From positions 1 through 64,000 of IMG/VR virus record IMGVR_UViG_3300045972_000138: a stretch of 64,000 bases of DNA. One strand, written 5' to 3'. The notes under the pieces were generated by a model, which saw only the letters and a program-made list of their open reading frames with translations, made no database searches and was not told where the DNA came from. Position numbers and translations under genes: made by a program. Below, in pieces: positions 1-64,000 of this stretch (position 1 is its first letter; each line of letters begins with the position of its first letter). The stretch comes from a virus.

Positions 1-20
1 AAAGCGTTAGTAAACACCGT

Positions 21-96
21 GGGGGTGTAGCTCAGCTGGGAGAGCGGCTGCTTTGCAAGCAGTAGGTAGCGGGTTCGAGTCCTGTCACCTCCACCA
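21..96 (+). tRNA. tRNA-Ala (TGC)
   Basis: Full cloverleaf. The 7-bp acceptor stem has one G-U pair, the anticodon loop TTTGCAA reads TGC, a TTCGAGT T-loop is present, and CCA is encoded. Confidence 0.95.
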
Positions 97-104
97 CAGA
101 ATAT

Positions 105-180
105 TCTCCGATAGCTCAGTTGGTAGAGCAAGTGACTGTTAATCACTAGGTCCGTGGTTCGAGCCCACGTCGGGGAGCCA
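105..180 (+). tRNA. tRNA-Asn (GTT)
   Basis: Cloverleaf with acceptor TCTCCGA/TCGGGGA, anticodon stem AGTGA/TCACT around CTGTTAA (GTT), T-loop TTCGAGC and encoded CCA. It lies 8 nt after tRNA-Ala, so the two are probably co-transcribed. Confidence 0.95.
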
Positions 181-202
181 ATTTTTATAAAGCGTAGTAC
201 AA

Positions 203-418
203 ATGCCGAAAGTCTTAACACCTGTAGAAAAGGCGGAGCAAGATGCAATTCGTGCAGTAAAGAAGGCCGAAGTCTTAGCACGACGCGCCGCAAAGAAAGT
301 AGAAGTTACCAAAGTAAAACAGTTTAAACACCGAATGGAAATAATCCGCACATTATGTGCTATTTTCGCAGTTGTATTAAACCTTTTCGTATTGACACAT
401 ATATTAGGATTTTGGTAA
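203..418 (+). CDS. small basic membrane protein, unknown
   Basis: A 71-residue protein. The first ~50 residues are Ala/Lys/Glu-rich and helical, like a short coiled coil (repeated VKKAE, ARRAAKKVE). Residues ~51-70 form one hydrophobic segment, so a cytoplasmic helix with a C-terminal membrane anchor is likely. The stop TAA overlaps the next ATG, which suggests translational coupling. No clear ribosome site is visible. I do not recognise the family. Confidence 0.6.
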   Translation: MPKVLTPVEKAEQDAIRAVKKAEVLARRAAKKVEVTKVKQFKHRMEIIRTLCAIFAVVLNLFVLTHILGFW

Positions 419-708
419 TGATAGATATTATAAAAGGCATTTATGCATACGCTGTTGCAGACTTCAAAGATAACCCACCTCGATTTACATTAGAAATACT
501 TGCTTGGTTGACTAGTATTATATGCAGTGTTACAATGGCACTTACAATTCCGCATCCACCATTTATGATATTGTATCCAATGTTTATATCGCAATGTTGT
601 GTATTTGGTTGGTCTGCGTGGACAAGAAAAAGTTTTGGTATGGTAGGTAATTATGTGTTATTGGTAAGTATTGATAGCGTTGCACTTACTAGATTATTTT
701 TAGGATAG
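418..708 (+). CDS. membrane protein, unknown
   Basis: A 96-residue product starting at the ATG that overlaps the previous stop (TAATG). An open frame extends upstream to 355, but the overlapping ATG is the natural start. Three hydrophobic stretches (about residues 24-40, 42-62 and 75-93) predict an integral membrane protein. I recognise no family; it pairs with the preceding small membrane protein. Confidence 0.6.
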   Translation: MIDIIKGIYAYAVADFKDNPPRFTLEILAWLTSIICSVTMALTIPHPPFMILYPMFISQCCVFGWSAWTRKSFGMVGNYVLLVSIDSVALTRLFLG

Positions 709-710
709 AT

Positions 711-1070
711 ATGCGAATAACTTACGAAGACGAATACGGTAATATATTGCTTGATCGAGATATGGATTATGTTGCATCTATCGGCGATTCGGTTGTATTG
801 GATGGCGAAGTGTATCGTGTAAAGGCACGTGAATTTGAGCCAGAAGAAAATAAAATTGCCGTCATTGTTACGCAAGGTTCTATAAAACAACCGGTTACAG
901 AAAGTAAAGATGCAGGTAGACACATACAGTTACACAATGCTATAATAGAACTTAATAAACGCCAAGATTTATCAGAAAAGAATCATCGTACATTAACCGA
1001 TAGTCTTAGTTCTATTAAACAAAGCGTAAATAGACAATTCAAAGAAATTAAACAACCTAAGAAAGAATAA
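711..1070 (+). CDS. conserved-looking unknown protein
   Basis: A 119-residue soluble protein. The first ~65 residues are beta-rich (repeated short acidic strands, with ILLDRDMDYVASIGDSVVLDG); the rest is charged and helical (KRQDLSEKNHRTL). The layout is a small barrel plus a helical tail. It sits 2 nt after the upstream stop, so the set 203-1257 reads as one operon. Function unknown. Confidence 0.6.
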   Translation: MRITYEDEYGNILLDRDMDYVASIGDSVVLDGEVYRVKAREFEPEENKIAVIVTQGSIKQPVTESKDAGRHIQLHNAIIELNKRQDLSEKNHRTLTDSLSSIKQSVNRQFKEIKQPKKE

Positions 1071-1071
1071 T

Positions 1072-1257
1072 ATGATTAAGCCAGATAAGAATTATAGAAT
1101 GTCTAAGTCTGCAAAGACAAAAATTGCATTGATGTGCAAGAATGCGTCTGAACGCAGTCATCTGAAGTCGTTGCTAATTCAAAGCGAATTGGCAGAAGTT
1201 GCTGCTCGCAAGCAGGCATTGAAGTCTAAAGGTGCCAAGGGTAAAGACGGAGAGTGA
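1072..1257 (+). CDS. small basic protein, unknown
   Basis: A 61-residue Lys/Ala-rich protein starting 1 nt after the previous stop. Its TGA overlaps a GATAAATA late-promoter octamer. No family recognised. Confidence 0.55.
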   Translation: MIKPDKNYRMSKSAKTKIALMCKNASERSHLKSLLIQSELAEVAARKQALKSKGAKGKDGE

Positions 1258-1263
1258 TAAATA
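1256..1263 (+). promoter_or_regulatory. late promoter octamer GATAAATA
   Basis: GATAAATA overlapping the stop of the upstream gene. It would drive the structured element at 1269-1352 and the tRNA cluster that follows. Confidence 0.6.
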
Positions 1264-1268
1264 AATAA

Positions 1269-1352
1269 CTTGCAATATGTAACCACCAAATTGGTATGCG
1301 CCGATCGTGGACCAGAGTATAGATGTAAATAATCATCCTACCCTATTGCAAG
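1269..1352 (+). ncRNA. small structured RNA element before tRNA cluster
   Basis: A perfect 9-bp inverted repeat, CTTGCAATA (1269-1277) and TATTGCAAG (1344-1352), closes an ~84-nt element. Inside is an ACCAA/TTGGT mini-hairpin. It starts 6 nt after a late-type promoter and ends 5 nt before tRNA-Thr. It has no T-loop, so it is not a tRNA. It could be a processing element or small RNA; only the pairing is seen. Confidence 0.4.
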
Positions 1353-1357
1353 GATTA

Positions 1358-1431
1358 GCCCCCATAAGCTAGTGGTAAACTAAATCATTGGTAATGATTA
1401 ATCCCGAGTTCGATTCTCGGTAGGGGCACCA
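1358..1431 (+). tRNA. tRNA-Thr (GGT)
   Basis: Cloverleaf with anticodon stem AATCA/TGATT around TTGGTAA (GGT), T-loop TTCGATT, encoded CCA and one C-A mismatch in the acceptor stem. Confidence 0.9.
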
Positions 1432-1437
1432 GGATAA

Positions 1438-1515
1438 CGCAGGATGGAGCAGTTTGGTAGCTCGCTAGGCTCATAACCTAGAGGTCGTTGGTTCAAATCC
1501 AACTCTCTGCAACCA
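1438..1515 (+). tRNA. initiator-like tRNA-fMet (CAT)
   Basis: Closely resembles bacterial initiator tRNA: GGAGCAG..TGGTAGCTCG D-arm, CTCATAA anticodon loop, GGTCG variable loop and TTCAAAT T-loop. A C1-A72 mismatch, the initiator hallmark, is possible if one T in the 3' acceptor strand is bulged. CCA is encoded. The anticodon stem has only two G-C pairs next to the loop rather than three. An elongator Met role cannot be excluded. Confidence 0.85.
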
Positions 1516-1568
1516 GTATCTCGCCGAGGAAGATGTCGGTCACCTAATATGTGTGTAACTATTAAAAT

Positions 1569-1645
1569 GCCCTGGTGATGAAATTGGTAAACATAGCGGT
1601 CTAAGAAGCCGTAAGCTGCGAGTTCGAGTCTCGCTCAGGGCACCA
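1569..1645 (+). tRNA. tRNA-Leu-like (AAG), short variable loop
   Basis: Acceptor GCCCTGG/TCAGGGC, Leu-like D-arm (AAATTGGTAAA loop), anticodon loop CTAAGAA giving AAG, T-stem GCGAG/CTCGC and encoded CCA. The variable loop is only about 5 nt, whereas bacterial Leu tRNAs carry a long arm. The identity is therefore uncertain. Confidence 0.65.
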
Positions 1646-1656
1646 ATATAATATTC

Positions 1657-1685
1657 TTGACATATATTCCCTGTTGCATTATACT
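1657..1685 (+). promoter_or_regulatory. early sigma70-type promoter TTGACA-N17-TATACT
   Basis: Perfect -35 hexamer, 17-bp spacer, -10 TATACT. The -10 ends 7 nt before the ATG at 1693, so transcription should start at or next to the start codon. Confidence 0.8.
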
Positions 1686-1692
1686 GCTTTCT

Positions 1693-1956
1693 ATGGCACA
1701 TAAAATTGCATCAAGTATAGAGTGGACTAGTATAGAAACTATTTTGGTAAATAGTACATCGCACCTAATGTTTAGGAAAGATGTAGTTACGATGATACGG
1801 AATATACGGCCACGTATTAATGAGCTGTCTAAAGCCGAAGTCAACAAAAGACGCGGACTTTCTAATAATGTGGATGAATTACTAATTAGTATTAATAATG
1901 ATATTGATTTAGTTGAAGGTTATATTTTAGTTGCCGCATTAATCGGCAAGGCTTAA
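1693..1956 (+). CDS. unknown helical protein, probably leaderless message
   Basis: An 87-residue protein (begins MAHKIASS). The frame stays open upstream to a TTG at 1657, but that TTG is the promoter -35 itself, so the ATG at 1693 is chosen. There is no Shine-Dalgarno because the predicted transcript begins at the ATG. The sequence is helical and mixed-charge. No family recognised. It sits directly ahead of the diguanylate cyclase gene. Confidence 0.65.
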   Translation: MAHKIASSIEWTSIETILVNSTSHLMFRKDVVTMIRNIRPRINELSKAEVNKRRGLSNNVDELLISINNDIDLVEGYILVAALIGKA

Positions 1957-1959
1957 CCA

Positions 1960-3186
1960 GTGTACGAAGCTATGTTTTTTACCACCATAATTGCTATTGC
2001 GACACCTAGCGTAGTTTTGCTTACGAATGTACTTGTGATAACAGGTATAATGTTTGCACTCAATTGGTTGGTATTACTTACGCAGACCAACACTTCTCAC
2101 ATAGTTTATGCACAATTCATATTGATGAATGCGTGCTTTGTTATAGCAGCATTCGCATCCGTATATCTTCCAGGAGTTCAAAACCTACCATCTGTATTTG
2201 TCGGCTGGCAGTCATTTGTACCCATTATCTCAGATTTCTTTGCTGTATTAGGCGTTATGGTAACGCGGCACGCAAAACAAACACTAAGAGGAAAGCATCA
2301 CCGATACTGGCAAAAAACAATATTCATAATAGCATTCCTTATAATTAAGATTGCACTTGCACTAGCAGGTATTTCTTCAAGTTTTGTACACGTTATATTA
2401 TTTTCATCTGCAATGATTATATCGTCTGCAATGGCAGTATGGGATATAACAATGGATAAGAATAATACTCTAACTCAGGAAATAATTCAAGGATCGGCAT
2501 TTTATGTTATAATTGTTGCGATGGCTGTTAGAATATTTCAGGAATTCTACGGGATACAAACCGACCTAGGAGCAGAGGGTGACCTACCATTTGTATGGAG
2601 TTATTTCTTTTCGTTAATGATTATAAACATCACATTAATCTCTCAGGTAGCACAGGTTAAAATATTAGAAATAGTTAATCTAGCACAAATAGATAATCTA
2701 ACAGGTACTTGGTTAAGGAAATCAATGATTTCCAAAATCGAAGCAGAACATGCAAGATTTATACGCGATAATAAACCGTATTCTATTATATTATTTGATA
2801 TTGACCACTTTAAAAAGTTTAATGATACATTAGGTCACGCCGCCGGCGACGAGGCACTAAAATTTGTAGTAAATCAAGTCAGATCTAGTATACGGAAGAT
2901 TGATTCATTTGGTCGATGGGGTGGCGAAGAATTTGTTATCTTATTGCCACTAACAACAATTAACGATGCAATGCACGTTGCTGAAAAATTAAAGGTTAAA
3001 CTAGAATCTAGTTATTTTGAGTGGCACGATAAAAGCACAACCGTTACGTGTAGTTTTGGCGTAGCCGAATCAACCACAATGCATACAGTTGATGGTATAA
3101 TAACAGACGCAGATTCGGCCATGTATGCTGCAAAGAAAGCTGGTCGTAGTAGAGTAAAAGCATATTCGATTGACTCTGCGTTCTAA
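1960..3186 (+). CDS. membrane-bound diguanylate cyclase (GGDEF)
   Basis: Predicted to make cyclic di-GMP from two GTP at the inner membrane. Residues 8-230 hold about seven transmembrane segments, a MASE-like sensor region. Residues ~242-400 are a complete GGDEF domain with metal/substrate residues in LFDIDHFKKFND (D280, D282, N288) and signature GGEEF at 321-325. The inhibitory I-site RxxD is present at R312-D315, five residues before GGEEF, so product feedback is expected. The start is GTG; an ATG at 1972 is the alternative. No phosphodiesterase domain is attached. A cyclase is unusual in a phage and could change host motility or biofilm state (inference). Confidence 0.92.
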   Translation: MYEAMFFTTIIAIATPSVVLLTNVLVITGIMFALNWLVLLTQTNTSHIVYAQFILMNACFVIAAFASVYLPGVQNLPSVFVGWQSFVPIISDFFAVLGVMVTRHAKQTLRGKHHRYWQKTIFIIAFLIIKIALALAGISSSFVHVILFSSAMIISSAMAVWDITMDKNNTLTQEIIQGSAFYVIIVAMAVRIFQEFYGIQTDLGAEGDLPFVWSYFFSLMIINITLISQVAQVKILEIVNLAQIDNLTGTWLRKSMISKIEAEHARFIRDNKPYSIILFDIDHFKKFNDTLGHAAGDEALKFVVNQVRSSIRKIDSFGRWGGEEFVILLPLTTINDAMHVAEKLKVKLESSYFEWHDKSTTVTCSFGVAESTTMHTVDGIITDADSAMYAAKKAGRSRVKAYSIDSAF

Positions 3187-3198
3187 TTCCTATATAAT
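3170..3198 (+). promoter_or_regulatory. sigma70-type promoter TTGACT-N17-TATAAT
   Basis: The -35 lies inside the end of the GGDEF gene. The -10 is 20 nt before the ATG at 3219, leaving room for the AGGGGA ribosome site. Confidence 0.75.
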
Positions 3199-3218
3199 AG
3201 TAGCTCTAGGGGATTACT

Positions 3219-3614
3219 ATGCAAGATATTACAAGGAATGTTATGAACGCTATTAAAATGAACCGCCTCGAACTTTTAGAAATTGTTCGAGCAAACAAAC
3301 TTACTCACATTGCTGAATACAACGAAGCAGTTGAAGATTACAAAACTGTTGTTTTGGATATTGCTACAGCAAATGTCAAGGTAGCCAAGACTGCCAAACT
3401 GGAAGAATTTAAGAAGATTAAACGCACGCCCGATGCACCTGTTTCGTATGAATTAAGTTATGCTCGCGCTATTCGTATGCTCGAACTGTCTGTAGAAGAA
3501 ATTATCGAAGTCGAAGAAGATGTATTTAATCAATTAGTGCTCGACGAATGGCACTGGAAGCGTAGCTTCACAATGAGCAACTCGACATACAAAATCGGTG
3601 CATCTGCATATTAA
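3219..3614 (+). CDS. conserved phage protein of unknown function
   Basis: A 131-residue soluble helical protein with a Shine-Dalgarno (AGGGGA) 6 nt before the ATG. The C-terminal half (PVSYELSYARAIRMLELSVE, then VLDEWHWKRSF) resembles a small protein I have seen in many large phages, with no assigned function. It has its own promoter and heads the operon running into the Pth2 gene. Confidence 0.75.
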   Translation: MQDITRNVMNAIKMNRLELLEIVRANKLTHIAEYNEAVEDYKTVVLDIATANVKVAKTAKLEEFKKIKRTPDAPVSYELSYARAIRMLELSVEEIIEVEEDVFNQLVLDEWHWKRSFTMSNSTYKIGASAY

Positions 3615-3636
3615 TTTTTAACTCTGAAAGAAAACT

Positions 3637-4149
3637 ATGGAATTTTTATTAGGTTTAGCTACTGGTTATTTGCTCACTTGGCCTGGCTTAATTGCCCTGC
3701 TTGTGTTGGGTACAATCTTTGAAGCAAATGAAGCTCACAGCTGGGCAACATTCACTGGAATTGTATCTATTGCTGTAGCATACTTCTTCTTTAGTATTCC
3801 ACTTATTACTCTTGCATATTACGCAGTAGGATATTTTGCTGTAGGATTTGTTTGGAGTTTCTGGCGTTACAAGCGTCATAAAGATAAAATCGTTGAAGAA
3901 TACAAAGATCAAAGTGAATCGGCTCGTCGTAGTGCATTGATGTACCTAGATCCGCGCCGTATGCTCAGTCAGCTCACAACTTGGGTGTTTATCTGGCCAT
4001 TTAGCATGGTTGAGAATGTATTGGGCGATATTATCAAACTAGTACAAACTGCAATCACTAAATTCTTCAAGGGTATTTACACACGTATCTATCTTGATGC
4101 AGTTAAGCAGTTGATGCCAGAAGTTGTGGAAGAAACAAGTGGAACCTAA
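3637..4149 (+). CDS. integral membrane protein, unknown
   Basis: A 170-residue protein with hydrophobic spans near residues 5-27, 35-55 and 58-78, a charged loop (KRHKDKIVEEYKDQ), and a further Trp/Phe-rich amphipathic stretch near 112-135. The C-terminus overlaps the next gene by 11 nt. No family recognised. Confidence 0.65.
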   Translation: MEFLLGLATGYLLTWPGLIALLVLGTIFEANEAHSWATFTGIVSIAVAYFFFSIPLITLAYYAVGYFAVGFVWSFWRYKRHKDKIVEEYKDQSESARRSALMYLDPRRMLSQLTTWVFIWPFSMVENVLGDIIKLVQTAITKFFKGIYTRIYLDAVKQLMPEVVEETSGT

Positions 4150-4531
4150 ACAAGTAATTGTTATGCGTAAGTTTCCTAGTCTACGGACTGGGAAATATTG
4201 TGCCCAGGCTGCACACGCTAGTATGGCAGCAATACTTAGCGTTGCAAAAGTAGACGAATACGGCGATAAACTTATTATCAACTTATACAACCAAGATTTA
4301 AAAACTTGGTTGGTAACTGGTAGGTTTAAGAAAGTAACAGTATACGTAGAAACTGAACAGGAACTAATTGATCTATACGATACGGCACGGAAGGCAGGTT
4401 TACCTTCTGCAATTATTAAAGATGCTGGCTTGACCGAGTTCAATGGTGTACCTACTATTACTGCCGTAGGAATTGGTCCAGGTAGCGTAGAAGAAATTGA
4501 TGCAATTACTGGAAATTTAAAACTGTTTTAA
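4139..4531 (+). CDS. pth2: peptidyl-tRNA hydrolase, Pth2 type
   Basis: Pth2 enzymes cleave peptidyl-tRNA to recycle tRNA stuck to abortive peptides. This 130-residue product covers the whole family fold: the KQVIVMRK strand, GKYCAQAAHAS helix with its Gln/His, KKVTVYVETEQELIDLYDTARKAG, then IKDAGLTEF and the conserved AVGIGPGSVEEIDAITGNLKLF end. The GTG at 4139 is chosen for its GGAAGA site 5 nt upstream; an open frame extends to a TTG at 4124. Pth2 is the archaeal/eukaryotic-type enzyme and unrelated to bacterial Pth. Next to an RNA ligase and tRNAs it suggests protection of translation during infection. Confidence 0.92.
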   Translation: MEPKQVIVMRKFPSLRTGKYCAQAAHASMAAILSVAKVDEYGDKLIINLYNQDLKTWLVTGRFKKVTVYVETEQELIDLYDTARKAGLPSAIIKDAGLTEFNGVPTITAVGIGPGSVEEIDAITGNLKLF

Positions 4532-4556
4532 GTTTCTCTATTCTAAATTACACCGC

Positions 4557-4586
4557 TTGCAATATAGCGGTGTCTTCTTTTATAAT
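4557..4586 (+). promoter_or_regulatory. sigma70-type promoter TTGCAA-N18-TATAAT
   Basis: The -10 TATAAT ends 5 nt before the ATG at 4592, so the transcript should be leaderless. The -35 is weaker than at the other early promoters. Confidence 0.6.
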
Positions 4587-4591
4587 GCAAT

Positions 4592-5020
4592 ATGGGAAAA
4601 TTATTAAGCAAGACTGAAGTCACTGAACACGCAGATTGGTATTTCGATGATGCATATTATTCCAGTAGTGGTGGAACAAATGCAAAGTGGGTGTATCCTT
4701 GGCCCAACAAACAATTTCCAAATCACGTAGCAATACATAATGACGAGATAGATAAAGTAGCAATTCGCAAATGGATCGATAACAATGATATCGGCACCGT
4801 AATTTACGAATATGTAAGTAAGTCTTACCGTGTATGGTGGAGTGAAGATCTAAAGAAGCGAGAATGGGACCATACAAGTGAAATACATAATTGTTGGTTC
4901 TGCTTCTATTTCGAGGATAGCGAAGCGGCCTTGGCATTTAATCTAAATTTTGTGCATCTTGTTAGACCTTTAACTGAGGATCATCCAACACGACATCACG
5001 GAGAAAGGTACCATAGGTAA
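4592..5020 (+). CDS. unknown Trp/Tyr-rich protein
   Basis: A 142-residue soluble protein, rich in Trp, Tyr and His (WWSEDL, NCWFCFYFED). No domain recognised. No ribosome site is seen, consistent with a leaderless message from the promoter at 4557-4586. The stop overlaps the next ATG (TAATG). Confidence 0.65.
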   Translation: MGKLLSKTEVTEHADWYFDDAYYSSSGGTNAKWVYPWPNKQFPNHVAIHNDEIDKVAIRKWIDNNDIGTVIYEYVSKSYRVWWSEDLKKREWDHTSEIHNCWFCFYFEDSEAALAFNLNFVHLVRPLTEDHPTRHHGERYHR

Positions 5021-5448
5021 TGTTTATTTTTTACAAAGAGTTAAGTTTGGAAGAAGGATTCGAAGTACTAGAGGACCCTCGACCAAAACAAAAGGTTGAT
5101 GGAGCTCGTGTCTCTTCTCCTAGCGGTGTTGCGTTGTGGAAATCGTTCTGGCAGCAAGGTAAGCGTATTAAGTGTTGGCATTGCGGGGTTGAAGCAGACA
5201 GATTTATTGTAAAGCACCACCCTAAAGATATGCAAAAACCGCCTGTTTTAGAGTTATACGCGCATACGGGGCACTCGCTTACAATGATGACACGTGATCA
5301 CATTATTCCGGCAAGTTTAGGTGGTGTAAATGATGTTGAGAACTTGCGCCCTGGTTGCGAAAAATGCAATAACAACCGTAAGAATAAAATGGATAAAGAA
5401 GATCAAGAATTTATGGATTCAAATCCACATTTAGTAAAGAAGGTGTAA
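5020..5448 (+). CDS. HNH endonuclease
   Basis: A 142-residue protein with a zinc-type HNH core. Paired cysteines C52/C55 and C113/C116 frame the catalytic strand RDHIIPASLGG (D93-H94), the conserved Asn in VENLRPGC, and CNNNRKNK. It is probably a DNA endonuclease, either a homing-like freestanding HNH or a packaging/restriction nuclease. Translationally coupled to the upstream gene. Confidence 0.88.
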   Translation: MFIFYKELSLEEGFEVLEDPRPKQKVDGARVSSPSGVALWKSFWQQGKRIKCWHCGVEADRFIVKHHPKDMQKPPVLELYAHTGHSLTMMTRDHIIPASLGGVNDVENLRPGCEKCNNNRKNKMDKEDQEFMDSNPHLVKKV

Positions 5449-5631
5449 ATGGCGACAGGTAATGCAGGAATGCTTACACCGTACGAGCAAGGCGTTGATC
5501 ACGCCCGCAGCGGATATGACTGGCAGCAAATTTATGATCAACCCGGAGAAGAAATTGAAGCCCAGGATTATAGAAATGGATATTTTAGAACAGTAGAACA
5601 GTTACTTAAAACTGGTAAGGAAATAAAATGA
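5449..5631 (+). CDS. small acidic protein, unknown
   Basis: A 60-residue protein starting right after the HNH stop and overlapping the RNA ligase start by 4 nt (ATGA). Aromatic and acidic (DYRNGYF). No family recognised; coupling suggests it is made with the ligase. Confidence 0.6.
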   Translation: MATGNAGMLTPYEQGVDHARSGYDWQQIYDQPGEEIEAQDYRNGYFRTVEQLLKTGKEIK

Positions 5632-6674
5632 GAAAATTAGCAACAATTAGAAAAATTAGCGATATACTTCCTATCGAAGGTGCTGACCTTATTGTACGGG
5701 TTAAAGTCGACGATTGGTATTGCGTTGCGTTGAAGACAGAATTCAATGTTGGCGACTTGTGCGTCTATTTTGAAATTGATAGCTTCATCCCTATTATCCC
5801 ACAAGTGGAACACCTTCGCGCCCGTGCATACAAGAAAATGGGCGACAAAGAAGGTATCCGTATTAAGACTATTAAACTGAAGGGTCAGATTAGCCAAGGT
5901 CTTGCATTACCGGTGTCTGTTTTAACAATGATAGAATCTGAGTTATTTGAGGGACTAGATGTATCATTCCCACTAGGTGTAGAAAAGTACGAACAACCTA
6001 TTCCGCAAGAACTTAATGGCCAAGTAAAAGGCAACTTCCCTACATTCATTAAAAAGACTGATCAGGAACGTTGCCAAAATATTGGTTACCAAATCTTTAC
6101 CGAAAATAAGGATGCCACATACGAAGTTACAATGAAGCTCGATGGTACTTCGTATACTGGTTTTCAAAATAACGGCGAAGATGGTGTATGCGGTCGTAAC
6201 TGGCAATTACAGCTCGACGAATGGAATGCAAGTAATGCACTTGTAAGAATGTTCATTGATAGCAAAATGCAATCCGCATTGCAAGCATACGGTAAGAACA
6301 TTGCTGTGCAAGGCGAATTTATGGGTCCAAAAATCCAAGCAAATCGCGAAGGTTTAACTACCTACACATTGTTTGTATTTGATATCTATGATATTGATAA
6401 TCAGTGTCAACTTAGCCCGGATAATCGTAGAGTTGCATTGCAGGCCTTATACGACCTTGGTATGAACAAAGATATGGTTCAGCACGTTCCTATTTTAGCA
6501 TATAATGTGACACTTGCAGATTTAGGTATATCAGATGTAGCTGGATTATTGAAAGCTGCAGAAGGACCTAGTATCAACCATGTAATTCGCGAAGGCGAAG
6601 TCTACAAGCGCATGGATGGCCTGTTTAGCTTTAAGGCTATTTCTAACGCATTCTTGCTGAAAGAAAAAGACTGA
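5628..6674 (+). CDS. RNA ligase, Rnl5/DRB0094-like
   Basis: ATP-dependent RNA-end joining. The 348-residue protein has an N-terminal OB-like module (residues ~1-115, RKISDILPIEGADLI, GDLCVYFEIDSFIP), as in the Deinococcus DRB0094 ligase. The nucleotidyltransferase domain follows, with motif I KLDG (K170 as AMP acceptor), motif IIIa-type VQGEFMGP and YTLFVFDIYDID, motif IV EGEVYKRMDGLFSFK, and a motif V lysine in KAISNAFLLK. It probably repairs nicked or cleaved RNA, for example tRNAs cut by host anticodon nucleases (inference). Confidence 0.92.
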   Translation: MRKLATIRKISDILPIEGADLIVRVKVDDWYCVALKTEFNVGDLCVYFEIDSFIPIIPQVEHLRARAYKKMGDKEGIRIKTIKLKGQISQGLALPVSVLTMIESELFEGLDVSFPLGVEKYEQPIPQELNGQVKGNFPTFIKKTDQERCQNIGYQIFTENKDATYEVTMKLDGTSYTGFQNNGEDGVCGRNWQLQLDEWNASNALVRMFIDSKMQSALQAYGKNIAVQGEFMGPKIQANREGLTTYTLFVFDIYDIDNQCQLSPDNRRVALQALYDLGMNKDMVQHVPILAYNVTLADLGISDVAGLLKAAEGPSINHVIREGEVYKRMDGLFSFKAISNAFLLKEKD

Positions 6675-6680
6675 TACCTT

Positions 6681-6688
6681 GATAAATA
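6681..6688 (+). promoter_or_regulatory. late promoter octamer GATAAATA
   Basis: Lies 28 nt before the ATG of the 23-residue peptide gene and would also serve the CTS-tagged metalloprotease. Confidence 0.7.
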
Positions 6689-6716
6689 GTACGAACAATT
6701 TATACAGGGGGTTAAT

Positions 6717-6788
6717 ATGGGCAATAGAGACAGACCAGGCAAAGAACCGAAGAAACCAAAGAAACCAGTAGTTCCTCCTAAAAAGTAA
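6717..6788 (+). CDS. 23-residue Lys/Pro-rich peptide
   Basis: A very short gene (begins MGNRDRPGKEPKKP). It has a strong AGGGGG site ~7 nt upstream of the ATG and a late promoter octamer 36 nt upstream, and is followed 11 nt later by another late gene. The product is highly basic with P-K-K repeats, so it is unfolded and may bind DNA. It may be an internal head peptide or only a leader peptide. Confidence 0.55.
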   Translation: MGNRDRPGKEPKKPKKPVVPPKK

Positions 6789-6799
6789 TTAGGAGAGTT

Positions 6800-13535: not shown

Positions 13536-13784
13536 ATGCAAAAAGAAAAAGATAATGTTAAAGCTTTGGCTAAAGAAAACGACCATAAAGAAAAAGAATA
13601 TAAGACATTCGATGATTATTCAAAGAAAGATATAGAAGGTACAACTTCACATATTGGTTTTGAAAAAACAGAATACGAACATTTTACATCACCAGTACCA
13701 GAACCAACTTCTGTTGCAATGTTCATTGCTGGTATTGCGCTATTTGCGACCATCATTAAAGTACGTACTAATAAAAATAGATAA
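13536..13784 (+). CDS. PEP-CTERM-like membrane-anchored protein
   Basis: An 82-residue protein. Residues 1-52 are very charged (Lys/Glu/Asp). Residues 54-57 are VPEP, followed by a hydrophobic span (58-75) and a basic tail (KVRTNKNR), the three-part exosortase sorting signal of Gram-negative bacteria. No N-terminal signal peptide is visible, which real PEP-CTERM substrates need, so it may instead be a tail-anchored protein with a chance match. If real, the host carries an exosortase. Confidence 0.6.
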   Translation: MQKEKDNVKALAKENDHKEKEYKTFDDYSKKDIEGTTSHIGFEKTEYEHFTSPVPEPTSVAMFIAGIALFATIIKVRTNKNR

Positions 13785-13787
13785 ATA
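13780..13787 (+). promoter_or_regulatory. late promoter octamer GATAAATA
   Basis: Overlaps the stop of the PEP-CTERM-like gene and precedes the tRNA at 13794 by 6 nt. Confidence 0.5.
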
Positions 13788-13793
13788 ACATAT

Positions 13794-13885
13794 GCGAGCG
13801 AGACTTGGCAGTCAGGGAGAGCTTATACCTCTCTTAGCCCCAGATTAGGGTTCTCGAGAGAGTTCGATCCTCTCCGCTCGTACCA
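13794..13885 (+). tRNA. atypical tRNA, Ile anticodon (TAT), long variable arm
   Basis: Acceptor GCGAGCG/CGCTCGT with encoded CCA. Perfect anticodon stem GAGAG/CTCTC around CTTATAC gives TAT, reading AUA. T-stem GAGAG/CTCTC. The D-arm is reduced to GACT-TGGC-AGTC (4-nt loop), and a variable arm of over 20 nt contains its own AGCCC/GGGTT stem. The combination fits no standard bacterial tRNA-Ile. Confidence 0.6.
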
Positions 13886-13890
13886 AATTA

Positions 13891-13982
13891 GGAAACTTGG
13901 CAGAGTCCGGTTTATTGCAACAGTCTTGAAAACTGTCGGGGTTTAAAAGCCCCCGTGAGTTCGAATCTCACAGTTTCCGCCA
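13891..13982 (+). tRNA. tRNA-Ser (TGA)
   Basis: Class II tRNA: acceptor GGAAACT/AGTTTCC, G73, anticodon stem ACAGT/ACTGT around CTTGAAA (TGA), long GC-rich variable arm, encoded CCA. Confidence 0.95.
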
Positions 13983-14036
13983 AAAAAGAGAATAAATGAC
14001 GATACCGATAAAAATACAGTTAGATGACAATAAAGT

Positions 14037-14064
14037 AAAAAAGGACCATAACGGTCCTTTTTTC
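14037..14064 (+). terminator. intrinsic terminator after tRNAs
   Basis: AAGGACC-ATAA-CGGTCCTT followed by a T run. It ends the tRNA unit. The rest of 13983-14171 holds no supported gene. Confidence 0.85.
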
Positions 14065-14171
14065 TTATGTGTGCTAGCCAACATTATAGTAGTACTTCAA
14101 TGTTAATACTAATGCTTATCAGCTTTTACAGATATACTACTTAAATAATACATAAATCACTGGAGATACAA

Positions 14172-14414
14172 ATGACACCTACAGATACATTATCAGAAAA
14201 TGGTATTCACTATACTACTTTTTCTTTGACTCCACGACAGATGCAGGTATTATTACTTGTATGTAATAGGGGTTTGCCAAATAAGAAAATAGCCTCTTCT
14301 TTAGGTATATCCGAGAGCACAGTTAAGATACATGTTAGTGCAATATTAAAGGCATACGGTGTCGTAAATAGAACGCAACTTGCATTAGTTTCGAGAGTAT
14401 CCTTAACTGCATAG
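14172..14414 (+). CDS. LuxR/GerE-type HTH transcription regulator
   Basis: An 80-residue protein that is essentially one LuxR-C-terminal HTH: LTPRQMQVLLLVCNRGLPNKKIASSLGISESTVKIHVSAILKAYGVVNRTQLAL, including the hallmark ESTVKIHV recognition helix and NRTQL. There is no receiver or ligand domain, so it would bind DNA constitutively or dimerise with a host LuxR-family protein. A GGAGA site lies 5 nt upstream. Confidence 0.88.
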   Translation: MTPTDTLSENGIHYTTFSLTPRQMQVLLLVCNRGLPNKKIASSLGISESTVKIHVSAILKAYGVVNRTQLALVSRVSLTA

Positions 14415-14445
14415 TACTGACGCATATCGTATGCTCAAGTAGTAT

Positions 14446-14462
14446 AAAAATACGGTATTTTC
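14446..14462 (+). terminator. weak AT-rich hairpin
   Basis: AAAATACGGTATTTT is nearly self-complementary and lies 32 nt after the LuxR-type gene. Low GC makes termination doubtful. Confidence 0.35.
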
Positions 14463-14532
14463 TATGTAAGTAATATTGGATAACAGGAAAAAGGATTCTG
14501 TCATCTGATAAAACTTTTAAAAGGAAATTAAA

Positions 14533-15300
14533 ATGGCAGACATCGTAACAGGCACCACAACGGGCCAATTAGACTTAACAGCAGTATTGCAAGATCACGC
14601 AGACATTCGTCGTGAAGCAGCATTAAACACAGCAGACATTCGTCGTGAACAAGAACAAATTGGTTCCGACATTCGTCGTGAAACAGCTAAAGAAGCAAGC
14701 GACGTAATTGACGCAACAAAGACAGCAGCATGGGCAAATTCTGACCGCACAGGTACAGAAGCTGACCGCGTAGTTGCTCAAGACACAGCATATTTCATTG
14801 CAGCTCAGTCGCAAAACTTCTCTAATGCAACAGCATTGGCAGCATTAACAGCATCTAACAATGCTAACTTCAACCAAACTCTTGCAGCTATTCAATTAGC
14901 AGGTCAGCAATCGACAGCAGCAGCAGCACTTGAAGGTGCTAAGAATGCAGCAGCAACAGCACTTGAAGGTGCTAAAGCAGCCGCAGCAGCAGCGTTAGGT
15001 CAGGCAATGATTGGCACTGCAATTGTTGCTGACGGTAATTCTACTCGTGCGTTGATCAATACATTGAAGATGGAAGAATTGAATCGTGTCTTAACTGAAC
15101 GTCAAGCTGAAATCATTGAACAACGTGGTGATGCACGTTACTACAAAGATGGTATGAACAATGTACAGACAAATGCATTATCTTCGCAGATCAATGCGTT
15201 GCATAGTCAGTTTCAAGCGGCAACACAGGGTACCGTTAACTTCGGTACAATGAGCGGCAGTGCTGGAACTAATACTTCAACAAACAACACTGTTCGTTAA
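14533..15300 (+). CDS. Ala-rich coiled-coil protein with DIRRE repeats
   Basis: A 255-residue low-complexity protein. Residues ~20-60 repeat A/SDIRRE three times with ~13-residue spacing; residues ~110-160 are strongly Ala-rich (LEGAKNAAATALEGAKAAAAAAL); the C-terminus is Ser/Thr/Asn-rich. A long alpha-helical rod is predicted, perhaps a virion or fibre component. An AAGGA site precedes the ATG, and a terminator follows. Confidence 0.7.
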   Translation: MADIVTGTTTGQLDLTAVLQDHADIRREAALNTADIRREQEQIGSDIRRETAKEASDVIDATKTAAWANSDRTGTEADRVVAQDTAYFIAAQSQNFSNATALAALTASNNANFNQTLAAIQLAGQQSTAAAALEGAKNAAATALEGAKAAAAAALGQAMIGTAIVADGNSTRALINTLKMEELNRVLTERQAEIIEQRGDARYYKDGMNNVQTNALSSQINALHSQFQAATQGTVNFGTMSGSAGTNTSTNNTVR

Positions 15301-15324
15301 ACTTATCGTTAATTGATAGAATAT

Positions 15325-15362
15325 AAGACCGGCTATCTTACAAAGATTGTCGGTCTTTTTTT
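15325..15362 (+). terminator. intrinsic terminator
   Basis: AAGACCG and CGGTCTT arms followed by a run of about seven T. Confidence 0.85.
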
Positions 15363-15375
15363 AAGGAGAGATTTT

Positions 15376-15609
15376 ATGTATTATAATGAATATTATCGTC
15401 ATGGCGAATATCGCTATCACAGCGAATACCGTCGCAATGACCACCACTGTTGCAATCACAATAGAGGATTTAATGATATGCTATTATTTCAATTAATTTC
15501 TCGCCGTAGTTGCTCACCTACACCACAATATATTCCGTATCCTGTAATGATGCCAGCAGTATATTCTGCACCGGCTTATTACGCTGGATATCCTTATCGC
15601 TTAATGTAA
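15376..15609 (+). CDS. Tyr/His/Arg-rich small protein
   Basis: A 77-residue protein from the ATG with AAGGAGA 6 nt upstream; the longer frame from 15313 crosses the terminator and is rejected. The N-terminal half is YYxxYRHGEYRYHSEYRR-like with two adjacent Cys and several His (DHHCCNHN). The C-terminal half is Pro/Tyr/Ala-rich. Unstructured and possibly metal-binding; function unknown. Confidence 0.6.
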   Translation: MYYNEYYRHGEYRYHSEYRRNDHHCCNHNRGFNDMLLFQLISRRSCSPTPQYIPYPVMMPAVYSAPAYYAGYPYRLM

Positions 15610-15621
15610 GGAAAGTTTGAA

Positions 15622-15984
15622 ATGGACGAAACAAGAATACAGCATAAGTTTGAATTATTAAAAATAGCAAGAGAGATGCTGAATGAAGAATATTTAAATA
15701 AGCGTGCAGAAGATCACAATAGATGGATAGCAGCAAATGATCTAGCAAAATTACAAAATAGGTTACGAGTACCTTATCCGCCTTTTGTTCCATTTCCTAC
15801 AGAGGCAGATATATTGTATAAGGCTCGTGCTCTATATGCATTTGTGTACGACGAGACAGAAGAAGAAACTGTTGAGTCTATCCCGACAACCGATGTTGTT
15901 GTAGAAGAATACGCTGAAAAGATTATAGCGAAACCACACGGTGTATTGCCCGGCTGGATAAGACGATCGCGTAATGAGCAATAA
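15622..15984 (+). CDS. unknown helical protein
   Basis: A 120-residue soluble acidic protein with a long N-terminal helix and a Pro-rich centre (PYPPFVPFPTEADIL). It overlaps the next small gene by 11 nt. No family recognised. Confidence 0.6.
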   Translation: MDETRIQHKFELLKIAREMLNEEYLNKRAEDHNRWIAANDLAKLQNRLRVPYPPFVPFPTEADILYKARALYAFVYDETEEETVESIPTTDVVVEEYAEKIIAKPHGVLPGWIRRSRNEQ

Positions 15985-16138
15985 TGAATTAGAACTATTA
16001 AGAATATTAAAACCACTATCTGCATTAGAACATAAAGATGTATTAATATCAATTTCTTGGATGGTATTGCAAATATTGCTGGAGCATAAAAGAAGTAAAC
16101 CAAATTTGACAGACACTAAGATAAATAGTAAACTATGA
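15974..16138 (+). CDS. 54-residue helical protein
   Basis: A short ORF starting MSNNELELLRIL, overlapping the upstream gene by 11 nt and the KTSC gene by ATGA. It reads as a Leu-rich helix pair. The tight overlaps on both sides support it; function unknown. Confidence 0.5.
   Translation: MSNNELELLRILKPLSALEHKDVLISISWMVLQILLEHKRSKPNLTDTKINSKL
16120..16127 (+). promoter_or_regulatory. late promoter octamer GATAAATA
   Basis: Only 7 nt before ATG 16135, inside the end of the upstream ORF. It is close for a late promoter, so the octamer may be incidental here. Confidence 0.4.
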
Positions 16139-16365
16139 GAATTATAGAACTATTATTAGAAAAGCCAGTACAGTCATCTTGGATTGTCGACATCTCCCAC
16201 AATAGGCCTAATAAAACGATAACAATGCGTCTATCGAATGGCAGATCTTATTCTATACCCGGTATTACACGAACAACGTTTGAGCAATGGACACGGGCGC
16301 CGTCTAAAGGTAGATTCTTCCATAGATACATTGCTGGAAAATTTAAAGCAACCAGAATAAAATAG
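16135..16365 (+). CDS. KTSC-domain protein with capsid-targeting-like N-terminus
   Basis: A 76-residue protein. Residues 1-9 (MRIIELLLE) resemble the capsid-targeting start of other genes here. Residues ~15-72 match the KTSC domain (WIVDISHNRPNKTITMRLSNGRSYSIPGI...FEQWTRAPSKGRFFHRYIAGKF). KTSC is a small domain of unclear function, often appended to RNA- or DNA-processing enzymes. Packaging into heads is inferred from the N-terminus only. The stop overlaps the next GTG. Confidence 0.75.
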   Translation: MRIIELLLEKPVQSSWIVDISHNRPNKTITMRLSNGRSYSIPGITRTTFEQWTRAPSKGRFFHRYIAGKFKATRIK

Positions 16366-16835
16366 TGAACGATACTAAATTCCAAGAAAAACTCGCAATA
16401 GGCACAGCAGGCGAAGATCTTGTATATCCGTGGCTTAAGGCAAATAATGGTTTTGTGCAAGATATGCGGTATCAAAAACACGAAAAAGGTAGCGGCCCGC
16501 GCCTAGAAGGTACAGAGGCTACAGTTGTACTACCCGACTTCGCAGTGTGGAATAAAAGTCCGAATAAAGGCAATTTTTTAGTCGATGTAAAGGTAAAAGA
16601 CTCTGTATACCCTGTTAACGGTAAGATGTGCTTTACAGTAGATAAGAAATTTGAAGATTATAAGAGATGCGTACAAATAATGAATATGGGATTCCTGAAG
16701 ATTATATTCATTTACGAAAACAGATTCTATGTATATAAAGATTCAGAAGTAACCTGTACAACAGTATATAACAACAAATATAGTAAAGGTACCGTATATT
16801 GTTTCGAACGCAATATAAAGAAGATTGAATATTAG
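16365..16835 (+). CDS. PD-(D/E)XK nuclease-like protein
   Basis: A 156-residue protein with the restriction-endonuclease fold pattern: GTAGEDLVYPWL helix with E17, LPDFAVW (D58), and NFLVDVKVKD (D74-x-K76). The spacing resembles Holliday-junction resolvase/VSR-like nucleases. It starts at a GTG overlapping the upstream TAG. The likely role is nicking or cutting DNA in repair or recombination; the substrate is unknown. Confidence 0.72.
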   Translation: MNDTKFQEKLAIGTAGEDLVYPWLKANNGFVQDMRYQKHEKGSGPRLEGTEATVVLPDFAVWNKSPNKGNFLVDVKVKDSVYPVNGKMCFTVDKKFEDYKRCVQIMNMGFLKIIFIYENRFYVYKDSEVTCTTVYNNKYSKGTVYCFERNIKKIEY

Positions 16836-16836
16836 T

Positions 16837-17109
16837 ATGGGTGATGGTAATTTTGCATTAGGCCCGCGTGGGTACAAAGATTCGTTCTTTGATAAAATGA
16901 AAAAGAAGCCAGCCGTACAGGCCGTATTAGATAATCTAAATGATTATACGGTTGAAGAGATTTCGAATTTACAAGGCTCACATTTTCCGCAATGGATAAG
17001 AGATGCACTTGTAAGAAAGAAAGAAGGAATGACTAAAGGTGATATTTTAGCTCGTGCAGAAAGCATAGCTGAAAAAATGAACGAGTATCACAGGTTAAAT
17101 AATAAATAA
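16837..17109 (+). CDS. unknown helical protein
   Basis: A 90-residue soluble protein (begins MGDGNFALGPRG) starting just after the nuclease stop. ATG 16837 is preferred to TTG 16825. The helix-rich sequence TVEEISNLQGSHFPQWIRDALVRK recalls small DNA-binding or scaffold proteins, but no family is recognised. Confidence 0.6.
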   Translation: MGDGNFALGPRGYKDSFFDKMKKKPAVQAVLDNLNDYTVEEISNLQGSHFPQWIRDALVRKKEGMTKGDILARAESIAEKMNEYHRLNNK

Positions 17110-17115
17110 GTATAT

Positions 17116-17189
17116 GCTGGTTTAGTATAGTGGTATTATGCTGCCCTCGTAACGCAGTGACATTGGTTCAATTCCAATAACCAGCACCA
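17116..17189 (+). tRNA. tRNA-Thr (CGT)
   Basis: Acceptor GCTGGTT/AACCAGC, loop CTCGTAA (CGT) on a CTGC/GCAG stem with one C-C mismatch at the loop, T-loop TTCAATT, encoded CCA. Confidence 0.85.
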
Positions 17190-17192
17190 CCG

Positions 17193-17267
17193 GTCCCTAT
17201 AGTTCAACGGATAGAATGTGAGATTCCGAATCTCATGATACAGGTTCGATTCCTGTTAGGGGCACCA
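17193..17267 (+). tRNA. tRNA-Arg (CCG)
   Basis: Acceptor GTCCCTA/TAGGGGC, anticodon stem TGAGA/TCTCA around TTCCGAA (CCG), encoded CCA. It begins 4 nt after tRNA-Thr. Confidence 0.9.
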
Positions 17268-17286
17268 ATCTCAACAAGAAGGCTTA

Positions 17287-17493
17287 ATGGCATCGTATTA
17301 TAAAGAAGGTAGCAAGATTCAATTCGAAGGCTACAAAGGTGAAGTTACAAAGATAACAGAAACCTATAGAAAAAATGTGTTAGTGGTCAAGGTAACATCG
17401 TTTCCCAGAACCAAAGGTATAAATAGTTCATCATCGTTAGGGTTATTTGAATACCCGGACGGTAAATTAGAATTTATGGCATTCATAGATTGA
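17287..17493 (+). CDS. small beta-rich protein, unknown
   Basis: A 68-residue protein (EGSKIQFEGYKGEVTKI...YRKNVLVVKVTSF), probably a small SH3- or OB-like barrel. It lies between tRNA genes with an AGAAGG site. Its TGA overlaps a late octamer. Function unknown. Confidence 0.6.
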   Translation: MASYYKEGSKIQFEGYKGEVTKITETYRKNVLVVKVTSFPRTKGINSSSSLGLFEYPDGKLEFMAFID

Positions 17494-17499
17494 TAAATA
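17492..17499 (+). promoter_or_regulatory. late promoter octamer GATAAATA
   Basis: Overlaps the upstream stop; 5 nt before tRNA-Arg (CCT). Confidence 0.5.
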
Positions 17500-17504
17500 T
17501 AAAA

Positions 17505-17579
17505 CTCGGCATAGTTCAATGGATAGAACGGGGCACTCCTAACGCTCAAGTGTAAGTTCGATTCTTACTGTCGGGACCA
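17505..17579 (+). tRNA. tRNA-Arg (CCT)
   Basis: Acceptor CTCGGCA/TGTCGGG with wobble pairs, D-stem GTTC/GAAC, loop CTCCTAA (CCT), T-loop TTCGATT, encoded CCA. Confidence 0.85.
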
Positions 17580-17595
17580 TAATACACCTGTATTA

Positions 17596-17603
17596 GATAA
17601 ATA
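17596..17603 (+). promoter_or_regulatory. late promoter octamer GATAAATA
   Basis: Lies 19 nt before the ATG at 17623. Confidence 0.7.
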
Positions 17604-17622
17604 CTAAACAGGATATAGTATT

Positions 17623-18093
17623 ATGGCACAAATAACTCCACCACAAACTGACGAAATGCTAGACAGGCATAGATTCTATGCCACTGTCGCTACGAGTTTG
17701 AGTTACGATAAAGATGCCGATGAAGCTGCTGTATTAACTCGGAACAGGTTGCACGCTCGTGTAGACGAGGTTGCCAATGTATCTAAACAATCGGCTGATG
17801 CATTATCCGAAATAAAAACCCAAGCAAGAACATTAGCAAGTATAGCAAGCGTTGTGTGGCTTATTCTTGGCGGCGGCGTCTCTTGGTATTTGGATAAAAC
17901 AATTACCAAGCTAGACAACTATATAGGCATTATTGAAAAAGATCAGCGCAAAATAGAAGATCTAGAAAAAGAAGTGGCAACATTGCAATCGCAAAAAGAG
18001 AGTATAGATGCTCTCAAGCGAGTTACTGGTACATTACAAACAGAAATTGACGAATTAAATACAAAGCGTAATCCATTAACGGGACCTCGTTAA
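17623..18093 (+). CDS. coiled-coil protein with one membrane span
   Basis: A 156-residue protein with a helical N-terminal half, a central transmembrane segment (residues ~72-92, IASVVWLILGGGVSWYL), then a ~60-residue coiled coil (EKDQRKIEDLEKEVATLQSQKESIDAL). The layout suggests an envelope-spanning lysis or structural accessory. It shares its stop with the start of the PstS-like gene (TAATG), so the two are probably made together. Confidence 0.65.
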   Translation: MAQITPPQTDEMLDRHRFYATVATSLSYDKDADEAAVLTRNRLHARVDEVANVSKQSADALSEIKTQARTLASIASVVWLILGGGVSWYLDKTITKLDNYIGIIEKDQRKIEDLEKEVATLQSQKESIDALKRVTGTLQTEIDELNTKRNPLTGPR

Positions 18094-18527
18094 TGAATCG
18101 TATTAAGGTATTTCTTGCTGCATTATTGTTGTCTGCATCTCTGCACGCAACTGAACCAATGGTTAGCATCGGAAACGTACCTTCAGGTGATAATATAACA
18201 AGACAAGAGGTGGTATGGTTTTATACACTGAAATATAAGACTTGGCCCGATGGCTCTTTAGTAAAGATTGTCTTGTTAAGTGACGATTCTCCAGATCACG
18301 CCGAATTTGTACGTAATGTACTAGGATTGACAGTTAACCAATATCGTAGGCAACTTGATTTATCTATAAACAGCGGCGCAGGTGTAAATTTAATTAGAGT
18401 AAGAACACCTGCAGAAATGATTAAGATTGTAGAAACAACGCCATATTCTTTAGGATATATTTCTAAAGATTACTTAATTTTACGTGGAGCAGATAAGAAT
18501 GTTAAAGTTCTTCGTATTGTTGATTAG
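18093..18527 (+). CDS. PstS-like periplasmic protein
   Basis: A 144-residue protein with signal peptide MNRIKVFLAALLLSASLHA. The mature part looks like one lobe of phosphate-binding PstS-like proteins: ITRQEVVWFYTLKYKTWPDGSLVKIVLL, HAEFVRNVLGLTVNQYRRQL, and TPAEMIKIVETTPYSLGYIS, the usual 'V..tpgaIGYv' end. It is much shorter than full PstS (~300 residues), so it is a single-domain derivative. Adjacent to an outer-membrane barrel gene. Confidence 0.75.
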   Translation: MNRIKVFLAALLLSASLHATEPMVSIGNVPSGDNITRQEVVWFYTLKYKTWPDGSLVKIVLLSDDSPDHAEFVRNVLGLTVNQYRRQLDLSINSGAGVNLIRVRTPAEMIKIVETTPYSLGYISKDYLILRGADKNVKVLRIVD

Positions 18528-19548
18528 TATTCTGTGTGTGTTTTCGGCACACAGCGAAGTTACATTGTCGGGCTATGCAACGGCAACGTATTTTAGTGAG
18601 CCCGATTATTCATTGCCTATTGGAAGAATAAATGCTCGAGCATATATACCATTGACAAATGAATTAACAATTTCTGCGGCAGTCACTACATTAGGTGATC
18701 CACTAGATGAATTATTCTTAAATTGGCAAATACCGACACCACCGCATTGGAAAGATGGAGACTTTACATACGCATTAAACATTGGTAGATACGGACGTAT
18801 AAGTTCCTTATACAATAGTGTCTTTGACAGTCCTGCAACGCACGGGTTAGCTATGCTACCTCCTGGGATTTATACATTGCGATTATTAAAGGCTGATTTA
18901 GATATGGCTGATGGTGTACAATTAATTGCACGTAAAAAAATAAATCACGAAGACTTGATTACTGTTAGAGCAGCAATTGGGACTGGTATAAAAAGCGTAA
19001 AAGAATATACAGACAAAGAATTACTAAATACCACCTTAGCTAAGGTTTATTCAGTTACCCCTGTAAATAATGGTGCCATAGATTTATCGATTGAATATAG
19101 TGATGATAATTCTAAATTTTATATATCGCACAACGAATTTCCGTATACATCGAACGTCCCCGGTATACCTAAACTGCAACAATCATTTGATAGAATCGGT
19201 GTATCATACGATTTAGGTTATATATTAGTCGAGGCCGAAATGGCACATACAATTGCATTGTATTTAAATAATGCAGGAACCACAGTTAATGATGAAACAT
19301 TTGATGGTGCAAGTATTGTAATACGCCATCCAATAAACGATGAATACACGATTTATACATCTGCGTCAAATATGAAGAATGTTAAGAATTATACTATGAG
19401 AACAAATAGTGTAGGAATAACATACACTAAAAATTCATACACGATTTCTGCAGAAATAATGGACGGGTCTGGAACAATGCACCCAAATCAGGATAATACC
19501 GGAACACAATGGTCTTCGTTTATCCTAACTTTCACTAAAACATTCTAA
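18499..19548 (+). CDS. outer-membrane beta-barrel (porin-like) protein
   Basis: A 349-residue protein starting at ATG 18499 with GGAG 8 nt upstream, overlapping the PstS-like gene by 29 nt. Signal peptide MLKFFVLLISILCVFSAHS, then alternating amphipathic strands (VTLSGYATATYF, RINARAYIPL, TISAAVTTLG) and a C-terminal aromatic strand ending in Phe (SFILTFTKTF), the BAM signal of outer-membrane barrels. It may alter uptake or block superinfection at the surface. A terminator follows. Confidence 0.78.
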   Translation: MLKFFVLLISILCVFSAHSEVTLSGYATATYFSEPDYSLPIGRINARAYIPLTNELTISAAVTTLGDPLDELFLNWQIPTPPHWKDGDFTYALNIGRYGRISSLYNSVFDSPATHGLAMLPPGIYTLRLLKADLDMADGVQLIARKKINHEDLITVRAAIGTGIKSVKEYTDKELLNTTLAKVYSVTPVNNGAIDLSIEYSDDNSKFYISHNEFPYTSNVPGIPKLQQSFDRIGVSYDLGYILVEAEMAHTIALYLNNAGTTVNDETFDGASIVIRHPINDEYTIYTSASNMKNVKNYTMRTNSVGITYTKNSYTISAEIMDGSGTMHPNQDNTGTQWSSFILTFTKTF

Positions 19549-19551
19549 AAG

Positions 19552-19576
19552 AAAAAAGGCACCTAGGTGCCTTTTT
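19552..19576. terminator. bidirectional terminator
   Basis: AAAAAGGCACCTAGGTGCCTTTTT is palindromic with A and T tracts on opposite sides. It lies between two convergent genes and can serve both. Confidence 0.85.
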
Positions 19577-19593
19577 GTTTGATTAAATCCTAA

Positions 19594-20019
19594 TTAAAGA
19601 ATTAAATCTGCCTGACCTGCTGTAGTAGCAGGTTGCGTTGACCAACTATAGCTTGTTACAGCGATATTGATTGGTGCACCGACTTCTGCAGGTGTTGTTT
19701 TTGCAACGTTGAAAATATCAACGCGGAATTGTGCAATCTTAGCGCAAGGTAATGCAGAACCACCAAACGGTGTTGCAAGAACAAAACACTGACCTGGAAG
19801 TAATCCAGATAATGCACTTGCATTTACCATAAACACTGTCTCTGGTGCATGTACCAATGCAGCATCTTGCACTACATAGGCGTTAGAACCCGTTTGCTTA
19901 ATAATGTAAGCACCTGTTGCTGTTGTACCATCGGCGAATTTAACACCGTTAACTTTGATGTGACCAGAACCTGCTGTTACTGGCAATCCGAACCATTTCT
20001 TTTGAATTGGGCGACCCAT
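19594..20019 (-). CDS. putative virion structural protein, reverse strand
   Basis: A 141-residue protein, one of only two genes I support on the minus strand. It begins MGRPIQKKWFG...GHIKVNGVKFADG, a start I associate with small structural proteins of T4-like aquatic phages (from memory), followed by Ala/Thr/Gly-rich beta sequence. AAGGAG precedes the start, and a reverse-strand GATAAATA lies ~80 nt upstream, so late expression is expected. Confidence 0.72.
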   Translation of the reverse strand: MGRPIQKKWFGLPVTAGSGHIKVNGVKFADGTTATGAYIIKQTGSNAYVVQDAALVHAPETVFMVNASALSGLLPGQCFVLATPFGGSALPCAKIAQFRVDIFNVAKTTPAEVGAPINIAVTSYSWSTQPATTAGQADLIL

Positions 20020-20100
20020 AATATACTCCTTAATGAATAGTTACTCCGCACATAGCGGGATCTACTTTATCCAACAAGGACCTATTTCCTCATTGTCTGC

Positions 20101-20108
20101 TATTTATC
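20101..20108 (-). promoter_or_regulatory. late promoter octamer GATAAATA (reverse strand)
   Basis: Forward sequence TATTTATC. It is correctly oriented for the minus-strand structural gene starting at 20019, supporting a real promoter motif. Confidence 0.7.
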
Positions 20109-20121
20109 AAAATTAAACCAG

Positions 20122-20150
20122 TTGACACATCTTTACACCTATAGCATAAT
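20122..20150 (+). promoter_or_regulatory. sigma70-type promoter TTGACA-N17-CATAAT
   Basis: Perfect -35, optimal spacing, one-off -10. Predicted start ~20157 for the rIIA-rIIB operon, divergent from the late minus-strand gene. Confidence 0.8.
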
Positions 20151-20183
20151 TGAGGCTAGTAACAAACACAGAAAGACCACACA

Positions 20184-22310
20184 ATGAAGATAGAAGCAGA
20201 TGTTAACGAAGTCGTGCTATCTAATGTAGGCACCGTAGGCGAATTCCGCATTCGCAATAGTGCTAAAGCATTCTCCATCCTGTCTAGCGGATTGTATAGT
20301 AACAAGATCCGTGCAATCGTCCGTGAACTTAGTTGCAACGCAATTGATAGTCACGTTGCCGCAGGTAAACAAGATGTACCGTTTGAAGTGCATCTTCCTA
20401 CTGCGCTCGAACCTTGGTTCTCCGTTCGTGACTTTGGTATTGGTTTAGACAACAACCAAGTAACAAACATTTACACAACCTATTTTGAATCTACAAAGAC
20501 AGATTCCAATGATTACATTGGTGCGCTAGGTCTTGGATCAAAATCTCCGTTTAGCTACACAGAAAATTTTACTGTTACTGCTATTAAGAACGGTACGAAG
20601 CGTATTTATAGCGCATTCATTAACGAAATGGGTGTTCCAAGTATTGCAGAAATGAGTCAGGAACTAACTGACGAAGGTAATGGTGTTGAAGTTAAATTCA
20701 GTGTTACCGAGAAATACGATTACAATAGTTTCGTGCATGAATCACAGTCAGTATTTAAGTGGTTTAAAAATAAACCAATTATTACCGGTGTTCGATTCGA
20801 ACACGAAGTAATAACTTACAAAGAAGAAAATATTGTTCCCGGAATTCACGTTTCTGCGTCAGGTTATGCATCTATGGCACTAATGGGTAACATTGCATAC
20901 CCGTTGAACAAGGTATCTGAACCTCAAAAACATTTTGGTGATCTTGCTCCATTGCTCGAGTGTGGATTAGTAATGGAATTTGGCATTGGTGATCTGGATT
21001 TTGCTGCATCACGTGAAGAACTTAGTTTTGTTCCAATTACGATTAGAAGCATCAAGCGTAAGTTAGAAGAACTCAATGAAAATCTAACAAAGCACTTTAC
21101 AGAAAAGGCCGATGCTATTGTGCATCCGTGGGCTCGTGCAGAATATCTGTATGAAGAATCGCGCTCTAAACTGTATTCTGCAGCAGTAACTAAGTATTGT
21201 GCCAACACAAAATTTGCGTTATATGACCCTACATCGTACCAGGGCAAGAAAACATTTAAATTCCCTATTAAAGATTTAGCCGATCGTGGCCTAGATGTTA
21301 CAGCATTTCATGTATACAGTGGTCGTAATCGCGGTAAAACAGGCAAGGGCAGCGAATATGTAAATGGTGGCTATGTTGAATCGTTATCAGTTCCTGTCGA
21401 TACTTCTGTTGTCATCGTACTGAACGACTTGAAAACAGGTTGTGTAGCTCGCGCATCTTATCATTACGTCAATCACTTTAGCGGAACAGCACTTGTTTAT
21501 TGCGTATCGCACAAAGATGAAGATCTTGCTACACGCCAACTCGAATATGATAAATTCACGGCAGAATTACACAACCCGCCAACAATTGTTAAGGCGAGTA
21601 CGTTGCAAAAACGTCCAGTGGCTAAGCGCGAACCATTATCAAATATAGGCATCGCTACACTGGTCAAGAAAGTAAATACAAGTAGATATGGACAAGATTC
21701 TTATAAGTGGGAGCCATATCAAAGTACTCTCGATGATTCAACAAATTACTATTTTGTATGTCTGAGTAACTACGAATCCGAAACATTAGACGGTAAGCCA
21801 TTCAATACCGAATTGCTGCGTCGCAGAATGTCAAATTGTGGTATCGACGATATTAAAAATATTATGATAATGGGTGTGCGTAAGACACGTATTAAAGAAC
21901 TTAAGGATCGCCCAAATTGGATTTGGGTAGAAGAGAAACTTAAAGAAGAAACGGCAAAGGTATCGGACGCACACGTTAAGGCAATGGTAGCCGCCGGTAT
22001 ACTTGACCATTGGGAAACAAGACCGTATACTAACGATAGTATAGCAAAAAGAGTTGGCAAAGGGTCTGATTATGCTAAGTTTGCAACTGAATGCAATGCC
22101 ATTAAGCGTGCATCAGGTGATGTAACAGATCTTGTAGAACTTTGCAAGACATATGGTAAATCTGTAAAGGTTGCTGAAGTGTCGCAGGCTCTCGAAGATG
22201 CTAAGAAGTTAGTTAAGGCAAAGTATCCGTTGATTAAGCACCTTGGTGGTGCAACGGAAAAAGAAATTGCAGATTATGTAATGCTGATTGATCAGCAAAA
22301 AACGATTTAA
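20184..22310 (+). CDS. rIIA: rIIA-like protein (GHKL ATPase)
   Basis: A 708-residue protein; T4 rIIA is about 725. The N-terminal GHKL ATPase fold is clear: IRAIVRELSCNAIDSHVAAGK (N box), VRDFGIGLDNNQV (G1), YIGALGLGSKSPFSY (G2), and GNGVEVKFSV. The rest is divergent. RII proteins are membrane-associated, abundant early products that counter RexAB-type exclusion in the T4-lambda system. It forms an operon with rIIB, 18 nt downstream, from the promoter at 20122. Confidence 0.93.
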   Translation: MKIEADVNEVVLSNVGTVGEFRIRNSAKAFSILSSGLYSNKIRAIVRELSCNAIDSHVAAGKQDVPFEVHLPTALEPWFSVRDFGIGLDNNQVTNIYTTYFESTKTDSNDYIGALGLGSKSPFSYTENFTVTAIKNGTKRIYSAFINEMGVPSIAEMSQELTDEGNGVEVKFSVTEKYDYNSFVHESQSVFKWFKNKPIITGVRFEHEVITYKEENIVPGIHVSASGYASMALMGNIAYPLNKVSEPQKHFGDLAPLLECGLVMEFGIGDLDFAASREELSFVPITIRSIKRKLEELNENLTKHFTEKADAIVHPWARAEYLYEESRSKLYSAAVTKYCANTKFALYDPTSYQGKKTFKFPIKDLADRGLDVTAFHVYSGRNRGKTGKGSEYVNGGYVESLSVPVDTSVVIVLNDLKTGCVARASYHYVNHFSGTALVYCVSHKDEDLATRQLEYDKFTAELHNPPTIVKASTLQKRPVAKREPLSNIGIATLVKKVNTSRYGQDSYKWEPYQSTLDDSTNYYFVCLSNYESETLDGKPFNTELLRRRMSNCGIDDIKNIMIMGVRKTRIKELKDRPNWIWVEEKLKEETAKVSDAHVKAMVAAGILDHWETRPYTNDSIAKRVGKGSDYAKFATECNAIKRASGDVTDLVELCKTYGKSVKVAEVSQALEDAKKLVKAKYPLIKHLGGATEKEIADYVMLIDQQKTI

Positions 22311-22328
22311 CACAGAAGGAAACACAAA

Positions 22329-23408
22329 ATGAGTAAACCAGTTCCATATTTGCTTCAAGGCAAAAACATTATTTTGGTCATTGATGGCCAAAGTCACACA
22401 GTAAGCAAAGACACCCATATGAACTATGGCAAGATTGTCGATGCACTAAAGGCAAAGGACTGGGATGTTCTTGCCGACCTAGTTGAACCAAAGAAGGCAA
22501 TTGTTAATTTTGGTAAGGGCTATGTTACTATTGACAATGGTGTCGTATACTGGAAAGGCACTGTGTTTAACAACGCACTGGCCGGCCGTATGATTGAAAT
22601 GTACCAAGACGGTTTTCCAATTGACCCAATGATTGCATTTATGGAAAACTTGATGGCAAATCCATCTAAGCGTTCTGTAGAACAAGTATACGGTTTCTTG
22701 GAAAAGAACAGTCTGCCAATCACCGAAGATGGGCACTTCCTTGCATACAAGAAAGTACGTAAGGACATGAAGGATATCCATAGCGGTACTATCGATAACA
22801 GTATCGGCCAAGTGATTGAAATGGATCGCAACTTAGTTGACGACAATCCTGATTCACATTGCTCCACTGGTTTGCATTTCTGCAGTATTAGCTATCTGGG
22901 CGGTTTTGGAAGTCACGATGACCCCATTATGATCCTTAAGATCAATCCAGCAGATGTGGTAAGTATCCCAACTGACTACAATGGTGCTAAAGGTCGTTGT
23001 ATGAAGTACGAAGTGGTAGCTCAAGTTAACGGCGATCCAGCAGACGCATTTGCATCTGTAGTCGACAAGACACATGGAAAAGTTGTTAAAAAGACCGTTG
23101 CGGCAGTTAAGGCAGTACCTGCCGCTAAAGCACTTACACCACAAAGTGCCTGGCCCTTCCCTGTAACAGGTATGGCAGCAGCAACAGCAGCAGTACCACA
23201 GAAGGTATGGCCACCGGTTGCAGCAACACCTGCACCTAAGTCGGTAAACGGTTCGGTTGGACAATACGATGTGAAACGTAAGTCAACTGGCGATACAATT
23301 GCATCTGGTATTAGCTTGCACGAAGCTCGTACAATGGTAGCAAAGGCAGTAGCCCAGAAGAAGGCTGTGTTGCAAGTTGTTGATAGCAACGGAATTGTTA
23401 TTAAGTAA
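22329..23408 (+). CDS. rIIB: rIIB-like protein
   Basis: A 359-residue protein. The N-terminus (LLQGKNIILVIDGQSHTVSKDTHMNYGKIVDALKAKDWDVLADLV) and the central LEKNSLPITEDGHFLAYKKV, HCSTGLHFCSISYL, VVSIPTDYNGAKGRCMKYEVV are typical rIIB. The C-terminal ~130 residues add an Ala/Pro-rich linker and a small domain (VGQYDVKRKSTGDTIASGISLHEARTMV) that T4 rIIB lacks as far as I recall. Preceded by AGAAGGAAA. Confidence 0.92.
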   Translation: MSKPVPYLLQGKNIILVIDGQSHTVSKDTHMNYGKIVDALKAKDWDVLADLVEPKKAIVNFGKGYVTIDNGVVYWKGTVFNNALAGRMIEMYQDGFPIDPMIAFMENLMANPSKRSVEQVYGFLEKNSLPITEDGHFLAYKKVRKDMKDIHSGTIDNSIGQVIEMDRNLVDDNPDSHCSTGLHFCSISYLGGFGSHDDPIMILKINPADVVSIPTDYNGAKGRCMKYEVVAQVNGDPADAFASVVDKTHGKVVKKTVAAVKAVPAAKALTPQSAWPFPVTGMAAATAAVPQKVWPPVAATPAPKSVNGSVGQYDVKRKSTGDTIASGISLHEARTMVAKAVAQKKAVLQVVDSNGIVIK

Positions 23409-23633
23409 TAAATGTGTGGTGTGGTAGCACTGGACGCGCACCTGCAGCTGGTAATCAGAGCCTATGTGAAAAATGCCGTGCATGGCATACATGCTTCTGA
23501 GATAAGCGGAGCAGCACTTCTCCCTACTAAGGAGAATGTAACTGCGGAGGCCCCTTAATGCAGGATGGGGAATTTAGGTGGGGTGCCTAAATACACGTTT
23601 AGTGGCAGTTGTTAATTCGGCTGCCACTTTTTT
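23409..23633 (+). ncRNA. structured 3' RNA with intrinsic terminator
   Basis: About 225 nt downstream of rIIB. Elements: GCATG/CATGC hairpin near 23480; TTCTCC/GGAGAA around CTACTAA (~23517-23535); ATTTAGG/CCTAAAT with a G-rich loop (~23573-23593) that could pair back to GGCCCC near 23550 as a pseudoknot; then a terminator. It may be a stable 3' UTR-derived RNA or a small RNA released from the rII transcript. A 48-codon ORF crosses it but looks accidental. Confidence 0.5.
23600..23633 (+). terminator. intrinsic terminator of rII operon
   Basis: GTGGCAG and CTGCCAC arms followed by six T. Confidence 0.88.
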
Positions 23634-23649
23634 ATGAGGTAAATATGTT

Positions 23650-24462
23650 ATGCTAGATTCTGTGGGTTATATAGGTTACGGGTTTGTTGGAAAAGCATGC
23701 CACGAAGCATTTAAACATAATGCTAGTGCAATTATTGTAGATCCAAAATATTCTACAACAACAATTAAAGATTTAATAAGAGAACAACCAAGATTAACAT
23801 TTGTTTCCATAAACGCACCAACACTTGAGAATGGCAAGGTAGATGCAAGTGTAATTTATAATATCTTCCGTGAATTAGCAGATTTTACCCATAAGGGTAT
23901 TGTTGTATTAAAGAGTACGCTAACACCGGATATAGTAGAAGATTTAAATCAAGAATTTGGTAAAAAAATAAGATATGTCTATTCTCCGGAATTTTTAAGG
24001 GAAGCACATTGGGCGCAAGATGCAGTTACGCCACCTATGGTGATTATGGCAGGAGACTTTGCTGATTGTAAAGAATTAGAAGAAATATATGACAATCATT
24101 CTCATATAAAACTAACGCGGTTTGTTATGTTAGACTATAAAGAAGCAGCATTGGTTAAATACACTATAAATTCTTATCTTGCCGCTAAAGTAGTGTTTAT
24201 GAATCAGATATATCAACTATATACTGATATGTATAGTGCAGTACCAATGGCAATATCGTGGGATGAGTTTACAGAGGTATTATCATTAGATTCGAGAGTT
24301 GGCGCAAGCCATCTTAAGGTACCGGGTAATGGTGGCACATTTGGATATGGTGGAAGTTGTTTTCCTAAAGATGTGAAAGCATTGTTGGAATTCGACAAGA
24401 ATAAAAGATTATCTGTTTTAGCAGAAGCAGAACAAGCAAACACAAAATTACGTATTTCGTAG
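23650..24462 (+). CDS. UDP-glucose/GDP-mannose dehydrogenase-like enzyme (short)
   Basis: A 270-residue protein. The NAD-binding start is GYIGYGFVGKA (residues 6-16); catalytic-domain motifs YSPEFLREAHW (E116) and the cysteine loop GGTFGYGGSCFPKDVKAL with C237 are intact. Normal family members run ~390-450 residues and end with a UDP-binding domain, which is missing here. It may still oxidise a nucleotide sugar to a uronate, with substrate recognition changed or supplied by a partner. It lies right after the rII terminator. Confidence 0.85.
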   Translation: MLDSVGYIGYGFVGKACHEAFKHNASAIIVDPKYSTTTIKDLIREQPRLTFVSINAPTLENGKVDASVIYNIFRELADFTHKGIVVLKSTLTPDIVEDLNQEFGKKIRYVYSPEFLREAHWAQDAVTPPMVIMAGDFADCKELEEIYDNHSHIKLTRFVMLDYKEAALVKYTINSYLAAKVVFMNQIYQLYTDMYSAVPMAISWDEFTEVLSLDSRVGASHLKVPGNGGTFGYGGSCFPKDVKALLEFDKNKRLSVLAEAEQANTKLRIS

Positions 24463-24471
24463 GAGATTATT

Positions 24472-24624
24472 ATGTCAGCAGGAATTTTAAGAAGCAAGTA
24501 TATGTCTAGATTAAATAACGCAAAATATCCGTTTGAATATTTTTCTGTATTCAATGAATATGTTATGTACGAACTTGACATTTTTATGTATAATGTAAAA
24601 GAAATCATAAAACACAAGAATTGA
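24472..24624 (+). CDS. 50-residue protein, unknown
   Basis: A short ORF (begins MSAGILRSKYMSRLNNAKYP) with a strong AGGAG site 6 nt upstream, directly behind the dehydrogenase. Aromatic and mixed-charge. Its TGA overlaps a late promoter octamer. Function unknown. Confidence 0.6.
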   Translation: MSAGILRSKYMSRLNNAKYPFEYFSVFNEYVMYELDIFMYNVKEIIKHKN

Positions 24625-24630
24625 TAAATA
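24623..24630 (+). promoter_or_regulatory. late promoter octamer GATAAATA
   Basis: Overlaps the upstream stop and precedes a ~90-nt folded leader with terminator before the gene at 24731. Confidence 0.65.
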
Positions 24631-24636
24631 CTATTA

Positions 24637-24720
24637 ACAACTACCTTTAGGACCGTTGTGGCTACTGCCGAAATGCAGGCGTCTGGGGCAAACAATTCGC
24701 TACTGTTTGCCCCTTTATTA
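24637..24720 (+). ncRNA. short folded RNA or attenuator leader
   Basis: Behind a late octamer: CAAC/GTTG hairpin, CTGC/GCAG hairpin, then terminator arms GGGGCAAACA (24685-24694) and TGTTTGCCCC (24704-24713) with a TTTATTAT tail, just before the next gene's ATG. It is either a stand-alone small RNA or an attenuator. Confidence 0.5.
24685..24720 (+). terminator. intrinsic terminator/attenuator
   Basis: Ten-base-pair GC-rich stem with a U-rich tail, 11 nt before ATG 24731. Confidence 0.7.
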
Positions 24721-24730
24721 TGGAAAGCAT

Positions 24731-24910
24731 ATGAGACTATTTGAACTATTTGAAGCTAAAGAAATTAAGAAGGTTGAGCAATCAAAACCTCGTAACTTTG
24801 TGGCCAAAAATTCAAAAATGGCAGGTAAAGCAGGCGCACACAATCCCAAGGAATATTCTCGTAAAGAGAAACATCCTAACAAAAATAAGCCCGATCCAAG
24901 CGGCATTTAA
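24731..24910 (+). CDS. small basic internal-head-protein candidate
   Basis: A 59-residue protein starting MRLFELFEAKEIKK, an excellent match to capsid-targeting leaders (helix ending in F-E-A, cut by the head protease in T4-type phages). The rest is Lys/Asn/Pro-rich and disordered, like T4 internal proteins packed with DNA. Start chosen at ATG 24731 (GGAAAG upstream); the open frame from 24656 runs through the terminator. Confidence 0.68.
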   Translation: MRLFELFEAKEIKKVEQSKPRNFVAKNSKMAGKAGAHNPKEYSRKEKHPNKNKPDPSGI

Positions 24911-24919
24911 CACCCATTA

Positions 24920-24927
24920 CATAAATA
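24920..24927 (+). promoter_or_regulatory. late-promoter-like CATAAATA
   Basis: One-base variant of the octamer, 82 nt before the virion-type gene at 25010. Confidence 0.4.
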
Positions 24928-25009
24928 TCCTCTGGTAACTGATCAGAATTAGTTGCTATTCTATATTGGCTCAGGCTAAAATAGTCTAAGATACCAAAAG
25001 GATAATAAA

Positions 25010-26176
25010 ATGGCAGAAAAGAAATTGTCGGCAGTGTATGTAAGTTGGCCAAAACCTGATTTCGAACTCACTGTAAAAACAAACAAACACTTTAGAAGAA
25101 ATTTCTACGGAGCAATGCAATATGCTCACTATGAGTTATCTGCCGTTGAATTAAAACGCGAAGTCCTAAAGTATCTTAAAGCTCTAGATGCACAGCATCC
25201 ATTTCTTGCGCGTATTAAAGATATGCACGAGAATAGATTTATTACGGTAGGTAAATATATGTATCTGTTGAATAGCGGATGCGATATTCCAGACGACTTC
25301 TTTACAAGTCTAATGCCTACGTTGGAGAAAGTAATAAATGAGGAAGAAGCCAGGATTGCGTCAATTGCCAAAACGTCGAACGAAGCACAGCAAGAGAAAG
25401 ATAAAAACGGTGGAAACACTAGTCAGCCTATTAAGACGGTTATCTCAATTCAAGATCGTCTCCGCGAGAAAGCACGTGAAGCGGCTGGTGAAGTGGAGGG
25501 GTGGATAGATGAGTTTATGTGCAACAAGAAGCAATCACCAAAGACAGTTGAAGATTTTATAAATCTGTTCAATACATTCGAATTGAAGTCAGCGCATATG
25601 CGTCATATGCAAGATATATTTGAAAGACGTGCAGAAGAAATTGCAGCAGCAGCAAGCGGCGAAGATAAGTCGTTAGCTGAAGGCTATAGTAATTTTTCTA
25701 GAATGGAATTAAAGAAGTTTGATATATTCCATCGTAATCTGCTAAAGGCCTGCAATATGACAATGGAAGTTGCTAGGGTAGAACGTGCTCCGCGTAAGAA
25801 GAAGCCAGTATCAGTTGATAAACTTATATCTAAATTAAAATATAAGAAAGAAGATAAGACGTTGGGCATTGTTAGTATGAGCCCATCTAACATATTGGGT
25901 TCTAAAGAAGTTTGGTTGTATAACACAAAAACTCGCAAGTTAGCGCAGTATAAAGCAGCAGACAATGGCGGGCTTAGTGTTAAAGGCGCAAGCTTATTGA
26001 ATTTTAGTGCAGATTCAGCAGAAAAAACGCTACGTAAACCCGCCGAGGCGTTAGCAGACTTTAAAAAGGCCACTAAGGTTAAACTTCGCACCTTTTTAAA
26101 GGATTTAAGCACAGTTGATATTCCGTGCAATGGTAAGCTAAACGAACACCATATTATTTTAAGGATTGATAAGTGA
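25010..26176 (+). CDS. conserved phage protein, probably virion-associated
   Basis: A 388-residue mainly helical protein (AAGGA site). The C-terminal part (GSKEVWLYNTKTRKLAQYKA, TLRKPAEALADFKKATKVKLRTFLKDL) resembles a family I recall from T4-like aquatic phages, with no known role. A Lys-rich hinge (APRKKKPVSVDKL) separates the halves. It overlaps the exonuclease gene by 4 nt. Confidence 0.72.
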   Translation: MAEKKLSAVYVSWPKPDFELTVKTNKHFRRNFYGAMQYAHYELSAVELKREVLKYLKALDAQHPFLARIKDMHENRFITVGKYMYLLNSGCDIPDDFFTSLMPTLEKVINEEEARIASIAKTSNEAQQEKDKNGGNTSQPIKTVISIQDRLREKAREAAGEVEGWIDEFMCNKKQSPKTVEDFINLFNTFELKSAHMRHMQDIFERRAEEIAAAASGEDKSLAEGYSNFSRMELKKFDIFHRNLLKACNMTMEVARVERAPRKKKPVSVDKLISKLKYKKEDKTLGIVSMSPSNILGSKEVWLYNTKTRKLAQYKAADNGGLSVKGASLLNFSADSAEKTLRKPAEALADFKKATKVKLRTFLKDLSTVDIPCNGKLNEHHIILRIDK

Positions 26177-26631
26177 GATTATTCTTAGATACAGAATTTA
26201 CAAAGTTAGACCCTAGTGCAAAACTTATTAGCGTTGCATTAGTTGACGAAGATGAAAATTTCTTCTACGCCGAACTAACAGACACGTACACGCTGGCTGA
26301 TTGCAGCGATTTTGTAAAATCAGAAGTGTTACCGCTCTTGCGTGGCAACAAATATAGAATGACAGAATATGAATGCAAATTAGCAATGTGCAAATGGATA
26401 GAAGAAAGAAATGTTGCTTGCGTAATCTGTACTGACGCACCAAGTTGGGATTTACCTTTATTCCTGCCACTGCTTCAGCCGTGTATTCCAGAGAACATTA
26501 ATATAACAGAACATGTTTTAGTACGTGTACCATCTAATATAGAACAAGACCTTATTCTCAAATTTAATTACGATCCACACAATGCGCTAGATGACGCATT
26601 AGTGATGAAGAAGGCAATACTCGGATATTGA
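26173..26631 (+). CDS. DEDD-type 3'-5' exonuclease
   Basis: A 152-residue single-domain nuclease. FLDTEF supplies D6 and E8; CTDAPSWD supplies a middle Asp (D88 or D93); HNALDDALVMKKAI supplies H136 and D140. That is the DEDDh pattern seen in the Rv2179c-like exoribonuclease/RNase T branch. Probable role is trimming RNA or single-stranded DNA. Coupled by ATGA overlap to the upstream gene. Confidence 0.82.
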   Translation: MRLFLDTEFTKLDPSAKLISVALVDEDENFFYAELTDTYTLADCSDFVKSEVLPLLRGNKYRMTEYECKLAMCKWIEERNVACVICTDAPSWDLPLFLPLLQPCIPENINITEHVLVRVPSNIEQDLILKFNYDPHNALDDALVMKKAILGY

Positions 26632-26637
26632 TAAATA
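26630..26637 (+). promoter_or_regulatory. late promoter octamer GATAAATA
   Basis: Overlaps the exonuclease stop, 26 nt before the neck protein gene. Confidence 0.75.
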
Positions 26638-26663
26638 ACATATCACTGGAGAGTTGATACGTT

Positions 26664-27416
26664 ATGTCCGCACAGATTACACCGAAAGTATTATTGAAAA
26701 AGCAAATCGAGCTTCTGCTTGGTTCGCAAATGGTCGATGTTGAATTAGATTCTGAGCACATTAATCTTGCAATTGGATTGGGGCTATTGAAGTTGCGTCA
26801 GCAATCAGATGGTTCGCTATTAGAGAAAGACATTTTTTTACACTTAACAAGAGACATAACAGAATATACCCTCCCTGAGGAAGTGCAAGAAGTGCGTAGG
26901 CTATACCGCCGTGGGGTTGGTGCATACACTAATGGCGGGGTAAATTTCGATCCGGTCGATGCTGCATTTTATAATATCTATTTGTTACAACCAAATAGAT
27001 CTGGTGGACTAGCAACCTGGGATATGTATAATGGATATCTTGAGACAGTTGAGCGTGTTTTTGCCAGCCAACTTAATTTTACGTGGGACGTAAATCAGCA
27101 CAAACTAACAATCATCCGTCGTCCGACAGCTGACGAAGAAGTAGGTGTTAGAGTTTACGTTAGGAAATCAGAAGACGATATGATAAATGATCCATATACA
27201 GGTCCCTGGTTGATAGCATATTCTACTGCCAAGGCAAAATATATGCTTGGCGAAGCAAGAGATAAATTTCCAGGAGGTTTCCCTGGACCGAGTGGTACTG
27301 TTACACTAAACGGTGCAACATTGAAGCAAGAAGCACAAATTGAGATAGATAAGTTAGAGAAAGAGTTGTTGAATATGATAACAAGTGGTGACGGATATAG
27401 CTTCATTATTGGCTAA
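26664..27416 (+). CDS. 13: neck protein gp13-like
   Basis: A 250-residue protein; T4 gp13 is 309. The C-terminal part follows the gp13 pattern: PWLIAYSTAKAKYMLGEARDKF, LPGG-type turn (FPGPSGTVTLNGATLKQEAQIEIDKLEKELLNM), and a final IIG. Gp13 with gp14 seals the filled head and joins it to the tail. The late promoter fits. gp14 is not seen in this window. Confidence 0.8.
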   Translation: MSAQITPKVLLKKQIELLLGSQMVDVELDSEHINLAIGLGLLKLRQQSDGSLLEKDIFLHLTRDITEYTLPEEVQEVRRLYRRGVGAYTNGGVNFDPVDAAFYNIYLLQPNRSGGLATWDMYNGYLETVERVFASQLNFTWDVNQHKLTIIRRPTADEEVGVRVYVRKSEDDMINDPYTGPWLIAYSTAKAKYMLGEARDKFPGGFPGPSGTVTLNGATLKQEAQIEIDKLEKELLNMITSGDGYSFIIG

Positions 27417-27437
27417 GTTGCGTAACAAAATCTTAAG

Positions 27438-27486
27438 CCCTTAGTACAGTTTTTGTATAACTACACAGACTGACTAAGGGGTTTTT
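27438..27486 (+). terminator. hairpin terminator overlapping kinase leader
   Basis: CCCTTAGT (27438-27445) pairs with ACTAAGGG (27473-27480), extended by CAG/CTG, then GTTTTT running into ATG 27487. The AAGGGG arm also acts as ribosome site, so folding could repress the kinase. Confidence 0.65.
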
Positions 27487-28140
27487 ATGATTATTGGCAT
27501 TAGCGGATTCATCGGTAGCGGCAAAGGCACCGTAGCAACAACATTAACAGAACAATACGGATTTAAGAAAGATAGTTTCGCTGCCAGTTTAAAAGATGCG
27601 TGTGCTTCTATTTTCGATTGGCCACGTGATATGCTAGAAGGCGAAACAAAGGAATCAAGAGAATGGCGAGAACAGGTAGATGTATGGTGGTCTGAAAAGT
27701 TAAGTATGCCTAACCTTACACCACGCCTTGCATTACAATTAATGGGCACAGATGTAATGCGTAATCACTTCAACGAAAGCATTTGGTTCTTAACAATGGA
27801 AAACCGTATCCGTAAGAACCCGCATCAAAATGTTGTTATAAGTGATGTAAGATTCCCGAACGAAATTAAATTTATACAAGATATTGGTGGTACAATGGTT
27901 CGTGTAAATCGCGGAGCAACACCAGTATGGTATGAAACAGCCATTCTTGCCAACAAAGGAAATTCGTTAGCTAAGAGCGCAATGGGATCGATGTATTCGG
28001 ATGCACACTTTAGTGAATGGGCATGGGTGGGCGTCGACTTCAACTACGAGATAAATAACGATAGTACATTTGAGAATATTAATTCTCAAATTAAAGGTAT
28101 TATCGATGACATTTCCAGACAGCACAAAGAAAGCACCTAA
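27487..28140 (+). CDS. 1: deoxynucleoside monophosphate kinase (gp1-like)
   Basis: A 217-residue P-loop kinase: GISGFIGSGKGTVATTL (Walker A), LTPRLALQLMGTDVMRNHFNESIWFLTMENRI as in the T4 gp1 LMQALGTDL.NNF...W segment, and VVISDVRFPNEIKFI (Walker B/lid). It phosphorylates dNMPs to dNDPs for phage DNA synthesis. It overlaps the first virion-cassette gene by 35 nt. Confidence 0.88.
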   Translation: MIIGISGFIGSGKGTVATTLTEQYGFKKDSFAASLKDACASIFDWPRDMLEGETKESREWREQVDVWWSEKLSMPNLTPRLALQLMGTDVMRNHFNESIWFLTMENRIRKNPHQNVVISDVRFPNEIKFIQDIGGTMVRVNRGATPVWYETAILANKGNSLAKSAMGSMYSDAHFSEWAWVGVDFNYEINNDSTFENINSQIKGIIDDISRQHKEST

Positions 28141-28657
28141 CGTATTTTTTGACACAATCGATGGTACAGGTGGGCCTGCGGGTACCGGTTCTGTTCTATC
28201 TAATGGCATTAAGGTTATTAATTCGCTGCCTCATCCTGTAATGAATGGCGAATATGTAACAAGTACAATATATCCATTCTTAACCGTTGACAATGCTCAA
28301 GTAAGTGCAATAACAGTAACAAACGGATACGAATTAAGTGCTATAACCGATAGTGCAGTAGTTGGTCAAATTGGTATAACAACAGGATCACTAGTTGATA
28401 CGTTAGTGTTTGTTGTCTACAATAATGCTGCTATGGAAAATCTAGCAGTAAGTCCAATTAATATAACAGGTGGATCACTAGTTGATACGTTAGTGTTTGT
28501 TGTCTACAATAATGCTGCTATGGAAAATCTAGCAGTAAGTCCAATTAATATAACAGGTGGATCACTAGTTGAGTCGCTTATATACATAGTTTATAATACT
28601 GCTATGGAAAACCTAGCAGTAAGTCCAATTACAATAGTTAACGGGAGTTTAGTATGA
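28106..28657 (+). CDS. repeat-bearing virion protein, cassette 1 gene A
   Basis: A 183-residue protein from ATG 28106 (begins MTFPDSTKKAPNVFFDT); the frame open from 28070 lies in the kinase gene. The N-terminal ~90 residues are conserved in the paralogue at 29656. The C-terminal part is three 29-residue repeats (GGSLVDTLVFVVYNN...), the first two identical at DNA level (28385-28471 and 28472-28558). Probably a beta-rich tail or fibre component. It overlaps its partner by ATGA. Confidence 0.7.
   Translation: MTFPDSTKKAPNVFFDTIDGTGGPAGTGSVLSNGIKVINSLPHPVMNGEYVTSTIYPFLTVDNAQVSAITVTNGYELSAITDSAVVGQIGITTGSLVDTLVFVVYNNAAMENLAVSPINITGGSLVDTLVFVVYNNAAMENLAVSPINITGGSLVESLIYIVYNTAMENLAVSPITIVNGSLV
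28385..28558 (+). repeat. perfect 87-bp tandem direct repeat (2 copies)
   Basis: Two identical 87-bp units in frame (29 codons each), followed by a third diverged copy at 28559. Gain or loss would keep the reading frame. Confidence 0.92.
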
Positions 28658-29598
28658 TTAGTCTTGAATCAAAGATAGCGGGTGAATACAATATTGTTAT
28701 AAAGAAGCCTGATGGCACAACAAAAGAGACCGGATGGTTCCATAATCTTATTCTAAATAGTGGCTTAGACAGAATGGCGATTGACGACCCCTTTAATCCT
28801 ATCATAGATTGTGTTAGGGTAGGCACAGGTAATAGCACCCCGATTCCAACACAAACACAACTAGATGCAGAGATTGCACATATTAGCGGTGGACCAAATT
28901 TTCACGCACAATCTGTTGTGAATGCTGATACACCGACATATGCTACTACCTGGCAATACGGATGGGCTTTCGCCCAAGGTGCAGTAATTGGCAATATTCA
29001 AGAAGTAGGAATCGGCGGTGACACCGGTCCATTGTTTAGTCGTTCTCTAATCTTAGATCCTTCAGGAAATCCTACCACAATTACACTCATAGCGATAGAC
29101 CAGTTAATTGTTTATTATAGACTTACTATGTCACCACCGGTTACTGACGGTGCCGGTACAGTAACATTAGGGTCAACTAATTATCCATTTCAGACACGAA
29201 TATTCCATTCAACAAATATGTATATGGATACATACTTCTTTGCAAATAGCAATGGATTCGCAACGCCAGGTATCACTGCTACTTTTGCACCACCTGCTGC
29301 ATTAGTGCCATTAGGTACATATGCATATATGGGCCCTAACACGGTACCAAGTCCCGGATACTGGGATATTCAAGGTGCAGGTGGCCGCGTACCTTATATC
29401 CCCGGTACATATTATCAAGACTGGACATTCCCGTATGGTCCTACATTTGGAAATGATCCAAATGGCGTAGGCATACAGGGAATTATATTTGGTGGTGGTC
29501 AGTATAATCTATACCAGGTATTATTTCCGACACCCATTCCTAAAACAAATACTCGAACATTATCGTTAACATTTAGATTTTCGTGGAATAGAGCCTGA
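28654..29598 (+). CDS. virion protein, cassette 1 gene B
   Basis: A 314-residue beta-rich protein: IAGEYNIVIKKPDGTTKETGWFHNLILNSGLDRM, then VGTGNSTP, a long Gly/Thr/Pro-rich middle and a C-terminal LSLTFRFSWNRA. It is clearly homologous to gene B of cassette 2. The 'G.F.N.IlnsGld' opening recalls phage tail-fibre or tail-associated proteins. Co-translated with gene A. Confidence 0.7.
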   Translation: MISLESKIAGEYNIVIKKPDGTTKETGWFHNLILNSGLDRMAIDDPFNPIIDCVRVGTGNSTPIPTQTQLDAEIAHISGGPNFHAQSVVNADTPTYATTWQYGWAFAQGAVIGNIQEVGIGGDTGPLFSRSLILDPSGNPTTITLIAIDQLIVYYRLTMSPPVTDGAGTVTLGSTNYPFQTRIFHSTNMYMDTYFFANSNGFATPGITATFAPPAALVPLGTYAYMGPNTVPSPGYWDIQGAGGRVPYIPGTYYQDWTFPYGPTFGNDPNGVGIQGIIFGGGQYNLYQVLFPTPIPKTNTRTLSLTFRFSWNRA

Positions 29599-29619
29599 TA
29601 TTGGGTTAAGTCATTATGT

Positions 29620-29627
29620 GATAAATA
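29620..29627 (+). promoter_or_regulatory. late promoter octamer GATAAATA
   Basis: Lies 28 nt before the second copy of the cassette. Confidence 0.75.
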
Positions 29628-29655
29628 ATGGCATAATACTTGGATATAATTAACA

Positions 29656-30198
29656 ATGACATGGCCCGATAGCAGAAAAAAAGCGCCGAATGTATTTTTT
29701 GATATAGATGACAGAACCGGTGCACCATCGGGATCCGGTTCTGTACCGTCATCCGGCGTTAAAATTATTAATTCGCCACCACATCCTGTAATGCATAACG
29801 AATATGTTACTAGCACTCTGTATCCTTTTCTAGTCGAGGATAGTTTACAGTTAGGATTAATTAACCCAACAGCAGGTGTATTATGGGATAATCCACACGA
29901 TAATGTATTGTTAGGTAACTTATCTATACCGAGTGGATCGCTCATAGAAACTATTGTGTACAAATCATACACAGGACAAAATGACGAGATGTCGTTAGGT
30001 AACTTATCTATAACAGCCGGTGCACTTATAGAAACTATTGTGTACAAGTCGTACACTGGGCAAGATGACAATGTGTCATTAGGTAACTTATCTATAACAG
30101 GCGGAACACTTATAGAAACTATTGTGTACATATCGCACACCGCTAACGACATCATGTCGTTAGGTAACTTACAAATTACTGGAGGAACTCTTATATGA
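29656..30198 (+). CDS. repeat-bearing virion protein, cassette 2 gene A
   Basis: A 180-residue paralogue of the 28106 product (MTWPDSRKKAPNVFFDI, SGVKIINSPPHPVMHNEYVTSTLYPFLVEDS). The C-terminal half has four units beginning LGNLSI and ending TIVYKSYTGQ, about 28 residues each, diverged rather than identical. ATGA overlap with its partner as in cassette 1. Confidence 0.7.
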   Translation: MTWPDSRKKAPNVFFDIDDRTGAPSGSGSVPSSGVKIINSPPHPVMHNEYVTSTLYPFLVEDSLQLGLINPTAGVLWDNPHDNVLLGNLSIPSGSLIETIVYKSYTGQNDEMSLGNLSITAGALIETIVYKSYTGQDDNVSLGNLSITGGTLIETIVYISHTANDIMSLGNLQITGGTLI

Positions 30199-31121
30199 GT
30201 TTAGGATTTAAAACAACATTAGAGGGCGAATATTGCTTAACAATAACTAAGCCCGACGGAACGCAGGTAACAACAGGGTGGTTTAAGAACTTAATTTTAA
30301 ACCAAGGCCTCGATAGATTAGGGACAACTATCTACGATAACCTCGGCGTAGTTAGATGTTGTAGATTGGGAACAGGAACAAGTACCCCGACTCCTGCGCA
30401 AACACAACTCGATAGCCAGCTTGCAAGCGTGATAGGTAGCAAAGACGGGCAATCTGCAGTAGGGCAAGGCTCTCCCGACTATTCAACTATAGTGACATGG
30501 GGATATGGATTTCCGCAGGGGTCTGTAGTTGGAAATATTACAGAAGTAGGTACCGGCTGGAACGAAACAGGTGATACATTGTTTAGTAGGGCGCTGATTA
30601 CAGACAGCGGTGGTGCACCAATAGCAATTACCGTCACCGCAATCGACCAGCTTAGTGTATATTACCGAATAAGATTTTATCCAAGTCTTACAGATTCAAC
30701 TGGATCCGTAACACTCGGAAGTACACTATATAATTATACTGCAAGAGTTGCTAATGTAGATAGTCCGTTACCTGCATATATCCTCGAAACAGCTGGTGAT
30801 GGATTTAGTTTACTAGCCCTCGACGGAGAGTCATTTGGAACAGGCGCAACATTGGGGCCTATAACCGGTACTATGACTGGTAGCAATCGTACGTATGGTC
30901 AAGATTTCATTAAATCGCCGGGACCATATGCACCCGGGACCTATTATAGGGATACCACGCTAACTTGGCCAGTTGGTGCTGGCATCGTGTCCGGTGGAAT
31001 TTATGGTATTACTCTTCATATTTCATACGGAAATCAATTTCAGATTCTGTTTGATGCCTCAATCCCTAAAACAAACACAAATCAGCTAACACTTACATTT
31101 AGATATTCGTGGAGTAGATAA
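30195..31121 (+). CDS. virion protein, cassette 2 gene B
   Basis: A 308-residue paralogue of 28654-29598: EGEYCLTITKPDGTQVTTGWFKNLILNQGLDRLG, LGTGTSTPTPAQTQLDSQ, and C-terminal PKTNTNQLTLTFRYSWSR match position for position while the middle differs. This is the pattern of a duplicated receptor-facing protein with a variable centre (inference). It shares a base with the next start. Confidence 0.7.
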   Translation: MSLGFKTTLEGEYCLTITKPDGTQVTTGWFKNLILNQGLDRLGTTIYDNLGVVRCCRLGTGTSTPTPAQTQLDSQLASVIGSKDGQSAVGQGSPDYSTIVTWGYGFPQGSVVGNITEVGTGWNETGDTLFSRALITDSGGAPIAITVTAIDQLSVYYRIRFYPSLTDSTGSVTLGSTLYNYTARVANVDSPLPAYILETAGDGFSLLALDGESFGTGATLGPITGTMTGSNRTYGQDFIKSPGPYAPGTYYRDTTLTWPVGAGIVSGGIYGITLHISYGNQFQILFDASIPKTNTNQLTLTFRYSWSR

Positions 31122-31687
31122 TGATTCCTGGTAATACATTTACACCTACACCTATTGTAGGAACTTTTTTGTATCTTCAATCTCTGCCGTATAATCCTTT
31201 ATCTCAAACAGTAATGGGAGGAGTAGCATTACAAGATGGATCTCAGGGTAGATTAGTTAAACCGTGGACAGTGTTTTATTTAAACGGGCTGATACAGGTA
31301 CGGCCAGAAAATAACGCAGTAGTGTTTACTCTTCCTGCAACTGATGTTCAGACTGTTTCTCTTGCATTTGATGCAAATATGTCTCTTGTTATTGCTTGGC
31401 AAACATCTACTGACGCAAATATTTATTATTATGATACAATAACTGCATCATACATTACTCGCAATTTTCCCGGAGTCATAAGTTGTAGAGTATGTGTTGA
31501 TGATCCACTTGAGTTTTATACAGCACAATCTGATGTTATATTCGGGTATACATTAAGCGGGAATCTTAATTACAGACAACAGCGTGACAGGTACGATATA
31601 GAATATTTAATCAAGCCTACTTCGAAATATTTAATAAAAATGGGCCCATCGTCGGTTAATCGACTACAATTCGAATTATTTGGATAG
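31121..31687 (+). CDS. putative virion/tail-fibre protein
   Basis: A 188-residue beta-rich protein (TVSLAFDANMSLVIAWQTSTDANIYYYDTITASYITRNF), a pattern I associate with tail-fibre-adjacent proteins in aquatic T4-like phages. It ends the cassette region and is coupled to gene B. A GCTGC/GCAGC hairpin follows at 31693-31709. Confidence 0.62.
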   Translation: MIPGNTFTPTPIVGTFLYLQSLPYNPLSQTVMGGVALQDGSQGRLVKPWTVFYLNGLIQVRPENNAVVFTLPATDVQTVSLAFDANMSLVIAWQTSTDANIYYYDTITASYITRNFPGVISCRVCVDDPLEFYTAQSDVIFGYTLSGNLNYRQQRDRYDIEYLIKPTSKYLIKMGPSSVNRLQFELFG

Positions 31688-31726
31688 ATGTAGCTGCTTG
31701 TTTGCAGCACCTTTAAAGCTATTGTT

Positions 31727-31734
31727 GATAAATA
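31727..31734 (+). promoter_or_regulatory. late promoter octamer GATAAATA
   Basis: Lies 39 nt before the tail sheath gene, a textbook late gene. Confidence 0.82.
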
Positions 31735-31773
31735 CTACTAACAGAAGCAAACCTTCATAGGAGTTAAACAACG

Positions 31774-34353
31774 ATGGCAACATTAGTATCACCGGGCGTA
31801 AGTATTTCAGTTATTGATCAATCGATTAATTCTGGAGCAGGCCCAGGCACAGTACCTTTAATCTTTATTGCTACACAGCAAGATAAAATCGATCCAACAA
31901 GTGGAACAGCAATTGCACCAGGCACAACAGCAGCGAATGCTGGCAAGGTATGGTCAATCACGTCACAGCGCGAACTAATTTCTACATTTGGTGACCCAAC
32001 ATTCTATAGCGTAAGTGGTACATCACTTAATGGTTATCCATTAAACGAATACGGTCTTTTAGCAGCTTACTCCTATTTAGGTATTTCTAATTTGGCTAGA
32101 GTTGTTAGAGCAGATGTAAATACAGCACAATTAGAAGCAACACCTATTGCACCAACTAGTCCAGCAAATGTCGGAGTCTATTGGTTAGATGAATCCGCAG
32201 CAGGTTCTGTGTGGGGATTGTTTACACGTTCTGGCTCTTATCCAGATGAAGTGTGGGTAAATGTAAAGCCTGCATACGTTATTAATTACTTAACAGGTAC
32301 TGGTAATTCGCCAGATAACGGATTAGGAACATCCGGTGATATCGCAATTATCTGGGAAACAGAGTCGGCACAATTGTCGTACTGGTGGAATTCGGGCGAA
32401 GGTTGGACACAATTAGGTACAAATGGTGATCAAACAAGCATGGTAATCAGTTCTGTATGGCCAGACCTTACAGTTAATGCTACCAGACCAATGTGGTGGC
32501 TTAAAACTACTCCACCTGCACAGGGCTCTGATCTTGTATTGCGTAAAATGGATGCTACGACAAGTTCCTTTATTAGAGTTGAATCTCCTATATTATCCGA
32601 TGATGGCGCAGCAGATGTGTTCTACAGCACACGCTCGTTGGGTTCTACAGGTCAAGTGTATGTTGAACCTGTAATATCCGGTTACGGTGTAAGTAGTCCT
32701 AACATTTTAGAGTTTAGATATTCTAATGCAAATTCGGGATCGTGGAGCCCGTTGACAGTAATTATTGGTTCTGCTACAGCACCAACAAACGGCCCGCTAA
32801 ATGGTCAACTATGGTTTAATTCTTTAGTTGGATTAAATAGCGATGGTGCGTCCACAGTTGATATTCTTGTCAACGACGGACAAGACCACTGGGAAAATTG
32901 CCAATTACCTGGTTTCAGTAACCCAGGTGCTGGTTCTAATCCAACAGTGTATCCACAGTCACAAGACCCACAGAGCAATATTCCTGCTCCAAATTTAAAT
33001 CAAGGCGACGTTTGGATTCAAACTGACGCTGCACCATATCCGGTAATATTCCGTTGGGACGGAAATAACGGTGTATGGGTATTAGTGGATAATACAAATC
33101 AAACATCACCATCGGGTATTATATTCCAGGATGCACGTCCTAACCCAGATTATACACTTGGTGGTTCTGTTGGTACAGGCGATAACAATGGCGGCGGCAA
33201 TTATCCAGACTTAGATCCAGATGCTCCACAGGCAGCGTTATACCCTAAAGGATTCCTATTATGGAATACTCGTTACTCTACAAATGATGTTAAGTCTTGG
33301 CATGCTCCGTATGTGTTTGATGGTATAACAGCACAACCTGATAATACAAACAACGGATCAACAGGTCGTTGGGTAAACACTTCGGGTAATACACCAGAAG
33401 GCGTACCTTTTATGGGTGCAGCAGCACAACGTCAAATTATTGTTAAAGCAATTCAGGCTACTATTGTTTCTAACGAAGATATCCGCGCAGAAGATTTGTA
33501 CTATAACTTAATTGCTGCACCAGGTTTTGTCGAAGCTATCGATGAAATGCTTGCACTAAATGATGATCGTAAAGATACAGCGTTCATTGTCGGTGATACA
33601 CCGTTTACGCTAACATCCACTGGCACAGCATTGCAAAATTGGGCAACCAACACTGCAAATACATATGGTAACAATTCAGTAGGATTAATTTCTTCTAGCA
33701 AGTACTTTGGTGTTTACTACCCAAGCGGCTTAGGCACAAATACAGATGGTACAGATGTTGTTGTTCCTCCGTCGCATATGGCACTTCGTACTATTGCATA
33801 TAGTGATCAAGTTTCGTATCCTTGGTTTGCACCAGCTGGTTTACAGCGTGGCGTAGTTAACAATGCAGCATCTGTTGGATATGTTAACAGCGCAGGCCAA
33901 TATGTTCCTGTTAAGTTAAACGAAGGTCAACGCGATATTCTTTATGTTAACGGTATTAATCCAATCCGTACAATGCCTACAGGCGGTATTGTTGTATTTG
34001 GTCAAAAGACACGCCAGAACTATTCTAGCGCAACAGACCGTATCAATGTAGTTCGTTTAGAAAACTATCTACGTTATCAGTTGAACCAATTGGCATTACC
34101 ATTCTTGTTTGAGCCAAATGATACAACAACAAGAAATGCTGTATTGAATGCATTTAACCGCTTCTTAGCCGAACTTATTACATTGCGTGCATTGTATGAC
34201 TTCTTGGTTGTTTGCGACTTGAGCAACAATACACCAGCTCGTATTGATAGAAATGAATTATGGATCGATATTGCTATTCAGCCAGTTAAGGCAATCGAAT
34301 ACATTTACATTCCGATTCGTATACAAAACACTGGTACTTCATTATCAGCATAA
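31774..34353 (+). CDS. 18: tail sheath protein gp18-like
   Basis: An 859-residue contractile sheath subunit; T4 gp18 is 659, so the inserted surface domains (residues ~130-560, Gly/Asn/Trp-rich) are longer. Conserved ends: LVSPGVSISVIDQSINSGAGPGTVPLIFIATQQDK at the start and the C-terminal core with INPIRTMPTGGIVVFGQKTRQ, RINVVRLENYLRYQLNQLALPFLFEPND and ELWIDIAIQPVKAIEYIYIPIRIQNT. It polymerises around the tube and contracts on injection. Own late promoter and terminator. Confidence 0.95.
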   Translation: MATLVSPGVSISVIDQSINSGAGPGTVPLIFIATQQDKIDPTSGTAIAPGTTAANAGKVWSITSQRELISTFGDPTFYSVSGTSLNGYPLNEYGLLAAYSYLGISNLARVVRADVNTAQLEATPIAPTSPANVGVYWLDESAAGSVWGLFTRSGSYPDEVWVNVKPAYVINYLTGTGNSPDNGLGTSGDIAIIWETESAQLSYWWNSGEGWTQLGTNGDQTSMVISSVWPDLTVNATRPMWWLKTTPPAQGSDLVLRKMDATTSSFIRVESPILSDDGAADVFYSTRSLGSTGQVYVEPVISGYGVSSPNILEFRYSNANSGSWSPLTVIIGSATAPTNGPLNGQLWFNSLVGLNSDGASTVDILVNDGQDHWENCQLPGFSNPGAGSNPTVYPQSQDPQSNIPAPNLNQGDVWIQTDAAPYPVIFRWDGNNGVWVLVDNTNQTSPSGIIFQDARPNPDYTLGGSVGTGDNNGGGNYPDLDPDAPQAALYPKGFLLWNTRYSTNDVKSWHAPYVFDGITAQPDNTNNGSTGRWVNTSGNTPEGVPFMGAAAQRQIIVKAIQATIVSNEDIRAEDLYYNLIAAPGFVEAIDEMLALNDDRKDTAFIVGDTPFTLTSTGTALQNWATNTANTYGNNSVGLISSSKYFGVYYPSGLGTNTDGTDVVVPPSHMALRTIAYSDQVSYPWFAPAGLQRGVVNNAASVGYVNSAGQYVPVKLNEGQRDILYVNGINPIRTMPTGGIVVFGQKTRQNYSSATDRINVVRLENYLRYQLNQLALPFLFEPNDTTTRNAVLNAFNRFLAELITLRALYDFLVVCDLSNNTPARIDRNELWIDIAIQPVKAIEYIYIPIRIQNTGTSLSA

Positions 34354-34356
34354 TAT

Positions 34357-34383
34357 AAAAAGCTACCTTAGGGTAGCTTTTTA
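34357..34383 (+). terminator. intrinsic terminator after sheath gene
   Basis: AAGCTACC-TTA-GGGTAGCTT with A and T tracts. Confidence 0.85.
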
Positions 34384-34419
34384 ATTTGTCTCCACTGATA
34401 AAAAAATTTCAACGATTTT

Positions 34420-34427
34420 GATAAATA
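34420..34427 (+). promoter_or_regulatory. late promoter octamer GATAAATA
   Basis: Lies 31 nt before the tail tube gene. Confidence 0.82.
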
Positions 34428-34458
34428 GTATTAGCAGCTAATATAGCAGGAGAAACAG

Positions 34459-35073
34459 ATGGCAAATTTATCAAAATTCGGTATTCCATTAGACGGAAAC
34501 AAGCTTGGTATTCTACACCCGAAGCAAAAATACCGTTTTAGAGTGGTATGGCAAAACTTTGGCGAGAATAATGGTTTACGTGAAATGACACAGAACGTAA
34601 TGACTTGCACACGTCCAAAGATTACATACGAAGAAGTTAAATTAGATTCATACAATTCCGTTGCGTGGATTGCCGGCAAACACTCGTTTGAAACAATCGA
34701 AATTAAATTACGTGACGATATTACTAATGCTGTCATTTCGTCAGTAGGTGCACAAGTTCAGAAACAAATGAATCACTTTGAACAGACAAGTGCTGTAGCA
34801 GGTATTAACTACAAATTCTCAATGGAAATCCACTCGTTAGATGGTACAGATAATGAGCAATTAGAGTCGTGGGTTTTAGATGGATGCTGGATTACAAATG
34901 CAGCATACGACGAAGGTGATTATTCGAGTGGCGAACAGCAAACAGTAACTTTGACGGTACGTTATGATAACGCTACAAATGTTTCTGGTCCAAATACAAA
35001 CGATGGCACAACTGTTGGTGGAAACCCATATCCAAATATTGCATCGCCAACTGGTGGTACAACATTCGCTTAA
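34459..35073 (+). CDS. 19: tail tube protein gp19-like
   Basis: A 204-residue protein directly after the sheath. FRVVWQNFGENNGLREMTQNVMTCTRPKITYEEVKLDSYNSVAWIAGKHSFETIEIKLRDD and EQLESWVLDGCWITNAAYDEGDYSSGEQQTVTLTVRYDNA follow the tube-protein beta-sandwich seen in gp19-like proteins (T4 gp19 is 163 residues). It builds the inner tail tube. Confidence 0.9.
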   Translation: MANLSKFGIPLDGNKLGILHPKQKYRFRVVWQNFGENNGLREMTQNVMTCTRPKITYEEVKLDSYNSVAWIAGKHSFETIEIKLRDDITNAVISSVGAQVQKQMNHFEQTSAVAGINYKFSMEIHSLDGTDNEQLESWVLDGCWITNAAYDEGDYSSGEQQTVTLTVRYDNATNVSGPNTNDGTTVGGNPYPNIASPTGGTTFA

Positions 35074-35094
35074 TAGCGGTTTTGGAGGCTATTA

Positions 35095-36378
35095 ATGCCT
35101 AGTTTCTCCGGATTCATGACACAGCTGACGGACTTCGGCCTCTACTACGAGAAGTCGAGTCGTCACGCTTCATATAACTTTGGCCAAGAAAGTAGATCAC
35201 TGTACAGAAACCAACCTAGGTTTCCATTCGAGTATTACATTGCTATAAATCTTAATCAGGTAGGCACAGCAAAGCAATATATCGACGGCGTATTCAATTC
35301 GACAACATTACAACAGATACCACCATTGGTAAAGTCTGTAGAAATGCCGGCAATGAAGATAGAAACAACACCGCTTAATCAATACAACAGGAAGCGTCTA
35401 AGCCAAACTAAGGTTACATTTGAACCAGTTAAAGTTGTATTTCACGATGTTGCAGATGGCAAGACATTGAAGTTTTGGGAAATGTACTATAGGTATTATT
35501 TTGCCGATGGTACAGAACCGGGGATAAATGAGGCACAGCAGGTGCAACAAAAGAATTCACCTATGTCGGCCGAAACGTTGTTGCACAATATAACACCCGC
35601 ATTAAATCCTAGTTTAGCAAATTTACCATCTAGCATAAAAGATTTGTTCCAGGGTAAAACAGCCACAGGTGCAAACGCAGCAACCAATACAAATGGTAGC
35701 AAGCAAGATATGACCAACATTGTGTCTGATACATTGGATAATCACAACTTTGGTTTTAATTTACCACAGGTTCAGAATGTGCGTAATTTAATACAGAGTA
35801 TAGAAATATATCAAGTACATGGTGGTAAATTTAATAGAGTAACATTAGTAAATCCGAGAATAGCAGCATTTACGCACGATACTTTAAATTATGCCACCGG
35901 CGATAAGACTCTTGAGTTAACATTTTCGTTTGAATATGAATATGCGTATTATACAATACAGAATTTAGCGTTAGGTGGTACTGAGCCACAAAATGGATCA
36001 ACTATAGAGCAATTCGAACACGGCGAGTTCCTTGAATTACCGGCACTTGCGTTCAATGCTAAACTAATGGACTTCGTAGAATCTAATAATCCTTTACTAA
36101 ATTCCGATAATCCCGTATTACAACGAATTGGTAAGAATGTACAGTCGACTATTGGTGCTACAACCGGCGCATTTGCCTCAAACACTACACGTCGCGTAAG
36201 CGCAAGCGTGTTAAATGGTTTAGCAAATATATCGCCTACACCGTATCATCCTACCTCTACTGCACAACCTACGGCAAGATCTTTCAAATCATCGGCTACA
36301 CTGACAAGTACGCAGTATAGAGATATGAATAGAACAGGTGGTAACGGTGGCACAACAGGCGGTACTCCGGGTGGCTAA
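35095..36378 (+). CDS. tail-tube-like baseplate/tube junction protein
   Basis: A 427-residue protein. FEYYIAINLNQVG...LVKSVEMPAMKIETTPLNQYNRKRLSQTKVTFEPVKVVFHDVADGKTLKFWEMYYRYYFAD and GDKTLELTFSFEYEYAYY are a split, expanded tube-fold sequence, as in gp48/gp54-type proteins that cap the baseplate and nucleate the tube. The C-terminus is Gly/Thr-rich and disordered. The exact T4 equivalent is uncertain. Confidence 0.68.
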   Translation: MPSFSGFMTQLTDFGLYYEKSSRHASYNFGQESRSLYRNQPRFPFEYYIAINLNQVGTAKQYIDGVFNSTTLQQIPPLVKSVEMPAMKIETTPLNQYNRKRLSQTKVTFEPVKVVFHDVADGKTLKFWEMYYRYYFADGTEPGINEAQQVQQKNSPMSAETLLHNITPALNPSLANLPSSIKDLFQGKTATGANAATNTNGSKQDMTNIVSDTLDNHNFGFNLPQVQNVRNLIQSIEIYQVHGGKFNRVTLVNPRIAAFTHDTLNYATGDKTLELTFSFEYEYAYYTIQNLALGGTEPQNGSTIEQFEHGEFLELPALAFNAKLMDFVESNNPLLNSDNPVLQRIGKNVQSTIGATTGAFASNTTRRVSASVLNGLANISPTPYHPTSTAQPTARSFKSSATLTSTQYRDMNRTGGNGGTTGGTPGG

Positions 36379-36844
36379 ATCTAATATAGCATCTATCGGT
36401 CGTTTTAGTTCTCAAATGCTTACCTATTTAGGTACGCAGAAAACAGTTAAGAATGTCGGTGGTACATATCAAAATACATTTAAATATGCAACAGGACCTA
36501 CATCATTTATAGATGCAGGATCATTGTTGCAATCTATGTACGGAGAAGGAGTAGTAGGTAACTTCTCCCCTAGTGCGTACGATACAACGAAATGTTATTT
36601 TATATCTCGTGGTGCAAGCGTTGTATATGCAGAAACAATGACTGCATTAGTAATTGATATGGCCGCTACATTAGGCGTTTCGCCACAGACATTGTTAGAA
36701 CAATCCGAAGTATTAAGAAAATTAACATTCTCTCCTAATGTGTACAGAATGTTTAACGAATTGCGAGATCCTACACACCAGGTAGGTACGGTAACAACCG
36801 TTTCAAACAAATCTAGCCTTCAGGCTCGCCAAATAAGGTCTTAA
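36371..36844 (+). CDS. unknown tail/assembly protein
   Basis: A 157-residue protein from GTG 36371 (begins VAKSNIASIGRFSS), overlapping the upstream gene by 8 nt; an ATG at 36338 is the alternative. It is helical near the C-terminus (ALVIDMAATLGVSPQTLLEQSEVLRKL). Position between tube-cap and head-completion genes suggests tail completion (gp3-like), but no sequence match is evident. Confidence 0.6.
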   Translation: MAKSNIASIGRFSSQMLTYLGTQKTVKNVGGTYQNTFKYATGPTSFIDAGSLLQSMYGEGVVGNFSPSAYDTTKCYFISRGASVVYAETMTALVIDMAATLGVSPQTLLEQSEVLRKLTFSPNVYRMFNELRDPTHQVGTVTTVSNKSSLQARQIRS

Positions 36845-36845
36845 A

Positions 36846-37283
36846 ATGCCATCCTATGTCCAGGGACAGTATAAACCTGTCAATCCAAGTAAATATGTAG
36901 GGACTTATCCGATATATTTTCGCTCATCGTGGGAACATAAAGTAATGGTTATGTTTGATACAAATCCTAATATTACAAGCTGGGCAAGCGAGTCCCTTAA
37001 AATTCCCTATGTAAATCCTTTTACTAATAAATATACTGTCTATATACCGGATTTCGTTGTAACATATACAGATGCGAATGGAACAAAGAAGGCAGAAATT
37101 ATAGAAGTTAAGCCTGCAAAAGAAACATTTTTAGAACAAGCAAAGTCTGAACGTGCTAAATTAGCAGTTGCATTGAATTCCTGTAAGTGGGCCGCAGCTC
37201 AAGCATTTGCTAAAGGCCACGGTATGACATTTAGAGTAATGAATGAAGGCAATATTTTTAATAATCCGAAAAGGAAAGCATAG
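36846..37283 (+). CDS. 4: head completion protein gp4-like (nuclease fold)
   Basis: A 145-residue protein (T4 gp4 is 150): KPVNPSKYVGTYPIYFRSSWEHKVMVMFDTNPNITSWASESLKIPYVNPFTNKYTVYIPDFVV... with PDF and EVKP forming the PD..ExK core of the TnsA/gp4 nuclease family. Gp4 is needed to finish filled heads before tail joining. The stop overlaps the next GTG. Confidence 0.87.
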   Translation: MPSYVQGQYKPVNPSKYVGTYPIYFRSSWEHKVMVMFDTNPNITSWASESLKIPYVNPFTNKYTVYIPDFVVTYTDANGTKKAEIIEVKPAKETFLEQAKSERAKLAVALNSCKWAAAQAFAKGHGMTFRVMNEGNIFNNPKRKA

Positions 37284-37804
37284 TGACCAAAAAATTAGAG
37301 GACTTCTTTAACTTAGCACCTTCAGTAGATGAAGATGACGAAGAGGATTTATTTCCTATTAAGACTACGGAAGAGTTGATGGTTAATGCTATGCAAATTT
37401 CATCGGCATTGTCTACAGCAGAAAAGGTAGACTTTGCGTTACCTACTGTTATTGGATTAGAAGTACACGACAACGAAATGGATAGTATTGCCAAGAAGGC
37501 AGTAGATACATTTAACGATTTAATATCCCTTGGCGCAAATGTTCCCGATATGCACGCAGGTAAGATATATGAAGTAGCGGGCCAGATGTTGAAAACTGCA
37601 TTAGATGCCAAAAACTCTAAGGCAGATAAAAAACTTAAGATGATTGAGCTTCAATTAAAGAAGGTACGTGCAGAGCAGATTGACGCCGAAATGGGAAATG
37701 GTGGACAAAAAAGCTCATCTGGTGGCGAATTTGACAGAAATGAACTATTAAAGTACATTGTAAGTTCTAAGAAATCCGAAAATGCCAACGACTCTGATAA
37801 ATAG
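37283..37804 (+). CDS. 16: terminase small subunit gp16-like
   Basis: A 173-residue protein (T4 gp16 is 164): acidic N-terminus (DEDDEEDLFPIKTTEELM), central helical hairpin (IAKKAVDTFNDLISLGANVPDMHAGKIYEVAGQMLKTALDAKNSKADKKLKMIELQLKKV) and a flexible polar C-terminus, as in gp16. It would select DNA and stimulate the large terminase, encoded two genes on. The last codons Asp-Lys-stop are the GATAAATAG late octamer itself. Confidence 0.75.
   Translation: MTKKLEDFFNLAPSVDEDDEEDLFPIKTTEELMVNAMQISSALSTAEKVDFALPTVIGLEVHDNEMDSIAKKAVDTFNDLISLGANVPDMHAGKIYEVAGQMLKTALDAKNSKADKKLKMIELQLKKVRAEQIDAEMGNGGQKSSSGGEFDRNELLKYIVSSKKSENANDSDK
37796..37803 (+). promoter_or_regulatory. late promoter octamer GATAAATA
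   Basis: Embedded in the last two codons and stop of the small terminase gene, 21 nt before ATG 37825. Confidence 0.75.
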
Positions 37805-37824
37805 CATATCAACGGAGTCACCAT

Positions 37825-38490
37825 ATGGCAGAAGAAAAGAAATCATTTGTTAGTTATGTAGCAGAAACAAAGACAGAATATAATTATGTCTTGAAATTTG
37901 CCGTACACGATATGACAGATAAAATGGTAGATTGTTTAGAGTCGTGCCTTAAGAAATACGATTTAAAAACAGCATCAGCATTTACAAAATCACCAATACA
38001 GGAAAGTCCTTTAGACTTTCCTAATGTAAGAAACACAGCAGTTTTTATAACAAGAATTAGTATGGGTTATCCTGCTTCTCTGGATTTTATTAAAACATAC
38101 GTGTGTAATGCATTAAGCATTTCGCCTGCGTTGCTTGCAGTGTATTCGGAAAACGATCCAAGACAAATCGAAACAGATTTATTCCTAGATAGATCGTCAG
38201 CAGAATATAAAGAGAAATATAAGACAAGGTTAGGTAGCGATTACGAAGAAACTGGTCATCCTGCATACGGTGCAGAATACAACATTGGTTTCTTGCAGGA
38301 ACTAGAAAAAGTTCGCAAAGAACGCGAAGTAACTATTGTGGATAACGCATTAAGTCCAAAAGAAACAACTGATCATTCAACCTTACCTAAGGATTATGAC
38401 AGTTTCAACGATGCGAAGAATTTAAAGAAAGATGATGTAGGCCTGTTCGGTAGAGTTAAGAAGGCTAACATAACAGGAGCCATAAAATGA
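37825..38490 (+). CDS. conserved phage structural/assembly protein, unknown
   Basis: A 221-residue soluble protein (ETKTEYNYVLKFAVHDMTDKMVDCLESCLKKYDL, FPNVRNTAVFITRISMGYPASLDFIKTYV) with an alpha-beta N-terminal half and a charged C-terminal half. I associate it with assembly regions of aquatic T4-like phages; no function known. Coupled to the next gene by 4 nt. Confidence 0.68.
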   Translation: MAEEKKSFVSYVAETKTEYNYVLKFAVHDMTDKMVDCLESCLKKYDLKTASAFTKSPIQESPLDFPNVRNTAVFITRISMGYPASLDFIKTYVCNALSISPALLAVYSENDPRQIETDLFLDRSSAEYKEKYKTRLGSDYEETGHPAYGAEYNIGFLQELEKVRKEREVTIVDNALSPKETTDHSTLPKDYDSFNDAKNLKKDDVGLFGRVKKANITGAIK

Positions 38491-39281
38491 GCGATTTAAA
38501 CAGAATTAGACACTTGGCCGGTTTACTAACTGAAAGTATAGTATCTGTACCAGGTATGGGCAAACAAGAGCAACCAAACGAAGTAGATGGAATGTTCGAT
38601 AATAACGGTGCTACACAAGGTATGGAAGAAGCGGTCGTTGATGAGGGATCTTTTAAGGAAGTAATTCAACAGAAGATTCAGCGAGCAAGAGAGTTGCAAG
38701 GTTCAATGGTTGAGCCAGAAGAAGTATCCGATATGATTGCTGCAGAATTGGAACAAGAGGGTTTTGAATCACAGGACGTTCTTAATATACTCGATGCAAT
38801 TTCGCAAGAACTAACAGGTGACGACGAAGATGATCACGACGACACTTGCCCTACCTGCACAGGTACTGGTATTGGACAGCATGGCGATCCCGATACAAGT
38901 AGATGCAGCGATTGCGGTGGGTCTGGCGTATTGCGTGGCGAAAGTGATTATGACGAGGACCCTCCAGAGCGCGAATACGACACTGCAGATGATATCTATG
39001 AAGATCAAACAAATGACGAAATTATCGATGATGACTCGGAATTAAATGAAGATGAGTTAGAAGAAGCATACGACTTAAACAACGGTTACGAAGATGTAAA
39101 GTATGCTAAAGGTAGCGATTATTTCCCAACTGGTGCAGATAGTCCTGTAACATCGCACACTGGCCCATCTGGCGCACGTCAAGGTGACAATCCGGAACAA
39201 AAACGTATGGAAGTGGCTGAAGCACATAAAGAACTTGTTTATAACTATAGAAAGTTCCTAAAGGAATCAGTTAAGAACTAA
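38487..39281 (+). CDS. acidic protein with DnaJ-type zinc motif
   Basis: A 264-residue, very acidic protein. The N-terminus (NRIRHLAGLLTES) resembles leader helices of other head-region genes here. Residues 121-147 contain two CxxCxGxG motifs (C121/C124 and C140/C143), half of the DnaJ cysteine-rich zinc domain. The remainder is Asp/Glu-rich and disordered. It could chaperone terminase or prohead assembly (inference from position next to gp17). Confidence 0.7.
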   Translation: MSDLNRIRHLAGLLTESIVSVPGMGKQEQPNEVDGMFDNNGATQGMEEAVVDEGSFKEVIQQKIQRARELQGSMVEPEEVSDMIAAELEQEGFESQDVLNILDAISQELTGDDEDDHDDTCPTCTGTGIGQHGDPDTSRCSDCGGSGVLRGESDYDEDPPEREYDTADDIYEDQTNDEIIDDDSELNEDELEEAYDLNNGYEDVKYAKGSDYFPTGADSPVTSHTGPSGARQGDNPEQKRMEVAEAHKELVYNYRKFLKESVKN

Positions 39282-39282
39282 G

Positions 39283-40857
39283 ATGGCAATTTATCAAGAC
39301 GATAAACTTGTAAAACGTGCCTACACAAAGGTTTCGTATTCTAAAGAGCAAATCGACGAATTAAAGGCATGTATGGACCCGGAGACGGGTCCATTATACT
39401 TTATATCTAACTTTATGTATGTTCAGCACCCTACAAAGGGTAAGCAGAAACTCGAACTATATGATTATCAGATTGCATTATTAGAAAATTATACAAAATT
39501 TCGAAAATCAGTAAACATGTTAGGTCGCCAGTTAGGTAAGACCACTGTTGCCTCTGGTTACTTACTTTGGTATGCAATGTTTGTTGAAGATTCAACAATA
39601 CTCATTGCATCCAACAAATACGATGGTGCACAAGAAATTATGCACCGCGTTAGGTATGCGTATGAATGTGTACCAGACCACATCCGTGCAGGTGTAACTG
39701 CATACAATAAACGTTCTATCGACTTTGATAATAAGTCACGTATTGTTGCAACAACTACTACAGAAAATACAGGTCGAGGTATGTCGTTATCATTAGTTTA
39801 CCTGGACGAGTTTGCGTTCGTGGAACCTAATATTGCTAAAGAATTCTGGACTTCGTTATCACCGACCTTATCCACTGGTGGTAAATGTATTATTACATCT
39901 ACGCCTAATACCGATGAAGATCAATTTGCTGACATCTGGTTCGGCGCAAATAGACAGGTGGATGCAAACGGTAATGAAACTGTACTAGGTGCAAATGGAT
40001 TCAAGCCATTTATAACCATATGGGACGCTCATCCTGATAGAAATCAAGCCTGGGCAGATTCCGAAATGGCTGCATTAGGCGAAGATAGATTCTTGCGCGA
40101 ACATGCTTGCCAGTTCATTACGTTCGAAGAAACACTTATTAATCCTATTAGGTTATCGCAGTTAACATCGATCCAGCCTATAAGGAAGACAGGACAAGTC
40201 CGTTGGTATGCGCCGTTGCATAGAGAATGTACCTATGTTGTTGGTTTAGACCCATCAATGGGAACCGGTGGCGACAATGCTGCTATTCAGGTTATTGAAT
40301 TGCCGTCGTTAATTCAGGTAGCAGAATGGAGTAGTAATAAGACTCCGATTGAAGAACAAGTAAGAACACTTAAAAAGATATTAGCCGAAATACGAGATGA
40401 AGTAAACCCAGAACTTTATTGGTCGGTTGAAAGTAATACATTAGGTGAAGCGGCATTAGTTGTTATTAGAGATACGGGCGAAGAAAACTTTGCAGGTACA
40501 ATGCTGCACGATCCTAAAAATAGACTACAAGGTAAAACAGGACGCCGTGCAGGATTTGTAACAACAAACAAATCTAAATTAGAATGCTGTGCCAAGTTAA
40601 AGTTCTTAATCGAATCGAACAAAATGAGGCTGAATTCTAAAGGTATTTTATCCGAGTTAAAGGTGTTTGTGTCGCGTGGTAATACATACGAAGCACGTAT
40701 TGGACAAACAGACGACTTAATTATGGCAATGATACTTGTTGTCCGTATGTTAGATTATATTTCCACGTGGGACGATAAATCGCATTCTGCCATTAGTGGT
40801 AATGTGTCGGACGAATACGACAACCTTCAAGATGCCCCAATGCCAATCTGTATTTAA
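39283..40857 (+). CDS. 17: terminase large subunit gp17-like
   Basis: A 524-residue packaging motor (T4 gp17 is 610). ATPase: adenine/Q-motif region ~59-70, Walker A GRQLGKTT (81-88), Walker B LVYLDEFAF with the catalytic Glu (171-179), coupling motif TSTPN. Nuclease: VGLDPSMGTGGDNAA, the Glu in VESNTLGEAA and DDLIMAM, the RNase H-like metal site. It pumps DNA into proheads and cuts the concatemer. Confidence 0.95.
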   Translation: MAIYQDDKLVKRAYTKVSYSKEQIDELKACMDPETGPLYFISNFMYVQHPTKGKQKLELYDYQIALLENYTKFRKSVNMLGRQLGKTTVASGYLLWYAMFVEDSTILIASNKYDGAQEIMHRVRYAYECVPDHIRAGVTAYNKRSIDFDNKSRIVATTTTENTGRGMSLSLVYLDEFAFVEPNIAKEFWTSLSPTLSTGGKCIITSTPNTDEDQFADIWFGANRQVDANGNETVLGANGFKPFITIWDAHPDRNQAWADSEMAALGEDRFLREHACQFITFEETLINPIRLSQLTSIQPIRKTGQVRWYAPLHRECTYVVGLDPSMGTGGDNAAIQVIELPSLIQVAEWSSNKTPIEEQVRTLKKILAEIRDEVNPELYWSVESNTLGEAALVVIRDTGEENFAGTMLHDPKNRLQGKTGRRAGFVTTNKSKLECCAKLKFLIESNKMRLNSKGILSELKVFVSRGNTYEARIGQTDDLIMAMILVVRMLDYISTWDDKSHSAISGNVSDEYDNLQDAPMPICI

Positions 40858-40871
40858 TCTACCATATAATT

Positions 40872-40879
40872 GATAAATA
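40872..40879 (+). promoter_or_regulatory. late promoter octamer GATAAATA
   Basis: Lies 20 nt before ATG 40900. Confidence 0.78.
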
Positions 40880-40899
40880 AGAGAACAAGGATTAACTAT

Positions 40900-42669
40900 A
40901 TGGCAAGTATGAACGGAGTAGCAAAGAAAGTATTATCTTTATTGCAAGGTAATGGTTTTGAAATTCAAATGTTTGATGCTGACGGTAACGCTACAGTCGT
41001 TGATGGCGAAGCGCGCCGTTTTTTCGTAATGAAGCCAAATATTATAGTGACTGTAAATGATCCTGTAATAGATGATGAAGGCAAGACTATACCAGCCAAT
41101 ATTGAATTTAATATAGGTAAAGACAGTGCAAGCGATAAGAGTGTAAGCAATGTGGCAGATAAGATTAAAAATGTCATTGCTGGCCCAGCGCAGATAAATT
41201 TTACACGAGATATTATAGGTAAAACAATTCAACCTAAAGATTATGCTTACCAAGCAAAGACAAAAAAGGAACCAGCAATGATGGAAAACGCAAATGTAAA
41301 TGTAAACAGCCAGTTAATGGGGCAAATCGAACACCTATTAACAAAGACAGGAACAGGCGCAACTGTATCGGCACTAACACGTGAGATACGTGGGTCTAAT
41401 TTAAAAGACGTCCAACGTGCTGCAAACAAATTAGTACAAGATGGTAAGTTATCTGTACAAGGTACAAATGCAGCAGACGGTTCTCCTATATATGTTATTT
41501 CCATGGAAGAAGCAATTATGGAAGTTTCCAATGAATTGCTTGGTAGATACAAAAAAGGTGCGGCAGCAGATGCGGGCGCATCTGATAAGAAAGGTGATTA
41601 TAAGCACGCAGACAAGCGTTTTAGCGGTATCATCAAGGCAACAAAGAAACAATTCAAGAATGACGATGTAGCATATAAGGCAAAGGAAGCAGGTAAGGCT
41701 TCTGCAGATTACAAAAAGAAACACGCACCGGTTGCAGAAACAGTTAAAGAGAGTTTCAGCAAGATGTTTGGTTCCGCACGTACATCGCAACAGACATTAG
41801 AAAACGTTGTAATCAAAGTTCGCCACAAAACTCCTGTAAATGAAGAGTCACGTGGTGCAAGAACACGTCACATTGCTGCAATTTTCTTGGAATGCAACGA
41901 CGAACGTTTTAGATTCCCATACAATTCGTTAAGCGGCGCTCGTGCAATGGCTCAACATATGGCCCACGGTGGCTTAATGAACGACAAGGTTGGCGCATAT
42001 ATTGCAGAAAGCACAGGCAATTTGTTAAAACTTCAATCATTCAACCGTTATGTAACAACAAACAAGCTAATCAATGAAGATAGTTCCGGTATCGTTGACA
42101 CAGTTAAAGAAAATATCGAAACAATTCGTACCGATCTTAAGAAACTTACTGGTGTAAAGACATACGAAACAGTAAAGGCACGTATTGAGACATTCGAACG
42201 TGAGCAATTGGCCGAAGATGATGTCTCTCAATTGAAGGATTTGTTCACAATTCGTCGCTTTGATGAGAAATTTGAAGAAGTATTGCCAATTGTTAAGCAA
42301 CTTGTTCAAGAAAAAGACACTTTCCACAAAAGAATCGAAGAAGCAGCAGGAAATTCCATTGTTTTACGCCGTGAAGTTATTGGCGCAACACCAATGTTTG
42401 AATTTGCAAGCGAAAATGCACGCTTAGGATTCAAAATTAGCGAATTAGCATTGCGTATTACAGAAAACGACGAACTTGCAGGATTTATTGGCAAGATTGG
42501 TACTAAGTTATGCAAAGAAGGCGTAGTAAACGACTTCGAAAAAGCAGTTCTCTCTCAAGTGTTTGAGAATGCCAAAATTGAAGAAAAGAAAGAGAAAGAA
42601 AAGAAAGAAATTAAAGAATCTTACTATTTAGAAGCATTCTTTGACAAATTCGAATACACAACAATGTAA
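40900..42669 (+). CDS. large conserved late protein, unknown (possible virion protein)
   Basis: A 589-residue protein from ATG 40900 with AAGGA 10 nt upstream; the frame opens at 40870 but would include the promoter. N-terminal ~110 residues are beta-rich. A winged-helix-like segment follows (QIEHLLTKTGTGATVSALTREIRGSNLKDVQRAANKLVQDGKLSV). A Lys-rich linker and a long helical C-terminal half end in a Lys/Glu tract (EEKKEKEKKEIKES). Late promoter and size suggest a virion component. Confidence 0.68.
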   Translation: MASMNGVAKKVLSLLQGNGFEIQMFDADGNATVVDGEARRFFVMKPNIIVTVNDPVIDDEGKTIPANIEFNIGKDSASDKSVSNVADKIKNVIAGPAQINFTRDIIGKTIQPKDYAYQAKTKKEPAMMENANVNVNSQLMGQIEHLLTKTGTGATVSALTREIRGSNLKDVQRAANKLVQDGKLSVQGTNAADGSPIYVISMEEAIMEVSNELLGRYKKGAAADAGASDKKGDYKHADKRFSGIIKATKKQFKNDDVAYKAKEAGKASADYKKKHAPVAETVKESFSKMFGSARTSQQTLENVVIKVRHKTPVNEESRGARTRHIAAIFLECNDERFRFPYNSLSGARAMAQHMAHGGLMNDKVGAYIAESTGNLLKLQSFNRYVTTNKLINEDSSGIVDTVKENIETIRTDLKKLTGVKTYETVKARIETFEREQLAEDDVSQLKDLFTIRRFDEKFEEVLPIVKQLVQEKDTFHKRIEEAAGNSIVLRREVIGATPMFEFASENARLGFKISELALRITENDELAGFIGKIGTKLCKEGVVNDFEKAVLSQVFENAKIEEKKEKEKKEIKESYYLEAFFDKFEYTTM

Positions 42670-42678
42670 TCGAAGTTA

Positions 42679-42707
42679 TTGACATTAGGCACAGGTTTTC
42701 GTATACT
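42679..42707 (+). promoter_or_regulatory. sigma70-type promoter TTGACA-N17-TATACT
   Basis: Upstream of gp32. The -10 sits in the loop side of a 12-bp hairpin. Start near 42714 gives a ~150-nt leader. Confidence 0.78.
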
Positions 42708-42741
42708 AGCAACTAGCTAGACGAAAACCTGTTCTGCTTTT
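42691..42741 (+). terminator. 12-bp hairpin with T run, overlapping promoter
   Basis: ACAGGTTTTCGT (42691-42702) pairs with ACGAAAACCTGT (42721-42732), followed by CTGCTTTTTG. It is a plausible terminator for the upstream late gene. Confidence 0.7.
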
Positions 42742-42775
42742 TGTATCAATAAAATGCATAGAGCAACGTAAAACG

Positions 42776-42783
42776 GATAAATA
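42776..42783 (+). promoter_or_regulatory. late promoter octamer GATAAATA
   Basis: A second start point in the gp32 leader, 84 nt before the ATG, implying gp32 is made both early and late. Confidence 0.6.
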
Positions 42784-42867
42784 AGTTTGTTAGTTAGAAA
42801 GTAACGCATTTTAACTAAAGTAAAAGAAGTAAAACCGCGTTTAATATAAAATTTAAGGAAATATATC

Positions 42868-43917
42868 ATGTCGAAAACCCTAGACGAAATCAGAAAGAAA
42901 CTCCAATCTATGGAGCGCAAAGGCGGCCAGCAAGGCGGTTACAGTAACGATAAGCTAACTTACGCACACTGGAACATCGCAGAAGGTACACAAGCAATTC
43001 TCAGAGCACTCCCAGACGGCGACGAAGAAAATACTTTTTTCTGGGCCGAACGTCAAATGATCAAACTCCCATTCCCCGGCATTCTTGGCCACGATGAAAA
43101 CAAGCCAGTTACTGTGCAAGTTCCATGCGTCGAAATGTGGGAAGGAAAAATGTCTTGCCCTATTCTTAATGAAGTTCGCCCAATGTGGAAAGATAAGTCT
43201 TTAGAAGAAACAGCACGTAAGTACTGGGTTAAGAAGACCTATTATATGCACGGATTTGTTAAAGCAGATCCAATGAACGAAAGTGACACACCAGAAAATC
43301 CAATTCGCAAGTTTATCATGGGCCCACAGATCTTTAAGATCATCCAGGCTGCATTGATGGACCCAGATATGGAAAACAACCCGGTTGACTATATCAACGG
43401 TACTGACTTTATTGTTGCAAAGACAAGCAAAGGTGGTTTCGCTGATTACGGTACATCCAAGTGGGCACGTAAGGAATCTAGCCTTACACCAGACCAGTTA
43501 GAAGCTATTGAAAAGTTTGGTTTACCAAAGTTGAGCGACTATCTTCCAAAGCGTCCAACAGACGAACAAAAAGCAGCAATGTTTGAAATGTTCACAGCAA
43601 GTTTAGATGGCGAACTTTATGATCCAGCACGCTGGAGCAAGTTCTACAAGCCGTTTGGATTTGATTCTGCTGAAGGCGACGACGGCGATGGTGGCGAAGG
43701 CGCACGCGCAAAGCCTTCTTATAGCGCACCAAAGCCAGTTACAACAGTTGCTCCAAAGGCAACAACAGTAGTTGTACCTGTTGCAGAAGATGATGTTGAA
43801 GTTGCAGAAGAATCTTTTAAAGAACCTGTAACAGAAACAGTTGGATCGACATCTGCACCAGCAGGCAAGTCTCCGCAAGAAATCTTAGCTATGCTAAGAA
43901 ATCGTAACAAGCAGTAA
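42868..43917 (+). CDS. 32: single-stranded DNA-binding protein gp32-like
   Basis: A 349-residue protein (T4 gp32 is 301). Basic cooperativity-type N-terminus (MSKTLDEIRKKLQSME); OB-fold core with KLTYAHWNIAEGTQAILRALPD, FFWAERQMIKLPFPGILG and KKTYYMHGFVKADPM; acidic flexible C-terminal tail (EDDVEVAEESFKEPVTETVG) for partner contacts. The Cys pattern VPCVEMWEGKMSCPI may belong to a zinc site. A and T-rich leader near the start, as in T4's autoregulated mRNA. Confidence 0.9.
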   Translation: MSKTLDEIRKKLQSMERKGGQQGGYSNDKLTYAHWNIAEGTQAILRALPDGDEENTFFWAERQMIKLPFPGILGHDENKPVTVQVPCVEMWEGKMSCPILNEVRPMWKDKSLEETARKYWVKKTYYMHGFVKADPMNESDTPENPIRKFIMGPQIFKIIQAALMDPDMENNPVDYINGTDFIVAKTSKGGFADYGTSKWARKESSLTPDQLEAIEKFGLPKLSDYLPKRPTDEQKAAMFEMFTASLDGELYDPARWSKFYKPFGFDSAEGDDGDGGEGARAKPSYSAPKPVTTVAPKATTVVVPVAEDDVEVAEESFKEPVTETVGSTSAPAGKSPQEILAMLRNRNKQ

Positions 43918-43925
43918 GTGACTTA

Positions 43926-43948
43926 GGGGCAGGGTAAATACCTGCCCC
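43926..43948 (+). other. GC-rich hairpin between gp32 and uvsX
   Basis: GGGGCAGG/CCTGCCCC with a 7-nt loop and no T run. It may pause transcription or protect the mRNA end rather than terminate. Confidence 0.55.
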
Positions 43949-43968
43949 ACTAACTAGAAGGAGAACCT

Positions 43969-45036
43969 ATGGCTAAGCCTATAGACATTTCAAAATTTCG
44001 AAAATCAATTACAAAAAGTATTGCAGGTATTAGTGCCGGTTTCCATGATCCAGATACATGGATTAGTACAGGTAACTATGCACTCAATTATTTAATTAGT
44101 GGTGATTTCCAACGCGGTATTCCGCTAGGTAAAGTATCAATGTTTTCTGGGCAATCTGGCGCAGGAAAGAGTTATATCGTATCTGGTAATATTGTTAAGA
44201 ACGCACAAGAACAAGGCATTTATTGCATTGTTATGGACACAGAAAACGCCCTTGACGAGGCATGGTTACACGCATTAGGTGTTGACACGTCTGAAGATAA
44301 GTTGTTGAAGCTTAATGTATCGCAGATCAATGATGCGGCACAAATTATTAATGACTTTGTTAAGGAATATAAGACACAATTGCCTGAAGATAGACAAAAG
44401 ATTTTGTTTGTTATTGACTCTATTGGTATGATGTCATCTGCAATTGGAGCAGCACAGTTTGAGAAGAACGAAATGAAGGGTGACTTTGGTTCAAAGCCGA
44501 AGGAACTTATGGCATTGGTTCGTAACTGTCTGAATATGTTTGGCGATTTGAACATTGGGTTGGTATGTACCAATCACTCGTATAGTTCGCAAGATCCATA
44601 TTCTCCCGATGATAAGATTAGCGGCGGCAGTGGTCCTGTGTACGCATCTTCTATTGTTATTGCTATGAAGCAATTAAAACTAAAAGAAGATGAAGATGGT
44701 CAAAAGACTAAGGAAGTTGCAGGTATTCGTGCAGGTTGCAAAGTAATGAAAACACGCTTTAACAAGCCGTTCGAAGATATTGAATTGCAGATTCCATACG
44801 ATACAGGTATGTCGCCATATACTGGATTCTTTGACTTAATTGAAAAGAAAGATTTTGTTGTTAAAGAAGGTAACAGATATGTTTACACAGACCTTAATGG
44901 CGAATTACACAAGTATTTCAGAAAGCAATGGAATAAAAACGAAGATGGCATTATGGATTTAGTAATGAAAGAATTTAACGAGAAAGTTAAAGCGGCCGAT
45001 ACTAAATTAGAGGCATTAGAGGCAGAAGGAGAGTAA
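43969..45036 (+). CDS. uvsX: UvsX recombinase (RecA-like)
   Basis: A 355-residue strand-exchange ATPase. Walker A GQSGAGKS (61-68), CIVMDTENALDE, Walker B KILFVIDSIGMM, L2-like DDKISGGSGPVYASSIVI, then the UvsX-type C-terminus with YDTGMSPYTGFFDLIEKKDF. It forms filaments on gp32-coated ssDNA for recombination-dependent replication. AGGAG site 7 nt upstream. uvsY and uvsW follow within 1 kb. Confidence 0.95.
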   Translation: MAKPIDISKFRKSITKSIAGISAGFHDPDTWISTGNYALNYLISGDFQRGIPLGKVSMFSGQSGAGKSYIVSGNIVKNAQEQGIYCIVMDTENALDEAWLHALGVDTSEDKLLKLNVSQINDAAQIINDFVKEYKTQLPEDRQKILFVIDSIGMMSSAIGAAQFEKNEMKGDFGSKPKELMALVRNCLNMFGDLNIGLVCTNHSYSSQDPYSPDDKISGGSGPVYASSIVIAMKQLKLKEDEDGQKTKEVAGIRAGCKVMKTRFNKPFEDIELQIPYDTGMSPYTGFFDLIEKKDFVVKEGNRYVYTDLNGELHKYFRKQWNKNEDGIMDLVMKEFNEKVKAADTKLEALEAEGE

Positions 45037-45037
45037 T

Positions 45038-45274
45038 ATGGTAAGCGAAAACAATGAATTAGTTATTGAATTGTGGTCTAGAATTAAATCACATATTCCG
45101 CCAAAGGAACGACTGGAAGTTGCAGACATTTTAGTTGTTGTATTTGACGAATTTGGAAAAATTGACGACGATCTAATGGACGAAGACCTAGATAAAGAAC
45201 TTCGTGCAGCAGTAAGGAGTCATATTGGCGATCCATTAGATGAACCCGATGACGAGGATTACAATGACGAATGA
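45038..45274 (+). CDS. small acidic protein downstream of uvsX
   Basis: A 78-residue protein (LVIELWSRIKSHIPPKERLEVADILVVVFDEFG) with a strongly acidic C-terminus (DEPDDEDYNDE). I recall similar small genes after uvsX in cyanophage-like T4 relatives. Starts 1 nt after the uvsX stop, overlaps the next gene by 11 nt. Function unknown. Confidence 0.7.
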   Translation: MVSENNELVIELWSRIKSHIPPKERLEVADILVVVFDEFGKIDDDLMDEDLDKELRAAVRSHIGDPLDEPDDEDYNDE

Positions 45275-45563
45275 TACGGGAACATTGTTGCTCGAAACAA
45301 TCAAAAGTAAGGATGCTCAGCAAGCCCTAACGCAAGTCCAGCTGTTTAAAGAAAAAATGAGAGATACAACAGTGGGTGCCGACTACGTGATGTGGATTAC
45401 TGAACCAGTAAACCTGACCAGTGTACATAAGGCACTGGCAGAAGACCTAAGTGTCCCTCCACGCTTACTTGCGATTAGACGTTCGTTAATGAACAGAACA
45501 CAGAAGGCAGTATTACTAGTTCAAGCAATTGAGCTGGCACTGAAACGAGTACACAGTTTATGA
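45264..45563 (+). CDS. unknown helical protein
   Basis: A 99-residue protein from ATG 45264 (begins MTNDTGTLLLETIKSK); the frame is open to 45240 but that overlaps more. Leu-rich helices. Between uvsX and uvsY it may be a recombination accessory, but no family is recognised. Confidence 0.6.
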   Translation: MTNDTGTLLLETIKSKDAQQALTQVQLFKEKMRDTTVGADYVMWITEPVNLTSVHKALAEDLSVPPRLLAIRRSLMNRTQKAVLLVQAIELALKRVHSL

Positions 45564-46021
45564 GCCAATGGTATTACAGGGTCACAAAAGATCTTAGCGT
45601 AATACCCAATTTTATAGATTTTTTCGAAAGCGAGTTGGAGACAGCTCGTCTCGAATTATCTTTGAAGGGTAAGAGCTTAGAGAGACACGCAGCAGAATTA
45701 CCCGGAATAGTAGAGACACGATTTTCTCAATTGCAGGAAATTGAAGCTATATTAGAGTACCTCAATGTTCAATTGCGTAAAGATAGGTCTTTAGAATTTA
45801 AGAAGTTCCTAGAGGCGTATAACAAAGCACTTACATCAAGAGATGCAGAAAAGTATGTTGATGGTGTGCAGAGTATTGTGGATTCTACATTACTCATAAA
45901 TGAAGTTGCATTATTACGAAACAAATTCTTGTCTATTAGTAAGGCACTCGAAACTAAGAACTTCATGACAGGTCATATTATCAAATTACGGGCAGCAGGT
46001 CTCGACGACGCGAGCATTTAA
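45560..46021 (+). CDS. uvsY: UvsY recombination mediator
   Basis: A 153-residue all-helical protein (T4 UvsY is 137). The C-terminal pattern LLINEVALLRNKFLSISKALETKNFMTGHIIKLRAAG parallels T4's LQYWGILLDFCSGALDAIKSRGFAIKHIQDMRAF. UvsY loads UvsX on gp32-coated ssDNA. Overlaps uvsW by one base. Assignment rests on this motif and position. Confidence 0.8.
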   Translation: MSQWYYRVTKDLSVIPNFIDFFESELETARLELSLKGKSLERHAAELPGIVETRFSQLQEIEAILEYLNVQLRKDRSLEFKKFLEAYNKALTSRDAEKYVDGVQSIVDSTLLINEVALLRNKFLSISKALETKNFMTGHIIKLRAAGLDDASI

Positions 46022-47484
46022 TGGCAAAAGCAACATTACACATATTAGACGAAGTTAATATCAAATTCAGTGACTTAGATCCAGGTTGCAGACGCAAAAT
46101 GGTTCAAGCACTAGAATTTGAATTACCTTATGCACGGCATACACCTGCATTTAAGTTAGGAAGATGGAATGGCAAGATGTCATTCTGTGACGTAGGTTCA
46201 CGATCGTATCTTAACTTACTTGATATACTTCTTCCTATTGTACAAACACACGGTTATGAAGTTGAAATTGATGATCGTAGGCAAGAAACTGAAGAGTTTG
46301 TGTTTGAACTTGTTGATGAAGATAGTTATAGCCATATTATGTGGCCAAAAGGCCATCCTATTGCAGGACAACCTATTAAGATTAAAGATCACCAACTAGG
46401 TGTTATTAACTCTTACTTAGAGAACATTACGGGCATTAATATTGCGCCTACAGGCTCGGGAAAGACCCTAATTACGGCGATTTTAAGCCATAAAGTACAG
46501 CCCTACGGTCGCAGCATTGTTATTGTGCCTACAAAGGATTTAGTTACTCAAACTGAAGAAGATTATATCAACTTAGGGTTAGATGTAGGTGTATTCTTCG
46601 GTGATAGAAAGGAGTATGGTAAAACCCATACTATATGCACATGGCAAAGCTTGGAAAGCCTATCGAAGCGTTCAAAAGAACAAGAACTCGAAGTGAGTAT
46701 AAGCGATTTCTTCGACGGGGTGGTCTGCGTTATCGTGGACGAGGTGCACAAAGCAAAAGCCGATGTATTGAGAAAGCTATTATCGACCAATTTAGCAAAC
46801 GCCCCAATAAGGTGGGGACTTACGGGAACAATGCCCGAAGAAGAAGCCGATAAGGTAGGTGTGCGTGCGTGCATTGGTCCTATGTTAGGTCAAATCAATA
46901 CAAAGGAACTGCAAGAGAAGGGTATTCTTGCAAAGTTGCATGTAAATGTATGGCAATTGCAAGATGTTGGTAAAGCAGCAAGCGGAAACTACCAAACTGA
47001 ACTAAAGTGGCTCACTACAAATGAAAAGCGGTTAAAATATCTTGCAGACGAAGCTATAAAGATATCTGTCAATGGAAATACGCTTATCCTTGTTGATCGC
47101 GTAGAGACAGGCGAGATGTTACAATCAATGATACCAGATTCTATTTTTGTTTCTGGTAAAATGAAGTCAAAGGACCGAAAAGAAGAATATGCCGAAGTGC
47201 AAGAAGTTGATGGTAAAGTTATTATCGCAACATACGGCGTTGCTTCTACTGGTATTAATATTGTTCGTATTTTTAACTTGATTTTGTTTGAAGCAGGAAA
47301 GAGTTTTGTTAGAGTTATTCAAAGTATTGGCCGTGGTATTCGTGTTGCGCCGGATAAGGACTTTGTAAACGTGTATGACGTATGTTCTAACTGCAAATAT
47401 AGTAAGAGCCACTTAACAAAGCGAAAGAAATTTTACAAAGAAGCGGAATATCCGTTTACTATTAAAAAAATAGACTACGTATGA
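46021..47484 (+). CDS. uvsW: UvsW-type helicase
   Basis: A 487-residue SF2 helicase (T4 UvsW is 503). N-terminal small domain (~1-110), Walker A APTGSGKT (142-149), motif II DEVH (240-243), GLTGTMP motif III, C-terminal RecA domain with VDRVETGEML, KVIIATYGVASTGINIVRIFNLILFEAGKSFVRVIQSIGRGIR (motifs V-VI). It resolves D-loops, R-loops and stalled forks and shuts down origin R-loops in T4. Confidence 0.95.
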   Translation: MAKATLHILDEVNIKFSDLDPGCRRKMVQALEFELPYARHTPAFKLGRWNGKMSFCDVGSRSYLNLLDILLPIVQTHGYEVEIDDRRQETEEFVFELVDEDSYSHIMWPKGHPIAGQPIKIKDHQLGVINSYLENITGINIAPTGSGKTLITAILSHKVQPYGRSIVIVPTKDLVTQTEEDYINLGLDVGVFFGDRKEYGKTHTICTWQSLESLSKRSKEQELEVSISDFFDGVVCVIVDEVHKAKADVLRKLLSTNLANAPIRWGLTGTMPEEEADKVGVRACIGPMLGQINTKELQEKGILAKLHVNVWQLQDVGKAASGNYQTELKWLTTNEKRLKYLADEAIKISVNGNTLILVDRVETGEMLQSMIPDSIFVSGKMKSKDRKEEYAEVQEVDGKVIIATYGVASTGINIVRIFNLILFEAGKSFVRVIQSIGRGIRVAPDKDFVNVYDVCSNCKYSKSHLTKRKKFYKEAEYPFTIKKIDYV

Positions 47485-47810
47485 CAACTGTTAGAACTGC
47501 TATTTCGGGCGGATATAGAGAATTAATCAAAACATTCTTTGATGCCAACGGATTAGACGTCAAAATATTAGAATCAGATAATATGCATAATCATCTTATG
47601 CTAATATACGAGGATGGATCTGATACAGCATATCAAATAACATTTATGTCTGTAAAACATCTTGGTTTTGAAAATATGTTATGCGATTATCTAATACGTT
47701 GTGGCGTGAATGCCGAACGTATTAGTCTTGGCAGAGTAGAAGCAAAACGCGATATGAAAGAACTTGACGAGATGTGGGAAAAACATCGCAGAAATATAGG
47801 TCTTGCATAA
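47481..47810 (+). CDS. unknown protein downstream of uvsW
   Basis: A 109-residue alpha/beta protein (RTAISGGYRELIKTFFDANGLDVKILESDN, ISLGRVEAKRDMKEL). ATGA overlap with uvsW and TAATG with the next gene mark it as part of the same operon. Function unknown. Confidence 0.62.
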   Translation: MTTVRTAISGGYRELIKTFFDANGLDVKILESDNMHNHLMLIYEDGSDTAYQITFMSVKHLGFENMLCDYLIRCGVNAERISLGRVEAKRDMKELDEMWEKHRRNIGLA

Positions 47811-48100
47811 TGAAATCTATTCGTACACCATTATCAGCGGGCGATGCTGAAGTATTTAGATCATTTTTGGGTGTTGTTGGATTAACAGACATTTTTATTG
47901 GCAACTACGAGCATATATCCGAACGGTGGTATAGGCAAGATTGCCTATGCTATGCTTATAATGAGAAAGACGAAGAAGTGGTTGCATTAATGACATACAT
48001 TTCGTTAAAATACGGTAGCCTATACAGTGCTTTTTGCAGGTATATGATTGATATACAAACCTCATCGGTCAATGACCCATATTTTAACTGGACACTATAA
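47810..48100 (+). CDS. unknown protein
   Basis: A 96-residue protein from ATG 47810 overlapping the upstream TAA; the longer frame from 47774 is within the previous gene. It shares the opening IRTPLSAGDAEVFRSFL with the ISGGYRELIKTFF of its neighbour, so the two may be distant paralogues. Function unknown. Confidence 0.6.
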   Translation: MKSIRTPLSAGDAEVFRSFLGVVGLTDIFIGNYEHISERWYRQDCLCYAYNEKDEEVVALMTYISLKYGSLYSAFCRYMIDIQTSSVNDPYFNWTL

Positions 48101-48603
48101 TGAGAATTTTAACAAACGATAATGTAGCATACGAACTGGATAAAGTTCCTAACGAAATTGAGGATATCAGATACTGTGTTCTGGATTACTCAGATCCTAA
48201 AAATCCAGACTATTTCTTTATTCCACTTATCTTCTTAGAGAGTTTTTATGCACCAGCCGTTGTGTTGCAAATTGACAAATATAAAATTCAGATGCCATTA
48301 GATTGGTCTATTCTTGTTTGTGATAACGATTATAGTGATTTAGAAATTATGCCACTTACAAGTTTGAATGATCGTGGATTTCACACAATGGTTTATAATC
48401 CGCTAAGGCACATGGTTCCGCGTCCAAAAGAAGTAATGATTACAAACGTGTATGCAGAGGTAAAATGGTTCTTTCCAAAATTGAAACACGGAAATATTTT
48501 AGTTGTGCCGTTAGATGACAGCCCTCATCCTAATTGTGCATTGTTTGTAAAAGATTCTAATAAATTACCCGATGTAATCGATATTGGAGCACTGTTCGAA
48601 TGA
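48100..48603 (+). CDS. conserved phage protein of unknown function
   Basis: A 167-residue beta-rich protein (IPLIFLESFYAPAVVLQIDKYKIQMPLDWSILVCDNDYSDLEIMPLTSLNDRGFHTMVYNPL, VKWFFPKLKHGNILVVPLDDSPHP). I recall close relatives in marine T4-like phages next to replication genes; no role known. Single-base and ATGA overlaps on both sides. Confidence 0.75.
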   Translation: MRILTNDNVAYELDKVPNEIEDIRYCVLDYSDPKNPDYFFIPLIFLESFYAPAVVLQIDKYKIQMPLDWSILVCDNDYSDLEIMPLTSLNDRGFHTMVYNPLRHMVPRPKEVMITNVYAEVKWFFPKLKHGNILVVPLDDSPHPNCALFVKDSNKLPDVIDIGALFE

Positions 48604-49157
48604 CAGATAGCGTAGCAGATTGGTTAAGCGGTTTCCGTGAACTTAATCCGGATGCCGCCATTGTTGAAGATGAAAAAGCTACTAAGAAAGAAAGCACTCT
48701 TACATTAGCAATGGAATTACCGGCAATGGATTACCGTAATAGGGATTTCTATATAAATCTTTCGGAAGAACATAAGAAAGAAATAAGCCTATGGTTACTA
48801 ATGAGGTATATGAGTTCATCGCAAGGAGATGCTGTGGATCATTTATTATTAGTAAACAACGTAGTTAATAAACACTTCTCATCGTTATCAAAACATCCAG
48901 AATTACAATGGAAGTTGCTTACAGTATGTGGTACAAATAAAAAACAATACCACCCCTGGATTGCACCGGGCAGAAAAGCAAAGAAAAACAGATTAGAAGA
49001 AACATTATTAACTTATTTTCCGTTAATGAAAGATTCTGATTTAGAAATGTTGCAGACAATAAACACGAAAGAAGATTTTGAGCAATTCTTTAAAGCAAAT
49101 GCAGTCGACGACAAAACCATTAAAGAACTCCTTAAAGGCGAAGCAAAAGGAAAGTAG
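48600..49157 (+). CDS. conserved phage protein, possible replication accessory
   Basis: A 185-residue helical protein (LSEEHKKEISLWLLMRYMSS, LLLVNNVVNKHFSSLSKHPELQWKLLTVCG, KKNRLEETLLTYFPLMKDSDLEMLQTIN). Size and helical layout resemble clamp-loader gp62 or helicase-loader gp59 equivalents in distant T4-like phages, but I see no decisive motif. The name is not assigned. Confidence 0.68.
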   Translation: MTDSVADWLSGFRELNPDAAIVEDEKATKKESTLTLAMELPAMDYRNRDFYINLSEEHKKEISLWLLMRYMSSSQGDAVDHLLLVNNVVNKHFSSLSKHPELQWKLLTVCGTNKKQYHPWIAPGRKAKKNRLEETLLTYFPLMKDSDLEMLQTINTKEDFEQFFKANAVDDKTIKELLKGEAKGK

Positions 49158-49164
49158 TAAAGCT

Positions 49165-49845
49165 GTGATCCAAGACTTTGAATGTAAGTATTGTAAGAAA
49201 AAGTTCCATAAAGAAACTACGCTCATTACGCATATGTGTGTAAAGAAGCGTAGATATATGGAAATAGATACACCTGCGACGAGATTTGGGTTTAGAACAT
49301 TTCAAAAGTTCTTTGAAATATCAATGGCGTCTAAAAAGCCCAAGGCCATTCAAGAATTTATCGAAAGTGATTATTACATAGACTTTGTTAAGTTTGGCAA
49401 CCATTTAGCCAGCCTTAAACCTGTGTACCCAGACAAGTTTATTGAATTTGTAATCAGAAACGGCGTAAATCTAAAAGATTGGACCAAGGATTTTGTGTAC
49501 GATACATACATCGAAGACTTGGTAAAGAAAGAACCGGCAGAAGCAGCAGTAGACAGAACTATTACTGAAATCGTAGAGTGGTCAACTACTAATAACACGC
49601 AATTTAACGAGTTTTTTAGCCATATTTCGGCCAATGAAGCAGCATACCTTATTAAGACAGGCAAGATTAGTCCCTGGGTGTTATACCTTAGCGAATCTGG
49701 CGGTTTATTGACTAATGCATTCAACGATGACCACGCTAAAGTAGTTGGAACGATTATTGAGCCAGGATTCTGGATGAAAAAGTTTAAAAAGCAAGACGAT
49801 GATGTAGAGTACATTAGATCTGTCTTGGAACAGGCCGGACTATAA
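49165..49845 (+). CDS. conserved phage protein with N-terminal zinc finger
   Basis: A 226-residue protein from GTG 49165 with AGGAAAG upstream; an ATG frame from 49078 inside the previous gene is rejected. A C2H2/C2HC-like finger opens it (C7, C10, H23, C25 in FECKYCKKKFHKETTLITHMC). The rest is helical (FRTFQKFFEISMASKK, ISPWVLYLSESGG), a family I recall in aquatic T4-like phages. Possibly nucleic-acid binding. Confidence 0.72.
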   Translation: MIQDFECKYCKKKFHKETTLITHMCVKKRRYMEIDTPATRFGFRTFQKFFEISMASKKPKAIQEFIESDYYIDFVKFGNHLASLKPVYPDKFIEFVIRNGVNLKDWTKDFVYDTYIEDLVKKEPAEAAVDRTITEIVEWSTTNNTQFNEFFSHISANEAAYLIKTGKISPWVLYLSESGGLLTNAFNDDHAKVVGTIIEPGFWMKKFKKQDDDVEYIRSVLEQAGL

Positions 49846-50435
49846 TGCGTACTGTTGATACTGATGTCGATATAGATGTTTTTGGTAGAGATAACATCCT
49901 AGAAGGATTAGAATGCGTCTTTGGTCGCATAGATAGGTCCGAAACTAAGTTCGAGAAACACCCTACAGGTGTTTACTTTCAAAATATACCAAGAGACCCA
50001 TCATCTAATATTTCTACAATAGATTATAGGATAGCAAACGACTACGGCTATTTTAAAATTGACTTCTTGAATGTGAATATGTACGAAGGTGTTAAAAGCG
50101 AAGAACACCTTGTAGAATTGCTCAATAAAGAGCCAGAGTGGGAATATTTTCAGTATTCAGAAATTACTGACAAGTTATTCCACCTAAGTGGGCATGGGCA
50201 TCTTACACAAAAGTTTAAACCAACGTCTGTTGAAGATTTAGCAATGATATTGGCAATGATACGCCCTGCCAAAGCATATTTGCAGTCAGCAACATGGAGC
50301 AAGGTACGTAAAGAAATATGGGATAAGAGTTTAGATAGAACCGACTACCATTTTAAGCGTAGTCACTCTATCTCTTATGCGCTGGCTGTTATTGTTAACT
50401 TAAATTTACTAATCGAGCAAATATCTAGTACCTAA
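49845..50435 (+). CDS. mini DnaE-like protein (polymerase III alpha fragment)
   Basis: A 196-residue protein that reads like excerpts of bacterial DnaE: GYFKIDFLNVNM (DnaE 'G..K.DFLGL'), DKLFHLSGHGHLTQKFKPTSVEDLAMILAMIRPAKAYL (DnaE 'vFQleS.gm...l...kP..feDi.al.Al.RPgp'), and YHFKRSHSISYALAVIVNLNLL (DnaE 'F.kSHa.aYa..syq.a.l'). The catalytic palm aspartates are not evident. Likely a derived accessory rather than a polymerase. Ends convergent with the minus-strand gene. Confidence 0.65.
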   Translation: MRTVDTDVDIDVFGRDNILEGLECVFGRIDRSETKFEKHPTGVYFQNIPRDPSSNISTIDYRIANDYGYFKIDFLNVNMYEGVKSEEHLVELLNKEPEWEYFQYSEITDKLFHLSGHGHLTQKFKPTSVEDLAMILAMIRPAKAYLQSATWSKVRKEIWDKSLDRTDYHFKRSHSISYALAVIVNLNLLIEQISST

Positions 50436-50803
50436 TCCGCCTTGCGGATGAGTTGTATTTGTCTTTTCTTGATTCTCTTCTTCATAATATTGTTTAGGCT
50501 CGTAACTGATCCAAACATAATATCGACATCTTTGTTTATTATTGTTTTTAAACAATATCTAAACTCAACCATCTGTCCTTGCAGGAAAATATTAATGGGC
50601 AACAGTCTATTACTTTCCCACCACCATATTTCGCCTAGCGTAAGAAACTGCTTTTTCTCTTCTGCAGTCCTTAACGACTCGTAATCGTAGAAACTAATAA
50701 TTTTATCATCAGAATTCTGTATAATGCCGATATATTCGACGGTTGAGCAGCGCAAACCACTCAGGAATGGGAATTTTTTATTAATTTCTTCTAAGTTTAT
50801 CAT
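50432..50803 (-). CDS. conserved phage protein, reverse strand
   Basis: A 123-residue protein (begins MINLEEINKKFPFLSGLRC) read on the minus strand, overlapping its convergent neighbour by 4 nt. LGEIWWWESNRLLPINIFLQGQMVEFRYCLKTI and IMKKRIKKRQIQLIRK match a small conserved protein I recall from aquatic T4-like phages. A perfect T4-type TATAAATA lies just upstream on its strand. Confidence 0.75.
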   Translation of the reverse strand: MINLEEINKKFPFLSGLRCSTVEYIGIIQNSDDKIISFYDYESLRTAEEKKQFLTLGEIWWWESNRLLPINIFLQGQMVEFRYCLKTIINKDVDIMFGSVTSLNNIMKKRIKKRQIQLIRKAD

Positions 50804-50811
50804 ATTGAGTT

Positions 50812-50819
50812 ATTTATAC
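50812..50819 (-). promoter_or_regulatory. late promoter TATAAATA (reverse strand)
   Basis: Canonical T4 late octamer, 8 nt upstream of the reverse-strand start at 50803; the short leader is unusual. Confidence 0.65.
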
Positions 50820-50858
50820 GATTTTTTTGGGCACAGAAATTTTTTTGACGTTGCATAT

Positions 50859-50866
50859 GATAAATA
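50859..50866 (+). promoter_or_regulatory. late promoter octamer GATAAATA
   Basis: Lies 19 nt before ATG 50886, back to back with the reverse-strand late promoter. Confidence 0.75.
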
Positions 50867-50885
50867 TGTAAAAAGGTGAGGATAA

Positions 50886-51755
50886 ATGGACATTACTTTC
50901 CACAAATTATATCTATATGATAATATAAGGCAGCTTCTAGTAGTGGGAGACACCTTTTGCCCAATGAAGGACAACGGCCCAATGAATAAAAACCCAATCA
51001 AAGCACACAAAGGCATAGACAACAAGATTATCTTTAGAGCACTAGGCCCTGATAGAGTTTGCGTTGATATCGCGTGCGGACAACAGGTGTATGCTCGTAT
51101 TATTGACCCAGATAATAGAAAAGTAGTATTAGAAAAGCTGTGCAGACTAGGTCCAGCAAAAGGTGTTGTTACATTAGAATTAGATAGTGGCGATATTGCG
51201 TTGATTGCACCAGGTTTATATACGATGGCTATGATTCGTACTGAAGATTTTATCGATAAGGTAGCCGATTACTATATAGAGAAGCCAATGTATAGCGATT
51301 ACAATAACAATGTTGAGATGGAGATTGTAATTACCGAACAAGCGTTCAAAGCACCATTACCTAGCATTACATATACTCCAAAAGATTGGACACCAGACAT
51401 TACTATAGCTACGTTCGGACCTGTTACACCTTCTTTCTATACAGGACGTATACCAGGTGGTAGAGTATTGAACCATATTAATTCTGTGCACTCGTTCTCA
51501 ACATATACAAAGCACTTTACGGGTATATTGCAGATCTGGGGAAGCCTTGAAGAAACACCAGACGCATATCAATCAGAATCACGTTGGTTTAAAATATACC
51601 CAACATCGATGTCGCAAGATATTGAGTTCATAGGCTACACAGGTACGCAGGCCTGGACATTTAGTGCAAACTTTATGTGGTTAAAGTTTAGATACATACC
51701 AAGTACCGCAGTATTGGACCCGGGTATATTACAGAAACTCATTGTCCGTACTTGA
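50886..51755 (+). CDS. putative virion structural protein
   Basis: A 289-residue beta-rich protein under a late promoter. It reads as two domains: DITFHKLYLYDNIRQLLVVGDTF...LYTMAMIRTEDF, then FSTYTKHFTGILQIWGSLEETPDAYQSESRWFKIYPTSMSQDIEFIGYTGTQAWTFSANFMWLKFRY, resembling phage adhesin or fibre beta-sandwiches. An AGGTGAGGA site is present. It splits the replication block, so it is probably an insertion of a late gene. Confidence 0.65.
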   Translation: MDITFHKLYLYDNIRQLLVVGDTFCPMKDNGPMNKNPIKAHKGIDNKIIFRALGPDRVCVDIACGQQVYARIIDPDNRKVVLEKLCRLGPAKGVVTLELDSGDIALIAPGLYTMAMIRTEDFIDKVADYYIEKPMYSDYNNNVEMEIVITEQAFKAPLPSITYTPKDWTPDITIATFGPVTPSFYTGRIPGGRVLNHINSVHSFSTYTKHFTGILQIWGSLEETPDAYQSESRWFKIYPTSMSQDIEFIGYTGTQAWTFSANFMWLKFRYIPSTAVLDPGILQKLIVRT

Positions 51756-51780
51756 TTTTCGTATAACGCTATGCTATACT
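51752..51780 (+). promoter_or_regulatory. sigma70-type promoter TTGATT-N17-TATACT
   Basis: The -10 ends 6 nt before the primase ATG, so a leaderless transcript is predicted. Confidence 0.75.
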
Positions 51781-51786
51781 GTGTAG

Positions 51787-52848
51787 ATGATTATCGATGT
51801 ACTCAAGGATGCCATACTTACAAACATAGGACCGTTAAAAGCGGCTCCTAAGGGGTGGCACAAAAGAAATTGCCCACTTTGTCATACGCAAGGGCACGGT
51901 CGCGATACACGCCATCGATTCGGAATTCAATTCAACCCAAACTCTATTGTAGCTAATTGTTTCAACTGTGGATTCAGTGCAAGCTATACCGAGGGTAAGG
52001 ACTTACCACGAACATTTAGATTTCTGTTACTACAATTAGGACTAGATGAAAAGTTTGTAAAGAAGATAGAGTTTGAAATCTTCAGAACTAAGAACGACAT
52101 AGGATCTATTCGCGATGGCGAAATGGTTGTCGACTTAGAAACAAAATTTAAGACGTTATTCAGTAAATGGAAGCCCGTTGATTTACCAACAGATGCCCTA
52201 TCTATTAAGGATTGGTTGGATGCCGGGCTGGACGATCCAGAATTTTTAAGAGTTGTTGAATATACCAGGAAAAGGAAGATCACTGATTTAGACGATTTCT
52301 ACTGGTCACCACTAACTACACACAATCTTAATCAACGATTGATTATTCCCTACTATTACAGGCGTAAAATCGTAGGATTTACTGCTAGACTGTCGTATGA
52401 TTTGCCCGACAAGGAAATACCCAAATACTACCAGCAGTCGCCAACGGACTTTGTCTATAATCTTGACCCACAGGACGACTGGTCGCGTAAATACGTCGTA
52501 GTTAACGAAGGTGTTGTTGACGCCTGGGCAACAGACGGTGTTGGTATCCTAGGCGAGACAAATCAGTCAAAAATTGACATCATAAATAGACTGCAAAAAC
52601 ACGTTGTTGTCTGCCCCGACAGAGATAAGAAAGGTTGGGACCTAGTTAAAGCAGCAATCGACAACGAATGGTCAGTTTCTTTCCCAAAATGGGAACCAGG
52701 AATAAAGGATGCAGCACAAGCCGCCGTAAAGTACGGAAGGTTACTCACAACATACTCAATTATTAAATCTGCGGTATCTGGTAAAGAAAAGATAGAATTA
52801 AAGTGGAAAATCAGCCAAGCGGAACGCGAACGTAGCCGTAAATATTAA
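51787..52848 (+). CDS. 61: DNA primase gp61-like
   Basis: A 353-residue primase (T4 gp61 is 342). N-terminal zinc-binding domain with C29/C32 and C58/C61 (NCPLC...NCFNCGFS). TOPRIM region with VVNEGVVDAWATDGVGILGE and VVVCPDRDKKGWDLVKAA (acidic metal site DRD). It makes RNA primers with helicase gp41, whose gene follows 14 nt downstream. No ribosome site; the promoter predicts a leaderless message. Confidence 0.93.
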   Translation: MIIDVLKDAILTNIGPLKAAPKGWHKRNCPLCHTQGHGRDTRHRFGIQFNPNSIVANCFNCGFSASYTEGKDLPRTFRFLLLQLGLDEKFVKKIEFEIFRTKNDIGSIRDGEMVVDLETKFKTLFSKWKPVDLPTDALSIKDWLDAGLDDPEFLRVVEYTRKRKITDLDDFYWSPLTTHNLNQRLIIPYYYRRKIVGFTARLSYDLPDKEIPKYYQQSPTDFVYNLDPQDDWSRKYVVVNEGVVDAWATDGVGILGETNQSKIDIINRLQKHVVVCPDRDKKGWDLVKAAIDNEWSVSFPKWEPGIKDAAQAAVKYGRLLTTYSIIKSAVSGKEKIELKWKISQAERERSRKY

Positions 52849-52862
52849 GGAAAAAGATATCA

Positions 52863-54296
52863 ATGGAAAGCGAAATTAAAGAATACGATGCAGATGTAGA
52901 AACGTTGTTCATTCAATTTATGATGAGCAATCACGAGTTGTTTATTAGATCGGCTGGCATTTTAAAAGACACATTTTTTGATAATAAGCAGAATAAAGAT
53001 GCTGTAGGCATCATTATGTCGCACTTTGTGGAATACTCTACAATCCCGACAGTGGAACAGATTAAAGCACTTACTGGCAAGAGCATCGAGCTAATACCGG
53101 AAGTGGCTGCAAAGGAAGATAGATGGTTCTTGAAAGAAATTGAACTATTTTGCAGATATAAGGCATTACGTGATGCTATTTTAGCATCACCGGAACTCTT
53201 AGATGAAGGACGGTATGGCGAAGTCGAAACAACTATCAAATCGGCGGTGCAAATCGCGCTTGTTAAGGACCTTGGAACAGATTACTACCTTAACCCGAAG
53301 GAACGCCTTGAAGCAATTCGGGAAGGTAAGGGTCAATGTTCGACAGGGTGGAAAACAGTTGATGAAAAATTATACGGTGGACTCAACAAAGGTGAAATAA
53401 CAATCTTTGCTGGACAGTCTGGTGCAGGCAAGTCATTATTCTTGCAGAACCTTGCAGTAAATTGGGCAACAGCAGGATTAAACGTAGTTTATCTGTCACT
53501 AGAACTTAGTGAGAAGTTAAGTTCGATGCGTCTAGATGCAATGCACACTGGATATGAAACACGCGAAGTTATGCGTAGCATTGATGATGTTCACATGAAG
53601 GTTCGCGCATCACAAATGAAGAGTCGTGGTAACCTGCAAGTAAAACAGTTACCAAATGGCTGTACATCAAATGATATTCGAGCATATGTTAAAGAATACG
53701 AAATTAATAAAGGTGTAAAGGTAGATGCAATCTTAGTTGACTACTTAGACCTTATGATGCCAATGAGTAAGAAAATTAGTGCAGAAAACTTGTTCGTTAA
53801 GGACAAATATGTAACAGAAGAATTGCGTAACTTAGCAGTTGAATTAAATATTGTCACAGTATCTGCATCACAGTTAAATCGTGGCTCATATGAAGAAATT
53901 GAATTTGATCCAAGCCACATCGCAGGCGGTATTTCTAAAGTTAATACTGCAGATAATGTTATTGGTATCTTTACAAGTGCTGCAATGAAAGAAGGCGGAC
54001 GTTATCAAATTCAATTTATGAAAACACGTTCAAGTTCTGGTGTTGGATCTAAGGTTGACCTGGCATTTAATAATAAGAGTCTACGTATTAGTGATTTAGA
54101 AGAAGGCGATGCAGATGCAGTGACAGCAACGTCCAATAATATTTACGAACAGTTGAAGAAAAAGAGTATTGTTAGATCCGGAGAAAAGGTAGAACCAACT
54201 ACTGGAGAAATAACAAGCATGACACCGCGTCCACAACCGCAGTCAAATACACTTGCAGGTGCTAACGCTGTTCGCGCTTTCCTCAAGAAACGTTAA
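52863..54296 (+). CDS. 41: replicative DNA helicase gp41-like
   Basis: A 477-residue DnaB-family helicase (T4 gp41 is 475). N-terminal helical domain ~1-140; RecA domain with Walker A GQSGAGKS (184-191), VVYLSLELSEKLSSMRLD, Walker B AILVDYLDLMMP, and SASQLNRGSYEEIEFDPSHIAGGISKVNTADNVIGI. Unwinds the fork as a hexamer with primase gp61. The polar C-terminal tail probably binds partners. Confidence 0.95.
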   Translation: MESEIKEYDADVETLFIQFMMSNHELFIRSAGILKDTFFDNKQNKDAVGIIMSHFVEYSTIPTVEQIKALTGKSIELIPEVAAKEDRWFLKEIELFCRYKALRDAILASPELLDEGRYGEVETTIKSAVQIALVKDLGTDYYLNPKERLEAIREGKGQCSTGWKTVDEKLYGGLNKGEITIFAGQSGAGKSLFLQNLAVNWATAGLNVVYLSLELSEKLSSMRLDAMHTGYETREVMRSIDDVHMKVRASQMKSRGNLQVKQLPNGCTSNDIRAYVKEYEINKGVKVDAILVDYLDLMMPMSKKISAENLFVKDKYVTEELRNLAVELNIVTVSASQLNRGSYEEIEFDPSHIAGGISKVNTADNVIGIFTSAAMKEGGRYQIQFMKTRSSSGVGSKVDLAFNNKSLRISDLEEGDADAVTATSNNIYEQLKKKSIVRSGEKVEPTTGEITSMTPRPQPQSNTLAGANAVRAFLKKR

Positions 54297-54301
54297 TACT
54301 T

Positions 54302-54309
54302 GATAAATA
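54302..54309 (+). promoter_or_regulatory. late promoter octamer GATAAATA
   Basis: Lies 24 nt before the TTG start at 54334; begins the late run 54.3-61.7 kb. Confidence 0.75.
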
Positions 54310-54333
54310 GTTGAACAAACTGGAGATACTACA

Positions 54334-54606
54334 TTGTCTATAAATCGTAAGAGCAGATCTATTCTAGAGGAAATTAGTACATATGTACCTCAAAAGAATA
54401 AAGAAGATCTCATTGAGGCTCGCGCACAGCATATTATAGTTTCTGCCATAAACTTATTAGAGTCGATTGATGAACACTTCTCGGCCGAGGATGCAGAATC
54501 ATTAAAGAAACGTTTTGTCTCTAGCATACGTGGTTCGGATCCTAATAGATTCACACGTATGGTAAAGCGTATCAAATTTGGTGAGTCAATTGAGAGTGAT
54601 GAATAA
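54334..54606 (+). CDS. small helical protein, possible prohead core component
   Basis: A 90-residue protein with a TTG start supported by GGAGA 7 nt upstream. IEARAQHIIVSAINLLESIDEHFSAEDAESLKKRFVSSIRGSDPNRF is helical, and I recall a similar small gene beside prohead genes in cyanophages. A gp68-like core role is a guess. Stop shares a base with the next ATG. Confidence 0.62.
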   Translation: MSINRKSRSILEEISTYVPQKNKEDLIEARAQHIIVSAINLLESIDEHFSAEDAESLKKRFVSSIRGSDPNRFTRMVKRIKFGESIESDE

Positions 54607-55859
54607 TGTCACCAAAAGAGTTAACAGCACAATGGATCGAATATCTTAAAAGTAGCGGTATTGCAAACAAGCAATCTGCACCAGATGGTAGATTAAACTA
54701 TTTAAGAAAAGTAACAGTCCCTGATCTTTCAAAATTCTTAGAAATTCACGGTGATTTTAATCCAGTAGTGATAAAGAAAGCAATTAGTTCAGTATTAGCA
54801 AATAAGAAGCCGGGTACAGCCGTTGCTACACAGCAACAACCACAACAAGGTGCTGGAAATCAACAGCAACCTACTAATAATCCTGCTATACAAGGTCCTG
54901 CTGCACAACCTACACCTGCACCGAAGAAATTTAATACTGATGATGCAGAAGATATAGAGCCACACGAACCTACACAACAGCAACAACCACAAAAACCGAG
55001 GGTGAAACCTGTAGGTAGAGATGCTAGTGGTAAAATGAGATATAAACCAGTAAACGAAGACATTCGTGACGTAGGCCAACCAGACTTAGATGAAGATGAT
55101 GTTGAAAATGTCTTTAAATTATTGTTGAATCCACCTAAGCAACAACCAAAGCCTAAACAGGGGTCTAAATATCCTTTCAAGAATGCAAAGACTCCTGCAG
55201 TCAGCGGCGATGAAGCAAAGGCACAGGAACTAGAACAACTAAAAGAGTTTATAAGCAAGAAAATGAATTCTACACAACGAAAGATGCTGTGGGATTTATT
55301 GCAGCCATCGACGGTTGCAGAAGCATTTGCTAGTTCAGATGATGCATCGAAAATATTTGCCGCTATAAGTAAAATGCATAGCAATACAGGTAATTTAGAT
55401 ATTGAAGATTTAAAACGTGCCTGGCAAAAAGCACATAGTCCAGATACAGTGGCAGAAATAAAACAGTTATTGCAGCATCTTGGCTACGATGATAAAAGTA
55501 TAGATCAGGCAATATATAGTTCAGTGGGTCCGCAATCCGACGACGATGAAGAGGAAGATGATTCGGGTCAGAACCAAGTAGACGAAGCCGTAAAGAAAAT
55601 TGCCGACTATATAAAGCAGGCAGGCATAACAAACGAAGTTGTTGAGTTTATGCAGAAGCATTTTGCTGAAGATATCTCACCAAAGCCCGGTATGTTCCAA
55701 AAGATGAAAAACTTTGGCAATAAAATGTTTGGCCGTAAAGCAACTACAGAAGAAATTAAACGTATATTTGTCAATATACTTAAAGAAGATAGAAAGTGTC
55801 TTCCGGAAATACAGAGATTAGTAGAAGCATCAAACTTGGGTCGTAGTAGAAAGAAGTAA
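54606..55859 (+). CDS. Gln/Pro-rich late protein, unknown
   Basis: A 417-residue protein. Residues ~75-190 are disordered and rich in Gln, Pro and Asn (repeated QQQ). The N-terminal ~70 residues and the C-terminal half are helical, with an acidic stretch (DDDEEEDDSGQ) near 320. Low-complexity centre with folded ends suggests a scaffold or structural linker. Coupled to the upstream gene. Confidence 0.65.
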   Translation: MSPKELTAQWIEYLKSSGIANKQSAPDGRLNYLRKVTVPDLSKFLEIHGDFNPVVIKKAISSVLANKKPGTAVATQQQPQQGAGNQQQPTNNPAIQGPAAQPTPAPKKFNTDDAEDIEPHEPTQQQQPQKPRVKPVGRDASGKMRYKPVNEDIRDVGQPDLDEDDVENVFKLLLNPPKQQPKPKQGSKYPFKNAKTPAVSGDEAKAQELEQLKEFISKKMNSTQRKMLWDLLQPSTVAEAFASSDDASKIFAAISKMHSNTGNLDIEDLKRAWQKAHSPDTVAEIKQLLQHLGYDDKSIDQAIYSSVGPQSDDDEEEDDSGQNQVDEAVKKIADYIKQAGITNEVVEFMQKHFAEDISPKPGMFQKMKNFGNKMFGRKATTEEIKRIFVNILKEDRKCLPEIQRLVEASNLGRSRKK

Positions 55860-55879
55860 GCCGGTTTTTATTCCAAGAT

Positions 55880-55887
55880 GATAAATA
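55880..55887 (+). promoter_or_regulatory. late promoter octamer GATAAATA
   Basis: Lies 46 nt before ATG 55934. Confidence 0.75.
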
Positions 55888-55933
55888 AAGTTATGAATAG
55901 GACAATCCTATCACAAATTAAGGAGTTATTAAA

Positions 55934-56524
55934 ATGACACAAAAAGTAAATGGCGCAGCATATCCTGGTATCTGGGTTGAAAAGCGCGTTGCATTCGTTA
56001 AGTTAACATTCAGTGCTGATATCTCTGCTCTTCCAGCAGCAGACCTTACAGTACTTGGTACAGCTACAGCAGCTGGTGCAGGTACAGTTGCTGATTCCAC
56101 ATTCGCAGTCGTAGAAAGCGCAATTGTTCAAGCTCTTAAGACACTTGAAACAAAGGCTACAGTTCTTGGCGTTTCCACATACGACGTCGCTTCCCAAAGC
56201 GTTGACGTTATGCTTGGTTGCTCTGAAGGCTGGTTCTCTGACGCAGCAGGTGCTATCGCTACTGGTCTTCCAGTATTTGGCGCACAAGCTATCGTTACAA
56301 CAGCAGGTGCAGCACCTACGGCTACAGTTGGCGCTCTTGTAAGCGTTACAGGCGTTGCAGTTACATTCAATATGAGCTTTGCAGCATTCAACGGTACAAT
56401 GGCTATCGGTACAGCAGCAAACGGTGCTATCGAGCTTGGAATTGGTGCTACAAACGCAGCATACCCAAACAACCCATCCACTGGTACACCTGGTTACTAC
56501 CCAGCATTGCTTCAAACAGCTTAA
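55934..56524 (+). CDS. abundant-type virion protein, Ala/Thr/Gly-rich
   Basis: A 196-residue protein (begins MTQKVNGAAYPGIWVEKRVAF), unusually rich in Ala, Thr, Gly and Val, beta-sandwich-like, nearly free of Lys/Arg after residue 30. Own late promoter, AAGGAG site, terminator, and strongly biased codons (GCT, GTT, GGT, TTCC) suggest high expression, as for a decoration or minor capsid protein. Family not recognised. Confidence 0.68.
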   Translation: MTQKVNGAAYPGIWVEKRVAFVKLTFSADISALPAADLTVLGTATAAGAGTVADSTFAVVESAIVQALKTLETKATVLGVSTYDVASQSVDVMLGCSEGWFSDAAGAIATGLPVFGAQAIVTTAGAAPTATVGALVSVTGVAVTFNMSFAAFNGTMAIGTAANGAIELGIGATNAAYPNNPSTGTPGYYPALLQTA

Positions 56525-56544
56525 TTGTTGTTATGAACATAAAG

Positions 56545-56567
56545 AAAGCACCTTCGGGTGCTTTTTT
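56545..56567 (+). terminator. intrinsic terminator with UUCG loop
   Basis: AAGCACC-TTCG-GGTGCTT followed by T run; a very stable tetraloop. Confidence 0.9.
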
Positions 56568-56590
56568 GTTGACTAAAAATTCTGTATTGT

Positions 56591-64000: not shown

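Follow-up and report, generated by a model that had tools for sequence, protein, structure and literature searches.

The open reading frame at positions 1960-3186 raises the question of whether a phage encodes a genuine membrane-bound c-di-GMP synthase and, if so, what such an enzyme would do during infection. The window analysed here is the 64,000-nt stretch that corresponds to bases 1-64000 of the virus record IMGVR_UViG_3300045972_000138 (237,609 bases), and coordinates refer to this window unless the record is named. Taken together, the analyses lead us to propose, with moderate confidence, that the phage acquired a two-gene c-di-GMP kit, composed of this cyclase and a separate EAL phosphodiesterase, which would set the local c-di-GMP level in the infected cell for the benefit of the phage itself.

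The frame is located on the plus strand, is open over 408 codons from a GTG start positioned 3 bases past the stop codon of the small gene ahead of it, and is predicted to encode a membrane-bound diguanylate cyclase of 408 amino acids. Residues 242-398 (2683-3153, plus strand) matched the GGDEF domain (Pfam PF00990; E-value 1.4e-38) over the full model (positions 1-161 of 161), with 132.7 bits against a cut-off of 23.8, and NCBIfam TIGR00254 matched the same frame at 9e-46, values that place these predicted relationships far beyond chance. The best solved relatives were 3ign, 5llw and PleD (1w25). Mapping of the residues by alignment onto PleD (numbering offset -47) revealed the metal ligands D280 and E323, the guanine contacts N288 and D297, and the phosphate contacts K285, K392 and R396; these residues and E324 all align with their PleD counterparts and are invariant in alignment A3. 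The GGEEF signature was recognized by motif reading and by the PleD alignment at residues 321-325 (2920-2934, plus strand), and an RKID I-site at residues 312-315 (2893-2904, plus strand), aligned with R359 and D362 of PleD, precedes it by the canonical five residues. The RxxD I-site mediates allosteric feedback and is not universal among GGDEF cyclases. The secondary I-site residue of PleD, Arg390, corresponds to Lys343 in the phage protein. An Asp at the position of D297 is typical of c-di-GMP synthases, whereas the cGAMP-making Hypr GGDEFs have a Ser, and the phage cyclase is of the Asp type. The sequence-only reading had described a full GGEEF domain with metal ligands and an RxxD I-site, and both the complete PF00990 match and the alignment of all PleD catalytic and I-site residues agree with that description. 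The assignment of the predicted product as a diguanylate cyclase is strong.

The N-terminal part of the protein (residues 9-227; 1984-2640, plus strand) forms a putative membrane module. Hydropathy analysis revealed seven hydrophobic segments of 19 residues each, starting at residues 9, 48, 79, 120, 142, 175 and 209, in line with the approximately seven membrane segments reported earlier; the first hydrophobic stretch (about residues 4-42) could accommodate two helices, so that the helix count is 7 or 8. In a topology derived from hydropathy only, the Lys/Arg-rich loop (residues 98-119) and the GGDEF domain would then fall on the cytoplasmic side. The module had no Pfam match, either to the MASE families or to similar ones, and GGDEF was the sole Pfam match in the frame. 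No relative of the module was detected in 20 genomes or in a set of 160 ORFs with GGDEF domains, of viral and cellular origin, and when 369 genomes of the class to which a gammaproteobacterial MAG (G044) belongs were scanned with the cyclase, the matches were confined to the GGDEF region.

The record carries the phage hallmark genes for tail sheath, RIIA, RNA ligase and terminase. Its large terminase subunit is 60.7% identical over 99% to those of the Pseudomonas phages PA5oct, Paride and their relatives, and the terminase is 80-89% identical to those of many uncultivated viral contigs. Terminase similarity, myovirus structural genes and a genome of more than 200 kb place it with the PA5oct-like jumbo phages of the T4 superfamily. 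The source is a real jumbo phage, lytic and of the T4 superfamily. Terminal repeats were absent from the record ends, and the record may be incomplete. The cyclase is thus phage-encoded, as had been claimed, since it is set between conserved phage genes in the record of a genuine jumbo phage.

On its left, the cyclase borders orf99 (1694-1956, plus strand; likely start ATG at 1694), a small conserved phage gene with 45-48% identity to its homologues in two related phage loci, L178 and L181, and on its right phrog_34511 (3219-3614, plus strand), a conserved phage gene 59% identical to its L178 homologue. The gene order in L178 is the same (orf99, phrog_34511, membrane protein, PTH2, HNH, RNA ligase), with a gap of less than 100 bases between the first two genes that contains a promoter and no cyclase; the cyclase is also absent from L181. 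A motif scan revealed two strong sigma70-like promoters flanking the cyclase on the plus strand. The first, TTGACA-17-TATACT (11/12), lies at 1657-1685, past a tRNA cluster and ahead of orf99 and the cyclase, and the second, TTGACT-17-TATAAT, lies at 3170-3198 at the 3' end of the cyclase. In the relatives, the equivalent of the second is a strong sigma70-like promoter, TTGACA-17-TATACT, located directly after the orf99 stop codon. Since this promoter follows orf99 in the relatives and the cyclase in the studied phage, the cyclase was inserted between the orf99 stop codon and the promoter, and such an exact insertion between a conserved phage gene and its neighbouring promoter indicates an accessory insertion and not contamination.

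The plus strand carries nearly all the larger genes, and sites of this sigma70-like quality numbered nine on the plus strand of the window, compared to a mean of 2.15 in shuffles, and none on the minus strand. The cyclase would probably be an early product, transcribed by the host polymerase from the sigma70-like promoter at 1657. No T4-type late promoter (TATAAATA) was found near the cyclase or the EAL gene, and the motif was not enriched. The G+C content and codon usage of both genes are ordinary for the phage, which indicates that neither is a fresh import.

Two other genes of the window are of interest for its organization. The DUF2828/DUF7788 protein encoded at 9689-11116 (PHROG 'RNA-binding protein') is 79-83% identical in two relatives and belongs to the best conserved genes of the region. 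A short accessory gene at 8017-8448 (plus strand), absent from L178 and L181, encodes a BLUF (blue-light/FAD) protein (Pfam BLUF, 6.3e-22), in which the Gln usually required for photoactivation is a His (YYLHLLEG versus FLQVLEG), so that the photochemistry may be altered or lost. A partnership of this protein with the c-di-GMP enzymes is possible but unproven. The interval between the o229 and DUF7788 genes, which holds the BLUF gene in the studied phage, is occupied in L178 (positions 10709-11557) by an ORF that, by eye only, may resemble ADP-ribosylglycohydrolases.

A search of the record for EAL domains returned one match (E-value 1.3e-58), located outside the window on the minus strand at record positions 84151-85731 (L089, 4151-5731). 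Pfam analysis indicated that this gene encodes a predicted CSS-EAL phosphodiesterase of 526 amino acids, in which a hydrophobic segment at about residue 17 is followed by a CSS-motif domain (PF12792; residues 57-187, 1.8e-10), a second hydrophobic segment at about residue 246 and the EAL domain (residues 279-510, 1.1e-56). The EAL catalytic residues are all present (E308, N366, E398, D427, D428, K448, E484 and Q504), as are both conserved Cys positions of the CSS domain (CSPE and CSS). The closest solved EAL structure is that of Pseudomonas PA3825, and the full-length cellular relatives that were found are only 30-34% identical.

The EAL gene is placed between o86 and HSP20 of the conserved block ClpX-o86-HSP20-ClpS-SUF. 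The gap between o86 and HSP20 is about 110 bases in two relatives, contains a caspase-like gene or an unknown ORF in two further ones, and holds in G002 a larger insert, part of which is a caspase-like gene. These varied contents identify the gap as a cargo hotspot, and the EAL gene is an accessory insertion at it. Both c-di-GMP genes are intact, retain their catalytic residues and are inserted in a conserved phage backbone; they lie 82 kb apart on opposite strands.

Several features of this second region were also recorded. The stretch at 80-88 kb of the record (L089) encodes ClpX, ClpS, HSP20, a SufB/D-core protein and a PTPS/QueD-like enzyme, and the ClpX-to-SUF cluster recurs in related phages. 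In two related jumbo phages (L200, 1660-2619; L199, 3043-3894), the region that corresponds to the EAL gene carries a gene classed by eye as caspase-like (metacaspase) from its 'HYSGHGSQ' and 'DCCHSG' motifs. In the intergenic region that separates the divergent EAL gene from HSP20 (L089, 5732-5842), a 6-bp inverted repeat, ATCACT-gtaaaat-AGTGAT, stands beside a TATAAT-like box and is possibly an operator.

The distribution of such genes was analysed in related phages and in viral contigs at large. No GGDEF domain was found in 43 related phage records, which included pieces of 385, 369 and 338 kb, and no EAL match above the cut-off in the 40 of those records that were screened for it or in the phages SP-15, G and MaAM05; PA5oct-lineage isolates were not among the phage matches listed for the cyclase or the EAL protein. 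A scan of viral contigs with the EAL protein alone returned no relative, and an alignment-based pattern was then used for the viral EAL scan. Pattern scans of 2.9 million viral contigs confirmed at least 98 GGDEF and at least 124 EAL loci, counts that are lower bounds and include prophages. A GGDEF domain was also present in 17 of 20 EAL-bearing viral contigs, mostly in frames of 550-1290 amino acids, consistent with fused GGDEF-EAL proteins. A terminase model search, applied to the large GGDEF/EAL contigs to prove their phage identity, missed even SP-15. The earlier statement that phages rarely carry c-di-GMP synthases is fair at this frequency of GGDEF loci but does not hold as an absolute, given the isolated jumbo phages SP-15 and G. 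The Microcystis phage MaAM05 was set aside as a GGDEF precedent, its surroundings being bacterial-looking (pgi, icd, hemW and kdgA); its accession, MW495066.1, may be mislabelled.

In the mechanism that we propose, the cyclase would reside at the inner membrane, where its cytoplasmic GGDEF domains would pair and convert two GTP into c-di-GMP, and binding of the product at the RKID I-site would shut the enzyme down. The N-terminus of 7-8 helices would serve as an anchor and probably as a sensor of a membrane or envelope cue. The CSS-EAL enzyme, also at the inner membrane, would hydrolyse c-di-GMP, with an activity that probably depends on its periplasmic cysteines. In E. coli, the activity of CSS-EAL enzymes, among which we take PdeB, PdeC and PdeN to belong, depends on the periplasmic thiol state. 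Acting as writer and eraser, the two proteins would set the local c-di-GMP level and thereby alter host motility, pili and surface glycans, and perhaps superinfection. No PilZ effector was found in the record and no c-di-GMP riboswitch among the Rfam matches in the 144 kb scanned, so that any effect would be exerted via host c-di-GMP receptors.

The most likely gain would be that the phage's own production is favoured and rival phages are limited. Phage N4 needs host c-di-GMP for its receptor glycan (PMC8669472), overexpression of several phosphodiesterases including PdeB, PdeC and PdeN blocks N4 (PMC7553319), and infection by PA5oct requires LPS and, probably, type IV pili (PMC6950013). Effects on receptors and lifestyle would fit the published phage work (PMC7553319, PMC8669472 and PMC12380882) better than a blunting of defence, and altered motility and surface receptors, for example by excluding rival phages, appear to be the most economical role.

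With an EAL eraser present, the phage is probably able to move c-di-GMP in either direction, and the earlier suggestion that it acts by raising c-di-GMP is on its own too simple. A dedicated two-way switch, with an early membrane cyclase, a thiol-controlled CSS-EAL enzyme acting at another stage or under other conditions and perhaps the BLUF protein as a further input, can be put forward only tentatively. The distance and opposite orientation of the two genes are such that linkage does not show joint action, and no conserved GGDEF/EAL pairing was found in the related records (43 screened for GGDEF and 40 for EAL), which lends no support to cooperation. If such a switch existed, it would be the virus that, in the course of infection, moves its host from sessile to motile and back, or from receptor-on to receptor-off. 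A lytic jumbo phage with both writer and eraser would mean that a virus owns a second-messenger circuit, and would make it a testable question whether phages control the motile or sessile state and the receptors of the cells they infect, either for their own spread or to keep competitors out.

The same features were weighed regarding other explanations. The two enzymes may both be active and yet be passengers, acquired by chance or benefiting the host in a stalled infection and soon lost, with no switch run by the phage. This explanation is rather unlikely, but it is the most probable of the alternatives: neither gene turned up in the screened related records or, among the matches listed, in PA5oct-lineage isolates, relatives have either different genes or none at the sites that the two occupy, and the two are unlinked. 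Intact frames, the conservation of every catalytic residue and phage-like composition and codon usage suggest instead that the genes have been retained for some time, and the independent carriage of a membrane-anchored GGDEF protein by the jumbo phages SP-15 and G also argues against mere chance.

A role in counter-defence, in which the cyclase would supply a decoy ligand or the EAL enzyme would destroy the signal of cyclic-dinucleotide immunity, is improbable, and the blunting of such defence is the weakest, poorly supported, of the roles suggested from the sequence. Several phosphodiesterases directed at nucleotide-based immunity are predicted in jumbo phages (PMC7824862), and a c-di-GMP alarm could be erased by an EAL enzyme, but in systems that use c-di-GMP as the alarm, the phage's own cyclase would trigger the defence. 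Neither enzyme has defence-related neighbours, and a Pfam scan of 28 ORFs, most of them close to the two enzymes, showed no known anti-defence gene, the remaining genome being sampled only. In addition, c-di-GMP is rarely a defence messenger, as it is in CBASS STING systems. The substrate of EAL enzymes is specifically c-di-GMP, whereas CBASS and type III systems mostly signal with different nucleotides.

Less probable still is that the GGDEF domain functions as a c-di-GMP-binding or scaffold protein and not as a working cyclase. I-sites alone can act as receptors, and cyclase activity is here a prediction; degenerate receptors, however, usually lose the GG[DE]EF motif or a metal ligand, while D280, E323, E324, N288, D297, K392 and R396 are all kept. 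Finally, an assembly artefact that joined bacterial DNA to a phage contig is scarcely credible, for although GGDEF and EAL genes abound in bacteria, each gene stands alone with syntenic phage genes to its left and right, both have phage-like composition, and no cellular counterpart is close (identity reaches 47% at most across the GGDEF domain and 30-34% for the full-length CSS-EAL protein).

Both proteins were compared with known systems. The cyclase shares with the PleD-type cyclases (TIGR00254, PF00990) the same complete catalytic set and the canonical RxxD-x5-GGEEF arrangement, and differs from them in being phage-encoded and in having an N-terminus of 7-8 helices that lacks a detectable family match. 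Likewise, gp150 of Bacillus phage SP-15 and gp350 of Bacillus phage G, both isolated jumbo phages, combine a GGDEF domain with a hydrophobic N-terminal anchor and keep the RxxD and GG[DE]EF motifs. The SP-15 protein, however, has one hydrophobic segment and the G protein has 254 amino acids, identity over the GGDEF region is 31%, and an EAL protein, present in the studied phage, was not found in either of those genomes. The CSS-EAL enzymes of E. coli (PdeB, PdeC, PdeD, PdeG and PdeN) and Pseudomonas (PA3825) have the same CSS domain enclosed by a pair of hydrophobic segments, and an EAL site that is likewise complete, whereas the enzyme studied here is phage-encoded and 30-34% identical to its cellular counterparts over the full length.

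Cyclases on mobile DNA are also known from DgcK, DgcL and other proteins of SXT/R391 ICEs and genomic islands, and such mobile-element cyclases alter biofilm formation and motility of the recipient (PMC10672970); the carriers of DgcK and DgcL are integrating, conjugative elements, whereas the present carrier is a lytic phage. A phage peptide reported to switch on YfiN, a cyclase of the host (De Smet et al., 2021, as reviewed in PMC12380882), likewise represents a phage raising host c-di-GMP in infection, but it works on the host enzyme and not through a phage-encoded cyclase. Cyclase genes have been described on viral DNA in a Mu-like virus from Cariaco (PMC7785012) and in Methylobacterium viruses from a glacier (PMC8290583). 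Compared to the studied phage, these environmental cases are temperate and Mu-like, prophage-related or, in large IMG/VR contigs, single fused GGDEF-EAL proteins, with no separate writer and eraser. Phage c-di-GMP genes as such are not new, given SP-15, G and these two reports, alongside a few large viral contigs with probable fused GGDEF-EAL proteins, whereas a writer and an eraser encoded by two distinct genes appear unusual in a proven T4-superfamily jumbo phage.
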